Of a stretch of DNA of 64,000 nt, positions 1 to 64,000 are shown piece after piece. The position numbers and the translations under genes are program-made. The notes under the pieces are model-generated. The model had not been told where the DNA came from and did not search any database. It was given only the letters and a program-made list of their open reading frames with translations. Source of the DNA: Dongia deserti (GTDB taxonomy: Bacteria; Pseudomonadota; Alphaproteobacteria; Dongiales; Dongiaceae); the NCBI RefSeq assembly GCF_003574735.1, contig NZ_QORW01000021.1, forward strand, positions 1 through 64,000. Direction: 5' to 3'. Numbering within the stretch: position 1 is the stretch's first letter; the number at the start of each line of letters is the position of its first letter.

Positions 1-154
1 TCCAGTGAATAGGGTCGTGACATCGATGCTGGCCTCCACCCCAGTCAGCATCTTGAATCACAAATCACCCCAGCTGGGAATCCCACCAGATTCACACTTC
101 GGGAAACGTGCTCTAGTTGAGAGTTGGGGCACGTCACTTGGGGAACTTCCGAAC

Positions 155-907
155 ATGCCGATCATCATGGGCGGCGTCGTCATCTTGTTGCAGCTGACGG
201 TCATCTTCCATGCGTTGAAGACCGGACGGCCGTACTGGTGGATCTTCATTATCATGGGCTTCCCGGTCATGGGATGCGTGATCTACTTCATTATTGAAGT
301 CCTGCCGGGCAGCCGCTCCGAGCGCAACCTCAAGAAGATCGGCAACGACATCATCAAGGCGGTCAATCCCGACCGCGAGATGAAGCGCAAGGCGGAGGAG
401 CTGGCGATCTGCGGCAGCGTCGAGAACAAGCTGCAGCTGGCCGAGGAGTTGGTCGAGCGCGGCATGTTCGACGAGGCGATCCAGCTCTATCAGAGCGCGC
501 GCGAGGGGCAGTACCTGTACGCGCCCGATCTGCTCTATGGCTTCGCCCGCGCCCGCTTCTTCAACGCCGAGTATCTCGAGGCGCGCAAGCTGCTGGGCGA
601 GCTGCAGGAGCACGCGCCGCGCTACTACGTGCAGGAGGTCGCGCTGATGAAGGCGCGCGCCGCCGCCAAGTTCGGCGACCGCTCGACCGCGCGCGCCGAG
701 ATCGAATCGCTGCTGGAGACCTTCGTCGGGCTGGAGGCGCGCTATCGCTATGCCGAGCTGCTCTACGAGGACGGCCAGGCCGCCCGCGCCAAGGCCGAGC
801 TCGAGCGCGTGATCGACCACGCCAAGCGCTTCAAGGTCAGCGCCGAGGAGCGCGTGTGGGCCAAGCTGGCACGGCAGGGCCTCGCCGCGATGAGCAGCGC
901 GGCGTAA
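155..907 (+). CDS. Membrane-anchored TPR-like protein, function unknown
   Basis: A 250-residue protein. The N-terminus carries two hydrophobic segments (about residues 4-20 and 28-48) joined by a short HALKTGRPYWW loop, which resembles the PLDc_N membrane module. The rest is helical, with repeated A/L/Y spacing typical of tetratricopeptide repeats (about 100-245), so it probably presents a cytoplasmic protein-binding surface. I chose the ATG at 155 because the frame upstream of it (from position 5) does not look coding, and a GGGGAA sequence lies about 9 nt before it. It stands alone and is followed by a strong hairpin terminator. No partner can be named. Confidence 0.8.
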   Translation: MPIIMGGVVILLQLTVIFHALKTGRPYWWIFIIMGFPVMGCVIYFIIEVLPGSRSERNLKKIGNDIIKAVNPDREMKRKAEELAICGSVENKLQLAEELVERGMFDEAIQLYQSAREGQYLYAPDLLYGFARARFFNAEYLEARKLLGELQEHAPRYYVQEVALMKARAAAKFGDRSTARAEIESLLETFVGLEARYRYAELLYEDGQAARAKAELERVIDHAKRFKVSAEERVWAKLARQGLAAMSSAA

Positions 908-931
908 TAAAGACCCCCTTCTCCAACAAAG

Positions 932-967
932 AATTCCCCTCTCCTCTCGTGGGAGAAGGGAATTTTC
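932..967. terminator. Bidirectional hairpin terminator
   Basis: The arms AATTCCC-TCTCC and GGAGA-GGGAATT pair with one mismatch and are followed by TTTT on the plus strand. The element sits between the stop of the TPR protein (907) and the convergent stop of the copper ATPase (970), so it can serve both. Confidence 0.7.
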
Positions 968-969
968 CA

Positions 970-3324
970 TCACAACTTCGTCGCCCTCAGCCTTAGCGAA
1001 TTGGCGATCACGCTGACCGACGAGGCCGCCATCGCCGCCGCCGCGATGATGGGCGAGAGCAGCAGGCCGAAGGCGGGATAGAGTACGCCGGCGGCGATCG
1101 GTACGCCGGCGGCGTTGTAGACGAAGGCGAAGAACAGGTTCTGCCGGATGTTGCCCATCACCGCCTTGGACAGGCGCCGCGCCTGCACGATGCCTTGCAG
1201 GTCACCGCGCAACAGCGTGATGCCGGCGCTCTCGATCGCGACGTCGGTGCCCGTACCCATGGCGATGCCGACATCCGCCGCCGCCAGCGCCGGCGCGTCA
1301 TTGACGCCGTCGCCCGCCATTGCCACTGCCTTGCCGGCACGCCGCAGCTCTTCCACGACGGCACCTTTCCGCTCCGGTAGAACCTCCGCCTGCACCTCTT
1401 CGATGTTGAGCTTGCGGGCGACTGCTTCCGCCGTCTTGCGGTTGTCGCCGGTCAGCATGACGACGCGGATGCCTTGCTTATGCAGGTCCGCGATCGCCGT
1501 GGGCGTTGTCTCCTTCACCGGATCGGCAATCGCAACGATGCCGGCGGCGCGTCCTTCGATGGCGACGAAGATTGCCGTGGCGCCATCCGCGCGCAGGGCA
1601 TCGGCTTCACTCTCCAGCGCCGAGACGTCCGCGCCCTGCTCCGCCAGAAACCTGGCATTGCCAAGCGCGACGGAATGGCCGTCGACCTTGCCCACCACGC
1701 CCTTGCCGGTCGGCGAATCGAAATCGCTGACGGGCGCGAGCGCAATGGAACGCTCCTTCGCTTGCTGCACGATCGCGGCCGCCAGCGGATGCTCGCTTGC
1801 AGCCTCCAGGCTCGCGGCCAGGCGCAACACTTCGCCCTCGTCGAAGTCCTGCGCCGGGCGGATCGCCGTGACCTTCGGCTTGCCCAGGGTCAGCGTGCCG
1901 GTCTTGTCCACAATGACCGTGTCGATCTTCTCCATGCGCTCGAGCGCCTCGGCATTCTTGATCAGCACGCCGCCGCGCGCGCCGCGTCCGACCCCGACCA
2001 TGATCGACATCGGCGTCGCCAGCCCCAGCGCGCAGGGGCACGCGATGATGAGCACGCTGACCGCCGCCACCAGGCCGTAGCCCATCGCAGGCGCCGGCCC
2101 CCAGATCGACCAGGCCGCGAACGCAACGATCGCGACCAGGATCACCGCCGGCACAAACCAGCCGGAGACCGTGTCGGCGAGACGCTGGATCGGCGCGCGC
2201 GAGCGCTGCGCCGCCGCCACCATCTGCACGATCTGCGCCAGCACAGTATCGCGGCCGATCTTCTCCGCGCGCATGATGAAGGCGCCCTGGCCGTTGATGG
2301 TGCCGCCGATCACCTTCGCGCCGGCCTCCTTCTGCACCGGCAGCGGCTCGCCGGTGACCATGGATTCATCGACGTTGGAGCGGCCTTCGATCACCGTGCC
2401 GTCGAGCGGTACCTTGTCGCCGGGCCGGACCCGCAGCCGCTCGCCGACCTGCACCTGGTCGAGTTCGACCTCCTCCTCCGCGTCGTCATCCTTTATGCGC
2501 CGCGCCCTGGTCGGCGCCAGGCTGAGTAAAGCCTTGATAGCGCCCGACGTCTGCGCGCGTGCTTTCAGTTCCAGCACCTGGCCCAGCAGCACCAGCACCG
2601 TGATCACCGCTGCGGCTTCGAAATAGACCGCGACCGATCCGTCTGGCGCTCGGAACGCACCCGGAAAGACCTGTGGGACGACAGTAGCGACAACGCTGTA
2701 AGCCCAAGCGACGCCGATGCCCATGGCGATCAGCGTGAACATGTTGAGCGCGCGGCCGGTCAAGGATCGCCAGCCCCGGACAAAGAACGGCCAGCCCGCC
2801 CACAACACCACCGGCGTCGCGAGCCCGAGCTGGATCCAGTTCGACGTCTGTTGTTCCACGAGATGCTGGAGACCGACCAGATGGCTGCCCATCTCCAGCA
2901 CCGCCACCGGCAAGGTGAGGATCGCGCCGATCCAGAAGCGGCGGCGCATGTCGATCAGCTCTGCGCTCGGCCCCTCCTCCAGGCTCGCGCGCTCCGGCTC
3001 CAGCGCCATGCCGCAGATCGGGCAAGACCCGGGCCCTGCCTGCCGGATCTCCGGATGCATCGGGCAGGTATAGATCGTGCCTTCTGGCATCTGCTCCGCT
3101 GGCTTCTGCTTGGCGAGATATTGCGCCGGATCGGCGACGAACTTCTCCCGACACTTGGCCGAGCAGAAGTAGTAGGTCCGGCCTTGATGCGACGCGCGAT
3201 GCTGCGTCTTGTGCGGATCGACCGTCATGCCGCAGACCGGATCAGTCGCGGTCATTTGTGCGGCCGCGTGGTGCTCATGCCGATGGGAAGCGTGATGATC
3301 GTGGGTCGCACGTTCGCTTGGCAT
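970..3324 (-). CDS. copA: Copper-translocating P1B-type ATPase with YHS and heavy-metal-binding domains
   Basis: A 784-residue inner-membrane pump that would export Cu+ using ATP. After a His-rich N-terminus (residues 8-20) comes a YHS domain (CGM at 31-33, FCSAKC at 53-58). Next is a heavy-metal-binding motif (about 85-107: CPMHPE then CPICGM), which takes the place of the usual HMA domains. The transmembrane metal site CPC is at 429-431 and the phosphorylated Asp of DKTGT is D473. A TGEP actuator motif and a [10 protein letters not shown] hinge are also present. I chose the ATG at 3324 because a GGGAGG ribosome site precedes it and because the operator at 3362-3392 would otherwise lie inside the gene. 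Family assignment is secure; Cu+ specificity is inferred from CPC plus the CueR-like promoter. Confidence 0.95.
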
Positions 3325-3361
3325 GGCTGCCTCCCGGTCGATCGGTCCAGTCCTCGCTTCA

Positions 3362-3392
3362 AACTTGATGCTTCCCATAATGGGAAGGTCAA
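3362..3392 (-). promoter_or_regulatory. MerR/CueR-type copper promoter of copA
   Basis: Read on the minus strand, a -35 box TTGACC is followed by a 19-bp spacer holding the dyad CTTCCCA-TTA-TGGGAAG (7-bp perfect arms). A weak -10 (CAAGTT) comes next. The overlong 19-bp spacer with the dyad between the boxes is the hallmark of MerR-family activated promoters, and the CTTCCC/GGGAAG arms resemble CueR sites of copA genes. No merR-type gene lies in the window. Confidence 0.75.
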
Positions 3393-3461
3393 CACCCCGT
3401 CGGGCGGACACGCTCCTGACGCGACAAACAACCGCCGCCGCTTGGGAGTTTCAGGCGCGCA

Positions 3462-4163
3462 TCACGGCCTTGGCGCCGCGCACACGCGCGTTTCGAGTTT
3501 GAGGTTGCGCGCACGCTTGAACCACTGGGGGTTCCGAGTGACCACATAGGCCATGTCGCCGATTCCTGTGATCTGATCCTGGCTCGTCACCGCCACCACG
3601 AAGCAATCCGGCATCTCGTGCCCGAAGACCTCTTCGACGTCCCGCCCAAAGTGGCGGTAGTGGTTGTGCAGGTCGGGTTTCGGATATCCCCAGTCCTGCG
3701 TGTGCTCGACCCTGTAGGGGTCGGGGAACGACAGGAACAGAAACCCGCGGCGGCTCAGCACGCGCGCGAGCTCGCGCAGCGCGGCGCGATAATCCGCAAC
3801 ATGCTCCAGGACGTGATTGCAGATGATCGCGTCATAGCTGCCGTCCGGTCGGTCGATCTGCTGCAGATCGAGACTGTTCCTTTTGCCGAACACGGTCAGC
3901 TCAAATCGCTCGAACCATCGCTTGTCGACCGTCGGGTCCTTGCTGAACTGAAGGCACCGCAGAGGGCGGAATCGCCGCGGACCGAGGTCGACAAGGATCG
4001 AGCGGAAGGCACGATGGCGCTCCAAGGAATGGCAACGCGCGCAGCGCGGCGGCTTGCCCCTTGCGCTCAGTCGACCCTTGGGCCCGGGCGTGAATTCCCG
4101 CCCACCGCAGATGTTGCAGCGCGGCTGCTTGATGCGTTCGATAAGAGTCCTGAGCAGGCTCAT
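3462..4163 (-). CDS. Class I SAM-dependent methyltransferase with N-terminal zinc ribbon
   Basis: A 233-residue protein. Four cysteines near the start (C16, C19, C41, C44) form a probable zinc ribbon. A Methyltransf_11-like core follows, with the post-I motif region DGSYDAIICNHVLEHV and then a strand LFLSFPDP. The classic glycine-rich motif I is weak, which resembles the degenerate methyltransferases found near glycan genes. The start is the ATG at 4163; a TTG at 4199 is possible, but neither has a convincing ribosome site. It stands alone, and its substrate is unknown. Confidence 0.75.
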   Translation of the reverse strand: MSLLRTLIERIKQPRCNICGGREFTPGPKGRLSARGKPPRCARCHSLERHRAFRSILVDLGPRRFRPLRCLQFSKDPTVDKRWFERFELTVFGKRNSLDLQQIDRPDGSYDAIICNHVLEHVADYRAALRELARVLSRRGFLFLSFPDPYRVEHTQDWGYPKPDLHNHYRHFGRDVEEVFGHEMPDCFVVAVTSQDQITGIGDMAYVVTRNPQWFKRARNLKLETRVCAAPRP

Positions 4164-4299
4164 TGGATATTCATGCGACGAATCGTCTTCAGCATCCAAG
4201 CATCCATTGGAAGCTCAAGGCAATCGAACCAAAAGGGGGGAAGGGCCGCAGAACCAGACCGGCACTCGCCTCTTGGCAAGAGCCCAGAACCCGGCTAAA

Positions 4300-4435
4300 C
4301 CAGCGCCGTCTCTGGGGAGTAGCCGCCCTCTTTGAAGAGGGGAATGCGTCAACAGACTTGGCCTCGGGCCTCTCGGCCCAGCCATGGCGCATTCGGCCAG
4401 TCTTGAGCGACTGATTGGCGAGACCTTTGACTTGC
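4300..4435 (+). ncRNA. yybP-ykoY manganese riboswitch
   Basis: The element has the conserved yybP-ykoY signatures in order. GGGGAGTAGCC at 4314-4324 is followed by a hairpin loop region, then GCGTCAACAGACTTGG from 4346, a GGCCTC/GAGGCC-like variable stem, and the second conserved block TTGGCGAGACCTTTGA ending at 4430. The two conserved loops form the Mn2+ site in known members. It lies about 75 nt upstream of a UPF0016/GDT1 gene, a usual target of this class. Known members switch on Mn2+ exporters when Mn2+ is high. Confidence 0.88.
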
Positions 4436-4508
4436 TTGCGCTTCACCCGCGGGATCGGGCGGCGCGAGAAGTCAATGGGTCATGCGCCCGGTCCCGCCAG
4501 ACGGCCTC

Positions 4509-5087
4509 ATGGAACCTCTGCTCGTTTCGACCGGTATCGTCGCGATCGCCGAGATCGGCGACAAGACGCAGCTGCTGGCGCTCATCCTCGCTGCGCGCTA
4601 CCGCAAGCCGCTGCCGATCGGTTTCGGGATCCTGCTCGCGACTCTCGTCAACCACGGCCTTGCCGCCTGGCTTGGCGCGCTGGCGGCAAGCTGGCTTGGC
4701 CCGGACGCGCTGCGCTGGATCCTGGGGCTCGGCTTCATCGCGATGGCAGGCTGGTGCCTAGTCGCCGACCGCGTGGAGGATGGACCGAAGGCGACCGCCA
4801 AGGCCGGCGCCTTTCTCGCCACCCTGGTCGCCTTCTTCCTGGTCGAGATCGGCGACAAGACCCAGATCGCCACCGTCGCCCTGGCCGCCCGCTTCGATAG
4901 TCTCCTGCTGGTTACTGCTGGCACCACGCTCGGCATGATGCTGGTCAACGTGCCCGCCGTGCTGTGCGGCGACGGCATCGCGCGGCTGGCTCCGCTCGAG
5001 CTGATCCGCATCCTGGCGGCAGCCTTGTTCGCGCTGCTCGGCACGATGACGTTGCTCCGGCTCGATTTCGGATTGCTTGGGGCTTGA
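4509..5087 (+). CDS. TMEM165/GDT1 (UPF0016) family manganese transporter
   Basis: A 192-residue integral membrane protein with six predicted hydrophobic helices. It has two copies of the family signature EIGDKTQ (residues 15-21 and 113-119), which supply acidic cation-binding residues in the inverted repeat. Family members export Mn2+ (and Ca2+ in eukaryotes). The Mn2+ riboswitch just upstream strongly supports Mn2+ efflux or homeostasis. The ATG at 4509 starts directly on the first helix; an upstream GTG- or ATG-led extension of nine residues is less likely. Confidence 0.92.
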   Translation: MEPLLVSTGIVAIAEIGDKTQLLALILAARYRKPLPIGFGILLATLVNHGLAAWLGALAASWLGPDALRWILGLGFIAMAGWCLVADRVEDGPKATAKAGAFLATLVAFFLVEIGDKTQIATVALAARFDSLLLVTAGTTLGMMLVNVPAVLCGDGIARLAPLELIRILAAALFALLGTMTLLRLDFGLLGA

Positions 5088-5388
5088 CGGGCCGTGCCCT
5101 TCCACATCAAAGTCGCAGCCCTCAATCGCCTTCGGGGGCCGGACTTTGCCAACGCGTTGACCGATCTCAGTTGAGTTCGCCACTGGCGTGCGCCGATCGT
5201 GCTGATCGGCGCGCCCGCGTCGTCATTGGGCGCAGAGCGGCAGGCTGAGATCGGTTCGGCATCTCTCCGCCGCTTCGGTTGCCTGCAACGCGTCTCATCC
5301 GCCGACCGGCAGCCCGCCTACCCCAGTCTGACCGACCGCATCTCATCCCCTTCGCTGTGCAGCCCTTCCTCGAAGGAAGGCTGTCACC
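5088..5388. other. Intergenic stretch without recognised gene
   Basis: Between the GDT1 gene and the DUF1062 gene I see no coding frame with a credible start, no RNA motif and no strong hairpin. Confidence 0.5.
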
Positions 5389-6021
5389 TTGCAACAGATC
5401 CTCCGCGTCACCTGGCAGGTGGCGCCGCTGCAATGTCCGCTCATCCGGCGCCATTGCAGTCGCTGCAGAACCGCGATGCCGTTCGCCTGCAGCATGAAAT
5501 TCCGCACCAACGCACAGAAGAAGCGCATCGACGTCTGGCTGATCTACCGCTGCACCGCGTGCGACGAGACCTGGAACCTGCCGGTTCATGAGCGCGTGGC
5601 GGTCGGCGACATCCCCGACGCGGAGTTCCACGCGATCGCCTGCAATGACCTCGCGCTTGCGATGCGCCATGCGTTCGACCACGCGCGCCTCGCGCGTCAC
5701 GGAATCTTGGAGCACGCCGCCGGCGTCGCCGTCCGCAAGTCGCCGCGGGACGGCAGCCCGCGCGATGCGAGCGCCATCGAGATCGCCCTCGCGGTGTCAT
5801 CGCCGTGCAAGATCAGGCTCGACCGCCTGCTCGCGAGCGAACTCCGCCTCACCCGCAGCCAACTCCGCGCGTTGTACGACAGCGGCGCGCTCCGGCTCTC
5901 TCAGGCTATGAAGCCCTTGCGAACGCCGGTCGCTGACGGTCAGTCCATCTCGATAGACCTCAGCGATGGTGTAGTGGGACTCGGCCTGGCGGCGATGATC
6001 CGCCGGAATGCATCGGAGTGA
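5389..6021 (+). CDS. DUF1062 domain protein
   Basis: A 210-residue cytoplasmic protein matching the DUF1062 pattern. It has an N-terminal W-x-V strand, a C-x-x-C pair (HCSRC), the segment FRTNAQKKRIDVWLIYRC, and a second C-x-x-C (CTAC) followed by W. The four cysteines suggest a zinc ribbon. The C-terminal half has an LDRLLASELRLTRSQL segment that resembles an S4-type RNA-binding helix pair, so nucleic-acid binding is possible but unproven. The start is a TTG at 5389 with an AAGGAAGG ribosome site about 9 nt upstream. It stands alone. Confidence 0.82.
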   Translation: MQQILRVTWQVAPLQCPLIRRHCSRCRTAMPFACSMKFRTNAQKKRIDVWLIYRCTACDETWNLPVHERVAVGDIPDAEFHAIACNDLALAMRHAFDHARLARHGILEHAAGVAVRKSPRDGSPRDASAIEIALAVSSPCKIRLDRLLASELRLTRSQLRALYDSGALRLSQAMKPLRTPVADGQSISIDLSDGVVGLGLAAMIRRNASE

Positions 6022-6175
6022 TTCGACCATCACATCCAATACTTCGTCATTCTCGTGCTTGGCACGAAGATCCACGAGTCTGTTCGCTGTGGCGCAGTCT
6101 TGCACAGCAAACGCGTGGATGGTCGTGCCGAGCACGACCATGACGACATGGTGGCGTTCAATGTGAGCGTGGCGC

Positions 6176-7303
6176 CTAGCTCGCCGGCTCCAGCCGCAGG
6201 ATGCGGCCGTCATCCTCGTCGGTCAGCAGGTAGAGATAGCCGTCCGGCCCCTGCCGCACGTCGCGGATGCGGTCGCCCATGTCTTCGAGCAGGCGTTCCT
6301 CGCGCACGATGCGGTTGCCATCGACCTCCAGCCGCGCGAGCAAGTGGAACTTGAGCGCGCCGACGAACAGGTCGCCCTTCCAGGCTGGGAACTTGTCGCC
6401 GGTGTAGAAGGTCATGCCCGATGGTGCAATCGACGGATCCCAGTAATAGACCGGCTGCTCGAGGCCCGGCTTGGATGTGCCCTCGCCGATCTTGCCGCCG
6501 GTATATTCGCGGCCGTACGAAATCACCGGCCAGCCGTAGTTCTTGCCCGGCTCGGGGATGTTGATCTCGTCTCCGCCGCGCGCGCCGTGCTCCACGGTCC
6601 AGAGCTGACCGGTCTCCGGATGCAGCGTCGCGCCCTGCACGTTGCGATGGCCGAGCGAGTAGATGTCGGGCGAATAAGCACCGTCGCCGACGAACGGATT
6701 GTCTTGCGGGATCGAGCCATCGCGATTGATGCGTACCAGCTTGCCGATCTGCGCCTTCATGTCGGGGATGTAGCTGCGCGTATTGCGGTCGCCAAGCGTG
6801 ACGATCATGGTGCCGTCGGGGAGGAATACCAGGCGCGAGCCGAAATGCTGCCCGGTGCCGAGCTTCGGCTGCTGCCGCCAGATGACCTCCAGCCCATCCA
6901 GCCGGTCTTCCGCGAGCTTGCCGCGCGCCACCGCTGTGCCGGCCCCGCCATCGCCGGGTTCGGAATAAGAGAGATAAACCAGCCGGTTGGAGGCGAAGTC
7001 TGGATCCAGTGCCACATCGAGCAGGCCGCCCTGCCCGCCGTCATACACCTCGGGCACGCCACCGAGCGGCTCCGACAGCCGACCGTCCGGCGCGACGATG
7101 CGCAGCCGCCCTTCCTTTTCGGTCACCAGCATCCGGCCGTCGGGCAGGAAGGCAAGACCCCAGGGCTCCTCCAGGCCGTCGGTCACCGTGACTACGGAGA
7201 TCGTTCCCGATCTCGATTGATAGCTCTCCGCCGCGAAGCTGCCGGAGGCAGCCATCACTACTGTCAGCGGCATGAAAGCGCCGGCAAGCCAACGCACGAC
7301 CAT
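6176..7303 (-). CDS. Secreted PQQ-dependent aldose dehydrogenase (Asd/YliI-like)
   Basis: A 375-residue protein with a signal peptide (about residues 1-26, ending SFAAE). The body is a six-bladed beta-propeller of the GSDH/soluble sugar dehydrogenase family. Family landmarks include EEPWGLAFLPDGRMLVTE near the start, GQHFGSRLVF with the catalytic-type His, LGHRNVQG, and EHGARGGDEIN. These residues bind PQQ, Ca2+ and the aldose in characterised members. It should oxidise aldoses to lactones in the periplasm. The start is the ATG at 7303 with GGAGG upstream. No PQQ biosynthesis gene is in the window. Confidence 0.9.
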   Translation of the reverse strand: MVVRWLAGAFMPLTVVMAASGSFAAESYQSRSGTISVVTVTDGLEEPWGLAFLPDGRMLVTEKEGRLRIVAPDGRLSEPLGGVPEVYDGGQGGLLDVALDPDFASNRLVYLSYSEPGDGGAGTAVARGKLAEDRLDGLEVIWRQQPKLGTGQHFGSRLVFLPDGTMIVTLGDRNTRSYIPDMKAQIGKLVRINRDGSIPQDNPFVGDGAYSPDIYSLGHRNVQGATLHPETGQLWTVEHGARGGDEINIPEPGKNYGWPVISYGREYTGGKIGEGTSKPGLEQPVYYWDPSIAPSGMTFYTGDKFPAWKGDLFVGALKFHLLARLEVDGNRIVREERLLEDMGDRIRDVRQGPDGYLYLLTDEDDGRILRLEPAS

Positions 7304-7558
7304 CACGACCTCCGCTCTGTCTGATCCTGGACAGATTGGAATCACGGCCATCCTTGGCAAGTCCTGGCGGACCGCACATTCACATGAGATGTGCAGAAGG
7401 TTCGCCTGCTCCGGCTCTCACAAGCGGCGGTATAGCTGCCGGCGAATCACACATGACTCGCCCGCGCTCCGTTCATATTCATCCGACGTTCAGGACGATC
7501 CTGATTGGATAAGTGCGCTGGAACCCCGCGTCGTGCTGTCTTGGAGGGAAAGACCGCA

Positions 7559-7744
7559 ATGGCCGACTACCGCTGCTATTTTGTGAATAATCTCGACCAA
7601 ATCCAGGCTGCCAGGATGCTGGAATGCGCGGAGGACGCCGAGGCTATGCTGCAAGCCGGCGAGCTGGCCGAATCACAATCCTTGACCGTTGAGATCTGGA
7701 ACGGCGCCCGGCTGGTCGGGCGCGTGCCGCAGGCGACGAGCTAG
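7559..7744 (+). CDS. Small hypothetical protein
   Basis: A 61-residue acidic protein starting [10 protein letters not shown] and ending with a strand [13 protein letters not shown]. It has a strong GGAGGG ribosome site 10 nt before the ATG. The pattern (short YRxYF start, charged helix, then xxIWxGxRLVGR) resembles small orphan proteins common in Rhizobiales. Its stop shares the sequence CTAG with the convergent PAS-protein stop. Function unknown. Confidence 0.7.
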
Positions 7745-8400
7745 CTGTCGCTCCGCAGCAAGGTCTGCAGCGTCTCCATGAGGGAGCGGATGCGGTCCGC
7801 CTCCTCGCGCGTGGTGTCGGCGAGCGACTTCATTTCCTGCGCCACCACCGCGAATCCCGCGCCGTGCTCCGCCGCGCGTGCGGCCTCGATGCGCGCGTTC
7901 AGGGCGAGCAGCTTCAACGTGCGCAGTTCGCCCAGGATGTGCTGCACGGCGTCGACGATGTCGTTGCTGGTGCCCGAGATGCGGCTGACCAGCTGCTCCA
8001 GCTTGCCTTCCTGTTCCTTCTGCGGCGAGATGTCGATGCACACGCCCTCCAGATACAGCAGCTCCCCCTTGTCGTCGAAGACGCCGGCGCCGCTTTCGTG
8101 GATCCAGTTCGGCGTGCCGTCGCGCTTGATCAGGCGGTAGTCGATCTCCCAGTTGGTGCGCTTCTGGATCCCCGCGGCGACCGCCTCGTCGACCAAGGGG
8201 ACGTCCTTAGGCTCGACGATGGAGGTGAAGGTGCGAGCCCGATTGTTGATGAATTCGGAGACGGCATAGCCGGTCATGGTCTCGATGCCCTCAGTCATGA
8301 AGAGCATCGTGTAGCCGGCATCGTTCTGGCAGCGGTAGAAGAAGCCGTTGAGGCGGCTTGCGACGCTTTCAATGACACTCGCCTGCACTGAGTCGTACAT
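7741..8400 (-). CDS. Soluble PAS-domain methyl-accepting chemotaxis-like sensor
   Basis: A 219-residue protein with no transmembrane segment. A PAS/PAC domain (about residues 15-125) reads [17 protein letters not shown] through [28 protein letters not shown] short MCP signalling tip follows, with [32 protein letters not shown], which closely matches the conserved MCP hairpin. The cytoplasmic bundle is much shorter than in ordinary receptors, so it may not form a full CheA array. The ATG at 8400 is preferred over GTG 8409 and TTG 8412. The ligand could be redox, oxygen or a small molecule. Confidence 0.87.
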
Positions 8401-8524
8401 ACCGGCCACCAATCCCTACGGCCCCCGAATGGTGCGGCATATTCGCCCAAAGACGGTTAACAACCTGCAAATGGATCAGGAACATTTACGCATGGATTTG
8501 GTGCACTGATCCGCTCAGCGGTGC

Positions 8525-9373
8525 TTACGGTGTAGACCGCCCGGTCTTACCGGGTGATGCAAATTCCCGGTCATGGCCGAGGGCCGGGATGCGGGCACGG
8601 GCCTTCGCGACCTCGGCGGGATCGCACGCCGAGCCGATGATCCCCTCGCTTTCGCCGCCATCGGCCAGGACACGGCCCCAGGGGTCAATGATCAGGGAAT
8701 GGCCGAAGCAGTCGGCCCCGCCCGGCAGCGTGCCAAATTGGCACGGCGCGACCACGTAGCAGCCATTCTCGACCGCGCGGGCCCTGTTCAGCACGTGCCA
8801 GTGCGCCTCGCCCGTCACCTTGGTGAAGGCGGCCGGCACGCCCAGCACGTCGGCGCCCGCCTGCGCCAGCCGCCGATAGAGCTGCGGGAAGCGCAGATCG
8901 TAGCAGATCGACAGCCCCATCCTGCAGAAGCCGGTATCCGCCATCACCGCGCAGTCACCCGGCGCGATGGTGGCCGACTCGCGCAACGGCGCGCCCTGCG
9001 TCAGCTCCACATCGAACAGGTGGATCTTGTCATAGCGCGCGGCGACCGAACCGGTCGGATCGAGGAGATAGCCGCGATTGAAGGTGCGCCCATCACCGGC
9101 CAGCACACCCAGCGAGCCCAGCAGCAGCCAAGTCCTGCGTTCGCGCGCCAGGTCGCTGAACGCCTGCAGCACCGGATGGCGATTCTCTTCGAAGGCCGCC
9201 GGATGCAGCAACCCGCCCTTCAATTCCACGCCGGAGAAATATTCCGGCAGGCAGACGATTTCAGCACCACGCTCGATCGCCGCGCGCGTCAGGCGGCTGA
9301 CGATCGCGATGTTGCGATCCACCTCCGCCACCGCGGAATTCTGCACGCAGGCAATCGTGTAAGGTCGGGTCAT
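8525..9373 (-). CDS. Nitrilase-superfamily carbon-nitrogen hydrolase (Nit1/Nit2-like amidase)
   Basis: A 282-residue cytoplasmic hydrolase with the complete catalytic triad: E44 (CLPEYF), K115 (YDKIHLFDV) and C156 (SICYDLRFPQLYR). The DLRFPQLYR segment after the Cys is typical of the Nit1/Nit2 branch, whose members hydrolyse deaminated glutathione or 2-oxo-omega-amides. It would therefore act in metabolite repair. The start is the ATG at 9373. It is separated by 32 nt from the end of the caspase-like gene on the same strand, so co-transcription is possible. Confidence 0.92.
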   Translation of the reverse strand: MTRPYTIACVQNSAVAEVDRNIAIVSRLTRAAIERGAEIVCLPEYFSGVELKGGLLHPAAFEENRHPVLQAFSDLARERRTWLLLGSLGVLAGDGRTFNRGYLLDPTGSVAARYDKIHLFDVELTQGAPLRESATIAPGDCAVMADTGFCRMGLSICYDLRFPQLYRRLAQAGADVLGVPAAFTKVTGEAHWHVLNRARAVENGCYVVAPCQFGTLPGGADCFGHSLIIDPWGRVLADGGESEGIIGSACDPAEVAKARARIPALGHDREFASPGKTGRSTP

Positions 9374-9405
9374 GGCCTGATTCTACGGCAGCGCCACCGG
9401 CAACG

Positions 9406-11739
9406 CTACTGCCCGACCATGCCCAGCGTCAGGTCCGCACCGAGGCTGTAGATTGCCGGCTCCTGGATGTCATCACCATAAGCCCGCTGGAAGGCGCGGG
9501 GATTCTTCTGGCGCTGACTCCGAAACACCTGCGGCAGCGTGTCGTAGGCGTAGCGCGCAACTTCCTGCGAGGTCACCACGCCATCCTTCGGGAACAGATC
9601 GGCGCCGCCCTTAAGACCTTGCAGCAGCACGTAGGTGAGAAACCCATAGCCGAGTTCGACGCTCTCAGGAGCCAGCTGGTCGCGGCGCGTGGCGGTCAGC
9701 ACCTGCACGCCGGCACCGCGCAATCCGTTCTCCAGAAAACGGGTCTGGAAGCTGACGACCGCGTTGAACTTGTCGACCGTGACGCCGGAATAGCAGGAAT
9801 CGACCACCACAAAGATGCGCTGCGCGCCCGCCTGCTCCAAGGCCGCGCGGATCTCCGTCGCCTTCAGCCAGGATTTCGGATCTTCGAAGCTGGCGTCGCT
9901 CGGCATGAAAAACCAGTCCTGCTCGTTGCCGAAGCCGTGGCCGGAGAGGAACAACAGAACGGCGTCCTCCGCCTTGGACTCCTTGAGGCTGCCGAGCGCC
10001 CGCAGGATCGATGCACCGCCGGCGGCGCCATCGAGCATCTTGTGCACCTCGATCTTGCCGAACGTCGACTTCCCCTGGGTCGCCACGTTGTCGACGACGG
10101 CTGCGGCATCGCTGGCGGCGACGCGCAGCTGATCCTGAGGCCCCATGCGCGGGTACTTCGAAACACCGGCGGCGATGATGTGCAAAGTGCCGCGGCCCGG
10201 CTGGCCGCTGAAGGTCTCGCGCAGCTCGACCGGCTGGCCTTCATTGTCGTAGACGCCGGTCCCGACCGCCTGGAAGGTGTTCACCCCTGCCACCGGCCAG
10301 ACATTGTAGCCGACGACGCGGATGTGCCGTCCCTTGGATTCGGCGTCCTTCTGCTCCAGCACGGCGCCGACGCTGACGATCTTGCCGTTGTGATAGAGCC
10401 GCACGTCCTTGATGCCGCCGCCCTGGTCCTCGGCAATGACGATCAGCTGATAGGGCTTGCCGGCCGCCTTCTCGCCCGGCACCACCTCGATCTCCACCGT
10501 GGGCGGGATCGGGAAGGCGTCCTGCAGATCCTTCGGCACCTCGCGCGGCGCACGTGCGGATTTTTTCAACGCCGCCGCCAACAGGCCCGGATCGAGGAAG
10601 GCCTGCCGCATGCTGGAGACGGGGAAGTTCAGCTTCTTCACATCCCAGCTCAAGCCCTTGAGCCCGTCAGCCGTGCCATCGAAGCGCCCCTGCCGATCGA
10701 CCATCGCCCAGCCGGTCGGCGCGATGAAGATGGAGAGAATCTGCTTGCGGCTCGACACCTCCCACACCAGCAGCTTGCCGTCCGCGGTCGCGGCCATCAC
10801 GCTGCCGGCGGCGTCATCGACATGCAGGCCGATGATGACTCCTTCGTCCACTTTCAGCTCAGCGATGGTCTTTCCGTTCGCCAGATCGACGACGTCGATC
10901 TCGCTCTTGCCGTCCATCGTCGCGGCCATGCGCAGCGATTGGCCAAGAGCGAAGAGTCCGTTGTTCCCGAGATCGACGTCCTCGGCCGTGCTTCCGCCCA
11001 GGGAGACAAACGCCACGTGCCCCTTTTGCGTTACTACCGCCGCCTGCTTGCCCTCGGCTGCAACCCGAATGTCGCTCACGGCAGCATCGAGCTTGTCGAT
11101 CGACTGCGCCGCTCCGCTCCCCAACTGCACGATAGCAACCGTGCCGTCCCGGCCCCCGACCAATACCTTGGCGCCAAACGCGATCGCGGTGATCGGTGCA
11201 TTCGTGACCTTGCCACTCGCCACCTGCTTGCGCCCGGCAATGTCCCAGATCTCGATCTCACCGTCTCTGGTGCCGGCAACCAGCAGCAGCGAATCCGCGC
11301 TGGTGGCGAGCTGCGTGATCGCGCCATCGCCGGTCAGCACCGCGACCGCCGCGCCGGTGCGTGCGTCACGCAGCTCGATCCTGCCCGCGTTGTCGCCGAT
11401 CGCCAGCAACGTGCCGTCGGCGCTCGGCGCGAACACCACGTCCCTGCCTGCGGGAATCGGCCGGCCCTGGCTGCCGCGCAGCAGGTTCCAGACGCGGATC
11501 GTGCCGTCCTCGGCCAGCAGCGCCAGATGATCGCCGCCGGTCGCAACCGTCATGCGCTTGAGACGCACCAGCTTGGTCGAGACCTTCAGCTTGGCCTGGG
11601 CATAGATCACGTTCTCGAACAGGGCGGAGCTGATGGCATCGCCCACGCTTTGCGCCCGCGCAGTGGCAATGGACGACACCGCAACAGCCAGAACCAGCAG
11701 CAGGGCAATGGCAAATGTCGGCCGAAACGCATGCTGCAA
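9406..11739 (-). CDS. Secreted WD40-repeat caspase-like (peptidase C14) protein
   Basis: A protein of about 777 residues. A signal peptide (hydrophobic run ALLLVLAVAV, cleavage near ARAQS) leads into beta-propeller repeats. WD-type strands include GTIRVWNLL, GRIELRDA, GEIEIWDI and KLLVWEV. A C-terminal caspase-like domain carries the His of FLSGHGF (H601) and the Cys of VDSCYSG (C649), so the catalytic dyad is intact. It should be a periplasmic or exported cysteine protease, or a sensor with that fold. I propose a TTG start at 11739 with a GGGAGG ribosome site. The frame is open to 11841, but those codons look non-coding and include a GC palindrome. Target unknown. Confidence 0.88.
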   Translation of the reverse strand: MQHAFRPTFAIALLLVLAVAVSSIATARAQSVGDAISSALFENVIYAQAKLKVSTKLVRLKRMTVATGGDHLALLAEDGTIRVWNLLRGSQGRPIPAGRDVVFAPSADGTLLAIGDNAGRIELRDARTGAAVAVLTGDGAITQLATSADSLLLVAGTRDGEIEIWDIAGRKQVASGKVTNAPITAIAFGAKVLVGGRDGTVAIVQLGSGAAQSIDKLDAAVSDIRVAAEGKQAAVVTQKGHVAFVSLGGSTAEDVDLGNNGLFALGQSLRMAATMDGKSEIDVVDLANGKTIAELKVDEGVIIGLHVDDAAGSVMAATADGKLLVWEVSSRKQILSIFIAPTGWAMVDRQGRFDGTADGLKGLSWDVKKLNFPVSSMRQAFLDPGLLAAALKKSARAPREVPKDLQDAFPIPPTVEIEVVPGEKAAGKPYQLIVIAEDQGGGIKDVRLYHNGKIVSVGAVLEQKDAESKGRHIRVVGYNVWPVAGVNTFQAVGTGVYDNEGQPVELRETFSGQPGRGTLHIIAAGVSKYPRMGPQDQLRVAASDAAAVVDNVATQGKSTFGKIEVHKMLDGAAGGASILRALGSLKESKAEDAVLLFLSGHGFGNEQDWFFMPSDASFEDPKSWLKATEIRAALEQAGAQRIFVVVDSCYSGVTVDKFNAVVSFQTRFLENGLRGAGVQVLTATRRDQLAPESVELGYGFLTYVLLQGLKGGADLFPKDGVVTSQEVARYAYDTLPQVFRSQRQKNPRAFQRAYGDDIQEPAIYSLGADLTLGMVGQ

Positions 11740-11742
11740 TCG

Positions 11743-11763
11743 CCTCCCCCGAAACGGGGGAGG
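11743..11763 (-). promoter_or_regulatory. Hairpin burying the ribosome site of the caspase-like gene
   Basis: CCTCCCCC and GGGGGAGG pair perfectly around a 5-nt loop. On the minus strand the 3' arm contains the GGGAGG ribosome site, four to six bases before the proposed TTG start, so translation could be limited by this stem. The same palindrome type recurs elsewhere in the window, so it may simply be a dispersed repeat. Confidence 0.4.
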
Positions 11764-11881
11764 GGGATTCGCCCCATGCTCTCGCAAGTGCGATCGCTCT
11801 ACGATCAGCAGGACCCAAGACATGGTTGCGCGTAAGCTCATGGCAGCCTTCGTAACCCGACTCCATCACTCCGGACGGAAG

Positions 11882-11915
11882 AAGGGCGCAAGATCCAGCC
11901 GGACCTCGCGCCCTT
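11882..11915 (-). terminator. Terminator hairpin after the outer-membrane barrel gene
   Basis: AAGGGCGC and GCGCCCTT form a perfect 8-bp stem. An inner AGATCC/GGACCT stem extends it with one weak pair. On the minus strand it lies 13 nt after the stop at 11928 and is followed by CTTCTTCC. Confidence 0.6.
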
Positions 11916-11927
11916 TCTATCCTCGTC

Positions 11928-12902
11928 TCAGAAGCGGAGGCGGAACTCGGCCGCGCCGCCGATCTGATTGGTCTCGTCGTTCAGCAGCTCCGTGCGGACC
12001 GAGGCGCCGAGCTGCATGCTGTCGGCGATCCGGCCGCGCACGCCCAGCGTCAGGAACACATAGTCGGTGTCGCCCTGGTCGAGCTCGTCGCCGTCATCGT
12101 CGAAGAACTTCTCCGGCCAGACATGCTCGTACTGCACGCCAAGATATGGCACGATCGGGTCCAGGTCGTAGCCGACCTCCGCACTGGCGACCAGCGCGTG
12201 GCTGTGCACGTCGTCATCGCCCGGCGCTTCGAAATCCAGCAGTTCGGTGTAGTTGAAACGCCAGCCGACCTTGCCCTTGAGCAGGAAGTCTTCCGCGACG
12301 GTCGCGACGGAATTCATCGCCAGCTCGGTCGAGAAGGTCTGGCTGTCACTGTCGGTCTCGCCGCTGAAATCATCCTCGCTCTGGCTGTCCGAGTAAGTGT
12401 AGCTGAACAGGCCGCTCGCGAAGAAATTCGGATGGAACACATAGGCGCCGTAGGGCGAGACCGTGAAGGAATCGCTTTCCAGGTCGGTTTCGAAATCGAA
12501 ATCCGTCAGCTCGAACTTGGTATCGGCCGCGGCATAGGCGCCGGACAGGCCGACGAACACCGATTCGCCGAAGCGATGATCGACGCCGAAGGTCACGTTG
12601 ACCAGGTCGGTCTGGAACTTGCCGCCGAACTCCTCAACCAGCGAACTATCATCGCTGGTGATGCTGGAATAACTGGTGGTGATCCAGGCGCTGTTGGCCA
12701 GCGGCGATTCGGTCGCCGGCACGTCGCCGGTCACCAGCTGCTCGCCGATGCGGTTGGAGACCGCGTCGCTGACGCGGCGGCTCACCTCTTCGCGGATTTT
12801 CTTTTCGACTTCATCGCTGCTTTGAGCGAAGGCGGTGCCGAATTGGCACACGATGACTGCCATGGCCCCAACCAAGGCCAAGCGAGACAAGAACGAACGC
12901 AT
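11928..12902 (-). CDS. Outer-membrane autotransporter-type beta-barrel protein without passenger
   Basis: A 324-residue protein with a signal peptide (residues 1-26, ending TAFAQ). A short charged helix follows (EVEKKIREEVSRRV). After that, about 260 residues of alternating strands with many aromatic residues and acidic loops end in RLRF, whose terminal Phe is the outer-membrane assembly signal. The size fits the 12-strand autotransporter or OmpA-like barrel fold, but no passenger domain is present. It probably serves as a surface porin or adhesin. It is divergent from the secreted FecR-like protein. The start is the ATG at 12902. Confidence 0.85.
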   Translation of the reverse strand: MRSFLSRLALVGAMAVIVCQFGTAFAQSSDEVEKKIREEVSRRVSDAVSNRIGEQLVTGDVPATESPLANSAWITTSYSSITSDDSSLVEEFGGKFQTDLVNVTFGVDHRFGESVFVGLSGAYAAADTKFELTDFDFETDLESDSFTVSPYGAYVFHPNFFASGLFSYTYSDSQSEDDFSGETDSDSQTFSTELAMNSVATVAEDFLLKGKVGWRFNYTELLDFEAPGDDDVHSHALVASAEVGYDLDPIVPYLGVQYEHVWPEKFFDDDGDELDQGDTDYVFLTLGVRGRIADSMQLGASVRTELLNDETNQIGGAAEFRLRF

Positions 12903-13217
12903 TGCGCAGACCCCTCAATAGAACGCGATTTTGGAATGTCCCCGGTTGCCGCCCTATTTCCCTCGGGCGGGCCGCGGCAAACTAGCGACCTTGGCCATCC
13001 GGTCAAGAGTCCTGGTGACGATTCCTCGGACCCTGTGTCAATTTTCCCCTTCAGACTCTTTTAACCATGAATCCGCCTCGCGGGCCCCATGGTGTGGCCG
13101 GTTGGTAGCAAAGCGCCGCGCGCCGCATCAGTGACAGGAGTCACATTTCGCCTTATTGCCTGCGCCGTGGGGGCCGCTAGAGTGTCGCCGGGAATCAAAC
13201 GGGGAACCAAGACCATC
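12903..13217. other. Divergent intergenic region
   Basis: About 315 bp separate two secreted-protein genes. It holds the dyad and promoter-like boxes listed separately near 13131-13183. I see no RNA motif or small gene with a ribosome site. Confidence 0.5.
13131..13183 (+). promoter_or_regulatory. Candidate promoter with upstream dyad
   Basis: A perfect dyad GTGAC-AGGA-GTCAC (13131-13144) is followed by TTGCCT (13156-13161), a 16-bp spacer, and TAGAGT (13178-13183). This lies 35 nt before the start of the secreted protein at 13218. The boxes fit a sigma70-type promoter only loosely. Confidence 0.35.
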
Positions 13218-13865
13218 ATGGCATCCAAGCTGGCGCCAGTGATCGCGCTGATCTGTGCCGGTGTGCTGCTGCCGGCTCACGCATCGGCGCAAGCACCGGC
13301 AGCCGCGATCCTGGAAGAGATCGAAGGCGCCACCGCCAAGCACGAGGCATTCGACGAGCTCCGCGCCGGCGACCGCATCGCGCTCGGCGCCGCCGGCCGC
13401 GCCGTCATCGGCTATCTCGGCAGCTGCGCCCGCGAGACCATCGAAGGCGGCGCGGTGGTGATCGGCAAGGACCAGTCGCAGGTCCAAGGCGGCAAGGTCA
13501 CGCGCGAAACCATCCCCTGTGAAGCGACGCAGTTGGTCCTGACCGAGCAGGAAGCCGGCACCAGCGCGACGGTGGTGTTCCGTGGTCCGCCCTGGGAGAA
13601 ATGGGTGCGCCAGGTGGTCCCCTCGCCCAGCCCCATCGTGTTCGGTCCGGGCAAGTCGCTGACGATCAAGCGTCTCGACGAAGACGAGAAAGCACTGACG
13701 CTGACGCTTAAGGACGGCAGGATCGATCTGTCCGCCGCCAACGTCGCGCTGACCCCCGGCGGCTATTACGAGCTCACCGCCGGCAATAAGCAGATGGTGA
13801 TCAAGATCGACCCCACCGCCGAAGCTGGCCCCATGCCGGCCATGAGCCGCCTCGTGCGGCTGTGA
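13218..13865 (+). CDS. Secreted FecR-like protein
   Basis: A 215-residue protein with a signal peptide (residues 1-23, ASAQA). The mature part begins ILEEIEGATAKHEAFDELRAGDRIALGAAGRAVIGYL, the pattern of FecR-like beta-sandwiches that follow a phrase such as 'G.v.....G..l..gd.l..G....'. Two cysteines (SCARETIEGG and IPCEATQ) may form a disulphide. Later there is a probable carbohydrate- or protein-binding beta domain. FecR-like proteins often sit next to CHASE2-domain proteins, as here, which suggests a shared signalling role. The start is the ATG at 13218 behind GGGGAA. Function not established. Confidence 0.75.
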   Translation: MASKLAPVIALICAGVLLPAHASAQAPAAAILEEIEGATAKHEAFDELRAGDRIALGAAGRAVIGYLGSCARETIEGGAVVIGKDQSQVQGGKVTRETIPCEATQLVLTEQEAGTSATVVFRGPPWEKWVRQVVPSPSPIVFGPGKSLTIKRLDEDEKALTLTLKDGRIDLSAANVALTPGGYYELTAGNKQMVIKIDPTAEAGPMPAMSRLVRL

Positions 13866-13916
13866 GTTTCATCAGCCTGATGCGCCTCCTCCCTACTTCC
13901 TTCCAGACCGAGGAAA

Positions 13917-13970
13917 GTCCCCTCTCCCCTCGCGGGACAGGGCAATCGCGTGTGCGGGGGAAGGGGTGCT
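13917..13970. repeat. Dispersed GC-rich palindromic intergenic element
   Basis: CCCCTCTCCCC and GGGGGAAGGGG pair imperfectly around a central region. Related palindromes are at 932-967, 11743-11763 and 20102-20127. It may terminate transcription after the FecR-like gene. Confidence 0.45.
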
Positions 13971-14033
13971 TTGCTATGGCCCGTCCTCATGTGCGATTGC
14001 CTTGTTGCCTAGCGCAGCGGCAGTCGGAGTGAC

Positions 14034-16139
14034 GTGAAGAGCAGCCGTGCATACTTGGTCGCGGCACTGATCGCCGGCGCAGTTGCGCTGGCGGGTCAGT
14101 TCCTGTTGCGCGATCGCGCGAATGGGCTCTCGATCGACGTGCTCTATCGGCTCGCCCACTGGTCGGGTGTGGAGCATGCGGCGCCACTGGAGGATCGCAC
14201 CATCATCATCGCGATCGACGAGGAGACCTATCGCCGGCCGCCATTCTACGATCCGACCACCAAGCGCAGCACGCCCCAGGCATTGTGGACGCCGCAGGTT
14301 GCGACCGTTCTAGATGCGGTGCTGGAGGGCGGCGCCAGGGTGATCGGCCTCGACACCATCTTCAGCACGTCCGCCTCCGCGGTCATTCCCAACTACGACA
14401 GAGCGCTCTATCAGGCCCTGCGCCGCGGCGGCCGCGAAGACCGCATCGTGCTGGCAAAGGCGCAACATCAGGCCGAACCGATCGAGCCGGACCGCGGATT
14501 GGTGATCGCGGTCGGCGATGAAACCGACGTCCGTGCTGCGAACGCCATCGAGGATCACGATGGTGTGGTGCGCCGCATGCCACTTGCCCTGCCAGGGGAG
14601 AACGGGCTCGAACTCACCTTCTCGACTGAGCTGTTCCGCCGCAGCACCGGCCGCGACCTTCAGCTGACCGATACCGGCGTCACCATCGACCGTCACACGC
14701 CGCCGGGCGTTGTCGATCGCGCCCTCCTGCTTGACTTCATGCCGACCACGCAGGCTCCGACGCTCTATTCCTTCGCCGACCTCCTGGCCTGCGCGGAGGC
14801 CGGCAACAGCGATTATTTCGCGACGCACTTCACGGATCGCACCGTGCTGATCGGCGCCGTCCTCGATGTCGAGGATCGCAGGCTCACCTCGCGCCGCCTT
14901 GTGAAGAGCGCGGATGGCGCAAACTATGCGCAGCGCTGCGTCCATCCGGTCATGGCGGAAATCCTCGGCCAGCACCGACGCCAACTGATTCCCGGCGTCT
15001 ATCTCCACGCCGCGGCGATCGACAATCTGAAAGCGCTCGGCGGCCTCATCGAGATACCCACACCGCTGCGCTTTCTCTGCTTGCTCACCCTCGGGCTGAT
15101 TGCCGCCATCTGCGCCTTGTGCCTCAAGCTCCCGCACACCGCGGCTGCATTGGTCGCTCTGCTCGGCGCCTGGATCGCGATCGCCACCGCCGCTTTCGCG
15201 AACCTCACCGTCTTGCCGCTGGTCGGAGGCACCGGCGTCGTCCTGGCGAGCGCGCCCCTCACCCTCGCCTACCGCATCGGCCTGGTCGATCGCGGTCGCC
15301 GGCGTCTTCGCAAGGCTTTCGCGCTTTATCTGCCGGAGGCGGAGCTGGACCGGCTGACGGCGCGCGATGAGTTGCCGGCCCTCGGCGGCGAAGTGCGTGC
15401 GGTCACCATCCTGTTCTCCGACATCGCCGGCTATTCGGGCCTGTCGGAGAGCCTCACGCCCGCCGCTCTGGTCGCGGATCTCAACCGCTATTTCGCGCGC
15501 ATGACGGAGATCGTGCAGCGCCACGGCGGCTTCGTCGACAAGTTCATCGGCGACGGCATCCTCGCCGTGTTCGGCGCGCCGCTGGCCGAAAGCCGTCATG
15601 CGGAGGCCGCCGTGCAGGCCGGGCTCGAGATGATGGCCGCCCTCGCCGGCGGTCCCGCGCTGACCCTGAACGGCAAGCCCATCCGCATCCGCATCGGCCT
15701 GCATACGGACCGGGTCATCGTCGGTAACATCGGCGCGCCCAACCGTTTCAACTACACCGTGGTCGGCGATGGCGTGAACCTTGCCTCGCGCCTCGAGGGC
15801 GTCGGCAAGGCCTATCACGTCGCGATCATCGCCAGCGAGGACACGCGCCGCGCCGTCGGCGAGGCGCATCGCTTCCGCGAGCTCGACCGGGTGCGCGTAG
15901 TCGGTCGCGACCAGCCGGTCACCTTGTTCGAGCCGCTGGCCCCCGATTCCAAGCTCGATCTAGGGCGCTTTGCCGATGCGCTCGCGCTCTGGCGGCGCGG
16001 CAGCTTCACCGAAGCGGCCGCTCTCTTCCGCCAGTTGCCCGACGATCCCGCCGCTCAGGTCTTCGCCACGCGGGCCGAAGCCTGGGCGCAGCAACCGCCC
16101 GCCGGCTGGGACGGCATCGTGAACCTGCAGCAGAAATAG
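14034..16139 (+). CDS. CHASE2-sensor adenylate cyclase (class III)
   Basis: A 701-residue protein. An N-terminal anchor helix (about 7-25) leads into an extracytoplasmic CHASE2 domain (about 40-340, with IIIAIDEETY and GARVIGLDTIF). Three closely spaced transmembrane helices (about 345-415) follow, then a class III cyclase domain (about 445-625). The metal-binding Asp residues are D463 (LFSDIAGYS) and D507 (FIGDGILAVFG). Lys503 at the purine-specifying position and the NLASRLE motif support ATP as substrate. It should make cAMP in response to an envelope signal. The start is GTG at 14034 behind GGAG. The upstream FecR-like gene is a likely partner. Confidence 0.93.
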   Translation: MKSSRAYLVAALIAGAVALAGQFLLRDRANGLSIDVLYRLAHWSGVEHAAPLEDRTIIIAIDEETYRRPPFYDPTTKRSTPQALWTPQVATVLDAVLEGGARVIGLDTIFSTSASAVIPNYDRALYQALRRGGREDRIVLAKAQHQAEPIEPDRGLVIAVGDETDVRAANAIEDHDGVVRRMPLALPGENGLELTFSTELFRRSTGRDLQLTDTGVTIDRHTPPGVVDRALLLDFMPTTQAPTLYSFADLLACAEAGNSDYFATHFTDRTVLIGAVLDVEDRRLTSRRLVKSADGANYAQRCVHPVMAEILGQHRRQLIPGVYLHAAAIDNLKALGGLIEIPTPLRFLCLLTLGLIAAICALCLKLPHTAAALVALLGAWIAIATAAFANLTVLPLVGGTGVVLASAPLTLAYRIGLVDRGRRRLRKAFALYLPEAELDRLTARDELPALGGEVRAVTILFSDIAGYSGLSESLTPAALVADLNRYFARMTEIVQRHGGFVDKFIGDGILAVFGAPLAESRHAEAAVQAGLEMMAALAGGPALTLNGKPIRIRIGLHTDRVIVGNIGAPNRFNYTVVGDGVNLASRLEGVGKAYHVAIIASEDTRRAVGEAHRFRELDRVRVVGRDQPVTLFEPLAPDSKLDLGRFADALALWRRGSFTEAAALFRQLPDDPAAQVFATRAEAWAQQPPAGWDGIVNLQQK

Positions 16140-16149
16140 CGGAGCTGGC

Positions 16150-17919
16150 TTACTCGAAGCCGAGGAAGCCGAGTAGCGCCAGCTTTGCGCTGTCGGCGAA
16201 ATGCTGCGCGTTCCGGCAGACCTCACTCGCGCCCTGCTTCGCGCAATCGACGATGCGGCCGGACCTCTGCTCGATCGCGAGCAGCCCCTGCTGCAGCGGC
16301 CGCGCCGCGATTGGCCGCTGGTGATCGCACTGGCCGTTGCGGCAATAGGCGCCGTTGGTCAGCAGGTCGGCAACGATGCCGGGAATCGCATAGCCTGGAA
16401 CCCGGCCCCTGAGGTCGATCGCGCCGCGCTCTCCATCCAGGATGATCAACGGCACGTCGTAGCGCGCCTCGATCGGCAGCGGATAGACGACGCCTTTCGG
16501 CACGCCGGGCAAGCCCGGCGGATGATCGCCCAGGATGACGATGATGCCGTCCGGATCGATGCGTTTGAGTTCGTCGACATAGGACTGGACCGCGTGCGAC
16601 GTGTAGTAGGCGCAATTGACGTAGGCGGCGAGGATCTTCGCGTTCGGCTGGACGCCGATCCGATATGGCCGCTTGTTGGTGTCGAGCAGGAACGGGAAAT
16701 GGCCGGCCGTCACGAACACGTGGTTGAACAGCGGCTGTCCGGAACGGAGGCCCTGTTTCACGTGCTCGAGGTTCTGCCGCAGGATCGATTCCGCCGAAAG
16801 GGTCTCGCCGTCGCGATCCGACATGTCGACGTCATGATCAAACATGCGGGTCTCGAATCCGATCCGCGCATAGGCCTGGTCGTAGGTGAACTCCTCGGGC
16901 GGCACCGGGACCCAGCTTTCCGTCCGCCAACCGAGCGCCGCCAGCTTGCGTGGCAGGCAGTCGATGGTCGGCAAGGTCATGTGCGAGAATATGATGGCGC
17001 TTTCGTCCAAGGTCGCCGGCAGTCCGCACAGTATCTCGAACAATCCGTCCGGCGAACGTCCGGCATAGACCGGCTGCACCGCCGCCAGGCCGCCATTGCG
17101 GCGCCATTCCTGGAACAAGGGCGCCAGCGGCTCCGGCGCGACCGTCACGCCGGGGATGCTCAACGGATCGATGAAGCTCTCGAGCGCGATGACGTGCACG
17201 TTGCGCGGCGCGACCTGCGTCAGCGTCGAGCCGATGAAGCCGGCCTCCGGCTTGACCGAGGCCTTAAGGCTGAGATAGCGCTCGCGCCGCTCGGCAAAGG
17301 CCAGGCCGCTCTCGAAGAAATAGCCCCAATGGCCGCGCACCACGGCAAGCGGATACCATGTATAGTTGGACCGCACATTGAGTGGGCCGGCCGCCATTGC
17401 CGCTGGCGCGAACATCTTCAAGGAGAAGACGAGCGCGTAGATCAGGAGCGGCACGAACAGCATCGCCTCCCGCGTCGAGGGTCGGCGTAGATTCAGGACA
17501 AAGGCGAGCAAAAATGCTGCGGTCGCCACGAGCACGGCGACCAGCGGCCATCCGCCGACGGCGGCATAGTGGATATAGAGATCATCGAGCAGCAGCAGGT
17601 CGGAGAACGAAGCCGCCGCTTGCATGACCTCGAACTTCGCCAGCGACGCCGCGTAGAGACCAAGCACGATCGTCACGCTCATGACGGTCCCGAGGATCAG
17701 CCTGCGCTGCATCAGCATGAGCAGCAGGCAGACATATCCGCCGACGGCGAAGTCCATGACCATGCCGGCGGGATGCGAATGGCCGATGGCATGGAGTGAC
17801 CAGTAGTGATTGGCTGCGCCCAGCACGATGCCGACCACAGCGGCCGTGATCAAGGCTATGCGCTCGCGCCGGCTCGTCGATGCGCTGGGTCGCTGAGCTG
17901 ATTGCTCCTTCGCCGACAT
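16150..17919 (-). CDS. LtaS/OpgB-like sulfatase-fold phosphoglycerol transferase
   Basis: A 589-residue inner-membrane protein. Four to five N-terminal helices (about 20-180) precede a periplasmic alkaline-phosphatase-fold domain. Landmarks are VHVIALESFIDP (metal Glu), AGRSPDGLFEILCGLP at the nucleophile region, TAGHFPF and ILGDHPPG (metal Asp-His). The nucleophile position, Thr in LtaS, appears to be Ser289 here. In Gram-negative bacteria relatives decorate periplasmic glucans or envelope glycans with phosphoglycerol. It is convergent with the CHASE2 cyclase, with only 10 nt between stops. The acceptor glycan is unknown. Confidence 0.85.
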   Translation of the reverse strand: MSAKEQSAQRPSASTSRRERIALITAAVVGIVLGAANHYWSLHAIGHSHPAGMVMDFAVGGYVCLLLMLMQRRLILGTVMSVTIVLGLYAASLAKFEVMQAAASFSDLLLLDDLYIHYAAVGGWPLVAVLVATAAFLLAFVLNLRRPSTREAMLFVPLLIYALVFSLKMFAPAAMAAGPLNVRSNYTWYPLAVVRGHWGYFFESGLAFAERRERYLSLKASVKPEAGFIGSTLTQVAPRNVHVIALESFIDPLSIPGVTVAPEPLAPLFQEWRRNGGLAAVQPVYAGRSPDGLFEILCGLPATLDESAIIFSHMTLPTIDCLPRKLAALGWRTESWVPVPPEEFTYDQAYARIGFETRMFDHDVDMSDRDGETLSAESILRQNLEHVKQGLRSGQPLFNHVFVTAGHFPFLLDTNKRPYRIGVQPNAKILAAYVNCAYYTSHAVQSYVDELKRIDPDGIIVILGDHPPGLPGVPKGVVYPLPIEARYDVPLIILDGERGAIDLRGRVPGYAIPGIVADLLTNGAYCRNGQCDHQRPIAARPLQQGLLAIEQRSGRIVDCAKQGASEVCRNAQHFADSAKLALLGFLGFE

Positions 17920-18166
17920 TCGATCGCCGCCCTTCCATTGATCGCCGCGTGGCGCCGCAACCCCCGCCCCGAATCCCGGTCACCCGGCTGCGCCGCTGAT
18001 CGTGCGGCTTCCCTCACCTGCGATCATTCCGGTGGCTGGTAAAGATTTGTCTAACGGCGGGGCGTGGCCGCCAGTCGCTCAAGGCGCCTTTACCATAGTG
18101 GCGCCTTGTCCCTTGAGCGCCGGGCCTCCCTGGGCGCAGGATGGCCGAAAAATCAGGGAGGACGCC

Positions 18167-20062
18167 ATGGGTGAGACCTACGCCCAGATCTATCGCCGCT
18201 CGATCGAAGAGCCGGAAGGCTTCTGGGCCGAGGCCGCGACCGGGATCGACTGGACCAGGCGCTGGAGCCGCGTGCTGGACGACAGCCGCAAACCCTTCTA
18301 TCGCTGGTTTCCCGATGCCGAGCTCAATACCTGCCACAACGCGCTGGATCGCCATGCCGATGGCGGGCGCGGCGACCAGCCTGCCCTGATCTACGACAGC
18401 CCCCTGACCAGCACGGTCCGCACCTACACCTTCCGGCAGCTGCGTGACGAGATTGCGCGCTTCGCCGGCGCGCTCACGCGGCTCGGCGTCGCCAAGGGCG
18501 ACCGCGTCATCATCTACATGCCGATGGTGCCGGAGGCGGTGATCGCGATGCTCGCCACTGCCCGCATCGGCGCCATCCATTCGGTGGTGTTCGGCGGCTT
18601 CGCAGCCAAGGAGTTGGCTACCCGGATCAACGATGCCACGCCCAAAGTCATCGTCAGCGCCTCTTGCGGCATCGAGCCCGGTCGGATCATCGCCTACAAG
18701 CCGCTGCTGGACGCCGCGATCGAGATGGCGGACCACAAGCCCGACCACTGCATCATCTATCAACGCACGCAATGCCTGGCGGCCCTGACGCGGCCGCGCG
18801 ACATCGACTGGTACGAGGCGCAGATCGACGCCACGCCGCAGCCCTGCGTGCCGGTCGCCGCCACCGATCCGCTCTACATCCTCTACACCTCCGGCACGAC
18901 CGGCCAGCCCAAGGGCGTGGTACGCGACAATGGCGGTCATGCCGTCGCGCTCAAATGGACCATGTCGAACGTCTATGGCGTGAAGCCGGGCGAAGTCTAT
19001 TGGGCCGCGTCCGATGTCGGCTGGGTGGTTGGCCATTCCTACATCGTCTATGCGCCGCTGCTGCATGGCTGCACCACCGTGCTCTACGAAGGCAAGCCGG
19101 TCGGCACACCCGATGCGGGCGCCTTCTGGCGCGTGATCGCGCAGCACAAGGTCTCGGTGTTGTTCACCGCGCCCACCGCCTTCCGCGCCATCAAACGTGA
19201 CGATCCGGACGGCAAGCTGATCGGCAAATACGATCTCTCCTGCTTCCGCACCTTGTTCCTGGCCGGCGAGCGCTCGGACCCCGCGACGCTGGAATGGGCA
19301 GAGCGGCACCTGAAAGTGCCGGTGATCGATCACTGGTGGCAGACCGAGACCGGCTGGGCGATCGCCGCCAATTGCATCGGCATCGAGCAACTGCCGGTGA
19401 AGCACGGATCGCCCACCAAGGCGGTGCCGGGCTGGGATGTTCGCGTGCTGAACAACGAAGACAAAGAAGTGAAACCCGGCGATATCGGCAACATCGTCTG
19501 CAAGCTACCCATGCCGCCCGGCGTCCTGCCGACCCTGTGGCGGGCGGAGGAGCGCTTCTTCAAAAGCTATCTGGAGCGCTACCCGGGTTTCTATCTGACT
19601 GCGGATGCCGGCTATCGCGACGAGGACGACTACCTCTACATCATGGCCCGCATCGACGACATCATCAACACAGCCGGCCATCGCCTGTCGACCGGTGCCA
19701 TGGAAGAGGTGCTGGCAAGCCATCCCGATGTCGCTGAATGCGCGGTGATCGGCGTCGCCGACGATCTGAAAGGCCAGGTGCCGATCGGCTTCCTGGTGCT
19801 CAAGGCGGGATGCGAGAACCCGCAACACATGATCGTGTCGGAGGTCGTCACGCTGGTGCGCGAGCGAATCGGCCCGGTCGCCTCCTTCAAGAGCGCCGTG
19901 GTCGTCAAGCGCCTGCCCAAGACGCGCTCAGGCAAAATCCTGCGCGGCACCATGCAGAAGATCGCCGACAAGCAGGAATGGAACATGCCCGCCACGATCG
20001 ACGACCCGGCAATCCTCGACGAAATCGCAGAAGCTTTGCGCACTATCGGCTACGCGCGGTGA
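18167..20062 (+). CDS. prpE: Propionyl-CoA synthetase
   Basis: A 631-residue AMP-forming acyl-CoA ligase. It starts YAQIYRRSIEEPEGFWAEAA and carries the signature FYRWFPDAELNTCHNALDRH characteristic of PrpE rather than Acs. The P-loop A3 motif is YTSGTTGQPKGVVRDNGGH, and the acetylatable C-terminal lysine lies in RLPKTRSGKILRG. It would activate propionate (and probably acetate) to CoA thioesters in the cytosol. The start is the ATG at 18167 behind GGGAGG. It stands alone; no methylcitrate genes are nearby. Confidence 0.93.
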   Translation: MGETYAQIYRRSIEEPEGFWAEAATGIDWTRRWSRVLDDSRKPFYRWFPDAELNTCHNALDRHADGGRGDQPALIYDSPLTSTVRTYTFRQLRDEIARFAGALTRLGVAKGDRVIIYMPMVPEAVIAMLATARIGAIHSVVFGGFAAKELATRINDATPKVIVSASCGIEPGRIIAYKPLLDAAIEMADHKPDHCIIYQRTQCLAALTRPRDIDWYEAQIDATPQPCVPVAATDPLYILYTSGTTGQPKGVVRDNGGHAVALKWTMSNVYGVKPGEVYWAASDVGWVVGHSYIVYAPLLHGCTTVLYEGKPVGTPDAGAFWRVIAQHKVSVLFTAPTAFRAIKRDDPDGKLIGKYDLSCFRTLFLAGERSDPATLEWAERHLKVPVIDHWWQTETGWAIAANCIGIEQLPVKHGSPTKAVPGWDVRVLNNEDKEVKPGDIGNIVCKLPMPPGVLPTLWRAEERFFKSYLERYPGFYLTADAGYRDEDDYLYIMARIDDIINTAGHRLSTGAMEEVLASHPDVAECAVIGVADDLKGQVPIGFLVLKAGCENPQHMIVSEVVTLVRERIGPVASFKSAVVVKRLPKTRSGKILRGTMQKIADKQEWNMPATIDDPAILDEIAEALRTIGYAR

Positions 20063-20101
20063 GCGGGCTACCACATATGAGAACAGCCCTCCCCAAGAGG
20101 A

Positions 20102-20127
20102 GTCCCCTCTCCCCGCTGGGGAGGAAG
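20102..20127. repeat. Dispersed GC-rich palindromic intergenic element
   Basis: CTCCCC-GCT-GGGGAG forms a tight 6-bp stem 45 nt after prpE. It resembles the palindromes at 932, 11743 and 13917 and may act as a terminator. Confidence 0.45.
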
Positions 20128-20240
20128 AAGCGAGGCGTGCGGACGGCCATGGGTGAGCTGAGCGCAGGGTGGTTCCAACAGCCCCTAGCGATGACACAAG
20201 CTAGCGACTAACGATGACGAGGATGCACGGGAGAAATCCG

Positions 20241-20540
20241 ATGCCAGCCATGGAAGACCGCGATGTCGAGGAAATCCGCGCGCATGGCCAGCTGCCCAAC
20301 GCGGACATCGACATTATCTATCGCCGCCGCCAAGACGAGTCCGAGTTCATCGGGATCAGCATCCAGACGATGCCGTTCTCGTTCGATCGCCTGCTCGCGA
20401 TAAGCGATCCGTTCCGCTTCTGGGGCCAAGTGATGGAAGCCGCGTGGTGGCCATGGCTGCAGGGCCTGCGCGCTATGGACCGCCTTTCACATAGCCCTGC
20501 GCCTCCACGATCAAACCGTCCTCGACGCGCATCAGATTGA
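20241..20540 (+). CDS. Small hypothetical protein
   Basis: A 99-residue protein from the ATG at 20241, behind GGGAGA. Its core IGISIQTMPFSFDRLLAISDPFRFWGQVMEAAWWPWLQG has a regular pattern of aromatic residues, as seen in small orphan proteins of Rhizobiales. The C-terminal 20 residues are basic and low complexity and overlap the convergent SnoaL gene by 68 nt, which is unusual and may mean sequence drift at the end. No function can be assigned. Confidence 0.55.
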   Translation: MPAMEDRDVEEIRAHGQLPNADIDIIYRRRQDESEFIGISIQTMPFSFDRLLAISDPFRFWGQVMEAAWWPWLQGLRAMDRLSHSPAPPRSNRPRRASD

Positions 20541-20829
20541 CGCCGCGCACGGACTGTTTCTCGCCCCAGTGATAGCGCCAGCGGATGATGCCGCGATCGC
20601 CCAGCACTGTCACGTCCTCGAGCTCGAACCAGGTGCCGGGCGTGGTCGCGATCTGGCTCCACAGCGCGATGCAGGCTTCGCGTCCCTCGTGGCGCGAGCC
20701 ATCGGGCGCCGGCACGGTGTTCTCGATCGCGCAGTGATCGGCGACCAGCTCGTTCAGCACCGTCGGATCGTGCGACAGGAACACCTCGTTGAACCGCCGC
20801 AGCACCGCTTCGGTCGCGGCGCCGGTCAT
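20473..20829 (-). CDS. SnoaL-like / NTF2-fold protein
   Basis: A 118-residue protein with the NTF2/SnoaL cone fold pattern. A helix (AVLRRFNEVFLSHDPTVLNEL) comes first, then DHCAIENTVPAPDG and a set of beta strands ending LIVEAQGYV. Family members act as cyclases, isomerases or hydrolases on small polyketide-like or aromatic substrates. Its start overlaps the GST stop by ATGA, so the two are translated together and share the TetR-flanked promoter. It may detoxify the same compound as the GST. Substrate unknown. Confidence 0.85.
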   Translation of the reverse strand: MTGAATEAVLRRFNEVFLSHDPTVLNELVADHCAIENTVPAPDGSRHEGREACIALWSQIATTPGTWFELEDVTVLGDRGIIRWRYHWGEKQSVRGVNLMRVEDGLIVEAQGYVKGGP

Positions 20830-21497
20830 GAGCGCGCCGCCTGGCGTTCTGCCGTGACCATCGCGGGCGGCGCATAGAACGTGTGCTCATCGCCAAACGG
20901 CGCGAGGCCCTCGGCCGCAAGCGCGTTCTGAACAGCGGGCCGCGCGCCGACGCGATCCATGAACGCCTTCAGCGTCGGCCATCGGCCAAGGTCGATCTCC
21001 AGCCACGGCGACCAGTTGAGGATGACGAAGAAGTAGGCATCCGCGACCGTGAACGTGTCGCCCGTCAGATAAGGCCCGACCATCTCGCTCGCCACCCAGC
21101 CGAGCCGCTTCTCGACTAGTTCCAACAGCGTGCTCCTCACCGGCGCATAAGGCGGCCGGAACAGCAGCACCATCGGCTTGTGCAACTCAGAGGTCATGAA
21201 GTTGAGCCACGATTGGACGCGCGCCCGCTCGACCGTGCCCGCTTTGGGCGCCAGGCCTGCTTCCGGCTTCAGATCTGCGAGAAACTGCACGATCGCCGGC
21301 CCCTCGGTCAGCGTTGCCCCGTCCTCCAGCTCCAGCACTGGTACATAGCCGTTGCGGTTGATGCGGTGGAAGTCCTCGCCGCTGCTGGTCCGGTGCGTGT
21401 TGCGGTCGATGGCGATGAGCTCGACCGGTAGGGCCAGTTCCTTGGCGATGATGTGCGGCGACAGCGAGCAGGCGCCGGGATGCATGTAGAGCTTCAT
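20826..21497 (-). CDS. Glutathione S-transferase family protein
   Basis: A 223-residue cytosolic GST. The thioredoxin-fold N-terminus begins MKLYMHPGACSLSPHI with Cys10, which marks the bacterial beta class. The second domain has the N-capping segment GDTFTVADAYFFV. It probably conjugates glutathione to a toxic electrophile. It is first in a two-gene unit with the SnoaL protein and is divergent from a TetR repressor with a shared AT-rich dyad between them, which fits repression lifted by the toxic substrate. Confidence 0.92.
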   Translation of the reverse strand: MKLYMHPGACSLSPHIIAKELALPVELIAIDRNTHRTSSGEDFHRINRNGYVPVLELEDGATLTEGPAIVQFLADLKPEAGLAPKAGTVERARVQSWLNFMTSELHKPMVLLFRPPYAPVRSTLLELVEKRLGWVASEMVGPYLTGDTFTVADAYFFVILNWSPWLEIDLGRWPTLKAFMDRVGARPAVQNALAAEGLAPFGDEHTFYAPPAMVTAERQAARS

Positions 21498-21529
21498 GGG
21501 TGGTTCCTCCTCATCTTGCTATTTTTATA

Positions 21530-21545
21530 CTATTCCGCATAATAG
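21530..21545. promoter_or_regulatory. Candidate TetR operator
   Basis: The dyad CTATT-CCGCAT-AATAG lies in the 85-bp AT-rich gap between the divergent GST and TetR starts. It sits where it would overlap both promoters. Confidence 0.5.
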
Positions 21546-21582
21546 ATCCGCGAGTCAAGACTTTTATTCGGAACAGTACAAA

Positions 21583-22188
21583 ATGACCGAAACCCCCAGG
21601 AAGCGCGGCCGCCCGCCCGCCTATGACCCGGACAAGGCCCTGGCCAGCGCACGCGACGTGTTCTGGTCCGCCGGCTACGAAGCGAGCTCCTTGGACGAGC
21701 TGAGCGCCGCGATGGCAATGAACCGCCCCAGCGTCTATGGCGCGTTCGGCGACAAGGAAGCGCTCTATCTGAAGACGCTGGCGCGCTATCGCGACGAGAG
21801 CGTGCACGCGATGCGCGCCACGCTCGACCCCGCGAAGTCCCTGCGGGAGGGCCTCGCCACAATCTATCGCAAATCGATAGACACCTATCTCGCCGGCGGC
21901 GCCGCGCGCGGCTGCCTCCTGATCGGCACCGCGACCACGGAGGCGGTCAGCCGCGCCGCTGTGCGCGATCTCCTGCGCGGCAGCCTGCAGGCCTTTGACG
22001 CCGTCATCGAGGATCGCCTCAAGCTGGCCGGGAAACGCGGTGAGCTCGCGCCCAAAGCCGACCCGAAGGCGCTCGCCCTTATCGCCTCCGCGATCATGCA
22101 CTCGCTCGCGGTTCGCGCCCGCGCTGGCGAGCCGCGCAAAGAGCTCGAAAAACTGGCGCGCGCTGGCGTCGCACTGATCTGCGGCTGA
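21583..22188 (+). CDS. TetR/AcrR family transcriptional repressor
   Basis: A 201-residue repressor. The N-terminal segment RKRGRPPAYDPDKALASARDVFWSAGYEASSLDELSAAMAMNRPSVYGAFGDKEALY is a canonical TetR helix-turn-helix. The C-terminal domain, with CLLIGTATTEA, resembles the TetR_C_16/YerO-like ligand fold. It is divergent from the GST operon and probably represses it. The start is the ATG at 21583, after the dyad. Confidence 0.93.
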   Translation: MTETPRKRGRPPAYDPDKALASARDVFWSAGYEASSLDELSAAMAMNRPSVYGAFGDKEALYLKTLARYRDESVHAMRATLDPAKSLREGLATIYRKSIDTYLAGGAARGCLLIGTATTEAVSRAAVRDLLRGSLQAFDAVIEDRLKLAGKRGELAPKADPKALALIASAIMHSLAVRARAGEPRKELEKLARAGVALICG

Positions 22189-22308
22189 GACGCTCTCGGG
22201 GTCCGCCGATGGACGCATCACGGCGCTTGCCACTGGTGCTTGACATGTGGAGTGTCGAGGGGACACTTGGCCTTGGATAGGACCGTCCCTTCGTTGCTAG
22301 GAGGTCCA

Positions 22309-22770
22309 ATGAAGATTCTGACGGGGCTCCTCGTATTGGTGGTCTGCTGGATGTGGAGCGCTGAGAGCGCACACGCGTGTTCATGCGGCCCCATCTCCCC
22401 CGAAGCCGGCTTCGACCGCGCCCAATATGTGTTTACCGGCAAGATCGTCCAGGCACAGCATCACTTATGGCTCGTTGACGTCGAGCGCGTGTGGAAAGGC
22501 CATGAAAAGCTCACCCGCACCGTCGAGCTGATGGATGTTTACGCGCGAATGGACTGCGAGTTCTTTTTTCAGCTTGGGCAGCGCTATCTTTTCTTCGCAG
22601 TATTGGCCAAGGGCGGTCGACACGTCTTTTTTCACCCGCAAGCGTGCAACTGGACGAGACCCTTGCAGTCGACACGCGTTCCCGTCGATGGGAAAGAGTC
22701 GCTATGGATCGAGGATTTGATCGCCCGGGAGCATGGCCCGGGAGAACCGCCCCGCGACGAGCGCCCTTGA
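22309..22770 (+). CDS. Secreted TIMP/netrin-like domain protein
   Basis: A 153-residue protein with a signal peptide (residues 1-23) ending at a Cys-x-Cys (HACSCGP). The mature N-terminus CSCGPISPEAGFDRAQYVFTGKIVQ followed by WLVDVERVWKG resembles the TIMP/NTR-like OB fold, in which the first Cys forms a disulphide. Further cysteines (DCEFF, ACNW) could pair with these. It has a strong GGAGG ribosome site. It may be an extracytoplasmic binding or inhibitor protein. Partner unknown. Confidence 0.75.
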   Translation: MKILTGLLVLVVCWMWSAESAHACSCGPISPEAGFDRAQYVFTGKIVQAQHHLWLVDVERVWKGHEKLTRTVELMDVYARMDCEFFFQLGQRYLFFAVLAKGGRHVFFHPQACNWTRPLQSTRVPVDGKESLWIEDLIAREHGPGEPPRDERP

Positions 22771-22894
22771 AAGCGCATATCGCCGAAGCATGGCGCCAGA
22801 CCTGTCCGTGAAAGGCAATACAGGGACCGTTATTGTATTTGACCTGCTATCCTCGGAAGATGAGCTCAACGCGTTTGCAAGGGAGGCACTCGAT

Positions 22895-23275
22895 ATGCAT
22901 CATTCACGCTTCTGCGCCGTGCTGATAGACTGCAAGACCTCCGATGTGGACGAGGCCGCCCGCTACTGGGGTGAGGCGCTCGGGCGTTCCGTGGACCACA
23001 ATCATCCTGGCAGCCGCGGCAACTACCGCATGCTGGAGACTCCGCCGGACGAGGTCATCGTACAGATCCAGCGTGTAGACCACGAGAGCCGGGTCCACAT
23101 CGACATCGAGACAGACGACATCCCTGCTGAAGTGGCGCGCCTGGAGAAGCTCGGCGCCAAAGTGGTCGACCGTCTGGAGCGTTGGGTGGTGATGCAGGCG
23201 CCCACAGGCCAGCGTTTCTGCGTTGTACGGGTACAGCGTCCCGGTTTCCCGAAGAACGCAAACCGCTGGGATTGA
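22895..23275 (+). CDS. VOC family (glyoxalase-like) protein
   Basis: A 126-residue protein of the vicinal oxygen chelate fold. It has the beta-alpha pattern FCAVLIDCKTSDVDEAARYWGEALGRSV and the second half VHIDIETDDIPAEVARLEKLGAKVV ending in MQAPTGQRFCVV. Small size and one repeat pair match the single-domain VOC proteins that dimerise to bind a metal and a small substrate. The ATG at 22895 follows GGGAGG. Function beyond the fold is unknown. Confidence 0.85.
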   Translation: MHHSRFCAVLIDCKTSDVDEAARYWGEALGRSVDHNHPGSRGNYRMLETPPDEVIVQIQRVDHESRVHIDIETDDIPAEVARLEKLGAKVVDRLERWVVMQAPTGQRFCVVRVQRPGFPKNANRWD

Positions 23276-23493
23276 GGCCTCAGGAAGCGAAGCAGGCCTG
23301 CCGAGTGGCGGCGGCTCGATGAGCGAGCCGAACGGCCGTCGAATGATATCGCGCTTTTGGCTCGCAAGGATGCCCGCTGCGAACGGCTGATGGGCGGCTC
23401 CAGGTGATGCAGCCTTGAACTATGAACGAAGCCGTGACTCGTGCCGGTCACCAGCCCTACTCTTCAGCGGATTGGATCCGAACGGAGGGACTC

Positions 23494-23700
23494 ATGAACG
23501 AGGATGTTTTCAACATGAGCGTGCGGGGATTTCTCAAGAAAGTCGGAATCACCGCGCAGCGCGAGATGGAAAACACGGTGCGGGAGGCGCTTTCGAAAGG
23601 CAGCCTGACGGGCAAGGAGAAGCTGCCGGCCAAGGTCACGTTGACCTTGGGCCAGACCAGCCTGACTTTGGTCATCGATGGCGAGATCGAGCTCGAATAG
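23494..23700 (+). CDS. DUF6494 family small protein
   Basis: A 68-residue protein. The N-terminal MNEDVFNMSVRGFLKKVGITAQREM and the C-terminal VIDGEIELE match the DUF6494 family of Alphaproteobacteria. It has a strong CGGAGG ribosome site. It has no membrane segment. Function not known. Confidence 0.8.
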   Translation: MNEDVFNMSVRGFLKKVGITAQREMENTVREALSKGSLTGKEKLPAKVTLTLGQTSLTLVIDGEIELE

Positions 23701-23894
23701 TTTCCATTGCGGAAGGCATCAGGCCGAGGCCGCGCCGTTCGGTATGCGATAAGTCGGGCGGGCCTCCGACAGCTGACCCTCCTTACTCGCGTCAGCTCGG
23801 CAGAAATGTGCCAGGGGCGGCCTTGGCGCCAAAGCAACTCAAGGCTGAAAGGTGCCAGGACGCGTTTCGGAGGCACGGATCGGAACATCAATGG

Positions 23895-25991
23895 TCATGG
23901 GACTCCGGCCTTGCGCAGTCCCTCCATATAGATTTCGATTTGGTCGGGCCGCTTGACGTAGAATAGATGCTCCTTTGCGAAACCGATCGAGAACTCCGGC
24001 TTCACCTGGATGAGTTCCTTGAGTGCAGTCTCCGCTTGCCGCTCATCGCCGAGATGCCCCAGCGCCGAGACCAGGTGGGCGCGGGCCCAGTATTGCGCAT
24101 TGGGGGTCCGGACCGCCCGGCGCCCCCATGACGCGGCATCCTCGAACTCACTGCGGAAGATATGAGCGAGTGATCGGTAGGAGTAGAAGGCCCATCGGAA
24201 AGGATCGTGAGGGCTCAACCGGATGGCAATCTCGAACTGCTTGATTGCCTCATCGAGCCGTCCCTCATAAGCGAGCGAGTCCCCCAGTCCGCAATAGGTG
24301 ACCGCAAGGCAAGGATTGAGCTCCTGGGCGTATTGCAGCGCCTCGATCGCCTGATCGTACTCGCGGCGCGCGAGGTGCACGCGGCCGATCGTGAAGTAGC
24401 TATTTGCGTCCTGATCGTCGAGTTCGATGGCGCGCTCCGCTGCAGCCAAAGCCTCGTCCATCCGGGCCTGGTCCGGAGCTATGTCGAAATAGACCATGCT
24501 GAGGACGATCGCATAAGCCAGCCGCGAGTGCGCGCTGGCGAAGCTCGGGTCGAGCTCGATCGCTCGGCGCAGCAGCTCCTGGGATCTCAGATTGCTGTCG
24601 CGTGTGAACTTGTAGAACTCCGCCGTACCCAGCTGGTAGAGATCCCACGCGCCCAGGTTCTTGCGCGGTCGGCGCTCGGCCTTTCTCTGTTCCGTGAGGC
24701 CGAGCTCCGCCTCGAGACGCGCCGCAACCGTCTCGGAGATCTCATCCTGAAGCTCGAAAATGTCGATCGCATCGCGATCGAAGCGTTCAGACCAGACGCT
24801 CTGCTCGTTTCCGGAATCAACCAGCTGCACCGTGATGCGGAAGCGCGTGCCGGCCTTGCGAACACTCCCGGTCACAAGATAATCGGCATTCAGCTTGTCC
24901 CCGATGACTCTGATGCCCTCCTTCGAGCCACGAAAGGCGAATGCCGGGTTGCGGGCGATCACCGTGAGCCATCGGTTCTTGGACAGGGCCGTGGTGATAT
25001 CCTCCGTGATACCGTCGGCGAAATGGTCCTCGGCGGGATCGCGATTGAGATTTGCGAACGGCAAGACTGCGACGGAGGGTTTCTTGGCAAGCGCTTGCTG
25101 CATTGCCACTGCGTGTTGCTTGGCGCCTTCTACGACGGCAGTCGTCGACTGAGCGTTCTCGATTGGCGCGACGAAACGGAAGCCGCGGCCATGCACCGTT
25201 GCGATCGTATGCTGCGCGATGCCGTCGTCTCCGACCGCCTTGCGTGCGGCCTTGACCTGGCTGCTGAGCGCCGCGTCGGACACGATCCTGTTGCCCCAGA
25301 TTGCGGTAAAGATTTCGTCCTTTGTTACTGTTCGATCGCTGTTTCGCACCAGGAATACCAGCAGATCGAATACCTGGGGCTCGACAGGCACGCGTTCACC
25401 CGCCTGCCGGAGCTCGAACCGCGCGGTGTCCAGCTCGAATTCCCTGAAGCGGATGACCTCGGGGAGCGTAGCGGCCGACGTGACTTCGACGCTGTATGCC
25501 TGGATGGGTCGGCTGATGTTTTTGACGGACTGCTCGCCCAAAGCAACGAACCGAACGGGCACCCTGGTGCCGATATGGTCGTAGACTTGCTTCGAGAGCA
25601 CGATTCCACCTGGCTCCGCGATGCTTTGAAGCCGCGCCGCCACGTTCACTCCATCTCCATAGATGTCACTGTCATCAACGATAACATCGCCGAGATGGAG
25701 CCCGATGCGCAGCTGCAGCCGATGCTTCTCACCGACAGAGCTGTTGCGGGCGGCGAGTTCGCGCTGGATGTCTACCGCGCACTGCAGAGCGTCGACCACA
25801 CTGGAGAACTCTACCAGCGTACCATCGCCCATCAGCTTGACGGTGCGGCCGGAGTACCGGGTGATGGCGGGATCGGCGATACTGGAACGGGTGACCTTCA
25901 GCACATCGAGCGTCCCCGCTTCGTCGATCTCCATGAGACGGCTGTAACCAACCACGTCCATGGCGAGTATGGTCGTCAGCTTGCGCCCCAT
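23895..25991 (-). CDS. Class III cyclase fused to winged helix, TolB-like and TPR domains
   Basis: A 698-residue cytoplasmic protein. Residues about 5-170 form a class III cyclase domain with metal residues D12 and D56, Lys52 at the purine site, and N116 and R120 in VNVAARL. Residues 178-278 form an OmpR/CadC-type winged helix (DLLVFLVRNSDRTVTKDEIF, then GRGFRFVAP). Residues 305-435 form a TolB/FlgO-like region (PSVAVLPFANLN). TPR repeats (about 450-690) complete it. It could make cAMP and bind DNA in response to a TPR partner. The ATG at 25991 follows GAGAGGG. No transmembrane helix is seen. Confidence 0.9.
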   Translation of the reverse strand: MGRKLTTILAMDVVGYSRLMEIDEAGTLDVLKVTRSSIADPAITRYSGRTVKLMGDGTLVEFSSVVDALQCAVDIQRELAARNSSVGEKHRLQLRIGLHLGDVIVDDSDIYGDGVNVAARLQSIAEPGGIVLSKQVYDHIGTRVPVRFVALGEQSVKNISRPIQAYSVEVTSAATLPEVIRFREFELDTARFELRQAGERVPVEPQVFDLLVFLVRNSDRTVTKDEIFTAIWGNRIVSDAALSSQVKAARKAVGDDGIAQHTIATVHGRGFRFVAPIENAQSTTAVVEGAKQHAVAMQQALAKKPSVAVLPFANLNRDPAEDHFADGITEDITTALSKNRWLTVIARNPAFAFRGSKEGIRVIGDKLNADYLVTGSVRKAGTRFRITVQLVDSGNEQSVWSERFDRDAIDIFELQDEISETVAARLEAELGLTEQRKAERRPRKNLGAWDLYQLGTAEFYKFTRDSNLRSQELLRRAIELDPSFASAHSRLAYAIVLSMVYFDIAPDQARMDEALAAAERAIELDDQDANSYFTIGRVHLARREYDQAIEALQYAQELNPCLAVTYCGLGDSLAYEGRLDEAIKQFEIAIRLSPHDPFRWAFYSYRSLAHIFRSEFEDAASWGRRAVRTPNAQYWARAHLVSALGHLGDERQAETALKELIQVKPEFSIGFAKEHLFYVKRPDQIEIYMEGLRKAGVP

Positions 25992-26089
25992 CTGCCCTCT
26001 CCCGCTGCCCGATACCGGCTTTCCGTCGACCTTGGCGAATATGATTATACCATGTCGGCTCAAGGATCGTTGAACGAGGGATGCGGGCC

Positions 26090-27079
26090 TCAGGCATCGC
26101 CGTAGCCATCGAACAGAACCGTGGACAGATAGCGCTCCGCACAATCTGGCAAAACAGTCACAACGGTTCGTCCCTTCATATCTTCCCGCTTGGCGATCCG
26201 CAGGGCGCAGGCGAGGGCGGCGCCCGACGAGATGCCTGCAGGAATGCCATCGAGCAGAGCCAGCCTGCGGGCCGTATCGATTGCCTCTTCATTGCTGACC
26301 AGCAGGACTTCGTCGATGAGTGTCGTGTCGAGAACGTCCGGCACGAACCCCGCGCCGATACCCTGAATCATATGGGGGGAATGGGTGCCGCCAGAAAGCA
26401 CCGGACTTTTTTCCGGTTCGACCGCGATGATCCGAACCTCAGGCCTGCGCGCCTTCAGCACCTCGCCGACGCCCGTAAGCGTCCCGCCCGTGCCAACGCC
26501 GAGAACCACCGCATCGATAACGCCATTGGTGTCGCGCCAGATCTCCTCGGCTGTGGTGCGTCGATGAATTTCCGGATTCGCGGGATGCCCGAATTGCCAG
26601 GGCATCACCGCCTTCTCGGTCTGAGCGATGATTTCCTTTGCCTTCTCAATCGCGCCGCCGATCCCTCTCTCGCGCGGTGTAAGGACCAGCTCGGCGCCGA
26701 GAAACCTGATCAGTTTCCGGCGCTCGATCGAGAAGCTGTCCGGCATGGTCAGAATGCACCGATAGCCCTTGGCGGCGCATGCAAAGGCAAGGCCGATCCC
26801 GGTGTTTCCCGAGGTGGGCTCGACAATGACGCTGCCGGATCCGATGGTGCCATCAGCTTCCATGGCCTCCAGCATGGAAACGGCGATCCGATCTTTGACG
26901 CTGGCGATTGGATTGAAGAATTCGAGCTTGGCGAGTACCTCGGCCTGGCATCCGGCTTCCTGCGCCATCCGGCCTATGCGCACTAGCGGTGTGTTCCCGA
27001 TCGTCTCCAGGATGGTGTCGTACACCCGGCCCCTTCCCGGTCTGTCCAGGACCAGCTTCGCGCTGAGTTGATCATTCAT
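26090..27079 (-). CDS. cysK: Cysteine synthase A family PLP enzyme
   Basis: A 329-residue fold-type II PLP enzyme. Lys62 in FFNPIASVKDRIAVSM forms the Schiff base; EPTSGNTGIGLA and GVGTGGTLTGVG bind phosphate. The family makes cysteine from O-acetylserine and sulphide in the cytosol. The N-terminus carries about 15 more residues than typical CysK. Its ATG overlaps the upstream methyltransferase stop by ATGA, which marks a translationally coupled pair. An O-phosphoserine or cystathionine synthase role cannot be excluded. Confidence 0.9.
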   Translation of the reverse strand: MNDQLSAKLVLDRPGRGRVYDTILETIGNTPLVRIGRMAQEAGCQAEVLAKLEFFNPIASVKDRIAVSMLEAMEADGTIGSGSVIVEPTSGNTGIGLAFACAAKGYRCILTMPDSFSIERRKLIRFLGAELVLTPRERGIGGAIEKAKEIIAQTEKAVMPWQFGHPANPEIHRRTTAEEIWRDTNGVIDAVVLGVGTGGTLTGVGEVLKARRPEVRIIAVEPEKSPVLSGGTHSPHMIQGIGAGFVPDVLDTTLIDEVLLVSNEEAIDTARRLALLDGIPAGISSGAALACALRIAKREDMKGRTVVTVLPDCAERYLSTVLFDGYGDA

Positions 27080-27981
27080 TGGGTATCTCCTTGCAGGTCG
27101 AGTTGAATAGCGCTGATCACCCACGACGAACTGTCCATGACAATTCCATCAGCGCCGATTTTTTGGCGGTTGATCGCTTCGGCGAGCGCGGCCTCGATCT
27201 GTGCGCGTTTCTGCTCCGCGAGTGGACCTGCTTCCCGGAACACCTCTCCAGCCGGACCGATCGCGAGTTGAAAGGCGATGGCGTCCTCGACGTCCCGGCC
27301 GATCAGGACCGGCGCGTCGACCCGGCGGAACTCGATTTGCCCGTATCCGGCCGCCGTCATCATGGCCCGCACCGTCGCTTCGTCCGACATCGAGAACGGA
27401 CCTGGGCCGCAGGTCTGCGCATCCGGACCAGGTGGCGGCAGGAACCGAAGCACGATGTCCTTAGCCATCGAGAGCCAGGGATTGTCCGCACGATCGCGCC
27501 AGACGATGTGGACCATTCGTCCGCCTGGCCGCAGCGCCTTACGCATGTTGCGCAGACCCGCGACAGGGTTGGCAAAGAACATCGTACCGAAGCGCGCGAA
27601 AACGAGATCGAACTGTTCCGTCGGCAGCGCAACTTCGGCATCGCCGCGCACGAAACGCAGATTGCCGATCCCTTGGGCCTGTGCGTCCCTGCGCGCATAG
27701 TCGAGGAACGCATCGCAGCAATCGATCCCAACCACCTCGCCTGTCGGACCAACACGCCGTGCAAGCTTGATGGCGGTATCGCCGAAGCCGCAACCTACGT
27801 CGAGAACCCGATCCCCTTCGCGAACCGGGAGTGTTGGAAAGATCGCGTCGCTATGGTGGGTCAGTCCGTCGACCAGAATGTGCTTAAAGCGGATGAATTT
27901 GTGCGCGAGCACCTCGTTCCAGAACTGGACAAAGGGCGAGTCTTCCACCGGCGCTTCGGTGGGGTTTGCAAAGCTGCTCAT
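27076..27981 (-). CDS. Class I SAM-dependent methyltransferase
   Basis: A 301-residue UbiE/Methyltransf_25-type enzyme. Motif I is VLDVGCGFGDTAIKLA, with VVGIDCCDAFLDYARR as motif post-I. The C-terminal extension (DVEDAIAFQLAIGPAG) is typical of small-molecule methyltransferases. It is first in a two-gene unit with cysK, coupled by ATGA. The pairing suggests methylation linked to sulphur or amino-acid metabolism, but no substrate can be named. Confidence 0.87.
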   Translation of the reverse strand: MSSFANPTEAPVEDSPFVQFWNEVLAHKFIRFKHILVDGLTHHSDAIFPTLPVREGDRVLDVGCGFGDTAIKLARRVGPTGEVVGIDCCDAFLDYARRDAQAQGIGNLRFVRGDAEVALPTEQFDLVFARFGTMFFANPVAGLRNMRKALRPGGRMVHIVWRDRADNPWLSMAKDIVLRFLPPPGPDAQTCGPGPFSMSDEATVRAMMTAAGYGQIEFRRVDAPVLIGRDVEDAIAFQLAIGPAGEVFREAGPLAEQKRAQIEAALAEAINRQKIGADGIVMDSSSWVISAIQLDLQGDTQ

Positions 27982-28386
27982 CGTGCGGGCACCTCATCGT
28001 CGTCTCTCGCTAATCGAGAACGGCTGAAAGGTATCGGTCCTCACCGTCCCTCGCTTGGCAATTTCCTGAGGAAATCCTGGATTTCTCATGAGGAGGCGGC
28101 GGAATTCAGGTTGCGCCCATTTCCACCTACGGCTGCGGCTGCCGAGGTGGCTTTCACGGCCGCCCCGCATGCCCCACGGGTATGAAGGAAACCTACGACG
28201 ACCTGGTCGAGCCGAGCAGCTAAACTACTGATAAGCTTACGCTATCCATCCTTATGGCCTGGCCTCAACACTCATAATGTGTTGGCTTTTCTTGCCTCGG
28301 GGCAGGCAGGTGCCATAAACGGAAGTGCCGGTGTCACATCGGGGATCGTTCGGGATTCCAACCACCTGAACGCCGCCGAGTCGTCG
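27982..28386. other. Intergenic stretch with one small hairpin
   Basis: About 405 bp between the epimerase-like stop and the methyltransferase start, both minus strand. The only clear structure is CAACAC-TCATAAT-GTGTTG at 28266-28284, followed by TTTTCTTG on the plus strand. I see no credible gene; the promoter of the methyltransferase-cysK unit should lie here. Confidence 0.4.
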
Positions 28387-29388
28387 TTAGACCAATGCAC
28401 GCCCGTCCCCGGCAACGCCACGGACGCATCCTGTGGGCTTGAAAACATGCAGTCGGATTACCGTTTCGATCGGTATACCTCGCCTCAGCGTCAGCAATCG
28501 CGCGCCGCGGCGGCGCGCCTCGGCTAAGCCGTAAGCCAGCGGCGTGCTGTTGGGCTCAAGCCCGATCAGCCGCGTGCATCCACCCCATGGGGGCTCGGAG
28601 GTACCAGCGATCTCGAGCCAAAGCCAAGCCGTTGGAAATAGCTCGACATCCCATGACAAAGCGACCGCAACAGCATTGTCTAGCCGCCGGATTGACATCC
28701 ACGCCGCGGCGAAGTCCTCCAGATACGCGAGACAGGCCAGTCGGCCCTCGGCAACAGCCGTAAGTGGCCGTCGAAGATCGATGATGCCGTTTTTGCCCCG
28801 GATGCTTGGCCAGCGCCCGACGGCTCCGGCTCGCAGCGGATTGGCGGGCGGATCATATCCCTCGTCCGATCTTACGCGCCGGGCACCACTGTCGAGCTCG
28901 AACTCGCCTGTCAACAGATCGGAGCCAAAAGTCGGGTGATGGCCCCACATGACTGTCACGGGCTCGTTGCCTTCTGATTCTGCTGTCTCCCGGATCGTGA
29001 CCAGATCTCCCTCGACCAGGATTTCCCGCTGCATGCGGACCGGCACGCTCGTGAACTGACGGCTGAGACGCATCCTTGAGACGCCTGGTTCCATTTCCCA
29101 GGGCGAGATCGATGCTTCGCCATGAAAGCCATGAAACACACCGTTGAAGGTGCAGGCATCGCCGCCATTCGGAAACAGGAGCGGCCAGCCCCCAGTGTAG
29201 CGGGTCAGCCAGGTGTGCTCGTCGGGTGCCGCTCCTGAGTCGAGCGGTTCATTCATCGGCTCCCACGGGACAGTACCCAGCACGGACAAGCCGAGCTGCT
29301 TGTGCTCGATTGCGGTAATGGTGGCACCGACTTGCGGCCTGACGGTGACGCGAAGAAATTCACTTTCCAGGAGGACATCGCCGCTCAT
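28387..29388 (-). CDS. Aldose 1-epimerase-like protein
   Basis: A 333-residue protein with the galactose-mutarotase beta-sandwich pattern. It begins with LRVTVRPQVGATITAIEH, then GGWPLLFPNGG, the conserved His of FHGFHGEAS, and later MWGHHPTFG and LEPNSTP. These His residues match catalytic positions of the family, so it may interconvert anomers of the imported sugar. It is last in the CUT1 operon, overlapping the permease stop by ATGA. Confidence 0.85.
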   Translation of the reverse strand: MSGDVLLESEFLRVTVRPQVGATITAIEHKQLGLSVLGTVPWEPMNEPLDSGAAPDEHTWLTRYTGGWPLLFPNGGDACTFNGVFHGFHGEASISPWEMEPGVSRMRLSRQFTSVPVRMQREILVEGDLVTIRETAESEGNEPVTVMWGHHPTFGSDLLTGEFELDSGARRVRSDEGYDPPANPLRAGAVGRWPSIRGKNGIIDLRRPLTAVAEGRLACLAYLEDFAAAWMSIRRLDNAVAVALSWDVELFPTAWLWLEIAGTSEPPWGGCTRLIGLEPNSTPLAYGLAEARRRGARLLTLRRGIPIETVIRLHVFKPTGCVRGVAGDGRALV

Positions 29389-30242
29389 TTAACGGAACCC
29401 GCCATCAGGCCCTGGATGTAGTGCTTCTGGAACGCGAGATAGAGAATGATCATAGGCGCGCTGGCGAACACCATGCCGGCCATGGTGAGAGGGATCTGGT
29501 CATTGTAGCGGCCCTGAAACACGCTGATACCGGCCATGAGCGTCCGCTTGGCGTCGTCCTGCAGGAAGATGATGGCGATCAGCAGGTCGTTCCAGACATA
29601 GAGCGCGTTCACCACCACCAGCGTGAGCAGGGCCGGCAAGGACAGCGGGATCACGATCTTGATCAGGATCAGCAGGTCGCCGGCACCATCGATGCGTGCT
29701 GCCTCGAACAATTCGCGCGGCAGTGTCCGGAAGAAGCTGGTGAGCAGATAGACGGAGAATGGCGTGATCAAGCCTGCATAGATCAGGATCGCGCCTTCAT
29801 AGGTGCTGATCAGGGACAATTGAGTATAGAGCACGAACAAGGGGACGATCATCACCACCGGTGGGATGGCCATGAGCGAGGTGCTGATCGAGAACAGCAA
29901 GCCGCGACCGCGGAACTGCATACGGGCGATCGCATAGGCTCCCAGGCAGGACACGACCGTGCTCAGCGCTACAGCGCCGGCCGCGAGAATCACGCTGTTG
30001 GCCATCCAGGCGACGAAATCGCTCTCGAAGAGAACGCTGCGGAAGTGGTCGAGGACCAGCTCCTGGGGAAACCCGACCTTGTTGAAGATGTATTCCTGCT
30101 GACTCTTGAGGGAGGTCAGGATCATGAACAAAGTCGGCGTGAGCGCGATCAGGGTGGCGACGATGAGGATGCCGTGCTTGAGCACCTGGTCGGGCTTGAC
30201 CCGCACCCCATGTTGCCGTTTGACCGCCATCCCGCCCCTCAT
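29385..30242 (-). CDS. Carbohydrate ABC transporter permease (MalG/UgpE-like)
   Basis: A 285-residue permease with six transmembrane helices. The EAA loop EAARIDGAGDLLILIKIVIPLSLP docks to the ATPase, and the C-terminus FQKHYIQGLMAGSVK is diagnostic of CUT1 inner-membrane subunits. The ATG at 30242 overlaps the MalF-like stop by ATGA. The frame upstream of this start is open to 30545 but overlaps the MalF gene and is non-coding. No cognate ATPase gene lies in this operon. Confidence 0.94.
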   Translation of the reverse strand: MRGGMAVKRQHGVRVKPDQVLKHGILIVATLIALTPTLFMILTSLKSQQEYIFNKVGFPQELVLDHFRSVLFESDFVAWMANSVILAAGAVALSTVVSCLGAYAIARMQFRGRGLLFSISTSLMAIPPVVMIVPLFVLYTQLSLISTYEGAILIYAGLITPFSVYLLTSFFRTLPRELFEAARIDGAGDLLILIKIVIPLSLPALLTLVVVNALYVWNDLLIAIIFLQDDAKRTLMAGISVFQGRYNDQIPLTMAGMVFASAPMIILYLAFQKHYIQGLMAGSVK

Positions 30243-31120
30243 GCCGTCTCTTCCTCGTTGGCGCGCCGCCGGGCCGCGAACAGCGGCACGATCAAAAGGA
30301 GCGAGACCAGGAAGAGCATGACGGAAACCGCCGACGCGATTCCCGGCAGGCTGGTCCTGATCAGCGCGTTGAAGATGTAGAGCTCGACCACCATGGTCGA
30401 CGTGCCCGGGCCACCACGACCGCCACCGATCATGTACACGTACGCGAATACGGCGGAGAGAATCGTAATGATGCTGGTCACGATGTAGAACTCCATGACC
30501 ACTTTCATCTGCGGCAAGATGACGTGCCACACGCGCTGCCACCAATTGGCGCCTTCGAGCCGCGCCGCCTCCATCAGCGATTCATCCAGGCTCAGCATGC
30601 GCGCGAGAAACAGGATGATGCCGAGCGCGGATTCGCGCCAGATGATCAGCATCATGACCGTCCACAGCGCGACATCCGACGACCCGATCCAGTCCAGAGC
30701 CAGGAAATCGAGTCCGATCCAGCGCAGCACCTCATTCACCGGGCCATTGAACTGGAATAGCTTCTTCATAATCACGGCGATGATCGGGATCGCCAGGATG
30801 TAGGGCAGGAACAGCACCACGCGATAGAGCTTCCAGCCCTTCAGCCGCTCGTACAGCACCACGGCGATCAACAGCGACCAGACCACCATGAAAGGAACGG
30901 CTAACAGCAGCAGTAAATTGTGCTGGACCGACTCCCAGAACAGCGGCTGATTGAGCACAAGCTCGTAGTTGCGCAAGCCGATCCATGGCCCATCGATCCC
31001 GCGGACCATCTTGAAGCTGAACTCGAATATGCGGATCAGCGGATAGCCGAACACGAACAGCAGAAGCGCAACCAGCGGAGCGACGTAAAGATAGGGCGCA
31101 AACCTGGATGTCTGGTTCAC
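30239..31120 (-). CDS. Carbohydrate ABC transporter permease (MalF/UgpA-like)
   Basis: A 293-residue permease with six transmembrane segments and the EAA loop EAARLEGANWWQRVWHVILPQMK. It forms the heterodimeric channel with the MalG-like subunit. It starts with GTG at 31120 in a GC-rich stretch. It follows the binding-protein gene by 100 nt and precedes the MalG-like gene with overlap. Confidence 0.94.
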   Translation of the reverse strand: MNQTSRFAPYLYVAPLVALLLFVFGYPLIRIFEFSFKMVRGIDGPWIGLRNYELVLNQPLFWESVQHNLLLLLAVPFMVVWSLLIAVVLYERLKGWKLYRVVLFLPYILAIPIIAVIMKKLFQFNGPVNEVLRWIGLDFLALDWIGSSDVALWTVMMLIIWRESALGIILFLARMLSLDESLMEAARLEGANWWQRVWHVILPQMKVVMEFYIVTSIITILSAVFAYVYMIGGGRGGPGTSTMVVELYIFNALIRTSLPGIASAVSVMLFLVSLLLIVPLFAARRRANEEETA

Positions 31121-31220
31121 CGCCGGAGCCCCGCCTTCATTCGCACGTCATGGCAAGAGATTGCCGATGAAGCGGGAGGCCGGCCAAACACGGCCGGACC
31201 CCCCTCCCCCGCAACTCGCG

Positions 31221-32561
31221 TCAGCCGCCGAGATCGACGGCCCACTTCTGGTAGTTCTCGACGATGTCGGGGTTGAAGTCGCGCCATTCCTTGGCGACGT
31301 TGTAGGCAAGCTCGCCAGCCTGCTCTCCCGTGATCTTGCCTTCGACCACCTGCTGAGCGGTCGGCAGCAATGCCTGTTCGTAGAACTGCCCGGGCACCAG
31401 GTTGGAAAGATACGGAATGTTTGGCGACAGGCCCCACCGCTGCCACATGTCGCGCACCGTCGGATCCGTGAGCACCGAAACGTCGAAGTTCTTGTTGGCG
31501 GGGATCCAGCCGGTCAGCTCGTGCAGCGCCTTCAGGCGATCCGGCGACTGCAGATACTCAAGGAACGCCGCGGCCGCCTTTGGATCTTTCGCTTTCGCCG
31601 GGATGCCGAGCCCCTGTGAATCGAAGATCGGCTGGCCCGCGAGCTTGCCCTTGCCATAGACGGGCATCACCATCGTTCCGATCCGACCGTTGGTCGCCTT
31701 GCTGTCCGCCGGCACACGTGAGCCGACCGAGAGCCCCATTCCCACCTTGCCCGCGACGATCAGGTCGATGCCGGGATAGAGCTCGGTCGACGATATTTCC
31801 GGATTGAAGAAGCCGGCCTTCCTGAGCTCTTCGAGCTTCACCCAATGCTCATGGTATTTTGGTTCGCGGAAGTCGCGCTCACCGGTGAACAGGCCGATTG
31901 TCTCGCCAGCGGAGTCAACATTCTGCGCTAGGGCATGGCCGAAATACCACTCGCCCCAGTAGCCGTCCTGGATGCCGCCGCCGACAGGGGCGATGCTTGC
32001 GGATTTCAGCTTCTCGCAGGCCGCCAGGAACTCATCCCAGGTCTGCGGCGCCTTGTCGGCGTCCAGCCCCGCCTTGTCGAAGGCATCCTTGTTGTAGATC
32101 CAGATCATCGGCAGTGGATACCAGCCAACGCGATAGGTGTTGCCGCCGAAATTGCTGAGCAGCGTCGGGTTCGAGGCCTGGATCACCTCGTCACTCACAA
32201 GGCCGTTCAGCGGCTGAAGGTAGCCGAGCCACACGCTCTCCATATGGTAGATGCCGTTCCACAGGAACTGGATATCCGGCGCCTCGCCGGACGCGGCCGC
32301 CGTCTGGAACTGCGAGATCACCACGGCGGTGTCTTGCAGCATCGGCTTCACCGTTGCCGCCGTGTATTTCTTCACCGAATCATCGACGAAGGCCTGCAGG
32401 CCCGGCAGTTCCTGCTCGCCCCACCACCACATGTTCAGCTCAGTCGCCGCACGCGCGCGCCACGCCGGCAGCATCCCCCCAAGCGCCACGCCGGCACCGG
32501 CGGCCGCGGATGTCCTCAAGAGCTCTCGCCGTGAGAAACTTTGCCTCCATTTCCCTGTCAT
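31221..32561 (-). CDS. CUT1 extracellular sugar-binding protein
   Basis: A 446-residue periplasmic binding protein. A Tat-type signal (FSRRELLRTSAAAGAGVALGG, with the RR pair at residues 11-12) leads to mature ATELNMWWWGEQELPG. The body has the family-1 SBP layout and LDFKWIYNKDAF-like elements; PLPMIWIYNKDAFDKAGLD is seen near residue 155. It would deliver a mono- or oligosaccharide or a sugar derivative to the downstream permeases. Tat export suggests that it folds in the cytoplasm first. Confidence 0.93.
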   Translation of the reverse strand: MTGKWRQSFSRRELLRTSAAAGAGVALGGMLPAWRARAATELNMWWWGEQELPGLQAFVDDSVKKYTAATVKPMLQDTAVVISQFQTAAASGEAPDIQFLWNGIYHMESVWLGYLQPLNGLVSDEVIQASNPTLLSNFGGNTYRVGWYPLPMIWIYNKDAFDKAGLDADKAPQTWDEFLAACEKLKSASIAPVGGGIQDGYWGEWYFGHALAQNVDSAGETIGLFTGERDFREPKYHEHWVKLEELRKAGFFNPEISSTELYPGIDLIVAGKVGMGLSVGSRVPADSKATNGRIGTMVMPVYGKGKLAGQPIFDSQGLGIPAKAKDPKAAAAFLEYLQSPDRLKALHELTGWIPANKNFDVSVLTDPTVRDMWQRWGLSPNIPYLSNLVPGQFYEQALLPTAQQVVEGKITGEQAGELAYNVAKEWRDFNPDIVENYQKWAVDLGG

Positions 32562-32613
32562 TGCGCTTCCCTAGCCTCCTTATGTGCTTCCGGCGCGCAA
32601 GCGTCCGGTAATT

Positions 32614-33390
32614 TCAGAACGTGCTCATGAGGCCGCCGTCGACGACCAGCAGCTGGCCCGTCATGTAACGGCAGTAGTTCGACGCCAGAAAGATCACGGT
32701 ACCCGAGACGTCTTCCGGATAGCCGGTCCGGCGCAGCGGGATCTTGCCCTTCTTCACGTACCATTCGAGGAACTCGGGCGTCTCCGTCTCGTTGACGCCG
32801 TTGATGATCGACATCGGCGTCGACATGAAACCGGGCGCCACCGCGTTCACCAGGATGTTGTAGGGCCCAAGCTCCACCGCCATCGACTTGGTCAGCGTGA
32901 TGATGCCCCCCTTGGCCGCGTTGTAGGCGCCGACCTCGCCGCTCGAGGCGAAGCCCTGGATCGAGGCGATGTGAATGATGCGGCCGGATTTCCGCTCGAC
33001 CATATGCGGCGCGACGAGCTTGGAGCCCATGTAGACGGATTCGAGATTGATGGCGATGGTGCGCCGCCAGTCTTCCAGCGTGTCCTGCAGGATCGTCCTG
33101 GCCGGCGGATTAATGGCTGCGTTGTTCACCAGCACGTCGATCCGGCCGAACTCCCTGACGATGCTGTCGACCACCGATCCGTACGCACCGTAATCCGTGA
33201 CATCCAGGTCGAAAGATCTGGAGATGCCGCCGGCAGCCGAGACCTCAGCTTCGACGGTGTGGAGCGTTGCCGGATTCCGCTCGAGCAGCATGACCTTGGC
33301 GCCTTCGGCGGCCATCTCGAGCGAGACGGAACGGCCGAGCCCCTGTCCGGCACCCGTGACAATGCATACCTGGCCCGCGAGCAAGCCCAT
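32614..33390 (-). CDS. Short-chain dehydrogenase/reductase
   Basis: A 258-residue NAD(P)-dependent SDR. It has TGAGQGLG (cofactor), NNAA, and the catalytic Ser of HIASIQG with YNAAK, and ends in DGGLMSTF. The C-terminal substrate region has PMSIINGVNETETPEFLEWYVKKGKIPLRR, a pattern shared with the SDR at 62.0 kb, so the two are probable paralogs. It is first in the CUT1 operon and probably oxidises the imported sugar or polyol. The ATG at 33390 is preferred because the frame upstream contains the IclR-type operator. Confidence 0.92.
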   Translation of the reverse strand: MGLLAGQVCIVTGAGQGLGRSVSLEMAAEGAKVMLLERNPATLHTVEAEVSAAGGISRSFDLDVTDYGAYGSVVDSIVREFGRIDVLVNNAAINPPARTILQDTLEDWRRTIAINLESVYMGSKLVAPHMVERKSGRIIHIASIQGFASSGEVGAYNAAKGGIITLTKSMAVELGPYNILVNAVAPGFMSTPMSIINGVNETETPEFLEWYVKKGKIPLRRTGYPEDVSGTVIFLASNYCRYMTGQLLVVDGGLMSTF

Positions 33391-33422
33391 CGACACGTCC
33401 CCACGCCGTGGCAGCGGCATCC

Positions 33423-33460
33423 GGTAGAACATTTCCAGCATTCTGGAATATGTTCTACCA
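33423..33460. promoter_or_regulatory. Large dyad operator (IclR-type site 1)
   Basis: Core TTCCAG-AATG-CTGGAA lies inside longer arms GGTAGAACAT and ATGTTCTACC, which are also inverted, giving a nearly perfect 37-bp dyad. It sits 33 nt before the first SDR gene of the CUT1 operon. The core recurs identically at 41410 and nearly identically at 43459. Confidence 0.75.
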
Positions 33461-33517
33461 TCCCGGATGACTCTAGGCGGTTGCTCGAAGCCCCGTCAAG
33501 GGAGGGTCGCCGCGGGA

Positions 33518-34696
33518 TCAGTCGAGCGCGGGCGTGCGGTAGAGATATTTGCCGCCCACCTTGATCTCGGCATCGACCAGGTACCGCTTCATCGCGGCGA
33601 GGTCGAGCTCGATGCCGAGACCCGGCCGATCCGGCAGCTGTATCTCGCCGTTCCGGTCCGGCGCGATGTGCGTCTTGCACATCTCCCACGCCATCGGCTG
33701 GGGTTTCACCGGATACTCGCAGATGCGATGCGCCTCCAACCCAGCATAGGGCTGGATCGAGGCGCACAGAGCGAGATGCGAGGTGAAGGTGTGGTTCACA
33801 TAGGTGACGCCTTTCGCTTTCGCGTAGTCCGCCACCTGCTTCGCGGGCCCGATGCCGCCGATGCGGCCGCAATCGATCTGGATGAAGCCGACCTTGCCGA
33901 TGTCGATCGTGTGCCTCGCCATGAAAATATTGTGCGCCGCCTCGCCGCCCGCGAGCTTCATGGAGCTGGGACGATCGGCAAGCGCGCCATAGGCCTCGTA
34001 GGCGCTGCCGTTGAACGGCTCTTCGAGCCAGGTCGCTTTCACGCCTTCCAGCAGCGGCAGGCGGGCGGCGGCTGCGTCGACATCCTGGTTCCAGATCTGG
34101 CCGGCATCGACCAGCAGGATGCCGTCGGGCCCAATGCCTTCACGCGCCGCCGCAAGCTGATCGGCATCGTCCTGCAGCGTGCCGCGCCCGAACGGGCCCC
34201 AGCCGCATTTCACCGCACGGAACCCGGCCTCGCGCGCGGCCCGGCAGGATTCCAGCGTCTGTTGCGGCGTGTCGCCGAAGAGTTGCGAGGCATAGGGCGT
34301 CTTCGGATAGGCGCGCTCATAGCCGAGCAGCTTGTACACCGGATCGCCATGCTTCTTGCCCAGCAAGTCCCAGAGCGCGATCTCCACACCCGACCAGGTG
34401 TGTGCAGCCTGCAGCAGGTCCATGCTGTTCCACTGGATGGTCGCGGCGATGCGCGCAATGTCGGCGGGCGAGGAGACATCCGCCCCTAGAACGGAGGTGC
34501 CGACCGGGCGGCAGGCGCCGTGCGACATGGGACAGACGAAGGATGCGATCGAGGTGAGCGGCGATGCTTCGCATTCGCCCCAGGCCTCTATCCCACCGGC
34601 ACGCACGCGGACCACCAGCGCATCCTGGCTGCCGTCGCCGGCATCGGTCACCACCGGCATCGAGAGATAGAAGAAGTCAACGGACTCGATTTTCAT
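33518..34696 (-). CDS. Mandelate racemase/muconate lactonizing enzyme family protein (paralog 2)
   Basis: A 392-residue enolase-superfamily enzyme with an N-terminal capping domain and a TIM barrel. Metal ligands are D197 (VDAGQ), E225 (WLEEP) and E252 (AGGE). Catalytic K163 lies in VKCGW and H302 in VNHTF; E327 follows. The usual second Lys of the K-x-K motif is Gly here, so the His side probably provides the base. It is likely a sugar-acid dehydratase. It is last in the dipeptide-type ABC operon, 8 nt after paralog 1, with ATG at 34696. Confidence 0.92.
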   Translation of the reverse strand: MKIESVDFFYLSMPVVTDAGDGSQDALVVRVRAGGIEAWGECEASPLTSIASFVCPMSHGACRPVGTSVLGADVSSPADIARIAATIQWNSMDLLQAAHTWSGVEIALWDLLGKKHGDPVYKLLGYERAYPKTPYASQLFGDTPQQTLESCRAAREAGFRAVKCGWGPFGRGTLQDDADQLAAAREGIGPDGILLVDAGQIWNQDVDAAAARLPLLEGVKATWLEEPFNGSAYEAYGALADRPSSMKLAGGEAAHNIFMARHTIDIGKVGFIQIDCGRIGGIGPAKQVADYAKAKGVTYVNHTFTSHLALCASIQPYAGLEAHRICEYPVKPQPMAWEMCKTHIAPDRNGEIQLPDRPGLGIELDLAAMKRYLVDAEIKVGGKYLYRTPALD

Positions 34697-34704
34697 GTTG
34701 CTGC

Positions 34705-35877
34705 CTACTGCACGCGATAAGCTGTCAAAGCTTCCTCGTTGATGGTGACGCCGAGCCCCGGCGCGGTCGGCAGCGGGATGCGGCCGTCCACCACCGGAAG
34801 CTCGACGCTGCACAGGTCTTTGCGCAAGCGGGAGTCCGCCAGTTCCCGCGGCAGGAACTCGATATAGGTGCACGTGGGCGAGACAGCGGCCAGGTGCGCC
34901 GAAGCCGCGATACCGATGGCGGACTTCCAGCAATGCGGCACCACTGCAAGCCCCTTGTCGCGCGCAGCCATGGCGACGCGGCGTGCCTCGGTCAAGCCGC
35001 CGACGCGGCCGACATCCGGCTGCACCACGTCCAGCGCGTCCCGGTCCATCAGTTCGCGGAACTCGAACCGCGAGTTCAGCCATTCTCCGGCAGCGACCCG
35101 CACGGGCGATGCCTTCACCAGCTTGGCGTAGCCCTCGATGTCGTCGGAGGGCAGCGGAGTTTCGATGAAATAGATGTCCTCGTCGGTGAACATTTCGATG
35201 GCGCGGAGGGCTTCCTTCCAGTCGCGCCAGGCATAGGCGACATCGACCATGATGGTCGTCTCCGGTCCGATCGCCTTGCGGCAGGCACGCACGATCTTCG
35301 CGATCTCGCGGTCATCCTCGATCTGCAGCGAGTTGTGGGAGTACGGGCCCTTGGTGCAGACCTCTAGCTTTACCGCGCGAAAGCCGAGTTCCTTCGCCTT
35401 GACTGCGCGCTCCACCAGGATGCGCGTGTAGGTCTCGAGGTCGTCGCCCTCCGGCAGCAGCGAGGCGTATGGCGTGATAGTGTTGTTGAGCGCGCCGCCC
35501 AGCAATTGCCAGCAGGGCTTGCCCTCCGCCTTGCCGCGCAGGTCCCACAGGGCCATATCGAGCGCGCCCATGGCACAGATGCCGAGGCCGCGCCGCCCCG
35601 TCATCGCGGAGCCGCTGTACATCCTCTCCCACAGGCCCTCGACATCAGTAGGATCCTTGCCGATCAGCATCTCGGTGAGGCCGAGGCCCATGATGTGCGT
35701 GCCAGGCGCTTCGATCATCGCGCGCGCAACCCAGGGATTGGTGTCGGTCTCCCCGATCCCGACCAGTCCCTCGTCGGTGTGGATCTTCACCACCAGATCG
35801 TCCTGCGCGGACGAGCAGGCGTCGGCGCGATAGTCCGGCACCAGCAGAACGAAGCATTCGATCTTGGTGATCTTCAT
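34705..35877 (-). CDS. Mandelate racemase/enolase family protein (paralog 1)
   Basis: A 390-residue enolase-superfamily enzyme. K170-x-E172 (VKLEV) replaces K-x-K; metal ligands are D212 (VDVAYAW), E239 (IETPL) and E265 (AGEW); H315 is in VPHCWK. It shares many motifs with the protein at 58.1 kb (NPW, EAPGTH, TPYASL, PDVGRVGG), so the two are close paralogs in different transport operons. Dehydration of an acid sugar is expected. ATG at 35877 overlaps the ABC ATPase stop. Confidence 0.92.
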   Translation of the reverse strand: MKITKIECFVLLVPDYRADACSSAQDDLVVKIHTDEGLVGIGETDTNPWVARAMIEAPGTHIMGLGLTEMLIGKDPTDVEGLWERMYSGSAMTGRRGLGICAMGALDMALWDLRGKAEGKPCWQLLGGALNNTITPYASLLPEGDDLETYTRILVERAVKAKELGFRAVKLEVCTKGPYSHNSLQIEDDREIAKIVRACRKAIGPETTIMVDVAYAWRDWKEALRAIEMFTDEDIYFIETPLPSDDIEGYAKLVKASPVRVAAGEWLNSRFEFRELMDRDALDVVQPDVGRVGGLTEARRVAMAARDKGLAVVPHCWKSAIGIAASAHLAAVSPTCTYIEFLPRELADSRLRKDLCSVELPVVDGRIPLPTAPGLGVTINEEALTAYRVQ

Positions 35878-37898
35878 ACCGCGATCTCCTTGTCCTGTGC
35901 TGCCGTCCAGCCCGCGCGCGCACTGAGTTCTTCCAACGTGAGGTGGCACCGCAGCCGAATGCCGCCGGGCGCCTCACGCCACGGCGGCCGCTCCGTCTCG
36001 CAGACTCCCTCGATTTGCCAAGGGCAGCGACCGGCATAGACGCAGCCCACCCCGCCGCGCTTCGGCTCGACAAGCCCACGCGATTTCGCGGGCTTGTCAG
36101 GCCGGCGCAAGGGCACCGGAACTGCGTGCAGCAGACTGTACGTGTAGGGATGGTAGGGCGGCGCAAAGACAGCCTCGCGCGCGCCGATCTCCATCACCTC
36201 GCCGCCATAGAGAACACAGACGCGATCGGCCAGCATGCGCACCACGGCGAGGTCGTGCGAGATGAACAGCATGGCGATGCCATGCTCGGACTTGAGCTGT
36301 TGCAGCAGAGCCAGGATGCTGGCTTGCACGGACACGTCCAGCGCCGACAGGATCTCGTCGCACAACAGCAGCGCGGGCTTTGCGACCAGGGCTCGTGCGA
36401 TCGCCACGCGCTGCCGCTCACCGCCGGAAAGCTGGTCGGGATAGCGATCCTGATAGGACGCGTCGAGCCGCACGTCATGCAGAGCGTCTGCGAGCGCCGC
36501 CTTGGCACGCGCCGCATCCATTCCGAAGAAATGGGCCAGCGGGCGCGCAATGGTTTCACCGATACGGGCCCGCGGATTCAGCGAGGCGTCAGGGTTCTGG
36601 AAGATGTACTGGATCAGGCGTCGCTCGTCACGACTGCGGCCCCCGACGCTCGCTGCCATTTGGTCGCCACGCAACCTGATCGTGCCATCTGCTGGCGCGA
36701 CAAGTCCACTGATCACGCGCGCCAGCGTGGACTTTCCGCTGCCGGATTCGCCGACCAGAGCGAAGACCTCACCTTCCTTGATGTCGAACGACACGTCGCC
36801 GACCGCGCGAAAACCGCGTCCTCTGGGTCCGTAGAGGACGCTGACTCCATCGACGGAGAGGGCGGGCACAGGCCCGCTCTGACGACCGCCTGTCGATGCT
36901 ACGGACGTTTCGGCGGGAATCGGCGCGATCTCGCGCCATCGCCAGCATGCAACCGCGCGGCCATTATCGATGGCCTCGAGCTCCTGCCGTTCGGAGGCGC
37001 AACGGTCGCGCGCGTGGTCGCAACGCGGCGTGAAGGGGCAGCCCGCCGGCAGTTCGCGCCGGCGCAGCAGGCCGCGCAGCGGCCTGGACCGGCGCGCAGA
37101 TTGCTCCTCGATAAGAGGGATGGATGCGATCAGACCCTGCGTGTAGGGATGCCGCGGGCGCAGGAAAATCTCGTGCGTCGGCGCAATCTCCACCATGCGT
37201 CCGGCATACATCACGCCGATGCGATCGGCGATCTGCGATAGCAGCGCCAGATCGTGCGTGACATAAAGCATCGCCACACCGATGCGGCGGCGCAGGTCGC
37301 TGAGCAAGTTGACGATCTGCTCCTGGGTCGTGACGTCGAGCCCGGTCGTCGGCTCGTCCAGCACCAGCAGGTCGGGATCGCACGCCAGCGCCATCGCGAT
37401 GCAGACGCGCTGTTGCTGGCCGCCCGATAGCTGGTGTGGGTAGCGGCGCTGGAAGCCGGGATCGGCGGGCAGTCCGACCAGCTTCAGCACCTCGGCGATA
37501 GCGGCGCCCTTCACCTGTTCCGCACGACCATGAGCGACCATCGTCTCCACGAGCTGGTCGCCAATGCGAATGCCGGGATTGAGTGCTGTCGTCGGGTTCT
37601 GCGGAACGAAGGCGATGCGGTCGCCGCGCAGCCTGTCGAGCTCCGGACGCGACATGGTAACCAGGCTTCGTCCTTTGAAAAGGACATCGCCCTGCTCTAC
37701 TTTCGTGGACGGATGCCGATAGCCGAGCAGCTGCAGCGAAACCGTCGACTTGCCGCAACCGGATTCCCCGACCAGCCCGAACACCTCGCCCGGTTGTACC
37801 GAAAAGCTGACTTGGTCCACGGCGCGGGCCCAGCCGCCGCCTTGGCGGTACGCCACAGTGAGGTTGCGCACCACGAGCAATTGCACGGTGTCGGTCAT
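35874..37898 (-). CDS. Fused dipeptide/opine-type ABC ATPase (DppD-DppF)
   Basis: A 674-residue cytoplasmic protein containing two complete ABC domains. The first has GESGCGKST (about 44-52), LSGGQQQR and [10 protein letters not shown], and ends with an Oppd/DppD C-terminal extension ([14 protein letters not shown]). The second has GESGSGKST with K389, LSGGERQR and CDEILSALD, and a second C-terminal extension. Normally the two subunits are separate genes; here they are one polypeptide, so the ATPase pair is covalently linked. The ATG at 37898 overlaps the permease stop by ATGA. Confidence 0.94.
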
Positions 37899-38794
37899 TG
37901 CGCACCGAGCCGGACGGTCCGGCCAAGGATGCGCGCCAAACCCTCGGTGAACAGGTTCAATCCGACGACCAACGACGCGAGCGCGAGGCCCGGCCCAAGG
38001 ACGGTGATCGGCGTTATGATGATAAGGGCGCGGTTCTCGCTGATCATCAGTCCCCATTCGGGAGTGGGCGGCCGGAGGCCGAATCCCAGGAAGCCCAGCG
38101 AGCCCACCAGCACCGGCGCATAGCCGGCCCGAAGGGCGAACTCCACCAGCAGCACGCCGGTCGCGTTCGGCAGCAGCTCGCGGCGCATCACCGACCACGC
38201 GCTCTCGCCACGCAGGCGCGCGACCGTGACGTAATCGCGCGTGGCGATGTCCATCGCCGCGGCACGCGCCATGCGCGCGATGCGGGGCGCATAGACCAGC
38301 GCGACCACCAGGACCACCAGAATGGGATTTCCCGACAGCTCCGGCCCGGCCGACGCGATCGCGATCAGCGCCAGCACCAGGAACGGAATGCTGATCAACG
38401 CTTCGAGCAGACGCTGCAGCAGATTGTCGAACCAGCCGCCGAGATAACCGGACAGCAGCCCCAATACGGCGCCGACCACAAGACCAAGCGCCGTGCCGGA
38501 CAATGACAGCAGGATGACGATGTGCGATCCATGCACCACGCGGCTGAACACGTCCCGACCGAGCTGGTCGACGCCGAACGGATGCTCCCAGCTCGCGCCG
38601 GAAAGCGGAATGCCCGTCCCCATCTGCGAGTAGCCATAGGGTGCCCAGAGCGGGCCCGTCGCCGCGACGATCAGATGCACCAGCAAAATGACCAGCCCGA
38701 TGCGGAAGCTCTGCGGCGTCTGGCCCCACAGCAGGCGATAGCGGCTGAGCGCCGATTGGCGAGTTGGCGCCGCTGCGTGATCCATGCTCATCAC
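37895..38794 (-). CDS. Dipeptide/opine-type ABC permease (DppC-like)
   Basis: A 299-residue permease of the OppC family. It has an N-terminal LLWGQTPQSFRIGL region, PFGVDQLGRDVFSRVVHGSHI and the periplasmic/ATPase-docking loops of this family. It starts GTG at 38794 (or ATG 38791) in the sequence GTGATGA, overlapping the DppB-like stop. Confidence 0.93.
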   Translation of the reverse strand: MMSMDHAAAPTRQSALSRYRLLWGQTPQSFRIGLVILLVHLIVAATGPLWAPYGYSQMGTGIPLSGASWEHPFGVDQLGRDVFSRVVHGSHIVILLSLSGTALGLVVGAVLGLLSGYLGGWFDNLLQRLLEALISIPFLVLALIAIASAGPELSGNPILVVLVVALVYAPRIARMARAAAMDIATRDYVTVARLRGESAWSVMRRELLPNATGVLLVEFALRAGYAPVLVGSLGFLGFGLRPPTPEWGLMISENRALIIITPITVLGPGLALASLVVGLNLFTEGLARILGRTVRLGAQ

Positions 38795-39741
38795 GCGGTC
38801 CTCAGTCTCGGATTGAGCAGCACGGCGGCGACGTCGGCGATCAGGTTGGCGCCGACATAGACCAGCGCGGCGATCATGACAGTGGCTTCGATGACCGGCA
38901 GATCGCGCAGTTGCAGGGAATCCACCAGAAGGCTGCCGAAGCCGGGATAGGAGAACACCTTCTCGACCACCACGACTCCACCCACGAGATAAGCGAGATT
39001 GAGGGCCGTGACATTCAGCGTCGGCACCAGGGCATTGGGCAAGGCATGGCGCAGGAGCACGCGCCTGGCACTGAGCCCCTTCAGCTCGGCCATGCGGACA
39101 TAGTCGGAATCAAGCACCTCGATCAGATTGTCGCGCAGCATGCGCACGGCATAGACCGCCATCACGATCGCGAGGGTCAGGGCCGGCAAGGTCATGGCGC
39201 GCAGATAGTCCATCGCGTCGGACGAATGGTCGACCAGCGATATCGCCGGCAGAACGGGCACCAGCACCACGAACGTGAAGAGGAGCATCGTCGCCAGCAG
39301 GAAGTCCGGCATCGACAACAGTACAAGCGTGACGATGGAAAGGCCATGATCCACCGGCCGGTCGCGCCGGATCGCCTGGATCAGCGCGGGCACGATGGTC
39401 AGCGGCAGATACAGCAGGAAGGCATAGGCCGAGAGCAGGACCGTGTTGTAGATGCGCGGCGCCAGAATATCCGTCACCGGCCGGCTCGAGACCAGCGATT
39501 GTCCGAAATCGCCGGACAACAGGCCGCCCAGCCAGTGCAGATAGCGCAGGGGCGCCGGATCATTGAGCCCGAGCTTCGCCCGCAAGAGCTCGAGTGCCTC
39601 CGGCGTCGCATCCCGTCCGAGAATGCGCGTGGCCACGTCCCCTGGAAGCACTTCGAGCACGCCGAATATGATCAATGAGACGATCAGCAGCGTCACGATT
39701 GACAGCAGGATGCGGCCGGCGACAAGCCTTAGAATCGGCAA
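38791..39741 (-). CDS. Dipeptide/opine-type ABC permease (DppB-like)
   Basis: A 316-residue OppB-family permease with six transmembrane helices, the DFGQSLVSSRPVTDIL motif and the VRMAELKGLSARRVLLRHALPNAL EAA-like loop. It starts with TTG at 39741 behind GGGGA. It is preceded by an intercistronic stem-loop after the binding-protein gene. Confidence 0.93.
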   Translation of the reverse strand: MPILRLVAGRILLSIVTLLIVSLIIFGVLEVLPGDVATRILGRDATPEALELLRAKLGLNDPAPLRYLHWLGGLLSGDFGQSLVSSRPVTDILAPRIYNTVLLSAYAFLLYLPLTIVPALIQAIRRDRPVDHGLSIVTLVLLSMPDFLLATMLLFTFVVLVPVLPAISLVDHSSDAMDYLRAMTLPALTLAIVMAVYAVRMLRDNLIEVLDSDYVRMAELKGLSARRVLLRHALPNALVPTLNVTALNLAYLVGGVVVVEKVFSYPGFGSLLVDSLQLRDLPVIEATVMIAALVYVGANLIADVAAVLLNPRLRTA

Positions 39742-39776
39742 AGCAATCCCCCGCTACGCTGCGACACCATGAAGAC

Positions 39777-39811
39777 AACGCGGGCGCGGTCGGAGAACCG
39801 GCGCCCGCGTT
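39777..39811 (-). terminator. Intercistronic stem-loop after the binding-protein gene
   Basis: AACGCGGGCGC and GCGCCCGCGTT form a perfect 11-bp stem between the SBP stop (39821) and the DppB start (39741). No T-run follows, so it probably stabilises the SBP message or attenuates rather than fully terminates, a usual device for making more binding protein than permease. Confidence 0.5.
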
Positions 39812-39820
39812 CCAGCAAGC

Positions 39821-41350
39821 CTATTTGCTGCAGCCCAGATCCTCAAAGTTCAAGTTGAAGTTCTGCGCGCGCGGCACGTATCCTTCGCAGCCCTTGCGCA
39901 AGGCCAGCACCTGATGGACGAACATCGGCAGCACCAGGCCTCCTTCCTTCGCCAGCAGCTCGCCGACGTTTTGGAACAGTTTTAGCCGCTCCTCCGTATC
40001 GACAGTCGTGTTCGCCTTCAGCAGCAGGGCGTCATAGTCCGGCCGCTCCCAGTGCGTTTCTTTCCACTTCGCATTCTGCGTATAGGCGACCGCCAGCCCC
40101 TCTCCCGGCGGGCGCATCGACCAGGCCGAGGTCACGGCCGGTTGCTTCAGCCACACGTCGTCCCAATAGCTTTCGGCCGGCGTGACGATCACATTGATGT
40201 CGATGCCCGCAGGCTTCGCCATCTCCGCATAGACCTGCGCCATGCGGACCATGCCGGGCACGCCCTCCGCCGTGTAGAGGTCGAACTTCAGCCCTTTCTC
40301 GTGTCCCGCCTCAGCAAGCAGCTTCTTCGCAAGCTCATAATCCTGCTTCGGCGCTTCCTTGGTGTACGACGCGGGATTGCCGATCGGCACGGGATTGTCC
40401 GCGCCTGGCTCCCCGAACCCGAGCAGCACGGTGTCGACCATCGCCTGCCGATCCACCACCGCCTTCAGGGCCTCGCGCACCTTCACGTCGTCGAACGGCT
40501 TGGTGTCCACCCAGAAGGAGATCGTCATCGAGTTGGAGGCGCCGGTTTCCAGCAGTGCAACCGAGGGGTCGTTCTTCAACGCGGGAATGACCGACGGATC
40601 GACGTTCAGCATCAGGTCCACTTCGCCCGACTTCATCGCGGAAACGGCGGCAACCGCTTCCTGCGCGACGGTGATCTTCAGGCATTCCGCCTTCGGCTTG
40701 CCGGCGTCCCAGTAGTTCGGGTTCTTGCGCAGGATGCGTACCGGCGCATTCGGCGTGAACGCCTCCTGCATGAAGGGACCGGTACCGTCGCCATGCAGGC
40801 GCAGATCCTCCTGCTTGGCGCCGTCCGGCACGATGTTGGTGAATTTGTTGCTGATGAGCACCGGCAGTTCGACCACCGGCTTCTTGGTGGTGAAGGTCAC
40901 GGTCCGCGCATCCGGCGCCTTGATGCCATCCGGATCAAGGAATTCGAGCACCGCGCGGGCGCCGGAGCCCGTCTTCTCATCCAGCAGGCGTTTGAAGGTA
41001 TAGACCACGTCAGCGGAGGAGAAATCCTTGCCACTGTGAAACTTCACGCCATCGCGCAGCTTGAACGTCCAGGTGAGGCCGTCGTCCGACACTTCCCATT
41101 CCGTCGCCAGCTCCGGCAGGACGTTGAAATTGTCGTCGATGTCGACCAGGCGGTTATAGACCGCGAACGTGTGATACGCATCATCGCCGGAATGCATGTC
41201 GGCGGGGTCCATCGACTGCTTCTCCCCGCTCCACTCGTAGCCCAGTACTTTCACGCACTCGTCGCCTGCCGCGGCCAGCGCCGCATTCGACAGTCCTGCC
41301 ACGGCGAGCGCGCCGATCGCCGCGCCGCCCATCAATCGCGCCAATGTCAT
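39821..41350 (-). CDS. Dipeptide/opine-type ABC substrate-binding protein (SBP_bac_5)
   Basis: A 509-residue periplasmic protein with a Sec signal peptide (residues 1-26, ALAAA). Family marks are SMDPADMHSGDDAYHTFAVYNRLVDID and ATEWEVSDDGLTWTFKLRDGVKFHSG, plus the C-terminal region typical of family-5 proteins. Substrates of this fold include peptides, opines, glycosides and sugar-acid conjugates. Linked racemase-family enzymes favour an acid or conjugated sugar. Strong GGGAGG ribosome site; the operator at 41410 lies about 60 nt upstream. Confidence 0.94.
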   Translation of the reverse strand: MTLARLMGGAAIGALAVAGLSNAALAAAGDECVKVLGYEWSGEKQSMDPADMHSGDDAYHTFAVYNRLVDIDDNFNVLPELATEWEVSDDGLTWTFKLRDGVKFHSGKDFSSADVVYTFKRLLDEKTGSGARAVLEFLDPDGIKAPDARTVTFTTKKPVVELPVLISNKFTNIVPDGAKQEDLRLHGDGTGPFMQEAFTPNAPVRILRKNPNYWDAGKPKAECLKITVAQEAVAAVSAMKSGEVDLMLNVDPSVIPALKNDPSVALLETGASNSMTISFWVDTKPFDDVKVREALKAVVDRQAMVDTVLLGFGEPGADNPVPIGNPASYTKEAPKQDYELAKKLLAEAGHEKGLKFDLYTAEGVPGMVRMAQVYAEMAKPAGIDINVIVTPAESYWDDVWLKQPAVTSAWSMRPPGEGLAVAYTQNAKWKETHWERPDYDALLLKANTTVDTEERLKLFQNVGELLAKEGGLVLPMFVHQVLALRKGCEGYVPRAQNFNLNFEDLGCSK

Positions 41351-41409
41351 CGCTACCTCCCTGTTTTATTTCCCGCTGCGGTTCCCTCGAGCAGCGAGCC
41401 GCGCCTAGA

Positions 41410-41424
41410 TTCCAGAATGCTGGA
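41410..41424. promoter_or_regulatory. IclR-type operator site 2
   Basis: TTCCAGAATGCTGGA is identical to the core of site 1. It lies in the 142-bp divergent gap between the dipeptide operon and the signal-less binding-protein-like gene. A flanking TGTTGTAC also echoes the outer arm of site 1. Confidence 0.75.
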
Positions 41425-41492
41425 CTGTTGTACGCATTTATAGAATGGTAGGTTACCGCGAATCGCCACTGAGTCAACGGGGAGTGCAGCAG

Positions 41493-42632
41493 ATGGCCGC
41501 TCTACGCTTGCGCGGAATGACCTGGGACCATCGCCGCGCCGTCGATCCGCTGCTGGCGACGCAGGCAATGTTCGCGGCGCAGCATCCAGGCATCGAGATC
41601 GAATGGTCCTCGCGCCCGCTGCATGGGTTTGAATTCACGCCCGTCGCGGAGCTCGCGCGGTCCTATGACCTCATCATCCTTGACCACCCGTTCTGCGGCG
41701 ACATCGCAGCGAGCAAATGCCTGCTTCCGTTGGATGATATCGTGGCCGGCGACCTGCGCTCGGCGTTCGTCGGGCCTTCTCTGGAGAGTTATTCCTACGC
41801 TGGTCACATCTGGGCGCTGCCGATCGATGCCGCGTGCCAGGTGGCCGCGTCGCGGCCCGACCTGATGGCGCGGCTGGATGCAGCGCCGCCGCGGGACTGG
41901 TCAGGCTTGATGACGCTTGGTCGACATGCATCGCGGCATGGCATGAAGCTCGCGATCGGCCTGCGCGGGGTACACAGCCTGATGACCTTCTTCACGCTTT
42001 GCGCCAACCTGGGCACTCCCTGCGCGACTGCTCCAGGCGAACCGTTCGCCGACTTGCACACGGCGCACGCCGCCCTCGCGCATATGCGTGAGCTGCTGTC
42101 CCTCTGCCCCGTCGAGGCATTGGACTGGAATAGCATTGCGCTTCACGACGCCATGGTCGCACGCGACGATCTGATCCTCTGTCCCGCCGTCTATTGCTAC
42201 GCAACCTATGCCGAGGCGGATCAGCGGCACCCGTTGCGCTTCCACGATTTCCCGGGCCCTGAGGGCGCACGCGGCTCCACGATCGGCGGGACGGGTCTCG
42301 GCATTTCCGCCCATTGCCCGCATCCGGACGCGGCACTGACCTATGCACGTTTCGCGGCCACGGCAGCCGCCCAATCCGCCTTCGCACTGCACCACGGGCA
42401 GCCCGCCAGGCTCGACGCCTGGCGGGATGCGAACATCGATGCGCGTTTCGGCGGCTGCTACAGCAGCACGCTCCGTACCATGGAGGCATGCTGGATCCGC
42501 CCACGCTTCGCGGGCTATCTCGGCTTCCAGGCCAAGGCCGGCGATCTGATCGAGCGTCACCTGCGCAGCGAGGTCGCCGAGGCAACCCTGCTCGATCGTC
42601 TCCAGCACCTGTTCGAGGCAGCGCCGGCCTAG
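41493..42632 (+). CDS. Solute-binding-protein-like protein lacking a signal peptide
   Basis: A 379-residue protein resembling family-1 binding proteins. Seen elements include RRAVDPLLATQAMFAAQHPGIEIEW, YDLIILDHPFCGDIAASKCLLPLDD, YSYAGHIWALPIDAACQVAASRPDLMARLDA, and WSGLMTLGRHASRHGMKLAI. The N-terminus (MAALRLRGMTWDHRR) has no hydrophobic core or Tat motif, so it should stay in the cytosol. The ATG at 41493 follows GGGGAG. It is divergent from the dipeptide operon and convergent with iclR, sharing a CTAG stop. It may be a cytosolic ligand sensor or a binding partner; this is inference. Confidence 0.8.
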   Translation: MAALRLRGMTWDHRRAVDPLLATQAMFAAQHPGIEIEWSSRPLHGFEFTPVAELARSYDLIILDHPFCGDIAASKCLLPLDDIVAGDLRSAFVGPSLESYSYAGHIWALPIDAACQVAASRPDLMARLDAAPPRDWSGLMTLGRHASRHGMKLAIGLRGVHSLMTFFTLCANLGTPCATAPGEPFADLHTAHAALAHMRELLSLCPVEALDWNSIALHDAMVARDDLILCPAVYCYATYAEADQRHPLRFHDFPGPEGARGSTIGGTGLGISAHCPHPDAALTYARFAATAAAQSAFALHHGQPARLDAWRDANIDARFGGCYSSTLRTMEACWIRPRFAGYLGFQAKAGDLIERHLRSEVAEATLLDRLQHLFEAAPA

Positions 42633-43450
42633 TGGGCGCCGAGGCGGCTGGAGAGGTTGGCCGCCGCCTCCATTACTTTCTTGATGAGCTCTTCCCGGTT
42701 CGGTTTGCCGAGCCGATGCTCGGGCGCCACGATGCTGATCGCCGCGATGCAGCGACCGCTCCCATCCGTCACGGGCGCTGCTACGCAGCCGGCATGCTCG
42801 TTGGTCTCGTTCAGCTCTGTCGCATATCCCTGCTTGCGGAACTTGCGGATCTGCTGGATCAGCTTCGGCACTTCGGTGATAGAGCGGCCGGTCGGCGATT
42901 GGCGAACCGAACGCTTCAGCAATGCGCCGAGCGTGGCGTCGTCAAGATCCGACACCAGCAAGCGGCCGGCCGCAGCCCAGTTCACGGGCACACGGGACCC
43001 GACCCGGCTGATGATGCGGATCGAGTGGGAACCCTCCTCCTTCAGCAGCACCAGCATCATGTCGTTCTCGAGGACGGACAGCTGCACCGTCTCGCCGGTG
43101 GCGTCGCGCAGTTCCTCGACGATCTGGCTGCCGTCCCGCAGCAGGTCGACTTGGCTGCGATAGGCCATGCCAAGCTCGAACAGTTTACGTCCCAGATAGA
43201 GCCCGGCGCCGCGACGCGCCGGCTCCAAATAGCCGGCCTCGCTCAAGGTGCGGACCAGTTCATAGGCGGTGGACTTCGGAATCTGCAGCGCCGTGACGAT
43301 CCCGGCCACAGTCGCCGGCTCGCCCCGCTGCAGCAGAAACTCGAGGATCTCCAACGCCCGGCGGACGCTACGCGAACCGCCTTGTTCCTCATCGGGCAAC
43401 ACCGGGGATTGCGCATTGGCGCGCATCGATGCCTTTACCGCTTGCGTCAT
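42629..43450 (-). CDS. IclR family transcriptional regulator
   Basis: A 273-residue regulator. A winged helix (about residues 28-85: SVRRALEILEFLLQRGEPATVAGIVTALQIPKSTAYELVRTLSEAGYL) is followed by the IclR effector domain with VNWAAAGRLLVSDL and a NETNEHAGCVAAPV segment. It lies within the supercluster and next to three copies of the same dyad, so it probably controls them. The site-3 operator ends nine bases before its ATG, implying autoregulation. The effector is probably a pathway sugar acid. Confidence 0.94.
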   Translation of the reverse strand: MTQAVKASMRANAQSPVLPDEEQGGSRSVRRALEILEFLLQRGEPATVAGIVTALQIPKSTAYELVRTLSEAGYLEPARRGAGLYLGRKLFELGMAYRSQVDLLRDGSQIVEELRDATGETVQLSVLENDMMLVLLKEEGSHSIRIISRVGSRVPVNWAAAGRLLVSDLDDATLGALLKRSVRQSPTGRSITEVPKLIQQIRKFRKQGYATELNETNEHAGCVAAPVTDGSGRCIAAISIVAPEHRLGKPNREELIKKVMEAAANLSSRLGAH

Positions 43451-43458
43451 GCTTCACA

Positions 43459-43473
43459 TTCCAACATTCTGGA
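43459..43473. promoter_or_regulatory. IclR-type operator site 3
   Basis: Reading on the minus strand, TCCAGAATGTTGGAA matches the site-1 core with one internal change. It lies between the divergent iclR and racemase paralog 3 genes. Confidence 0.7.
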
Positions 43474-43528
43474 CCAGTATCCAATATTTCAGACGACTGC
43501 GCAAACCTGTGCGGGAGGGGACGCTGTC

Positions 43529-44659
43529 ATGAAGATCACGGACATCGAGGCAATCGAACTTCGGGTACCGGGCTGGACCGGCGCAACTTTCGATGGGTCA
43601 TACGACAATTGCGTGATCCTCGTCCACACGGATGCGGGAATCACGGGAATTGCGGAGGTGGATAGTGTTCCGTCTGTAATCAAGGCGATCATAAATGCCC
43701 CACGGTCTCACACCCACGCCATGGGCTTGAAGGAAGTGCTGATCGGACAGGATCCCCTGCAGGTCGGTGCCTTGTGGGACCGGATGTACGACTGGACCAG
43801 CTATTACGGGCGGCGCGGCGTCGTCATCCATGCCATGAGCGGCGTCGACATCGCGCTGTGGGACATCCGGGGCAAGGTCGAGGGCAAGCCGGTGGCCGAT
43901 CTGCTCGGAGCGCGCAAGCGGAACCAGCTGCTGGCCTACGGCACCGTCTACCCGCTCGGCGAAACGCCGGACGAGGTACGGCGCAACATCGATCGCGGAC
44001 TGAAGCTGGGCCTGAAAGCGATCAAGATCGTCGCCGACCCGCATTGGCGGCAGGACGTGCGGAAGGCGGAGACCATCATCCGGACCGCGCGCGAGCATGT
44101 CGGCCCGGACATCCGGCTGATGGTGGATGCAGCCACCGCCTGGGAGAAGGCCGAGGATGGCCTGCCGCTCATGCCGATCTTCCGCGACAACAACTTTCTC
44201 TGGGTCGAGGCGCCGCTGCCGATCGATGATCTCGATGGGCATGCCCGCTTCCAGGGATTCGGTGTGCCGATCGGCGGCGGCGATCTCGGCCTCACCACAC
44301 GCTACGAATATGAACACGCGTTCGAGGTCGGAAAGATCGACATCGCCCAGCCGGACGTTACGATGGCCGGCGGATTGACCGAGCTGATGCGCATCGCGGC
44401 CGTCGCCAGGAAGCACGGAAAGCGCGTGGTGACCCACGGCTACAAGTCGAACATCACGATTGCCGCGAACCTTGCGTTCCTGTCGCAGCATTGGGACGAC
44501 GAACCGGCGGAATATTCGACCAGCGAGTCGCCCATCCGCTGGAACCTGACGCGCGAGAAGTTCGACATCGGCGCCGACGGACGCATCCAAGTGCCGGAGA
44601 AGCCGGGCTTGGGCGTGAGCCTCGACCTGGCCACAGTGGAGAAGTTCCGGATCAACTAG
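43529..44659 (+). CDS. Mandelate racemase/enolase family protein (paralog 3, variant metal site)
   Basis: A 376-residue enolase-superfamily enzyme. K166-I-V168 replaces K-x-K; metal ligands are D200 (MVDAA) and E227 (WVEAP), but the third position reads IGGGDLG, so D252 stands where Glu is usual. H303 lies in VVTHGYK. The Asp may still bind Mg2+ but with altered geometry, so activity and substrate may differ. Strong GGGAGGGG ribosome site. It is divergent from iclR. Confidence 0.9.
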   Translation: MKITDIEAIELRVPGWTGATFDGSYDNCVILVHTDAGITGIAEVDSVPSVIKAIINAPRSHTHAMGLKEVLIGQDPLQVGALWDRMYDWTSYYGRRGVVIHAMSGVDIALWDIRGKVEGKPVADLLGARKRNQLLAYGTVYPLGETPDEVRRNIDRGLKLGLKAIKIVADPHWRQDVRKAETIIRTAREHVGPDIRLMVDAATAWEKAEDGLPLMPIFRDNNFLWVEAPLPIDDLDGHARFQGFGVPIGGGDLGLTTRYEYEHAFEVGKIDIAQPDVTMAGGLTELMRIAAVARKHGKRVVTHGYKSNITIAANLAFLSQHWDDEPAEYSTSESPIRWNLTREKFDIGADGRIQVPEKPGLGVSLDLATVEKFRIN

Positions 44660-44774
44660 CGTCAGACTTCGTCAGACCATCCACGAGTTTCATTGGGCAA
44701 GATCGAACCGTCGCATGCAAACTCATGGATGGTTGTGCCAAGGTCGTCGGCGACCCGTGACGATGAAGGCAGAT

Positions 44775-45941
44775 TCATCGCTTATCGGCGCGCAAACGGT
44801 CGACCAGCTCTTCATTGAGATCGATGCCGAGACCAGGGCGATCTGGCAGCGCCATGTAGCCGTCGACGACGTTGGGCTCGGGCGAGACCAGCTCGCGCCG
44901 CAATAGGCTGTCGAACACTTTCGGGGACACGTATTCGAACACGGGCGCTGGCCCGCAGGCCGCCTGGAAATGCCTCCCGACCGCGGATGTGATGCCGGTC
45001 TTCCAGCCGTGCGGCACCACTTCGGCGCCGTGCAGTTCGCACAGATCGGCGATCCGGCGGATCTCGGTCAAGCCGCCGCCGCGGCCGATATTCGGCTGCA
45101 CGATGCCGACCCTGCCGCGGGTCAGCCATTCCTGAATCTCCCAGCGGGTCGCTGCGGCCTCCGCACCACCGATGCGGATCGGACTGCGCTCGGCGAGCCT
45201 TGCGTGCCCTTCGAGATCGTCATGCTGCAGGGTCGCTTCCGCGAAGAAGATGTCGCACTCCTCGATCCGATCCAGCACGTAAAGCGCATCATGCCAGTTC
45301 TGCCAACGATAGCCGAAATCGACGGCCATCAGGATGCCGGCGCCCAGCATCTTGCGGCCGCGCTTGATCAGGTCGACCAGCTCCCGATCGGTCACCAGAT
45401 CGTAAAACAGCACTTCCATCTTCACAGCTCGGAAGCCGCTCTCCAGGGCGGCGTCGAACTGGCGACCGATCTCGGTCATCAGCGCCTCGATGGAGCGGCC
45501 ATGCGCCAGGCCGGGGAAGATCGTGCAATAAGGCCGCAACTTATCCCGCCTTGCTCCGCCCATCAGCTTATAGGCGGGCACGCCGTGCTGCTTGCCGGCC
45601 AGGTCGTAGAGTGCGATGTCGATCGCCGAGATGGCATGGATGCCAAGCCCGCGCCGCCCGGGCCAGAAGGTTCCCTCGTAGAGCTTCTGCCAGAGCCCGC
45701 TCGCTTCCAATGGATCCGCGCCGATCACGATCTCCGCGGCGTTCCGGCTCCAGAGGTGGGCTGTCGGCATCTCGAGAAACGCTTTCACCACGTGCGGCGG
45801 GGCATCCGTCTCGCCGATGCCCGTGCGACCGGCCTCATCGGTGAGCCGCACGATGACGGTATCCGTGGTGCCGTCGAGATCATCGGCCGCCGGCGTCGGA
45901 CCGATGATCGGGATGACTTCGATGGCGGCGATCTTGCTCAA
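44775..45941 (-). CDS. Mandelate racemase/enolase family protein (paralog 4)
   Basis: A 388-residue enolase-superfamily enzyme. K174-x-E176 (VKMEV), D208 (AVDFG), E235 (FAEAT), E261 (GGAEAA) and H311 (VPHGWK) line the barrel. It shares the K-x-E pattern with paralogs 1 and 5. The start is TTG at 45941 with GGGAGG six bases upstream. It follows the SDR gene on the same strand by 16 nt, so the SDR probably makes or uses its substrate. Confidence 0.92.
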   Translation of the reverse strand: MSKIAAIEVIPIIGPTPAADDLDGTTDTVIVRLTDEAGRTGIGETDAPPHVVKAFLEMPTAHLWSRNAAEIVIGADPLEASGLWQKLYEGTFWPGRRGLGIHAISAIDIALYDLAGKQHGVPAYKLMGGARRDKLRPYCTIFPGLAHGRSIEALMTEIGRQFDAALESGFRAVKMEVLFYDLVTDRELVDLIKRGRKMLGAGILMAVDFGYRWQNWHDALYVLDRIEECDIFFAEATLQHDDLEGHARLAERSPIRIGGAEAAATRWEIQEWLTRGRVGIVQPNIGRGGGLTEIRRIADLCELHGAEVVPHGWKTGITSAVGRHFQAACGPAPVFEYVSPKVFDSLLRRELVSPEPNVVDGYMALPDRPGLGIDLNEELVDRLRADKR

Positions 45942-45957
45942 TCCAACCTCCCATCCG

Positions 45958-46716
45958 TTAGTAGGTGGCGCGCCCGCCGCTGAGATCGAATGTGAAACCC
46001 GTGGTGAAGCTGCAGGCGGGCGAGACGATCCAGGCGATCATGTGCGCCGCCTCCTGGAGTTCGCCGCAGCGGCGCATTGGGATTTTCGCCGTCATGTAGT
46101 CGACCGTCGCCTGGGGCAGCGCATCAACCATCGGCGTGCGGATGACCGCCGGCGCCAGGGCGTTGATCGTGATACCCTGCTCCACGTAGTCCTTGGCCAT
46201 GCTCTTCACCATGCCGATCAAGCCGGCCTTGGTCGCCGAATAGGCCGTCATGCCAGCGTTGCCTTCCTTGCCGGCGATGGAAGACACGTGCAGGATCCGC
46301 CCATAGCGCCGCTTCAGCATGTGTGGCAGCACTGCCTGGGACAGAAGCAACGCCCCGCGCAGATTGACGTGGTAGACGAAATCGAAGTCCTCCAGGTCCA
46401 CCTCGTGCGCCGGAATGTTAGTGCGGCCGGTGATGCCCGCGCAGTTCACCAGCGCATCGATGCGGCCGAACTCCGCCGCCGTCTTCTCGACCGCCGGCCC
46501 AATCGTCCCTTGCTGGGTTACGTCGAGACGCCCTCCGACCGCCTTGCCGCCGCCCGCCTTGATTTCCTCGGCCGCTTTCTGCGCGGTTTCGGCGTCTGAG
46601 TCGAAGCAAGCGACCGCAATCCCCTGGGCGGCCAGTTCCAGTGCTGCGGCACGGCCGATTCCCCGTCCGGCTCCCACGACGAGCACGGCGTAGTTCGCAT
46701 TATCGAAATAGTTCAC
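45958..46716 (-). CDS. Short-chain dehydrogenase/reductase
   Basis: A 252-residue SDR with GAGRGIG, NCAG, the Ser of HVSSIAG and YSATK. The C-terminus lacks the usual DGG motif and reads DLSGGRATY. It starts with GTG at 46716 behind AGAGG. First gene in a two-gene unit with racemase paralog 4. Confidence 0.9.
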   Translation of the reverse strand: MNYFDNANYAVLVVGAGRGIGRAAALELAAQGIAVACFDSDAETAQKAAEEIKAGGGKAVGGRLDVTQQGTIGPAVEKTAAEFGRIDALVNCAGITGRTNIPAHEVDLEDFDFVYHVNLRGALLLSQAVLPHMLKRRYGRILHVSSIAGKEGNAGMTAYSATKAGLIGMVKSMAKDYVEQGITINALAPAVIRTPMVDALPQATVDYMTAKIPMRRCGELQEAAHMIAWIVSPACSFTTGFTFDLSGGRATY

Positions 46717-46798
46717 AACGGCCTCTTTTCCTGCGAGCTAGTCTGCAACCAAGCAAACGCCCGGTGTTCCTTGACCGGTTTTTTCAGCCCATGTTAGC

Positions 46799-46840
46799 CT
46801 ATTCCTGCATCTTGTATATGCGTCCAGGATTTCGGAATAG
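46799..46840. promoter_or_regulatory. Candidate operator in divergent promoter (degenerate site 4)
   Basis: CTATTCC and GGAATAG form outer inverted arms across 28 nt; inside, TCCAGGATTTCGGAA (46823-46837) matches the IclR-type core at 11 of 15 positions. It lies between the SDR/racemase unit and the PotD-like operon. Confidence 0.4.
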
Positions 46841-46942
46841 CCGAAAACTGGCGCGAGTAAAATGAAGGGCATCAAACGCCCTCGCTTAACGTCCGATGGG
46901 TCCGGATTCCGGATCTCAACGAGACAGGCTGGGAGGCCACTT

Positions 46943-48088
46943 ATGAGCAATCGCAAGCAGGGTTTGGGCGCGCTGGCTGAATTGTCGGCGCGCTCCGCGT
47001 TGTCGCGCCGCCATGTGCTCGCCGGCGCCGCGGCTGTGGGCACGATGGCAGCATTTGGTGCTAGGCCCGCATTCGCCAAGACCACCATGACCTGGATGGG
47101 CTGGCAGGGCTACGAGACGCCGATCCTCAGCGGCTCGTTCCTCGCCGACAACGACATCGATTTCCAGCCCACCTTCATCTCCTCCAACGAGGAGATCATC
47201 ACCAAGCTGCAGGCGGGCGGCATCGGCAAGACCGACCTCATCACCATGTATTTCGGCTATCTGCCGCTGATGGCCGAGGGCGAACTGTTGGAGCCGATCG
47301 ACACCGCGAAGATCGAACTGTTGCCCAAGCTGATCCCGCAGTTCGTCGCACAGGATACCATCAAGTACCAGGGCAACCTGATGGGCGTGCCCTGGAACTG
47401 GGGCTCGCTGCCCTTGATGTACGATCCGGCCGTCGTCACCACGCCGCCCGAGAGCTGGCTTGACATCCTGAAGCCGGAGCACAAGGGCAAAGTAGCGATG
47501 GTGGACGACCCGCTCGGCAACCTGCTGATCTGGGGAACCGTCGTGACAGGCAAGCCGATGGGCACCATCCTGACCAAGGAAGAGATGGTACAGGTCATCG
47601 ACAAGCTGATCGAGATCAAAACCAAGCACGCGCGCGCCTTCTTCCCGAGCTATGGCGACATGTCCGACGCCTTTGCGCGCAACGAGATCACGGTCTCGGC
47701 CATCGGATGGGAAGCCGTTGCGGTGTGGACCCAGGCTAAGGGCAAGACCATCAAATACACGATCCCGAAGGAAGGCACCGGCATGTTCATGGATTGCCTG
47801 TGCATTCCCAAGGACGCTCCGCACATGGATCTCAGCTACAAGATGATCAACCACATCATCTCGCCCGAGCCGCAGAAGCAGTTCGCGACGGAGCAGAGCG
47901 CCGGCATCACCAATCTCGATACCGTGCCGATGCTGCCCAAGGAGCTTGCGGAATCCTACAATTACGCGGACATCGACGGATTCATGCAGAAGGCTAGGCT
48001 GCAGCCCGTTCCGCCGACGGAATCCGACGGGTCCGTCGCCACCTATGACGACTTCCTGAACGAATATCAGCGGCTGTCCAAGGCATAG
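46943..48088 (+). CDS. PotD-like ABC substrate-binding protein
   Basis: A 381-residue periplasmic protein with a Tat signal (LSRRHVLAGAAAVG). The mature part has the PotD/PotF layout: WMGWQGYETPI, IITKLQAGGIGKTDLITMYFGYLPLMAEGELLEPID, and GSLPLMYDPA. This fold binds polyamines, but relatives also bind other organic ligands, so substrate is open. Strong GGGAGG ribosome site at 46943. Confidence 0.9.
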   Translation: MSNRKQGLGALAELSARSALSRRHVLAGAAAVGTMAAFGARPAFAKTTMTWMGWQGYETPILSGSFLADNDIDFQPTFISSNEEIITKLQAGGIGKTDLITMYFGYLPLMAEGELLEPIDTAKIELLPKLIPQFVAQDTIKYQGNLMGVPWNWGSLPLMYDPAVVTTPPESWLDILKPEHKGKVAMVDDPLGNLLIWGTVVTGKPMGTILTKEEMVQVIDKLIEIKTKHARAFFPSYGDMSDAFARNEITVSAIGWEAVAVWTQAKGKTIKYTIPKEGTGMFMDCLCIPKDAPHMDLSYKMINHIISPEPQKQFATEQSAGITNLDTVPMLPKELAESYNYADIDGFMQKARLQPVPPTESDGSVATYDDFLNEYQRLSKA

Positions 48089-48101
48089 AGGGAGCCTGGC
48101 A

Positions 48102-48947
48102 GTGCTGAAGCGGCCGGCATGGGATCGCCAGAACTGGCTCCTGCTGCCGGCCGCTTTGATTTTCATCGGCGCCTTTGCGGCGCCCCTCCTCTACTTTCTC
48201 GTCATCAGTTTCTGGTCGGTGCGGGCGCGCATCATGCGTCCCGATCTCACCTTCAAGAACTACATTGCCACCTGGACCGACTACTACGATGCCATGGCCA
48301 GCACGCTGCTGATTGCGTTCGCGATCGGCGCCCTGACCACGATCCTCGCGCTCGCCTTTGCCTACGCTCTTCGATTCAAGTGCGGCCGCTTCGAGATGCC
48401 ACTGCTCTTTCTCGCCCTCATCACCCTGTTTGGCGGATATCTGGTCAAGATCTACGCCTGGAAGAGTATTCTGGGGCGGGAGGGTATTCTTAATAAGTTC
48501 CTGCTCTGGGCCGGGATCATCGATGAGCCGCTCGGCGCGCTGCTCTACAGCGTCAATGGCGTGGTCATCACCTTGACCTACTTTCTCCTGCCATTCGCCA
48601 TTCTGCCGATCTACGGCAATATGCGCGCCATCCGGCCCGCCACCATCGAATCGGCGCGTGATCTTGGCGCCGGCCGATGGGCCGTCCTGCGCGATGTCGT
48701 GATCCCGCAGTGCGAGAAGGGCATCGTCATTGCCTTCACCTTCGCGTTCCTGATCAGCGCGGGGGATTATGTGACGCCGCGCTTCGTAGGCGGCGGCGCG
48801 GCCATGATGGGGCATTTCATCGAGCTGCAATTCTCCCTCGGGTTCAACTGGCCGATGGGCAGCGCCATGGCGTTCACGGTGATGGCCGTATCCCTGGCGC
48901 TGGTGCTGGTCTTTCGCGGGCTGTTGCGGCGGACCCTGCAGCCATGA
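48102..48947 (+). CDS. PotB-like ABC permease
   Basis: A 281-residue permease with six helices and EAA loop ESARDLGAGRWAVLRDVVIPQC. It starts GTG at 48102 behind AGAGGGAG. It follows the PotD-like gene by 13 nt and overlaps the next permease by ATGA. Confidence 0.93.
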   Translation: MLKRPAWDRQNWLLLPAALIFIGAFAAPLLYFLVISFWSVRARIMRPDLTFKNYIATWTDYYDAMASTLLIAFAIGALTTILALAFAYALRFKCGRFEMPLLFLALITLFGGYLVKIYAWKSILGREGILNKFLLWAGIIDEPLGALLYSVNGVVITLTYFLLPFAILPIYGNMRAIRPATIESARDLGAGRWAVLRDVVIPQCEKGIVIAFTFAFLISAGDYVTPRFVGGGAAMMGHFIELQFSLGFNWPMGSAMAFTVMAVSLALVLVFRGLLRRTLQP

Positions 48948-49735
48948 ATCGAGCGCTCGGCTTTCTCGAGGAACTTGGGTGGCGGGCACTCGCCCTGCTG
49001 CTCGCGGCCTTCATGGGCGGGCCCTTGGTCCTGGTCGTGCTGTTCAGCTTCAATCAATCGGCCCTGACCAGCCTGCCGCTGACGGGGTTCACGCTGGACT
49101 GGTATCGCAAGCTGTTTTCCCTTGGCGCCTTCTGGCCGGCTTTGTGGAACAGCCTCATCGTGGCCGGTTTGGTGGCGGTCCTCTCGGTTGCGATCGGCAC
49201 GATGGCGGCCCTGCTCCTGGCGCGCATGGCGCCACGGCGCGCGGAGGGGCTGATCGCGATCATCAGCGTGCCGATGATGCTGCCGGCACTGATCATCGGC
49301 GTCGCCATGATGAGCTACTTCGTGCGGCTGATCGACCTGCCGCTTGGCCTTCCGACCGTCATTCTGGGCCATCTGGTGATCGCCCAGCCCTTCGTCATCC
49401 TGATCGTCTTCTCCCGTCTCGCGACCTTCGACTGGGCTGTCGTGGACAGCGCGCGCGATCTCGGCGCCTCACCGCTCCGCGCCTTCCTGACCGTGACCCT
49501 GCCGATTATCCGTCCGACCATTGTCGGCGCGGCGCTGATCGCCCTCTCCATCTCGCTCGACGACTTCGTCATCACCTTCTTCACGATCGGTGCCGGCAAT
49601 ACCTTGCCGACTCTGGTCTGGGGCATGGTTCGCACCTCGCTTGATCCCACCATCAATGCGATCGCCACGCTGCTGATCCTGCTCAGCGTCGGCTCGACGT
49701 TCCTGGCCTTGCGCGTGAGCCGCTACCGTGGCTGA
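48944..49735 (+). CDS. PotC-like ABC permease
   Basis: A 263-residue permease with six helices and EAA loop DSARDLGASPLRAFLTVTLP. The LTSLPLTGFTLDWYRKLF start is typical of PotC. Its ATG overlaps the PotB-like stop, and its end overlaps the next SDR start by 8 nt. Confidence 0.93.
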   Translation: MNRALGFLEELGWRALALLLAAFMGGPLVLVVLFSFNQSALTSLPLTGFTLDWYRKLFSLGAFWPALWNSLIVAGLVAVLSVAIGTMAALLLARMAPRRAEGLIAIISVPMMLPALIIGVAMMSYFVRLIDLPLGLPTVILGHLVIAQPFVILIVFSRLATFDWAVVDSARDLGASPLRAFLTVTLPIIRPTIVGAALIALSISLDDFVITFFTIGAGNTLPTLVWGMVRTSLDPTINAIATLLILLSVGSTFLALRVSRYRG

Positions 49736-50501
49736 GGTGACGTTCGACTATGGTGGGCGCGTCGCGCTGGTAACAGGCGCGGGTCGCGGACTGGGCTTCG
49801 CCACCGCCAAGACACTGCACCAGGCTGGCGCCACGGTGGCGGTGAACGATCGCACAGCGGAGTCCTGTCAGGCGGTGATCGCGCGGCTGGGCGGCGGTCC
49901 CCGGCTAATCGCAGCGCCGGCCGATCTGGCAACCACCGACGGGCCCGTGCAGGCGGTGGCTCAAGCGACGGCCAACGGCCGGCTCGATTTCCTCATCAAT
50001 AACGCCGCCGTGAATGTCGAGCGGCCGATCGCGGCCACCGACGATGCGCACTGGGACCAGCATCTCAGCGTAATCCTGCGGGCGAGCTTCCTCACCGTGC
50101 AGGCCGCCCTTCCCTTCCTGCGCAGCAGCCGCGGCTGCATCGTGAATATCGCGTCGGAACTTGGGCTTCACGCCATCGCAAACAACGTTGCCTACGTCTC
50201 GGCAAAGCACGGATTGATCGCAATGACCAAGGCAATGGCGATCGAGCTAGCCCCCAGCGGCATTCGGGCAAATGCGATCTGCCCGGGAACGATGGACACC
50301 GAGCTGATGCAGGAATGCGCACGGGACAGCGGCGATCCCGAGTCCTATTACGCCGCCTTCAATCGCTATCACCCGATCGGACGCCTTGCGACGCCCGATG
50401 AGGTCGCGGCCTTTGTCCTGTGCCTCCTGTCGCCGGCCGCTGCCTATATGACCGGTGCGGCAGTCGCGATCGACGGCGGCAGCACTGCGGGACGGCTGTG
50501 A
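49728..50501 (+). CDS. Short-chain dehydrogenase/reductase
   Basis: A 257-residue SDR with TGAGRGLG, NNAA, IASELG and the YVSAK pair. It starts with GTG at 49728, or with GTG at 49737, overlapping the permease end. It is transcribed with the PotD-like transporter and probably oxidises the imported compound. Confidence 0.9.
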   Translation: MAEVTFDYGGRVALVTGAGRGLGFATAKTLHQAGATVAVNDRTAESCQAVIARLGGGPRLIAAPADLATTDGPVQAVAQATANGRLDFLINNAAVNVERPIAATDDAHWDQHLSVILRASFLTVQAALPFLRSSRGCIVNIASELGLHAIANNVAYVSAKHGLIAMTKAMAIELAPSGIRANAICPGTMDTELMQECARDSGDPESYYAAFNRYHPIGRLATPDEVAAFVLCLLSPAAAYMTGAAVAIDGGSTAGRL

Positions 50502-51259
50502 TGACGGAATTCGCGGGCAAGACGATCCTGGTCACCGGCTCCACCCGAGGCATCGGAGCGGCCGCGGCGCGTTTGTTCCTGGAGCGCGGCGGGTCGGTCA
50601 TCCTGCATGGCCGGCGCCAGGCGGATGTCGATGCGGCGGTCGCGCGACTCTCGACAACCTATTCGGGCCGCGTGCGGGGCTTGTCCGCGGATCTCTCCGA
50701 TCGAACGGCATGCCGCGCACTGGCCGCAAGCATCGAGACGCTCGACGTCCTGGTGAATTGCGGCGGCATCTTCCATGAAGCCGCGATTGCGGAGACCAGC
50801 CCCACATTGTGGGATGAGACTGTCGCGGTCAACCTGACAGCGCCGTGGGTGCTGGCGCAGTCATTGCTGCCGAAGCTGCGCGCGAGCCGGGGCGCAATCG
50901 TCAACGTCGCATCGGATGCAGCTCTTCTGGGCTATGCCGGCTGCGTCGCCTATTGCGCCTCCAAAGGAGCCTTGGTCGGTTTGACGCGCGCGCTGGCGAC
51001 GGAGCTGACGCCCGATGTGCGCGTGCTCTGCGTCTGCCCCGGGCCGACCGAGACCGACATGATGCGCGCGAGCATCTCCGTCGCACCCGACCGGGACAAG
51101 GCGCGCCAGCAATGGGCGTCCTATACCTTGCTGAACCGGGTCGCGTCTCCGGTCGAGATCGGCGAAGCGATCCTGCTGGCCGCCTCGCCGCGCGCAAGCT
51201 ATCTCACGGGGAGCCTCATCATGGCCGATGGCGGCGCGACGGCGGGCAAGCGGGTCTGA
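50501..51259 (+). CDS. Short-chain dehydrogenase/reductase
   Basis: A 252-residue SDR with TGSTRGIG, NCGG, NVASDA and YCASK, ending DGGATAGKRV. Its start shares GTGATG with the preceding SDR stop. It is last gene of the plus-strand unit, 11 nt from the convergent ATPase gene. Confidence 0.92.
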   Translation: MTEFAGKTILVTGSTRGIGAAAARLFLERGGSVILHGRRQADVDAAVARLSTTYSGRVRGLSADLSDRTACRALAASIETLDVLVNCGGIFHEAAIAETSPTLWDETVAVNLTAPWVLAQSLLPKLRASRGAIVNVASDAALLGYAGCVAYCASKGALVGLTRALATELTPDVRVLCVCPGPTETDMMRASISVAPDRDKARQQWASYTLLNRVASPVEIGEAILLAASPRASYLTGSLIMADGGATAGKRV

Positions 51260-51270
51260 TAGGCTATGGC

Positions 51271-52317
51271 TCAGCCGGCTATGATGCGTTGAGCCGACCG
51301 ACTCCAGCCCACCCCCATCATATCGCCGATTGCGGCGCGTGGTTTCCCGACCGGATCCTGGACCCGTAGCTTCTCACCGCTCGACAGCGAGAGGACATAT
51401 CTGACGTGTGCGCCGAGGAACACGATCTCGTCCACCTTCCCGGTCGTCTCGATCTCCGCACGCTCCGAATGCCCAAGCCGTCGCACGCTTTCCGGGCGCA
51501 CGACGAGCGCGATCTCTCCGTCCGGTCCACCCTCCTCGAAAGCGCCGCAGGTAGTCTCGATCACGCCGCCCCTCCGCCGGCCCTTGAGGAGATTCGCTTC
51601 GCCAATGAAGCTCGCGACGAAATGGGTCTGGGGCCTGAGATAGATGTCCTCCGGCGTGCCAAGCTGCTCGATACGCCCGTCCTTCATGACGGCGATGCGG
51701 TTGGCGAGGCCGAGCGCTTCGCCCTGATCGTGCGTGACGAAGACGAACGTGCCGCCGATCTCGCGGTGGATCCGGCGCAGCTCCTCCTGCATCGCCTGCC
51801 TCAGCTTGAGGTCCAGGGCGGCGAGCGGCTCGTCGAGCAGCAGCACCTGCGGCTTCATCACCAGTGCCCGCGCCAGCGCTACGCGCTGCTGTTGTCCGCC
51901 TGAAAGCTGCGCCGGCATGTGGTCCTCATAGCCTTCAAGGCGCACCAGAGCCATCGCCTCGCTCACGCGCTTCGCGATGATCGCGCGGTCCAATTTCTTC
52001 AAGCGCAGCCCATAGCCGACATTCTGGCGCGCATTCATGTGCGGGAAGAGGCCGTAGCCCTGGAACACCATGTTGATCGGCCTGTGCTCCGGCCCGAGAT
52101 GCGTGATGTCGGCGCCGTTGACCTCGATGTGGCCAGCGTTGGGTTCGACGAACCCGCCCATCATGCGCAGTAAGGTCGTCTTGCCGCAGCCCGACGGGCC
52201 GAGGATGGCGAGGAAGTCGCCGCGCGGAATGTCCAGGTCGATCGGGTGCACGGCGGTCACTGTGCCGAAGCTGCGACTGAGGCCGCGCAATTGAACCGCG
52301 ATATCAGACGCCACCAT
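51271..52317 (-). CDS. PotA-like ABC transporter ATPase
   Basis: A 348-residue ATPase with [17 protein letters not shown] and LLLDEPLAALD. The PotA-type C-terminal TOBE domain begins near FIGEANLLKG. It is convergent with the PotDBC-like permease genes it would serve, rather than in their operon. The ATG at 52317 is eight bases after GGGGAG. Confidence 0.92.
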   Translation of the reverse strand: MVASDIAVQLRGLSRSFGTVTAVHPIDLDIPRGDFLAILGPSGCGKTTLLRMMGGFVEPNAGHIEVNGADITHLGPEHRPINMVFQGYGLFPHMNARQNVGYGLRLKKLDRAIIAKRVSEAMALVRLEGYEDHMPAQLSGGQQQRVALARALVMKPQVLLLDEPLAALDLKLRQAMQEELRRIHREIGGTFVFVTHDQGEALGLANRIAVMKDGRIEQLGTPEDIYLRPQTHFVASFIGEANLLKGRRRGGVIETTCGAFEEGGPDGEIALVVRPESVRRLGHSERAEIETTGKVDEIVFLGAHVRYVLSLSSGEKLRVQDPVGKPRAAIGDMMGVGWSRSAQRIIAG

Positions 52318-52334
52318 CCCCATCGCTCCCCATT

Positions 52335-52352
52335 GTTCCGGTATTCCGGAAC
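52335..52352. promoter_or_regulatory. Perfect dyad between PotA-like and SMP-30 genes (degenerate site 5)
   Basis: GTTCCGG-TATT-CCGGAAC is a perfect 7-4-7 dyad in the divergent promoter. Compared with the IclR-type core it keeps 12 of 16 positions and the same spacing, so the same or a related regulator may bind. Confidence 0.55.
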
Positions 52353-52423
52353 GAAGTCTGGTATTGTGATCTTCTTTGCCCGACTCTACAGTTTGGCTTC
52401 CGAAACTCAAACCCTCGTTCCCC

Positions 52424-53296
52424 ATGGCGCGCACACCGGACTGGCGAGTTCCGACCGATCATCGCGACAAGCTCGGCGAGAGCCCGCAATGGAACAGCGC
52501 CACTGGAGAGCTGTTCTGGATCGATTTCTACGGCCCGACCATCCATCGCATCTCTCCCGACGGCAAGCGCTCGGATTGGACGCTCTCGAAGTTCACCAGC
52601 ATCGGCTCGGTCGTGCCGTGCGCGGACGGCCGGTTGGTGATCGGCATGGACAACGGGCTCTATTTCTTCGATCCGCGCAATGGCGCAGTTGCTCCGTTCG
52701 CCGACCCGAATCAGGCTCGGCCCGATCTGCCTTACAACGACGCAAAAGTCGATCGTCACGGCAATTACTGGATCGGCAATTTCGATGCGACGGAATCCGC
52801 GCCGCGCGGAATCCTCTACGTGCTGAACCGACGCGGAGAGTGGCGCATCGGCGACAGCGGCTTCATCGTCTGCAACGGCCCGACCTTCTCGCCGCAGGGC
52901 GATGTGCTCTATTTCAGCGATTCGCTCGGGCGGCAGAGCCTGGCTTACGATCTCGATCCCGGGAGCGGAAGGCTGACGCGGCGCCGCGTCTTCCAGAAGT
53001 ATTCCGAGGCGGACGGGGTACCCGACGGCTGCTGCGTCGATACGGAGGGATGCATCTGGATCGCCATGTATGACGGCGGCAAGGTGATCCGCTTATCGCC
53101 GGAAGGGGAGCGCCTCGACACGCTGCTGCTGCCGGCGCGCAACATCACCTCGTGCTGCCTGGGCGGACCGGATCTGCGCACGTTGTTCGTGACCTCCGGC
53201 CGCGCGGCGGATGACGGCGAAGCAGAAGGCGGAGCGTTGTTTGCGACCGAGGTCGACGTTCCAGGTCTGCCGGAACTTTTGTTCCGGCCGGTCTGA
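52424..53296 (+). CDS. SMP-30/gluconolactonase family lactonase
   Basis: A 290-residue beta-propeller lactonase. Likely metal ligands are E19 (GESPQW), N151 (CNGPT) and D201 (GVPDG), with N105 at the substrate site; these match the known SMP-30 positions. It should open sugar lactones made by the SDR or ADH enzymes. No clear ribosome site precedes the ATG at 52424; a TTG at 52376 is an alternative start. Confidence 0.9.
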   Translation: MARTPDWRVPTDHRDKLGESPQWNSATGELFWIDFYGPTIHRISPDGKRSDWTLSKFTSIGSVVPCADGRLVIGMDNGLYFFDPRNGAVAPFADPNQARPDLPYNDAKVDRHGNYWIGNFDATESAPRGILYVLNRRGEWRIGDSGFIVCNGPTFSPQGDVLYFSDSLGRQSLAYDLDPGSGRLTRRRVFQKYSEADGVPDGCCVDTEGCIWIAMYDGGKVIRLSPEGERLDTLLLPARNITSCCLGGPDLRTLFVTSGRAADDGEAEGGALFATEVDVPGLPELLFRPV

Positions 53297-53324
53297 CCTC
53301 GATCTTCAGCCGGTTGAAGCGACC

Positions 53325-54068
53325 TCAGCTCCGCGCAGCCTGTCCCTTGGAGCGCGGCTGCTTGCGGCGGCGCAGCCGCAGAATGTGATGCTCGATCTCC
53401 GCGTCCAGTCCGGCGACGTCGTTGGAGGCGAGCATGTCGCGCAATTTCCGATGCTGCGGGATGATCGACTTGGCATCGCGTTCGTCGCGGATCTCCTTAC
53501 CGAAGATGATGAGGACGTGGCGCGCCAGCGCCTCCCACAAGATCTGCACGATCGTATTGCCTGAGGCCGCGCAGATCTCGCGATGGAAATTCAGATCCGC
53601 CTTGCTGATCTCCAGCCAGTCCATGTGGCTCGCCGCGCGCTCCATGGTGGCGAGAATCCGATCGAGGCGCACCAAAGCCTGCGGATTGCTCTGGTAAGCA
53701 GCCGCAGCGCCGCGCAGCGCAATCCGTTCAAGCGCGATCCGCGCTTCGCAGATCTCATCGATCCGCGCATTCTCGAAGCTCGCGATATGTGTGCCTCGGT
53801 GCGGCGTGCTTTCCAGGATGCCCTGGGCCTCTAGGATCTTCAGGGCTTCTCGCAGGGGAACGCGGCTCATCTTCAGAAGCTGCGCCAGCTCCGCCTCGAC
53901 CAGCCGCTGACCTGGCTGCAACGCTCCGGACGCGACACCGAGCACGATCGCCTCGGCCGCGCGCTCCGCCAGTCCCGACGCACGCGGCATGTCCAAGAAA
54001 GGCCGGAAGTCTTCTCTGCCTGGATCCTCCGCCAATTGATCCAATGATCTAACGCTTGGTCGTGCCAT
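53325..54068 (-). CDS. GntR family transcriptional regulator with FCD domain
   Basis: A 247-residue FadR-type GntR regulator. The winged helix has VLGVASGALQPGQRLVEAELAQLLKMSRVPLREALKILEAQGIL, followed by an all-helical FCD domain with the metal-binding-type FHREI. The ATG at 54068 follows GAGGG, and the TTGTATACAA operator lies 18 nt upstream. It faces the 54-63 kb operon and probably controls it and itself. Confidence 0.94.
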   Translation of the reverse strand: MARPSVRSLDQLAEDPGREDFRPFLDMPRASGLAERAAEAIVLGVASGALQPGQRLVEAELAQLLKMSRVPLREALKILEAQGILESTPHRGTHIASFENARIDEICEARIALERIALRGAAAAYQSNPQALVRLDRILATMERAASHMDWLEISKADLNFHREICAASGNTIVQILWEALARHVLIIFGKEIRDERDAKSIIPQHRKLRDMLASNDVAGLDAEIEHHILRLRRRKQPRSKGQAARS

Positions 54069-54085
54069 CGGCCCTCGCAGTATTT

Positions 54086-54095
54086 TTGTATACAA
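54086..54095. promoter_or_regulatory. GntR/FadR-type operator
   Basis: TTGTATACAA is a perfect 10-bp palindrome fitting the N-GT-N-AC FadR-subfamily pattern, within the divergent promoter of the GntR gene and the nine-gene operon. Confidence 0.65.
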
Positions 54096-54211
54096 TTATT
54101 ATGTCGACAAGTCAGGGAGAGAGTGCCACACTCGATCCAACAAAGCCAGCCGGCGGGCGGCGAGCGAATGCTGTCGGCGGGAAAAAGGCTGGTGCAGCAG
54201 GGAGTGGAGCG

Positions 54212-54976
54212 TTGAGCGGCAGGCTCCAGGGCAAGAAGGCGCTGATCTATGGCGGCGGAACGGGCATCGGCCTCGCCTGCGCCGAGGCCATGGCCCGGGA
54301 AGGCGCCGCCGTTTACATTTCCGGCCGCCGGGAGTCGGTTCTGCGCGAGGCCATGCAGGATCTGAAGGCGCATGGCAAGGCGGGGTACACCGCCGGCGAT
54401 GCAACTATCGCCGCCGACGTGCAGCGTGTCACCGCCACTGCCGCAGACTTCATGGGCGGGATCGACACCATCCTGGTAAGCGCGGGCGCAGGCGGCCGCA
54501 CGCCGATCTTCGATACACCCGTCGAGGAATTCCAGCGCATCATCGATCATTCGCTCCTGCCGGCATTCCTTGCCATGCGATTCGGGGCGGAGCATCTGCT
54601 CGCTTCCGGCGCCGCTTCGGTCATCGTCATCTCCTCGATGTACGGGTTGGTCGGGCAGAAGGAGCGTGCCGGCTATTGCGCCGGCAAGCACGGCGTCATC
54701 GGGCTGGTCAAGTCCGCGGCGCTCGATTTTGCCGAGAAGGGCGTGCGCGTGAACGCGATCTGCCCCGGCTTCATCGAGACCCCGCTTGCGATCGCGGTTG
54801 CGAACCAGGAGCCGGACCCGGAGGCGACGTTGCGGGCCAAGCGCCTGATGCACGCGATCCCGCGCCCCGGAAAGCTCGAGGAAGTGGGCGAGCTTGCCGT
54901 CTATCTGGCCAGCGATCTCTCCGCCTTCATGACGGGACAGGCCGTCGCGATCGACGGCGGCTACTCGACGCGTTGA
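54212..54976 (+). CDS. Short-chain dehydrogenase/reductase
   Basis: A 254-residue SDR with the cofactor motif YGGGTGIG, SSMYG and YCAGK. I prefer the TTG at 54212 behind GGGAGTGGAG, which gives the usual family length. The ATG at 54101 would lie only five bases after the operator and would add 37 residues that look low in complexity. It is first of a nine-gene operon. Confidence 0.85.
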   Translation: MSGRLQGKKALIYGGGTGIGLACAEAMAREGAAVYISGRRESVLREAMQDLKAHGKAGYTAGDATIAADVQRVTATAADFMGGIDTILVSAGAGGRTPIFDTPVEEFQRIIDHSLLPAFLAMRFGAEHLLASGAASVIVISSMYGLVGQKERAGYCAGKHGVIGLVKSAALDFAEKGVRVNAICPGFIETPLAIAVANQEPDPEATLRAKRLMHAIPRPGKLEEVGELAVYLASDLSAFMTGQAVAIDGGYSTR

Positions 54977-54998
54977 CACAAGAGAGGAATTGAGCGGC

Positions 54999-55772
54999 AT
55001 GAGCGGACTTCTGGCAGGAAAGCGCGCCTATGTCACCGGCGGCTCCAGCGGGATCGGCGCGAGCATCGTTCAAACATTCGCTGCGGAGGGCGCGCGCGTC
55101 GCCATCGGTGCCTCCCGCCATGCCGAACAGGCGCGGGCAATGGCGAAGAGCCTACCTGGCGGGAGCCATGTCGTGGTGCAGGCCGATCTCTATGACAAGC
55201 AGCAGACCGAGCGCGCCGCCGACGACGTGATCGCCGGCCTCGGCGGCCTCGACATCTTCGTGCATAGCGCCGGAATCGACGTGACCCAGACCGCGCCGAC
55301 GCACGAGACGACGGACGAGACCTGGGACCGGATGATGAACCTTCATCTGAATGCCGCCTTCCGCCTGTCGAAGCGGCTGATTCCGGCCCTGCTCAAAGGC
55401 AAGAATCCCGCCATCGTCTTCATCGGTTCGGTCTGCGGCCTGGTCGCGTGGGAGGGCGATGTCGCCTACAACGTCGCAAAAGCCGGATTGCAGCACCTCG
55501 CACGTTGCATCGCATCGGACTACGCCAAGGCCGGCCTGCGCGCGAACGTGATTGCGCCTGGGGTGATCGACACGCCGCTCACCCGCGCTTATGCCGGCGG
55601 CATGCCGGGCGGCGAGGCGGAGGGGTTGAAAGCGCTCGCCGCCATGCATCCGATCGGACGCTATGCGAAGCCGCACGAGATTGCCGACGCGGCCGCCTTC
55701 CTTGCTTCCGACAAGGCCTCCTTCATCACGGGCGTGGTGCTGCCGATCGACGGCGGCCTGGTCAACGTCTGA
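54999..55772 (+). CDS. Short-chain dehydrogenase/reductase
   Basis: A 257-residue SDR with TGGSSGIG, HSAG, GSVCG and YNVAK, ending in DGGLVNV. The ATG at 54999 is preferred; a TTG at 54990 is too close to the GAGG. It follows the first SDR by 22 nt. Confidence 0.9.
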   Translation: MSGLLAGKRAYVTGGSSGIGASIVQTFAAEGARVAIGASRHAEQARAMAKSLPGGSHVVVQADLYDKQQTERAADDVIAGLGGLDIFVHSAGIDVTQTAPTHETTDETWDRMMNLHLNAAFRLSKRLIPALLKGKNPAIVFIGSVCGLVAWEGDVAYNVAKAGLQHLARCIASDYAKAGLRANVIAPGVIDTPLTRAYAGGMPGGEAEGLKALAAMHPIGRYAKPHEIADAAAFLASDKASFITGVVLPIDGGLVNV

Positions 55773-55790
55773 ACTGATGGAGGTCCATCA

Positions 55791-56921
55791 ATGGCAAAGC
55801 TAACAATGATGGCTGCCGTCTGCGACGCGCCGAGCGACGACGATGCGCTCGGTCTGCGGCAGGTCGTTGTCGATGACCCGCACGAGATGGAAGTGCGTGT
55901 GAAGCTGCTGACCACCAGCATCTGCCGCAGCGACATCCACTATCTGCGCGGCGTGTGGGTGCATCCCAAGCCGGCGATCTTCGGCCACGAAGCGTGCGGG
56001 ATCATCGAATCCGTCGGGCCTGGCGTTTCCAAATCGCGCATCGGCGAGAAGGTGATCCTCACCTTCACGCCCTCCTGCGGGCAGTGCAAGTTCTGCGTCA
56101 CCGGCCGCTCCGTGCTGTGCGAGGAAGTGGCCCGCGCGGCCGCTGCCGGCACGATGTGGGACAACACGACACGCTTTTTCGAAATGGACGGGAAGCCGAT
56201 CCATCACCTGAGTCTCGTCTCGTCTTTCTGCGATTACACGGTCGTGCCGCACAACGGCGCGATCACCGTCGACCCGGCAACATCCGCGGAGGAAGCCTGC
56301 CTGCTTGGGTGCGGCGCCATGGCCGGCATCGGCGCCGCCATCAACACCGCGCAGATCCGGCCCGGCGACAGCGTGGCCGTGTTCGGCTGTGGCGGCGTGG
56401 GACTGAGCGTGGTTCAGGGCGCGAAACTGTGCAACGCGCTGCCGATCGTGGCGGTGGATCTGCGTAGGGAGAAGGAAAGCGAAGCGCGGCGATTCGGCGC
56501 CACCCATTTCGTGAATGCCTGCGAGGGCGACCCGGTCGCCAAGGTGCGCGAGATCATCAAGGGTGGCGCCGATTTCACTTTCGAGGCCACGGGCCAGGTG
56601 GAAACCGCGGAGCTTGCCTATAAGGCGACATGCCGCGCCGGCACCACCGTCCTGATCGGCCAGCCGACGGAGAACGCCATGGCCGGCTTCCCGCCCTACT
56701 GGATTGCCCAGGATGAGAACAAGGTGATCGGCTCCAGCTACGGCTCGACCCGGCCGATGATCGATTTCCCCAAGGTGCTGCGGCTGGTGAAGCACGGGCT
56801 GCTGAACCTGGAATCCCTTATCTCCGAGGTCTGGCCGCTATCGCGCATCAACGAGGCGATCGCGCTGGTGGAGACCGGCAAGGTCAATCGCATCGTCCTG
56901 CGTCTGGCGGACGGCAACTGA
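55791..56921 (+). CDS. Zinc-dependent alcohol dehydrogenase
   Basis: A 376-residue medium-chain dehydrogenase. The catalytic zinc site includes C45 and H66-E67 (GHEACG). Structural zinc Cys are C96, C99, C102 and C110. The coenzyme fold has GCGGVG. It resembles class III-like polyol/alcohol dehydrogenases. It probably oxidises a hydroxyl of the imported substrate before lactone steps. Strong GGAGG ribosome site. Confidence 0.93.
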   Translation: MAKLTMMAAVCDAPSDDDALGLRQVVVDDPHEMEVRVKLLTTSICRSDIHYLRGVWVHPKPAIFGHEACGIIESVGPGVSKSRIGEKVILTFTPSCGQCKFCVTGRSVLCEEVARAAAAGTMWDNTTRFFEMDGKPIHHLSLVSSFCDYTVVPHNGAITVDPATSAEEACLLGCGAMAGIGAAINTAQIRPGDSVAVFGCGGVGLSVVQGAKLCNALPIVAVDLRREKESEARRFGATHFVNACEGDPVAKVREIIKGGADFTFEATGQVETAELAYKATCRAGTTVLIGQPTENAMAGFPPYWIAQDENKVIGSSYGSTRPMIDFPKVLRLVKHGLLNLESLISEVWPLSRINEAIALVETGKVNRIVLRLADGN

Positions 56922-56972
56922 AAAACACCGCAAGAAACTCGCACAATGCGTCTTGAACAGGGAGAGACTGAC

Positions 56973-58016
56973 ATGACCAAGAAGATCCGGTTGGATCGCC
57001 GCGATTTCCTGATCGGTTCCACTGCGGCCGGAGCGATGATCGCCGCCCCCACTATCGTGCGCGCCGCGTCCAAGGAGCTGCGCGTGCTCACCTGGGAAGG
57101 CTATGCCGAGCCCGAATGGGTCGACGCCTTCAAGAAGGACACCGGCGCCGAGGTGAAGATCGTCTATGTCGGCTCTGCCGACGAGATGTTCGCTAAGATG
57201 CAGGGGTCACAGGGCGCCGATTTCGACGTCGTGAGTTTCGACACTTCTATCTTCTCACGCTACATCGATGCCAATCTGCTGGCGCCGCTCGACCTGTCGA
57301 AGATCGCGAATGCCGGCAACATTGCGCCCGAGTTCCGCGAGGTGAAGGAGATCATGCGTGCGGACAAGCAGTTCGGCGTTCCGTTCGCCTGGGGCTCGTT
57401 GCCGATGGTCTACGACGCGGATGTCTTCCCCACCCCGCCGGAATCCTGGGAGGTGATGTGGAACCCGGAATATGCCCAGCAGCTCATCTGCATGGACGAT
57501 GCGAACAATTGCATTACTTGGGGCGCGCTGGTGGCCGGCGTTGAAAATCCGTACAACCTGTCGGATGACGACTTCGCCAGGGTGAAGGCAAAGCTGATCG
57601 AGCAGAAGAAGCTGCTGCTCAGCTACTTCGCCGGCTTCGACGAAGGTGTGAACATGTTCGCGCAGAACAGCATCAAGGTGATGTATTCGATGGGCGAGCC
57701 GCAGGTGCCGGCGCTCAAGAAGAAGGGCATCAACGCCGCGCTCACCATTCCGAGGGAAGGTGCGCCGGGCTGGCTCGATTGCTGGACCATGAGTGTGGGC
57801 GCCACCGACCCCGATTTGGCGCACCAGTGGATCAACAACTGCCTCGCCGCTGCGGTCGGCGATATCCTGACCAACAAGGCCGGCTACGGCAACACGACCA
57901 ACACCGAAGTCAACAAGGCCGCGGGCTTCACCTACGGCGACAAGCTCTCCTGGCTGCAGCAGGCCGAGAACTACGAGAAGCGCGTCGCCGTCTGGAACGA
58001 GGTCAAGGCCGGTTAG
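56973..58016 (+). CDS. PotD-like ABC substrate-binding protein
   Basis: A 347-residue periplasmic protein with a Tat signal (LDRRDFLIGSTAAGAM). The mature region has LRVLTWEGYAEPEWVDAFKKDTGAEV, typical of PotD/PotF folds. It is the binding component for the ATPase and permeases downstream. It is paralogous to the protein at 46.9 kb. Confidence 0.92.
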   Translation: MTKKIRLDRRDFLIGSTAAGAMIAAPTIVRAASKELRVLTWEGYAEPEWVDAFKKDTGAEVKIVYVGSADEMFAKMQGSQGADFDVVSFDTSIFSRYIDANLLAPLDLSKIANAGNIAPEFREVKEIMRADKQFGVPFAWGSLPMVYDADVFPTPPESWEVMWNPEYAQQLICMDDANNCITWGALVAGVENPYNLSDDDFARVKAKLIEQKKLLLSYFAGFDEGVNMFAQNSIKVMYSMGEPQVPALKKKGINAALTIPREGAPGWLDCWTMSVGATDPDLAHQWINNCLAAAVGDILTNKAGYGNTTNTEVNKAAGFTYGDKLSWLQQAENYEKRVAVWNEVKAG

Positions 58017-58092
58017 CATCTGACATTATCACCGCCGGCTGGGGCGTAACCCGCTCCGGTCGGCTTCACGCCACGTCATCCGCGGTCACATC

Positions 58093-59313
58093 ATGCCCTT
58101 CACAACCGTCTCGCCCCAGTTCAGCGGCCCGGCTCCCCGCCTGAAGATCACTGACGTCGAATGCCATGTCCTGCTGGCGCCCGACTACGATGCCAGCTTT
58201 ACCTCCTCCGCTCAGGACAGCATTGTCGTCGTCATCCGCACCGATGGCGGTGTCGCCGGCATCGGGGAGTGCGATGCCAACCCATGGATGGCGAAGGCCT
58301 GCATCGAGGCACCGGGCACGCACACGATGGGCCTCTGCATCAGGGAGATGCTGATCGGCGCCGATCCATTCCAGATCGGCGCGCTGTGGAAGAAGATGTA
58401 TCTCGGCACCGCCATGAACGGCCGCCGAGGCATGATTATCCACGCCATGAGCGCCGTGGACATGGCGCTCTGGGATCTGTGTGGAAAGGCACTGGGTAAG
58501 CCGGTGCACGAACTGCTCGGCGGGGCGACTCGGTCCCGCATCACGCCCTATGCCTCATTGCAACCGGCAGGCCACCGCTTCGAGGAATATCGTGATGCGC
58601 TCTGCGCTTCCGCAGAGAAGGCGAAGAGCCTCGGCTTCAAGGCGATGAAGACCGAGATCACCATGAACGGCCCCTATGCCCATGGCGGCATGCGCGAGAG
58701 TTACGAGCGCCACACCGAGGTCTTGGCCGCGGTGCGCAAAACGATCGGCCCCGACATCACCCTGATGGTCGACGTCCAGTATCTCTGGGAGGATGCGGCC
58801 ACATGCCTGCAGACCGTCAAGGATTGGGCGGAATTCAACGTCTTCTTCCTGGAGACGCCGCTCTGGTCGGACAATGTGCGGGAGATGGCCAAGCTTGCCG
58901 AGCAGGCACCGATGCCGATCGCGTTCGGCGAATGGCTGGCCACCCGCTTCGAGTTCGAAGAGCTGCTGGACGTAGGCAAGGTGCAGGTCGCGCAGCCCGA
59001 TGTGGGCCGGGTCGGCGGCATCGGAGAGGCGAAGATTGTTTGCGACATGGCCAAGGCGCGTGGCCGCATCATCGTGCCGCATTGCTGGAAGACCGGCATT
59101 TCCATTTCCGGCACCGCGCATCTGGCGTTCGTCACGGACCATTGTGCCTTCATCGAATACCTCCCACCGCAGCTCTGTCATGAGCGCCTGCGCCGCGAGC
59201 TGGCGCAGGAGGAGCTGGTACTCTTGCCTGACGGGACCATTCCCCTGCCGCAAAAGCCGGGGCTTGGCGTCGAGGTCGATTGGGACGTGGTCAAGCGCTA
59301 CAGGGTCGCCTAG
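58093..59313 (+). CDS. Mandelate racemase/enolase family protein (paralog 5)
   Basis: A 406-residue enolase-superfamily enzyme. K186-x-E188 (MKTEI), D227 (MVDVQ), E254 (FLETP), E280 (FGEW) and H330 (VPHCWK) are intact. It is a close paralog of the protein at 34.7 kb but is placed between the PotD-like and PotA-like genes. An N-terminal 17-residue extension precedes the first strand. Confidence 0.92.
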   Translation: MPFTTVSPQFSGPAPRLKITDVECHVLLAPDYDASFTSSAQDSIVVVIRTDGGVAGIGECDANPWMAKACIEAPGTHTMGLCIREMLIGADPFQIGALWKKMYLGTAMNGRRGMIIHAMSAVDMALWDLCGKALGKPVHELLGGATRSRITPYASLQPAGHRFEEYRDALCASAEKAKSLGFKAMKTEITMNGPYAHGGMRESYERHTEVLAAVRKTIGPDITLMVDVQYLWEDAATCLQTVKDWAEFNVFFLETPLWSDNVREMAKLAEQAPMPIAFGEWLATRFEFEELLDVGKVQVAQPDVGRVGGIGEAKIVCDMAKARGRIIVPHCWKTGISISGTAHLAFVTDHCAFIEYLPPQLCHERLRRELAQEELVLLPDGTIPLPQKPGLGVEVDWDVVKRYRVA

Positions 59314-59325
59314 CCGGAGCACGCG

Positions 59326-60375
59326 ATGAGCCTTGAGCTCCGGAAGGTCCGGAAGGTCTATGGGTCGATCGAGGTTCTGCCGTCTTTCTCGCTCGAGATT
59401 GCCGATGGAGAGTTCCTGACGCTGCTTGGTCCGTCCGGCTCCGGCAAGACCACCGTGCTGCGCCTGATCGGCGGCTTTGCCGCGGCGGATGGCGGCACCA
59501 TCCTGTTCGAGGGCGCCGACATCACCCGCCTCCCCGCCAACAAGCGGCCATTCAATACCGTGTTCCAGGACTATGCCCTCTTTCCCCACATGACCGTAGC
59601 GCAGAATGCCGGCTACGGGCCGCTGGTCCAGCGGCGCGACCCGGTGAAGTCCAAGAAGCTGGTCGACGAGACCCTGGAGATCGTCGGGCTGACGGAGTTT
59701 CGTGATCGCTATCCGGCGCAACTCTCGGGTGGGCAGCGGCAGCGCGTTGCCCTGGCCCGAGCAATGGTCTGCGAGCCAAGAGTCATACTGCTGGACGAGC
59801 CGCTTGCGGCGCTCGACGCCGGATTGCGGCGGCAGATGCAGCTGTTCCTCAAGCAGACACAGCGGCGTATCCGCACCACGTTCGTCTTCGTCACGCACGA
59901 CCAGGATGAAGCGATCACCATGTCCGACCGCATCGTGGTGATGGACCAGGGCAGGCTCGAGCAACTCGGGACTCCGAAGGAGCTCTACTACCAACCGCGC
60001 ACGCGGTTCGTGGCGGGCTTCTTCGGCGACAACAATCTCATCGGCGGCACATTATCGGTCGCTGCACGGGTAGAGACGCCCTTGGGCTCGTTACCTGTCG
60101 CAGCAGCCGACGGGCTGTCACCCGGCACCAGCGTGCTGTTGGCAGTACGGCCGGAAGCACTGCGCCTCGGTAATGGCGAGGCAGCTATTGCCGCTGACGT
60201 GGAGGAAATCGTTTTCGGCGGTGCCTCCACGCGCCTGCTCCTGCGGGCGAGCGCCGCACCACATCTCCGCCTCGACGTGCGCCTGGCAAGCGACTTCCGC
60301 GCACAGATGCCGGAGGTCGGCCAGCGCGTCACCGTCACCTACGACCCGGCGGATGCCGTGGTCGTGCCGGCTTGA
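59326..60375 (+). CDS. PotA-like ABC transporter ATPase
   Basis: A 349-residue ATPase with GPSGSGKTT, LSGGQRQR and LLDEPLAALD, plus a PotA-like C-terminal TOBE domain (FFGDNNLIGG). It starts at ATG 59326 and serves the permeases just downstream in the same operon. Confidence 0.94.
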   Translation: MSLELRKVRKVYGSIEVLPSFSLEIADGEFLTLLGPSGSGKTTVLRLIGGFAAADGGTILFEGADITRLPANKRPFNTVFQDYALFPHMTVAQNAGYGPLVQRRDPVKSKKLVDETLEIVGLTEFRDRYPAQLSGGQRQRVALARAMVCEPRVILLDEPLAALDAGLRRQMQLFLKQTQRRIRTTFVFVTHDQDEAITMSDRIVVMDQGRLEQLGTPKELYYQPRTRFVAGFFGDNNLIGGTLSVAARVETPLGSLPVAAADGLSPGTSVLLAVRPEALRLGNGEAAIAADVEEIVFGGASTRLLLRASAAPHLRLDVRLASDFRAQMPEVGQRVTVTYDPADAVVVPA

Positions 60376-60377
60376 CC

Positions 60378-61220
60378 ATGCCGACGAGGGGCCTGCGCGG
60401 GCTGATCTTCGCCGCGGTCGCGGCGCTGCCCGCGGTCGTCATCCTGGTGCCGCTGGGCTCTTTCCTCGTGATGTCCGTGGCGCGTGCCGAGAAACACCGG
60501 ATCATCTATGACTGGACGCTGCAGAACTATGTCAATTTCCTCGGCAACTGGACGTATCTCAGCACATTCCTCGGCACCCTGTGGCTGTGCCTGGAAGTCG
60601 TGCTGTTGTCGCTGATCGTCGGCTATCCCATCGCCTGGTACATCTGGCGGCAGAAGAGCTGGAAGCGCTACGCCCTGCTGCAACTTGCGGCGCTGCCCCT
60701 CTTCATGAGTTACATCGTAAAGCTCTACACGCTCCGCTCCATGCTGGGCCTCAATGGCCTGGTCAATCAGGCGCTCGTGTCACTTGGCATCCTGGAGCAG
60801 CCGAGCCAGGTATTCCTCTACAATCAGAGAGCCGTGCTGATCACCATGACGGTGATCTACCTCCCCTATGTCGTGCTGCCCATCTTCCTAAGCCTCGAGC
60901 GCATTCCACGCTCGCTGCTTCAGGCATCGACCGATCTTGGCGCCGGCGGATGGGATACCTTTCGCCGTGTGGTACTTCCGCTGTCGATGCCGGGCACCAT
61001 CGCCGGCGCCCTGTTCGCCTTCGTCCTCGCGCTGGGCGATTTCATCACACCGCAGATGGTGGGCGGCACCACCGGTTTCACCATAGGCCGTGTCATCTTC
61101 TCCCAGTTCGGGCTTGCTTTCGACTGGCCGTTCGGCGCGTCGATGGCTGCGATCCTGCTGCTGGTAGCTCTTCTGCTCATCGTCGCGGCCGGCTACGCCG
61201 CCAGCAGGCGCCGGGTGTAG
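60378..61220 (+). CDS. PotB-like ABC permease
   Basis: A 280-residue permease with six helices and EAA loop QASTDLGAGGWDTFRRVVLPLSMP. The ATG at 60378 lies two bases after the ATPase stop. Confidence 0.93.
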   Translation: MPTRGLRGLIFAAVAALPAVVILVPLGSFLVMSVARAEKHRIIYDWTLQNYVNFLGNWTYLSTFLGTLWLCLEVVLLSLIVGYPIAWYIWRQKSWKRYALLQLAALPLFMSYIVKLYTLRSMLGLNGLVNQALVSLGILEQPSQVFLYNQRAVLITMTVIYLPYVVLPIFLSLERIPRSLLQASTDLGAGGWDTFRRVVLPLSMPGTIAGALFAFVLALGDFITPQMVGGTTGFTIGRVIFSQFGLAFDWPFGASMAAILLLVALLLIVAAGYAASRRRV

Positions 61221-61222
61221 TC

Positions 61223-62029
61223 ATGCTGCGTACGCGCGGAGACCGCATCGCCGAATATGCCACCTGCGCCGTCACGGTGCTGGTACTGCTGGTGCTTTAC
61301 GCGCCCATCCTGGTCAGCGCCGTGTTTTCCGTGGTGGAGATCCGCCGGGGCGAGATCCTATGGGAGACTTTCACATTCCGGCATTATGTGACCCTCTGGT
61401 CGAACGCCAGCGTGATCGATGCGCTGGCGAACACCGCAATCGTGGCGATCTGCTCGGCGGGGATTGCTTCGATCCTGGCGGTCCTGCTGGCGCTCTACAC
61501 CGAGTGGCATGGCGCGATTGCCCGCACCGCATTGACGCTGCTGATCTACCTGCCGTTCCTGTTGCCGCCGATCGTCACCGGGCTCGCCCTGCTCGTCGCC
61601 TCGGCCAATGCGGATATGGATCGCAGCGTGCTGACCATCATCATCGGCCACACGATCTTCGTGCTGGCGGTGGCGTATCGCCTCGTCCTGACGCGGCTGC
61701 AGGCCCTGCCGCCGACGCTCATCGAGGCCTCGTTCGATTTGGGGGCGAGCCGGTGGCAGACCCTGCGTTACGTGCTGCTGCCGCATCTGGCCTCCTCGAT
61801 TTTGACCGGCGCGCTGCTGGCGCTGACCTTGTCGTTCGACGAAACGCTGATCAGCAGCTTCGTGGCCGGCAATGAGATGACCTTGCCATTGCGCCTGTGG
61901 GCCATGATGCGCGTCGGCTTCACGCCCGAAATCAACGCGCTGGTCACACTCGTTCTGCTGGTTTCGATGGCGCTGGCGCTGGCCGCCGCGTCCCTGCTGC
62001 GCCCCAAGGGAGAGCCTGAGGAGGATTAG
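61223..62029 (+). CDS. PotC-like ABC permease
   Basis: A 268-residue permease with six helices and EAA loop EASFDLGASRWQTLRYVLLPH. It completes the PotABCD-like transporter. The frame upstream of ATG 61223 is open but overlaps PotB and is not coding. Confidence 0.93.
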   Translation: MLRTRGDRIAEYATCAVTVLVLLVLYAPILVSAVFSVVEIRRGEILWETFTFRHYVTLWSNASVIDALANTAIVAICSAGIASILAVLLALYTEWHGAIARTALTLLIYLPFLLPPIVTGLALLVASANADMDRSVLTIIIGHTIFVLAVAYRLVLTRLQALPPTLIEASFDLGASRWQTLRYVLLPHLASSILTGALLALTLSFDETLISSFVAGNEMTLPLRLWAMMRVGFTPEINALVTLVLLVSMALALAAASLLRPKGEPEED

Positions 62030-62031
62030 AC

Positions 62032-62826
62032 ATGAATACGAACGCGGGACAGAGACTAAAAGGCCGGATCGCCGTGGTGACCGGCGGCGCGCAGGGGATC
62101 GGCTTTGCCATCGCCAGCCGCTTGGCACAAGAGGGTGCGACGGTCGTAATCGCGGATATCAACGAAGCGCTTGCGCGCGAGGTGGCACAGCGTATCGCAC
62201 AGGCCGGCGGAACCGTCGCCGCCCACCGCGTCGATATCGGCGACGACACCAGCGTCGCCGCCCTGGCCGCCGCGATCGACGCGCAATACGGCCGGTGCGA
62301 GATCCTGGTCAACAATGCCGCCATCTCTGACGGGACGGGCATCGAGAGGATGACCATGGCGCGCTATCACGAGGTGATCCGCGTCAACCAGGACGGCGCC
62401 GTGCGCATGTGCCTCGCCTTTGTGCCGCTCCTCAAGAAGGCGAAGGACGGCAAGCGGATCGTCAACATCGCGTCGATCATGGGTGTGCGCGGCTGGCCCG
62501 ACGCGATCCCTTATTCCACCGCCAAGGGCGCGATCGTCAATTTCACGCGCGCGCTCGCGGCCGATCTGGCGCCGCACGGCATCATGGTCAATTCACTCGC
62601 ACCGGGTTTTGTCAACACACCAATGTCCATCCTGCCGGATGGCTCACATGAATACGATTCCGACTGGTTCCGCGATATCTACGTGAAATATGGCCGCATC
62701 CCCCTGCGGCGGTATGCGGAGCCGGAGGACATGGCAGGCCCGGCTTTCTTTCTCTGCTCCGATGATTCGCGCTATGTGACCGGGCAAATCCTCATGGTCG
62801 ATGGCGGAACGTCTGCCACATTCTAG
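62032..62826 (+). CDS. Short-chain dehydrogenase/reductase
   Basis: A 264-residue SDR with TGGAQGIG, NNAA, NIASIMG and YSTAK, ending DGGTSATF. The substrate segment MSILPDGSHEYDSDWFRDIYVKYGRIPLRR parallels that of the SDR at 32.6 kb. It is last gene in the nine-gene operon, two bases after the permease. Confidence 0.92.
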   Translation: MNTNAGQRLKGRIAVVTGGAQGIGFAIASRLAQEGATVVIADINEALAREVAQRIAQAGGTVAAHRVDIGDDTSVAALAAAIDAQYGRCEILVNNAAISDGTGIERMTMARYHEVIRVNQDGAVRMCLAFVPLLKKAKDGKRIVNIASIMGVRGWPDAIPYSTAKGAIVNFTRALAADLAPHGIMVNSLAPGFVNTPMSILPDGSHEYDSDWFRDIYVKYGRIPLRRYAEPEDMAGPAFFLCSDDSRYVTGQILMVDGGTSATF

Positions 62827-62932
62827 CGGCGGACCGCTGCCGCCGGCCCTTCCCTTGGTGAACTCTCGACAACGCCGCGGTGAACGGCGCGTTCTAAGCA
62901 CGTGAACTAGCCGCAAGACAGTGAACCCTGAT

Positions 62933-64000
62933 CTAAGATGCGTTTTGGTCGATGCGCTGGATGGCACCCAGCCGCGGAAACATTGTTCGAAGACGGCTGT
63001 AGCTCTCGCGCCACAGATCGAACTTCTCAGCAAGAATGCCTGCAGCACTTCGGTCCGGCTGGAAGACCCGACCGGCCGCGACGTAACGGCTCACATCCGA
63101 CCAGTCTTTGAGAATGCCGGCGCCCATACCCGCCACGAAAGCGGCGCCCAGACTGGAGCCCGGATGTCGGTCGATGCGGGTTATCGGCCTTTGCAGGACA
63201 TCGGCGGCAATCTGCAGCCACAAGTCGCTCGCAGCGCCGCCATCGGCAGCGAAGATCTGCCGCACCGTCAGCCCGCGCTCGGCGAATACCTCGACGTGAT
63301 GCCGGAAGCCAAACACGACGCCTTCGAGCGCGGCACGCCAGACGTGCCGCAGGTCGTGGTGCAACCCCAGTCCCACCAGCGTTCCGCGCGCATGAGGGTC
63401 CATCAGCGGGGTCTTCTCGCCCAGCACGTAGGGTAGGAAGAGCAGCTCGCTCTCCGCCGGGACATCTGCTGCCTTTCGATCCAGCCACTGATGGATCCCG
63501 AGACCGGCGGCGCGCGCGGCTTCGAGCTCGCCGCCCGCCCAGCTTCGGACGATCCAGTTGAGGAATGTCCCACTCGCCGCCATGCAGCCGTTCGGGAAGT
63601 AGAGTCCCGGAACGATATGGTAGTCGATGAACAGCCGGCGATCCGAGATCGGCCGATCCGAAGACAGCAGGATGTCCCCTGCTCCCCCGAACTTGATCAC
63701 CAGATCGCCGTTGCGTGCGGCTCCACAGACAAATGCCGACGCGACATGATCGGCGCAGCCCGCGACCACCGGCGTTCCGGCACGCAGCCCGGTGTGACGC
63801 GCCGCTTCCGGCGTCACGGCACCCACAACTTGGTGACTCTTGCGGATCGGCGGCAGCAGCTCGCGATCAAGCCCAGCGAGCTGGACCAGGCGATCATCAT
63901 AGGCACCCGTTGCGATGTTGACGAAGCCCGACTCGAGTGCCCAGTTGTGCTCGACCTGCAAGCTGCCCGAGAGGCGATAAGTAATGTAGTCCGAAGCACC
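62933..64000 (-). CDS. FGGY-family carbohydrate kinase, truncated by window edge
   Basis: At least 355 residues of the C-terminal part. Seen marks are the lobe-linker region DYITYRLSG near the right edge, VVAGCADHVASAF, KFGGAGDILLSS, LLFLPYVLGEKTPL and FAADGGAASDLWLQIAADVLQRP with GSSLGAAFVAG. The frame continues off the right edge, so the N-terminal ATP-binding lobe start is missing here. It should phosphorylate a ketose, polyol or pentulose. A TTG at 63961 is not a real start, since coding sequence continues upstream. Confidence 0.92.
   Translation of the reverse strand, partial: GASDYITYRLSGSLQVEHNWALESGFVNIATGAYDDRLVQLAGLDRELLPPIRKSHQVVGAVTPEAARHTGLRAGTPVVAGCADHVASAFVCGAARNGDLVIKFGGAGDILLSSDRPISDRRLFIDYHIVPGLYFPNGCMAASGTFLNWIVRSWAGGELEAARAAGLGIHQWLDRKAADVPAESELLFLPYVLGEKTPLMDPHARGTLVGLGLHHDLRHVWRAALEGVVFGFRHHVEVFAERGLTVRQIFAADGGAASDLWLQIAADVLQRPITRIDRHPGSSLGAAFVAGMGAGILKDWSDVSRYVAAGRVFQPDRSAAGILAEKFDLWRESYSRLRTMFPRLGAIQRIDQNAS

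Follow-up and report, generated by a model that had tools for sequence, protein, structure and literature searches.

A putative two-output regulator with a class III cyclase and an OmpR-type winged helix beside a methyltransferase-cysK operon in Dongia deserti

The window analysed here, a stretch of 64,000 nucleotides from Dongia deserti, carries a regulator gene next to a probable two-gene operon and a predicted DNA site:

23895..25991, minus strand: fusion regulator of 698 aa, comprising a class III cyclase, a winged helix (wHTH), a TolB_N-like domain and TPRs
25497..25973, minus strand: class III nucleotidyl cyclase domain, residues 7-165 (Pfam PF00211, six residues, 3mr7)
25173..25400, minus strand: OmpR/PhoB/CadC-type winged helix, residues 198-273 (Pfam PF00486, 5ju7, PhoB chains)
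24801..25088, minus strand: TolB_N/FlgO-like domain, residues 302-397 (sub-cut-off in Pfam, mixed alpha/beta in the structural model)
24108..24473, minus strand: TPR repeats, residues 507-628 in Pfam (several TPR models)
26090..27124, minus strand: cysteine synthase gene cysK (above the NCBIfam cysK cut-off)
27076..27981, minus strand: SAM-dependent class I methyltransferase gene (MT), first gene of the probable operon
28052..28095, minus strand: predicted operator, a 44-bp array of 11-bp direct repeats (sequence comparison across loci)

The regulator gene opens with an ATG at 25991 and runs without internal stops to a stop codon ending at 23895. An initial annotation had read it as a cyclase followed by a wHTH and then TPRs, and this order is borne out by Pfam: Guanylate_cyc matches residues 7-165 (47.7 bits, cut-off 21.9, 1.8e-12), Trans_reg_C matches residues 198-273 (52.3 bits, cut-off 26.2, 5.9e-14) and several TPR models exceed their curated cut-offs, with the best stretches between residues 507 and 628. 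Beyond the domains listed in that annotation we found a TolB_N-like match over residues 302-397, which at 18.8 bits lies below the Pfam cut-off of 22.4, together with the MT-cysK operon and the predicted operator array. The solved cyclase chain closest to the fusion's cyclase domain is 3mr7 of Silicibacter pomeroyi (E 6e-41), a 189-residue chain that consists of the cyclase domain only. The wHTH matches the CadC chain 5ju7 (E 1e-9) and PhoB chains including 1gxp.

An AlphaFold2 model of the single chain, built on a 48-row alignment, had a mean pLDDT of 90 and a pTM of 0.49. The helices of its TPR part run from about residue 446 to 695, and pLDDT fell below 50 solely in the linker between wHTH and TolB_N-like domain (residues 280-302). 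The domains thus appear well formed in the model while their mutual arrangement is uncertain. A fold search ranked 3mr7 first (46% identity, rmsd 1.7), and 3mr7, 1ybu and 4wp8 matched the cyclase fold at TM-scores of 0.88-0.92 of target; the 50 fold matches listed were cyclase domains and two TPR proteins, with no wHTH chain among them. A Kyte-Doolittle scan of the 698 residues found no hydrophobic segment of membrane-helix length, the highest 19-residue mean being 1.18, and this fits the earlier description of the protein as soluble. CadC/ToxR membrane regulators carry a transmembrane segment after the wHTH and a periplasmic sensor. The designation CadC-type therefore holds for the winged-helix domain and not for a membrane regulator.

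The residues D12, K52, D56, N116 and R120, listed as catalytic in the initial annotation, are all present, and D109 completes the adenylate-type set. We take D12 and D56 to be the two metal aspartates, K52 and D109 the substrate lysine and aspartate, and N116 and R120 the transition-state pair. All six are invariant in the 8/8 distinct fusion orthologues. Among cyclase-only relatives, 47/69 retain all six and 22/69 have at least one lost, changed or gapped, so residue loss is common in the family; at the relatives' rate, the chance of 8/8 is about 0.05 (0.68^8), which makes the invariance modest evidence. K52 and D109, the most variable of the six among relatives, are kept in 8/8 fusions. Conservation extends to the DNA-binding half: 41% of cyclase and 40% of wHTH alignment columns are invariant in the fusions, whose recognition helix and wing hardly vary, whereas no position is invariant across linker columns 169-178 and 279-298. 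Judged from sequence conservation, the cyclase domain is probably functional as an adenylate cyclase, though its invariant residues could serve ATP binding alone.

How widespread is this architecture? Nine fusion ORFs, including one exact duplicate (L117 = L033; L denotes loci and G genomes), gave eight distinct proteins, and the seven orthologues beyond the window's share its domain order at 63-92% pairwise identity. These orthologues and the confident AlphaFold2 model argue that the fusion is not a chance product. The window's genome contains 54 matches to parts of the protein, and among 30 loci taken from it the window gene alone combines cyclase and wHTH. Full-length matches occurred in 1/17 genomes of the window's family (all those searched of its order), in 2/18 and 1/2 genomes of the orders of two carriers, in 3/385 genomes of a class draw that includes the genome itself, and in 1/398 genomes of a phylum draw, this one being the genome itself; in both draws the best 2-3 candidates per genome were scored. 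Across 116 loci we counted 75 cyclase-TolB-TPR, 24 wHTH-TolB-TPR, 18 TolB-TPR, 8 double and 17 other architectures, these counts being rows rather than genes, because loci overlap, and called by comparison with the window's domains. Most collected relatives thus carry either a cyclase or a wHTH on a TolB-TPR chassis, and the fusion is, in these surveys, a conserved but rare combination.

The 8 fusions fell into one group in a tree built from 77 cyclase domains (100/100, with a bootstrap that had not settled), as they did in a rapidly built tree with 112 TolB-TPR parts (96, SH-aLRT support only). The nearest relatives of their TolB-TPR part are the wHTH-only regulators L036 and L037 (support 100). 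Mapped on the same tree, the N-terminal type (cyclase, wHTH, both or neither) changed at least 24 times, compared with 41 times when labels were shuffled. The simplest reading of these trees is that a cyclase was added onto a wHTH-TolB-TPR regulator, although the cyclase may instead have been lost in L036 and L037. That these nearest relatives, encoded near the same MT, presumably work without a cyclase would suit a different view of the domain, namely that it no longer makes a messenger in vivo and serves the wHTH as a module for ATP sensing or dimerisation. The altered residues in 22/69 cyclase-only relatives point the same way, whereas the retention of all six in 8/8 fusions, the variable K52 and D109 included, speaks modestly against it (chance about 0.05), and we consider such a loss of enzyme function unlikely.

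In the window the probable start codon of cysK, an ATG at 27079, overlaps the MT stop codon as ATGA. In 8/8 distinct fusion loci cysK adjoins the fusion gene or lies one small gene away, and MT adjoins cysK in 7/8. The order MT-cysK-regulator is tandem in the window, L031, L032, L033 and L124; L123 has a tandem cysK-regulator pair, and its 11-kb stretch shows no MT; the MT-cysK pair of L034 and L035 is convergent to the regulator gene, giving 6 tandem and 2 convergent arrangements in all. A DUF302 gene separates cysK and fusion gene in L032 (3267-3770) and L033 (3350-3841), and no intervening gene was seen in the other fusion loci. When window positions 20001-31000 were compared with seven fusion loci (5-10 kb each), counterparts could be recognised for MT, cysK and the fusion, apart from frames that lie antisense to these genes or in another frame inside them; there were none in these loci for the GST, TetR, glyoxalase or DUF6494 genes or for the ABC importer. 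The DUF6494 protein (23422-23700) is encoded on the opposite strand, beyond the 3' end of the fusion gene. Between 23500 and 28500, sigma-70 promoter and terminator matches were no more frequent than in shuffled sequence, and no promoter was recognised. Since a second cysK above the cut-off lies elsewhere in the genome, the copy in the window need not be the housekeeping one.

We then scored neighbours at 80 loci, counting an MT above 300 bits or a cysK-like PLP enzyme above 150 bits. Such neighbours were present at 5/5 fusion, 4/14 wHTH-only (MT at L036 and L037, PLP enzyme at L038 and L039), 1/53 cyclase-only (L040) and 0/8 loci with neither domain, and all of these loci fall in one 16-row branch of the TolB-TPR tree (support 92). 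Elsewhere in this branch, L118 has a cysK-like gene in its longer stretch, L145; L144, the stretch of L116, and L041 have none. Stretches in which relatives of this branch stand near other PLP enzymes of cysteine-synthase fold are L038:465-3453, L039:17-3214, L040:1641-2732 and L145:1567-3144; the enzyme in L038 is fused to glutaredoxin and adjoins a PLP decarboxylase, and that in L040 is near a DUF1326 gene. The PLP enzyme neighbours hint at a sulfur or thiol signal.

The MT itself was present at E 1e-60 in 8/385 genomes of a class draw. Besides the window's genome and G138 there are six carriers, and in two of them a TolB-TPR regulator directly adjoins the MT: a wHTH-only regulator in G169 (L140, divergent) and a cyclase-only regulator in G242 (L141, tandem). 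One MT family is thereby found beside cyclase-only (L141:1452-4247), wHTH-only (L140:3161-5820; L037:2855-5548) and double-output (window 23895-27981) regulators. We read the MT neighbourhoods across genomes as an exchange of regulator output at one target. Elsewhere, at L142:6534-9623, the MT family occurs near an ECF sigma factor and a methyltransferase-MerC protein.

A Gibbs search of the sequence in front of MT at 6 fusion loci (L035 was left out as a near-copy of L034, and L123 has no MT) returned a 30-bp motif with an information of 149.7, compared with 110.6 ± 2.5 and a maximum of 116.8 for 40 shuffled sets given the same 15 restarts; 12 dinucleotide shuffles, run with 8 restarts against 15 for the real set, gave 110.5 ± 2.4. 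Extending the motif to 44 bp, the similarity between columns over 9 sites peaked at shifts of 11, 22 and 33, a period exceeding that of 2000/2000 column permutations. An inverted-repeat reading was rejected, its best value of 4.52 falling below the 95th percentile of 5.02. In the window, 70 bp separate the end of the array from the MT start codon; measured from the site to the conserved FWN codon of MT, the distance is always 154-181 bases. The longest mechanical MT frame overruns the site in L033 and L124, where we took the conserved start to be downstream.

Does this site accompany the regulator? With leave-one-out matrices, which keep the scores of L036, L037 and L140 from being inflated by their own sites, and ranked over the whole locus stretch on both strands (20001-33000 for the window), the array was the best site of its locus in 7/7 fusion loci with an MT (18.5-38.8 bits) and at 3/3 MTs with a wHTH-only regulator: L036 (10.7 bits, a weak site, with MT and regulator about 0.9 kb apart), L037 (17.2 bits) and L140 (15.5 bits). 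On the MT strand, no site was present at 6/6 MTs without a wHTH regulator. At the L141 MT, which adjoins the cyclase-only regulator, the best MT-strand match ranked 127; at the MTs of L138, L139, L142 (twice) and L143, where no TolB-TPR regulator lies in the stretch seen, the best reached 6.3 bits with ranks from 3 to 106. The contrast of 10/10 with 0/6 is significant (Fisher 1.2e-4), although the MTs bearing the site are partly close relatives of one another. Relatedness alone does not explain the pattern, because the MTs of L138 and L139 are closer to the window's (71% and 66% identity, no site in this orientation) than that of L140, which has the site (63%). L123, outside the matrix and without an MT, has a 35.0-bit site before cysK, the next best in the locus scoring 12.4. 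When the 6.1-Mb genome was scanned with a 42-base pattern allowing 3 mismatches, the site in the window was the single match, though weaker sites may occur elsewhere.

There is one exception. A scan of the other strand at the six MTs without a wHTH regulator revealed a reversed array of CCCCACA-type repeats upstream of the L139 MT, scoring 11.5 bits with the 6-site matrix or 19.8 with the 9-site matrix. It consists of CCCCACAGAAA-like repeats (L139:5912-5955) and stands in an 11-kb stretch in which no TolB-TPR regulator was seen. Counted as a site, it changes the contrast to 10/10 against 1/6 (p ~0.0014, by hand).

A comparison of the regions upstream of other regulators took non-duplicate genes with at least 250 bases upstream, leaving aside fusions, training loci and regulators with neither domain. 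In this set 6/21 wHTH-only genes outscored all 67 cyclase-only genes (Fisher 1e-4; the threshold was set post hoc, after the data were inspected), and 5/21 did so with a matrix of fusion sites alone (5e-4). In a rank test of the two groups, p was 0.008 for the 9-site matrix and 0.02 when the 6 fusion sites alone made up the matrix. The other 15/21 wHTH-only regulators had no site above the cyclase-only level. Regulators with the site mostly share an SDAALSS-like recognition helix, and several of those without it have STLTSH; L039, L067 and one gene of L003 fit this pattern poorly. Arrays of 11-bp direct repeats lie upstream of further wHTH-TolB-TPR regulators at L003/L005 and L006 (both in the window's genome), L038, L051, L052 and L118. 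Control of, or by, neighbours through 11-bp repeat sites may be common among wHTH-TolB-TPR proteins. The separately transcribed regulator genes of L034 and L035 have nothing like the site in their 300-base upstream regions, which argues that autoregulation is not general.

The conserved site could nonetheless be a promoter or the target of another regulator. In that case the array would belong to a different transcription factor or to the core promoter, and the fusion's wHTH would be a structural spacer. The 15/21 regulators without a site above the cyclase-only level and the reversed L139 array suit this account, and the sites themselves are known from conservation alone. Against it, the array in MT orientation tracks the wHTH regulator (10/10 against 0/6 MT genes), the site precedes cysK where MT is missing (L123), and site-bearing regulators mostly have SDAALSS-like helices in place of STLTSH, the three misfits apart. 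We regard a foreign operator or core promoter as quite improbable. Given the link of the site to wHTH regulators, its 11-bp step and its location in front of the operon, local control through the wHTH is the reading we favour. The initial proposal of a likely active cyclase and a DNA-binding domain in one soluble protein is thus supported by residue and domain conservation, and its DNA-binding side gains from a predicted operator that follows the wHTH and not the cyclase, with L139, in the other orientation, as the one exception.

Alternatively, the protein might be an ordinary soluble adenylate cyclase that feeds a global cAMP pool read by CRP-type regulators, with a vestigial wHTH. The genome does encode many cyclase-TolB-TPR proteins, and 7 of its proteins match a Crp-type HTH model above the cut-off, a model that also covers Fnr types. 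However, the wHTH is conserved like the cyclase (40% against 41% invariant columns, with a near-invariant helix and wing) and has operator evidence of its own, and this possibility strikes us as very remote. The MT upstream region of the window had no match to two exact CRP/Clr consensus patterns. Any cAMP produced may act on the spot or by way of a CRP-type protein, or may have no such role.

What is the mechanism of this regulator? OmpR/PhoB regulators dimerise through an N-terminal receiver, while their C-terminal wHTHs sit head to tail on direct repeats. Class III cyclases are dimers with their active sites at the interface, and the catalytic site forms solely in the dimer. Lying N-terminal of the wHTH and joined to it by a short linker (residues ~169-178), the fusion's cyclase could stand in for the receiver. 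On balance we favour a soluble, local, two-output regulator, in which (i) the wHTH would bind the array at 28052-28095 and control the MT-cysK operon, probably by activation, given the 70 bp between the end of the array and the start codon; (ii) the cyclase, probably an adenylate cyclase, would take the place of the OmpR/PhoB receiver as dimeriser, so that dimerisation would turn on both outputs, cAMP synthesis and DNA binding, at once; and (iii) the TolB_N-TPR part would be the likely sensor or partner-binding part. A step of 11 bp is also described, in an excerpt of a report on PhoP of Mycobacterium tuberculosis, for 7-bp motifs with 4-bp spacers (PMC4832192). More tentatively, we can picture a DNA-bound adenylate cyclase that has replaced the OmpR/PhoB receiver, so that one sensing event would lead both to tandem-repeat binding at the MT-cysK promoter and to local cAMP; the TolB_N-TPR part would then be a common sensor whose outputs (DNA binding, cAMP or both) have been swapped many times, even at one target gene.

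Proteins joining a class III cyclase to an HTH are already known. The excerpts available to us of work on mycobacteria describe such fusions, the CHD+LuxR proteins Rv0386, Rv1358 and Rv2488c (PMC3466318, PMC3938503), which like the Dongia protein hold a class III cyclase and an HTH in one chain; by the same excerpts their HTH is of the LuxR type (PMC3466318), and Rv0386 also has an AAA-ATPase (PMC3938503). The fusion described here differs in its OmpR-type wHTH directly after the cyclase, its TolB_N-TPR part, its alphaproteobacterial hosts and its predicted operator, and neither a LuxR-type HTH nor an AAA-ATPase was among the 19 Pfam families matched at E 0.1. In Sinorhizobium meliloti an adenylate cyclase is likewise physically coupled to transcription factors, CyaC being in complex with CycR and Clr; according to the part of the source consulted, these are three proteins and CyaC is membrane-bound (PMC10463352), whereas the fusion is one chain without a membrane segment. 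A Pycsar defence cyclase was considered and appears unlikely: the PycC match was weak (26.9 bits, over the general cyclase fold), the recognised neighbours are metabolic, and no Pycsar-type effector was recognised among the neighbours examined.

Closer comparisons are found within the TolB-TPR family. Cyclase-TolB_N-TPR proteins of proteobacteria, with many paralogues in the window's genome, share residues 1-170 and 300-698 with the fusion but lack the wHTH, and 0/67 of their upstream regions reach the score attained by 6/21 wHTH-only genes. Their genes also occur as tandem pairs (L049, L050, L056, L100). The wHTH-TolB_N-TPR regulators share residues ~180-698, the proximity to the same MT and the same DNA site, and lack the cyclase; we consider them more informative relatives than CadC. 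HilA/EilA has a similar wHTH-TolB_N-TPR layout, and the NCBIfam HilA/EilA model aligns over residues 196-623 (E 7e-21), although at 74.2 bits the fusion does not reach the family cut-off of 589. In the window's genome, a short cyclase-TolB_N frame without TPRs (L014:1339-2472; C2, ~215-216 kb) lies divergent from two wHTH-TolB-TPR genes, an arrangement in which the two halves of the fusion are neighbours.

In the open-licence literature, judged by titles and the beginnings of abstracts, we recognised no description of a cyclase-wHTH-TolB-TPR protein or of its target, and a limited search found no input or target assigned to soluble cyclase-TolB-TPR proteins. What is new here, relative to the known cyclase-HTH fusions, is the link to MT-cysK and the repeat-array site. 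Soluble cyclase-TolB-TPR proteins are numerous in proteobacteria, and one group of them can now be assigned a predicted target operon, together with a specific candidate DNA site, open to simple binding assays. Moreover, one MT family whose nearby regulator is of the DNA-binding-only, cyclase-only or double-output type provides a natural comparison set, in which cAMP and direct DNA binding as outputs of the same sensor would be directly testable against each other.
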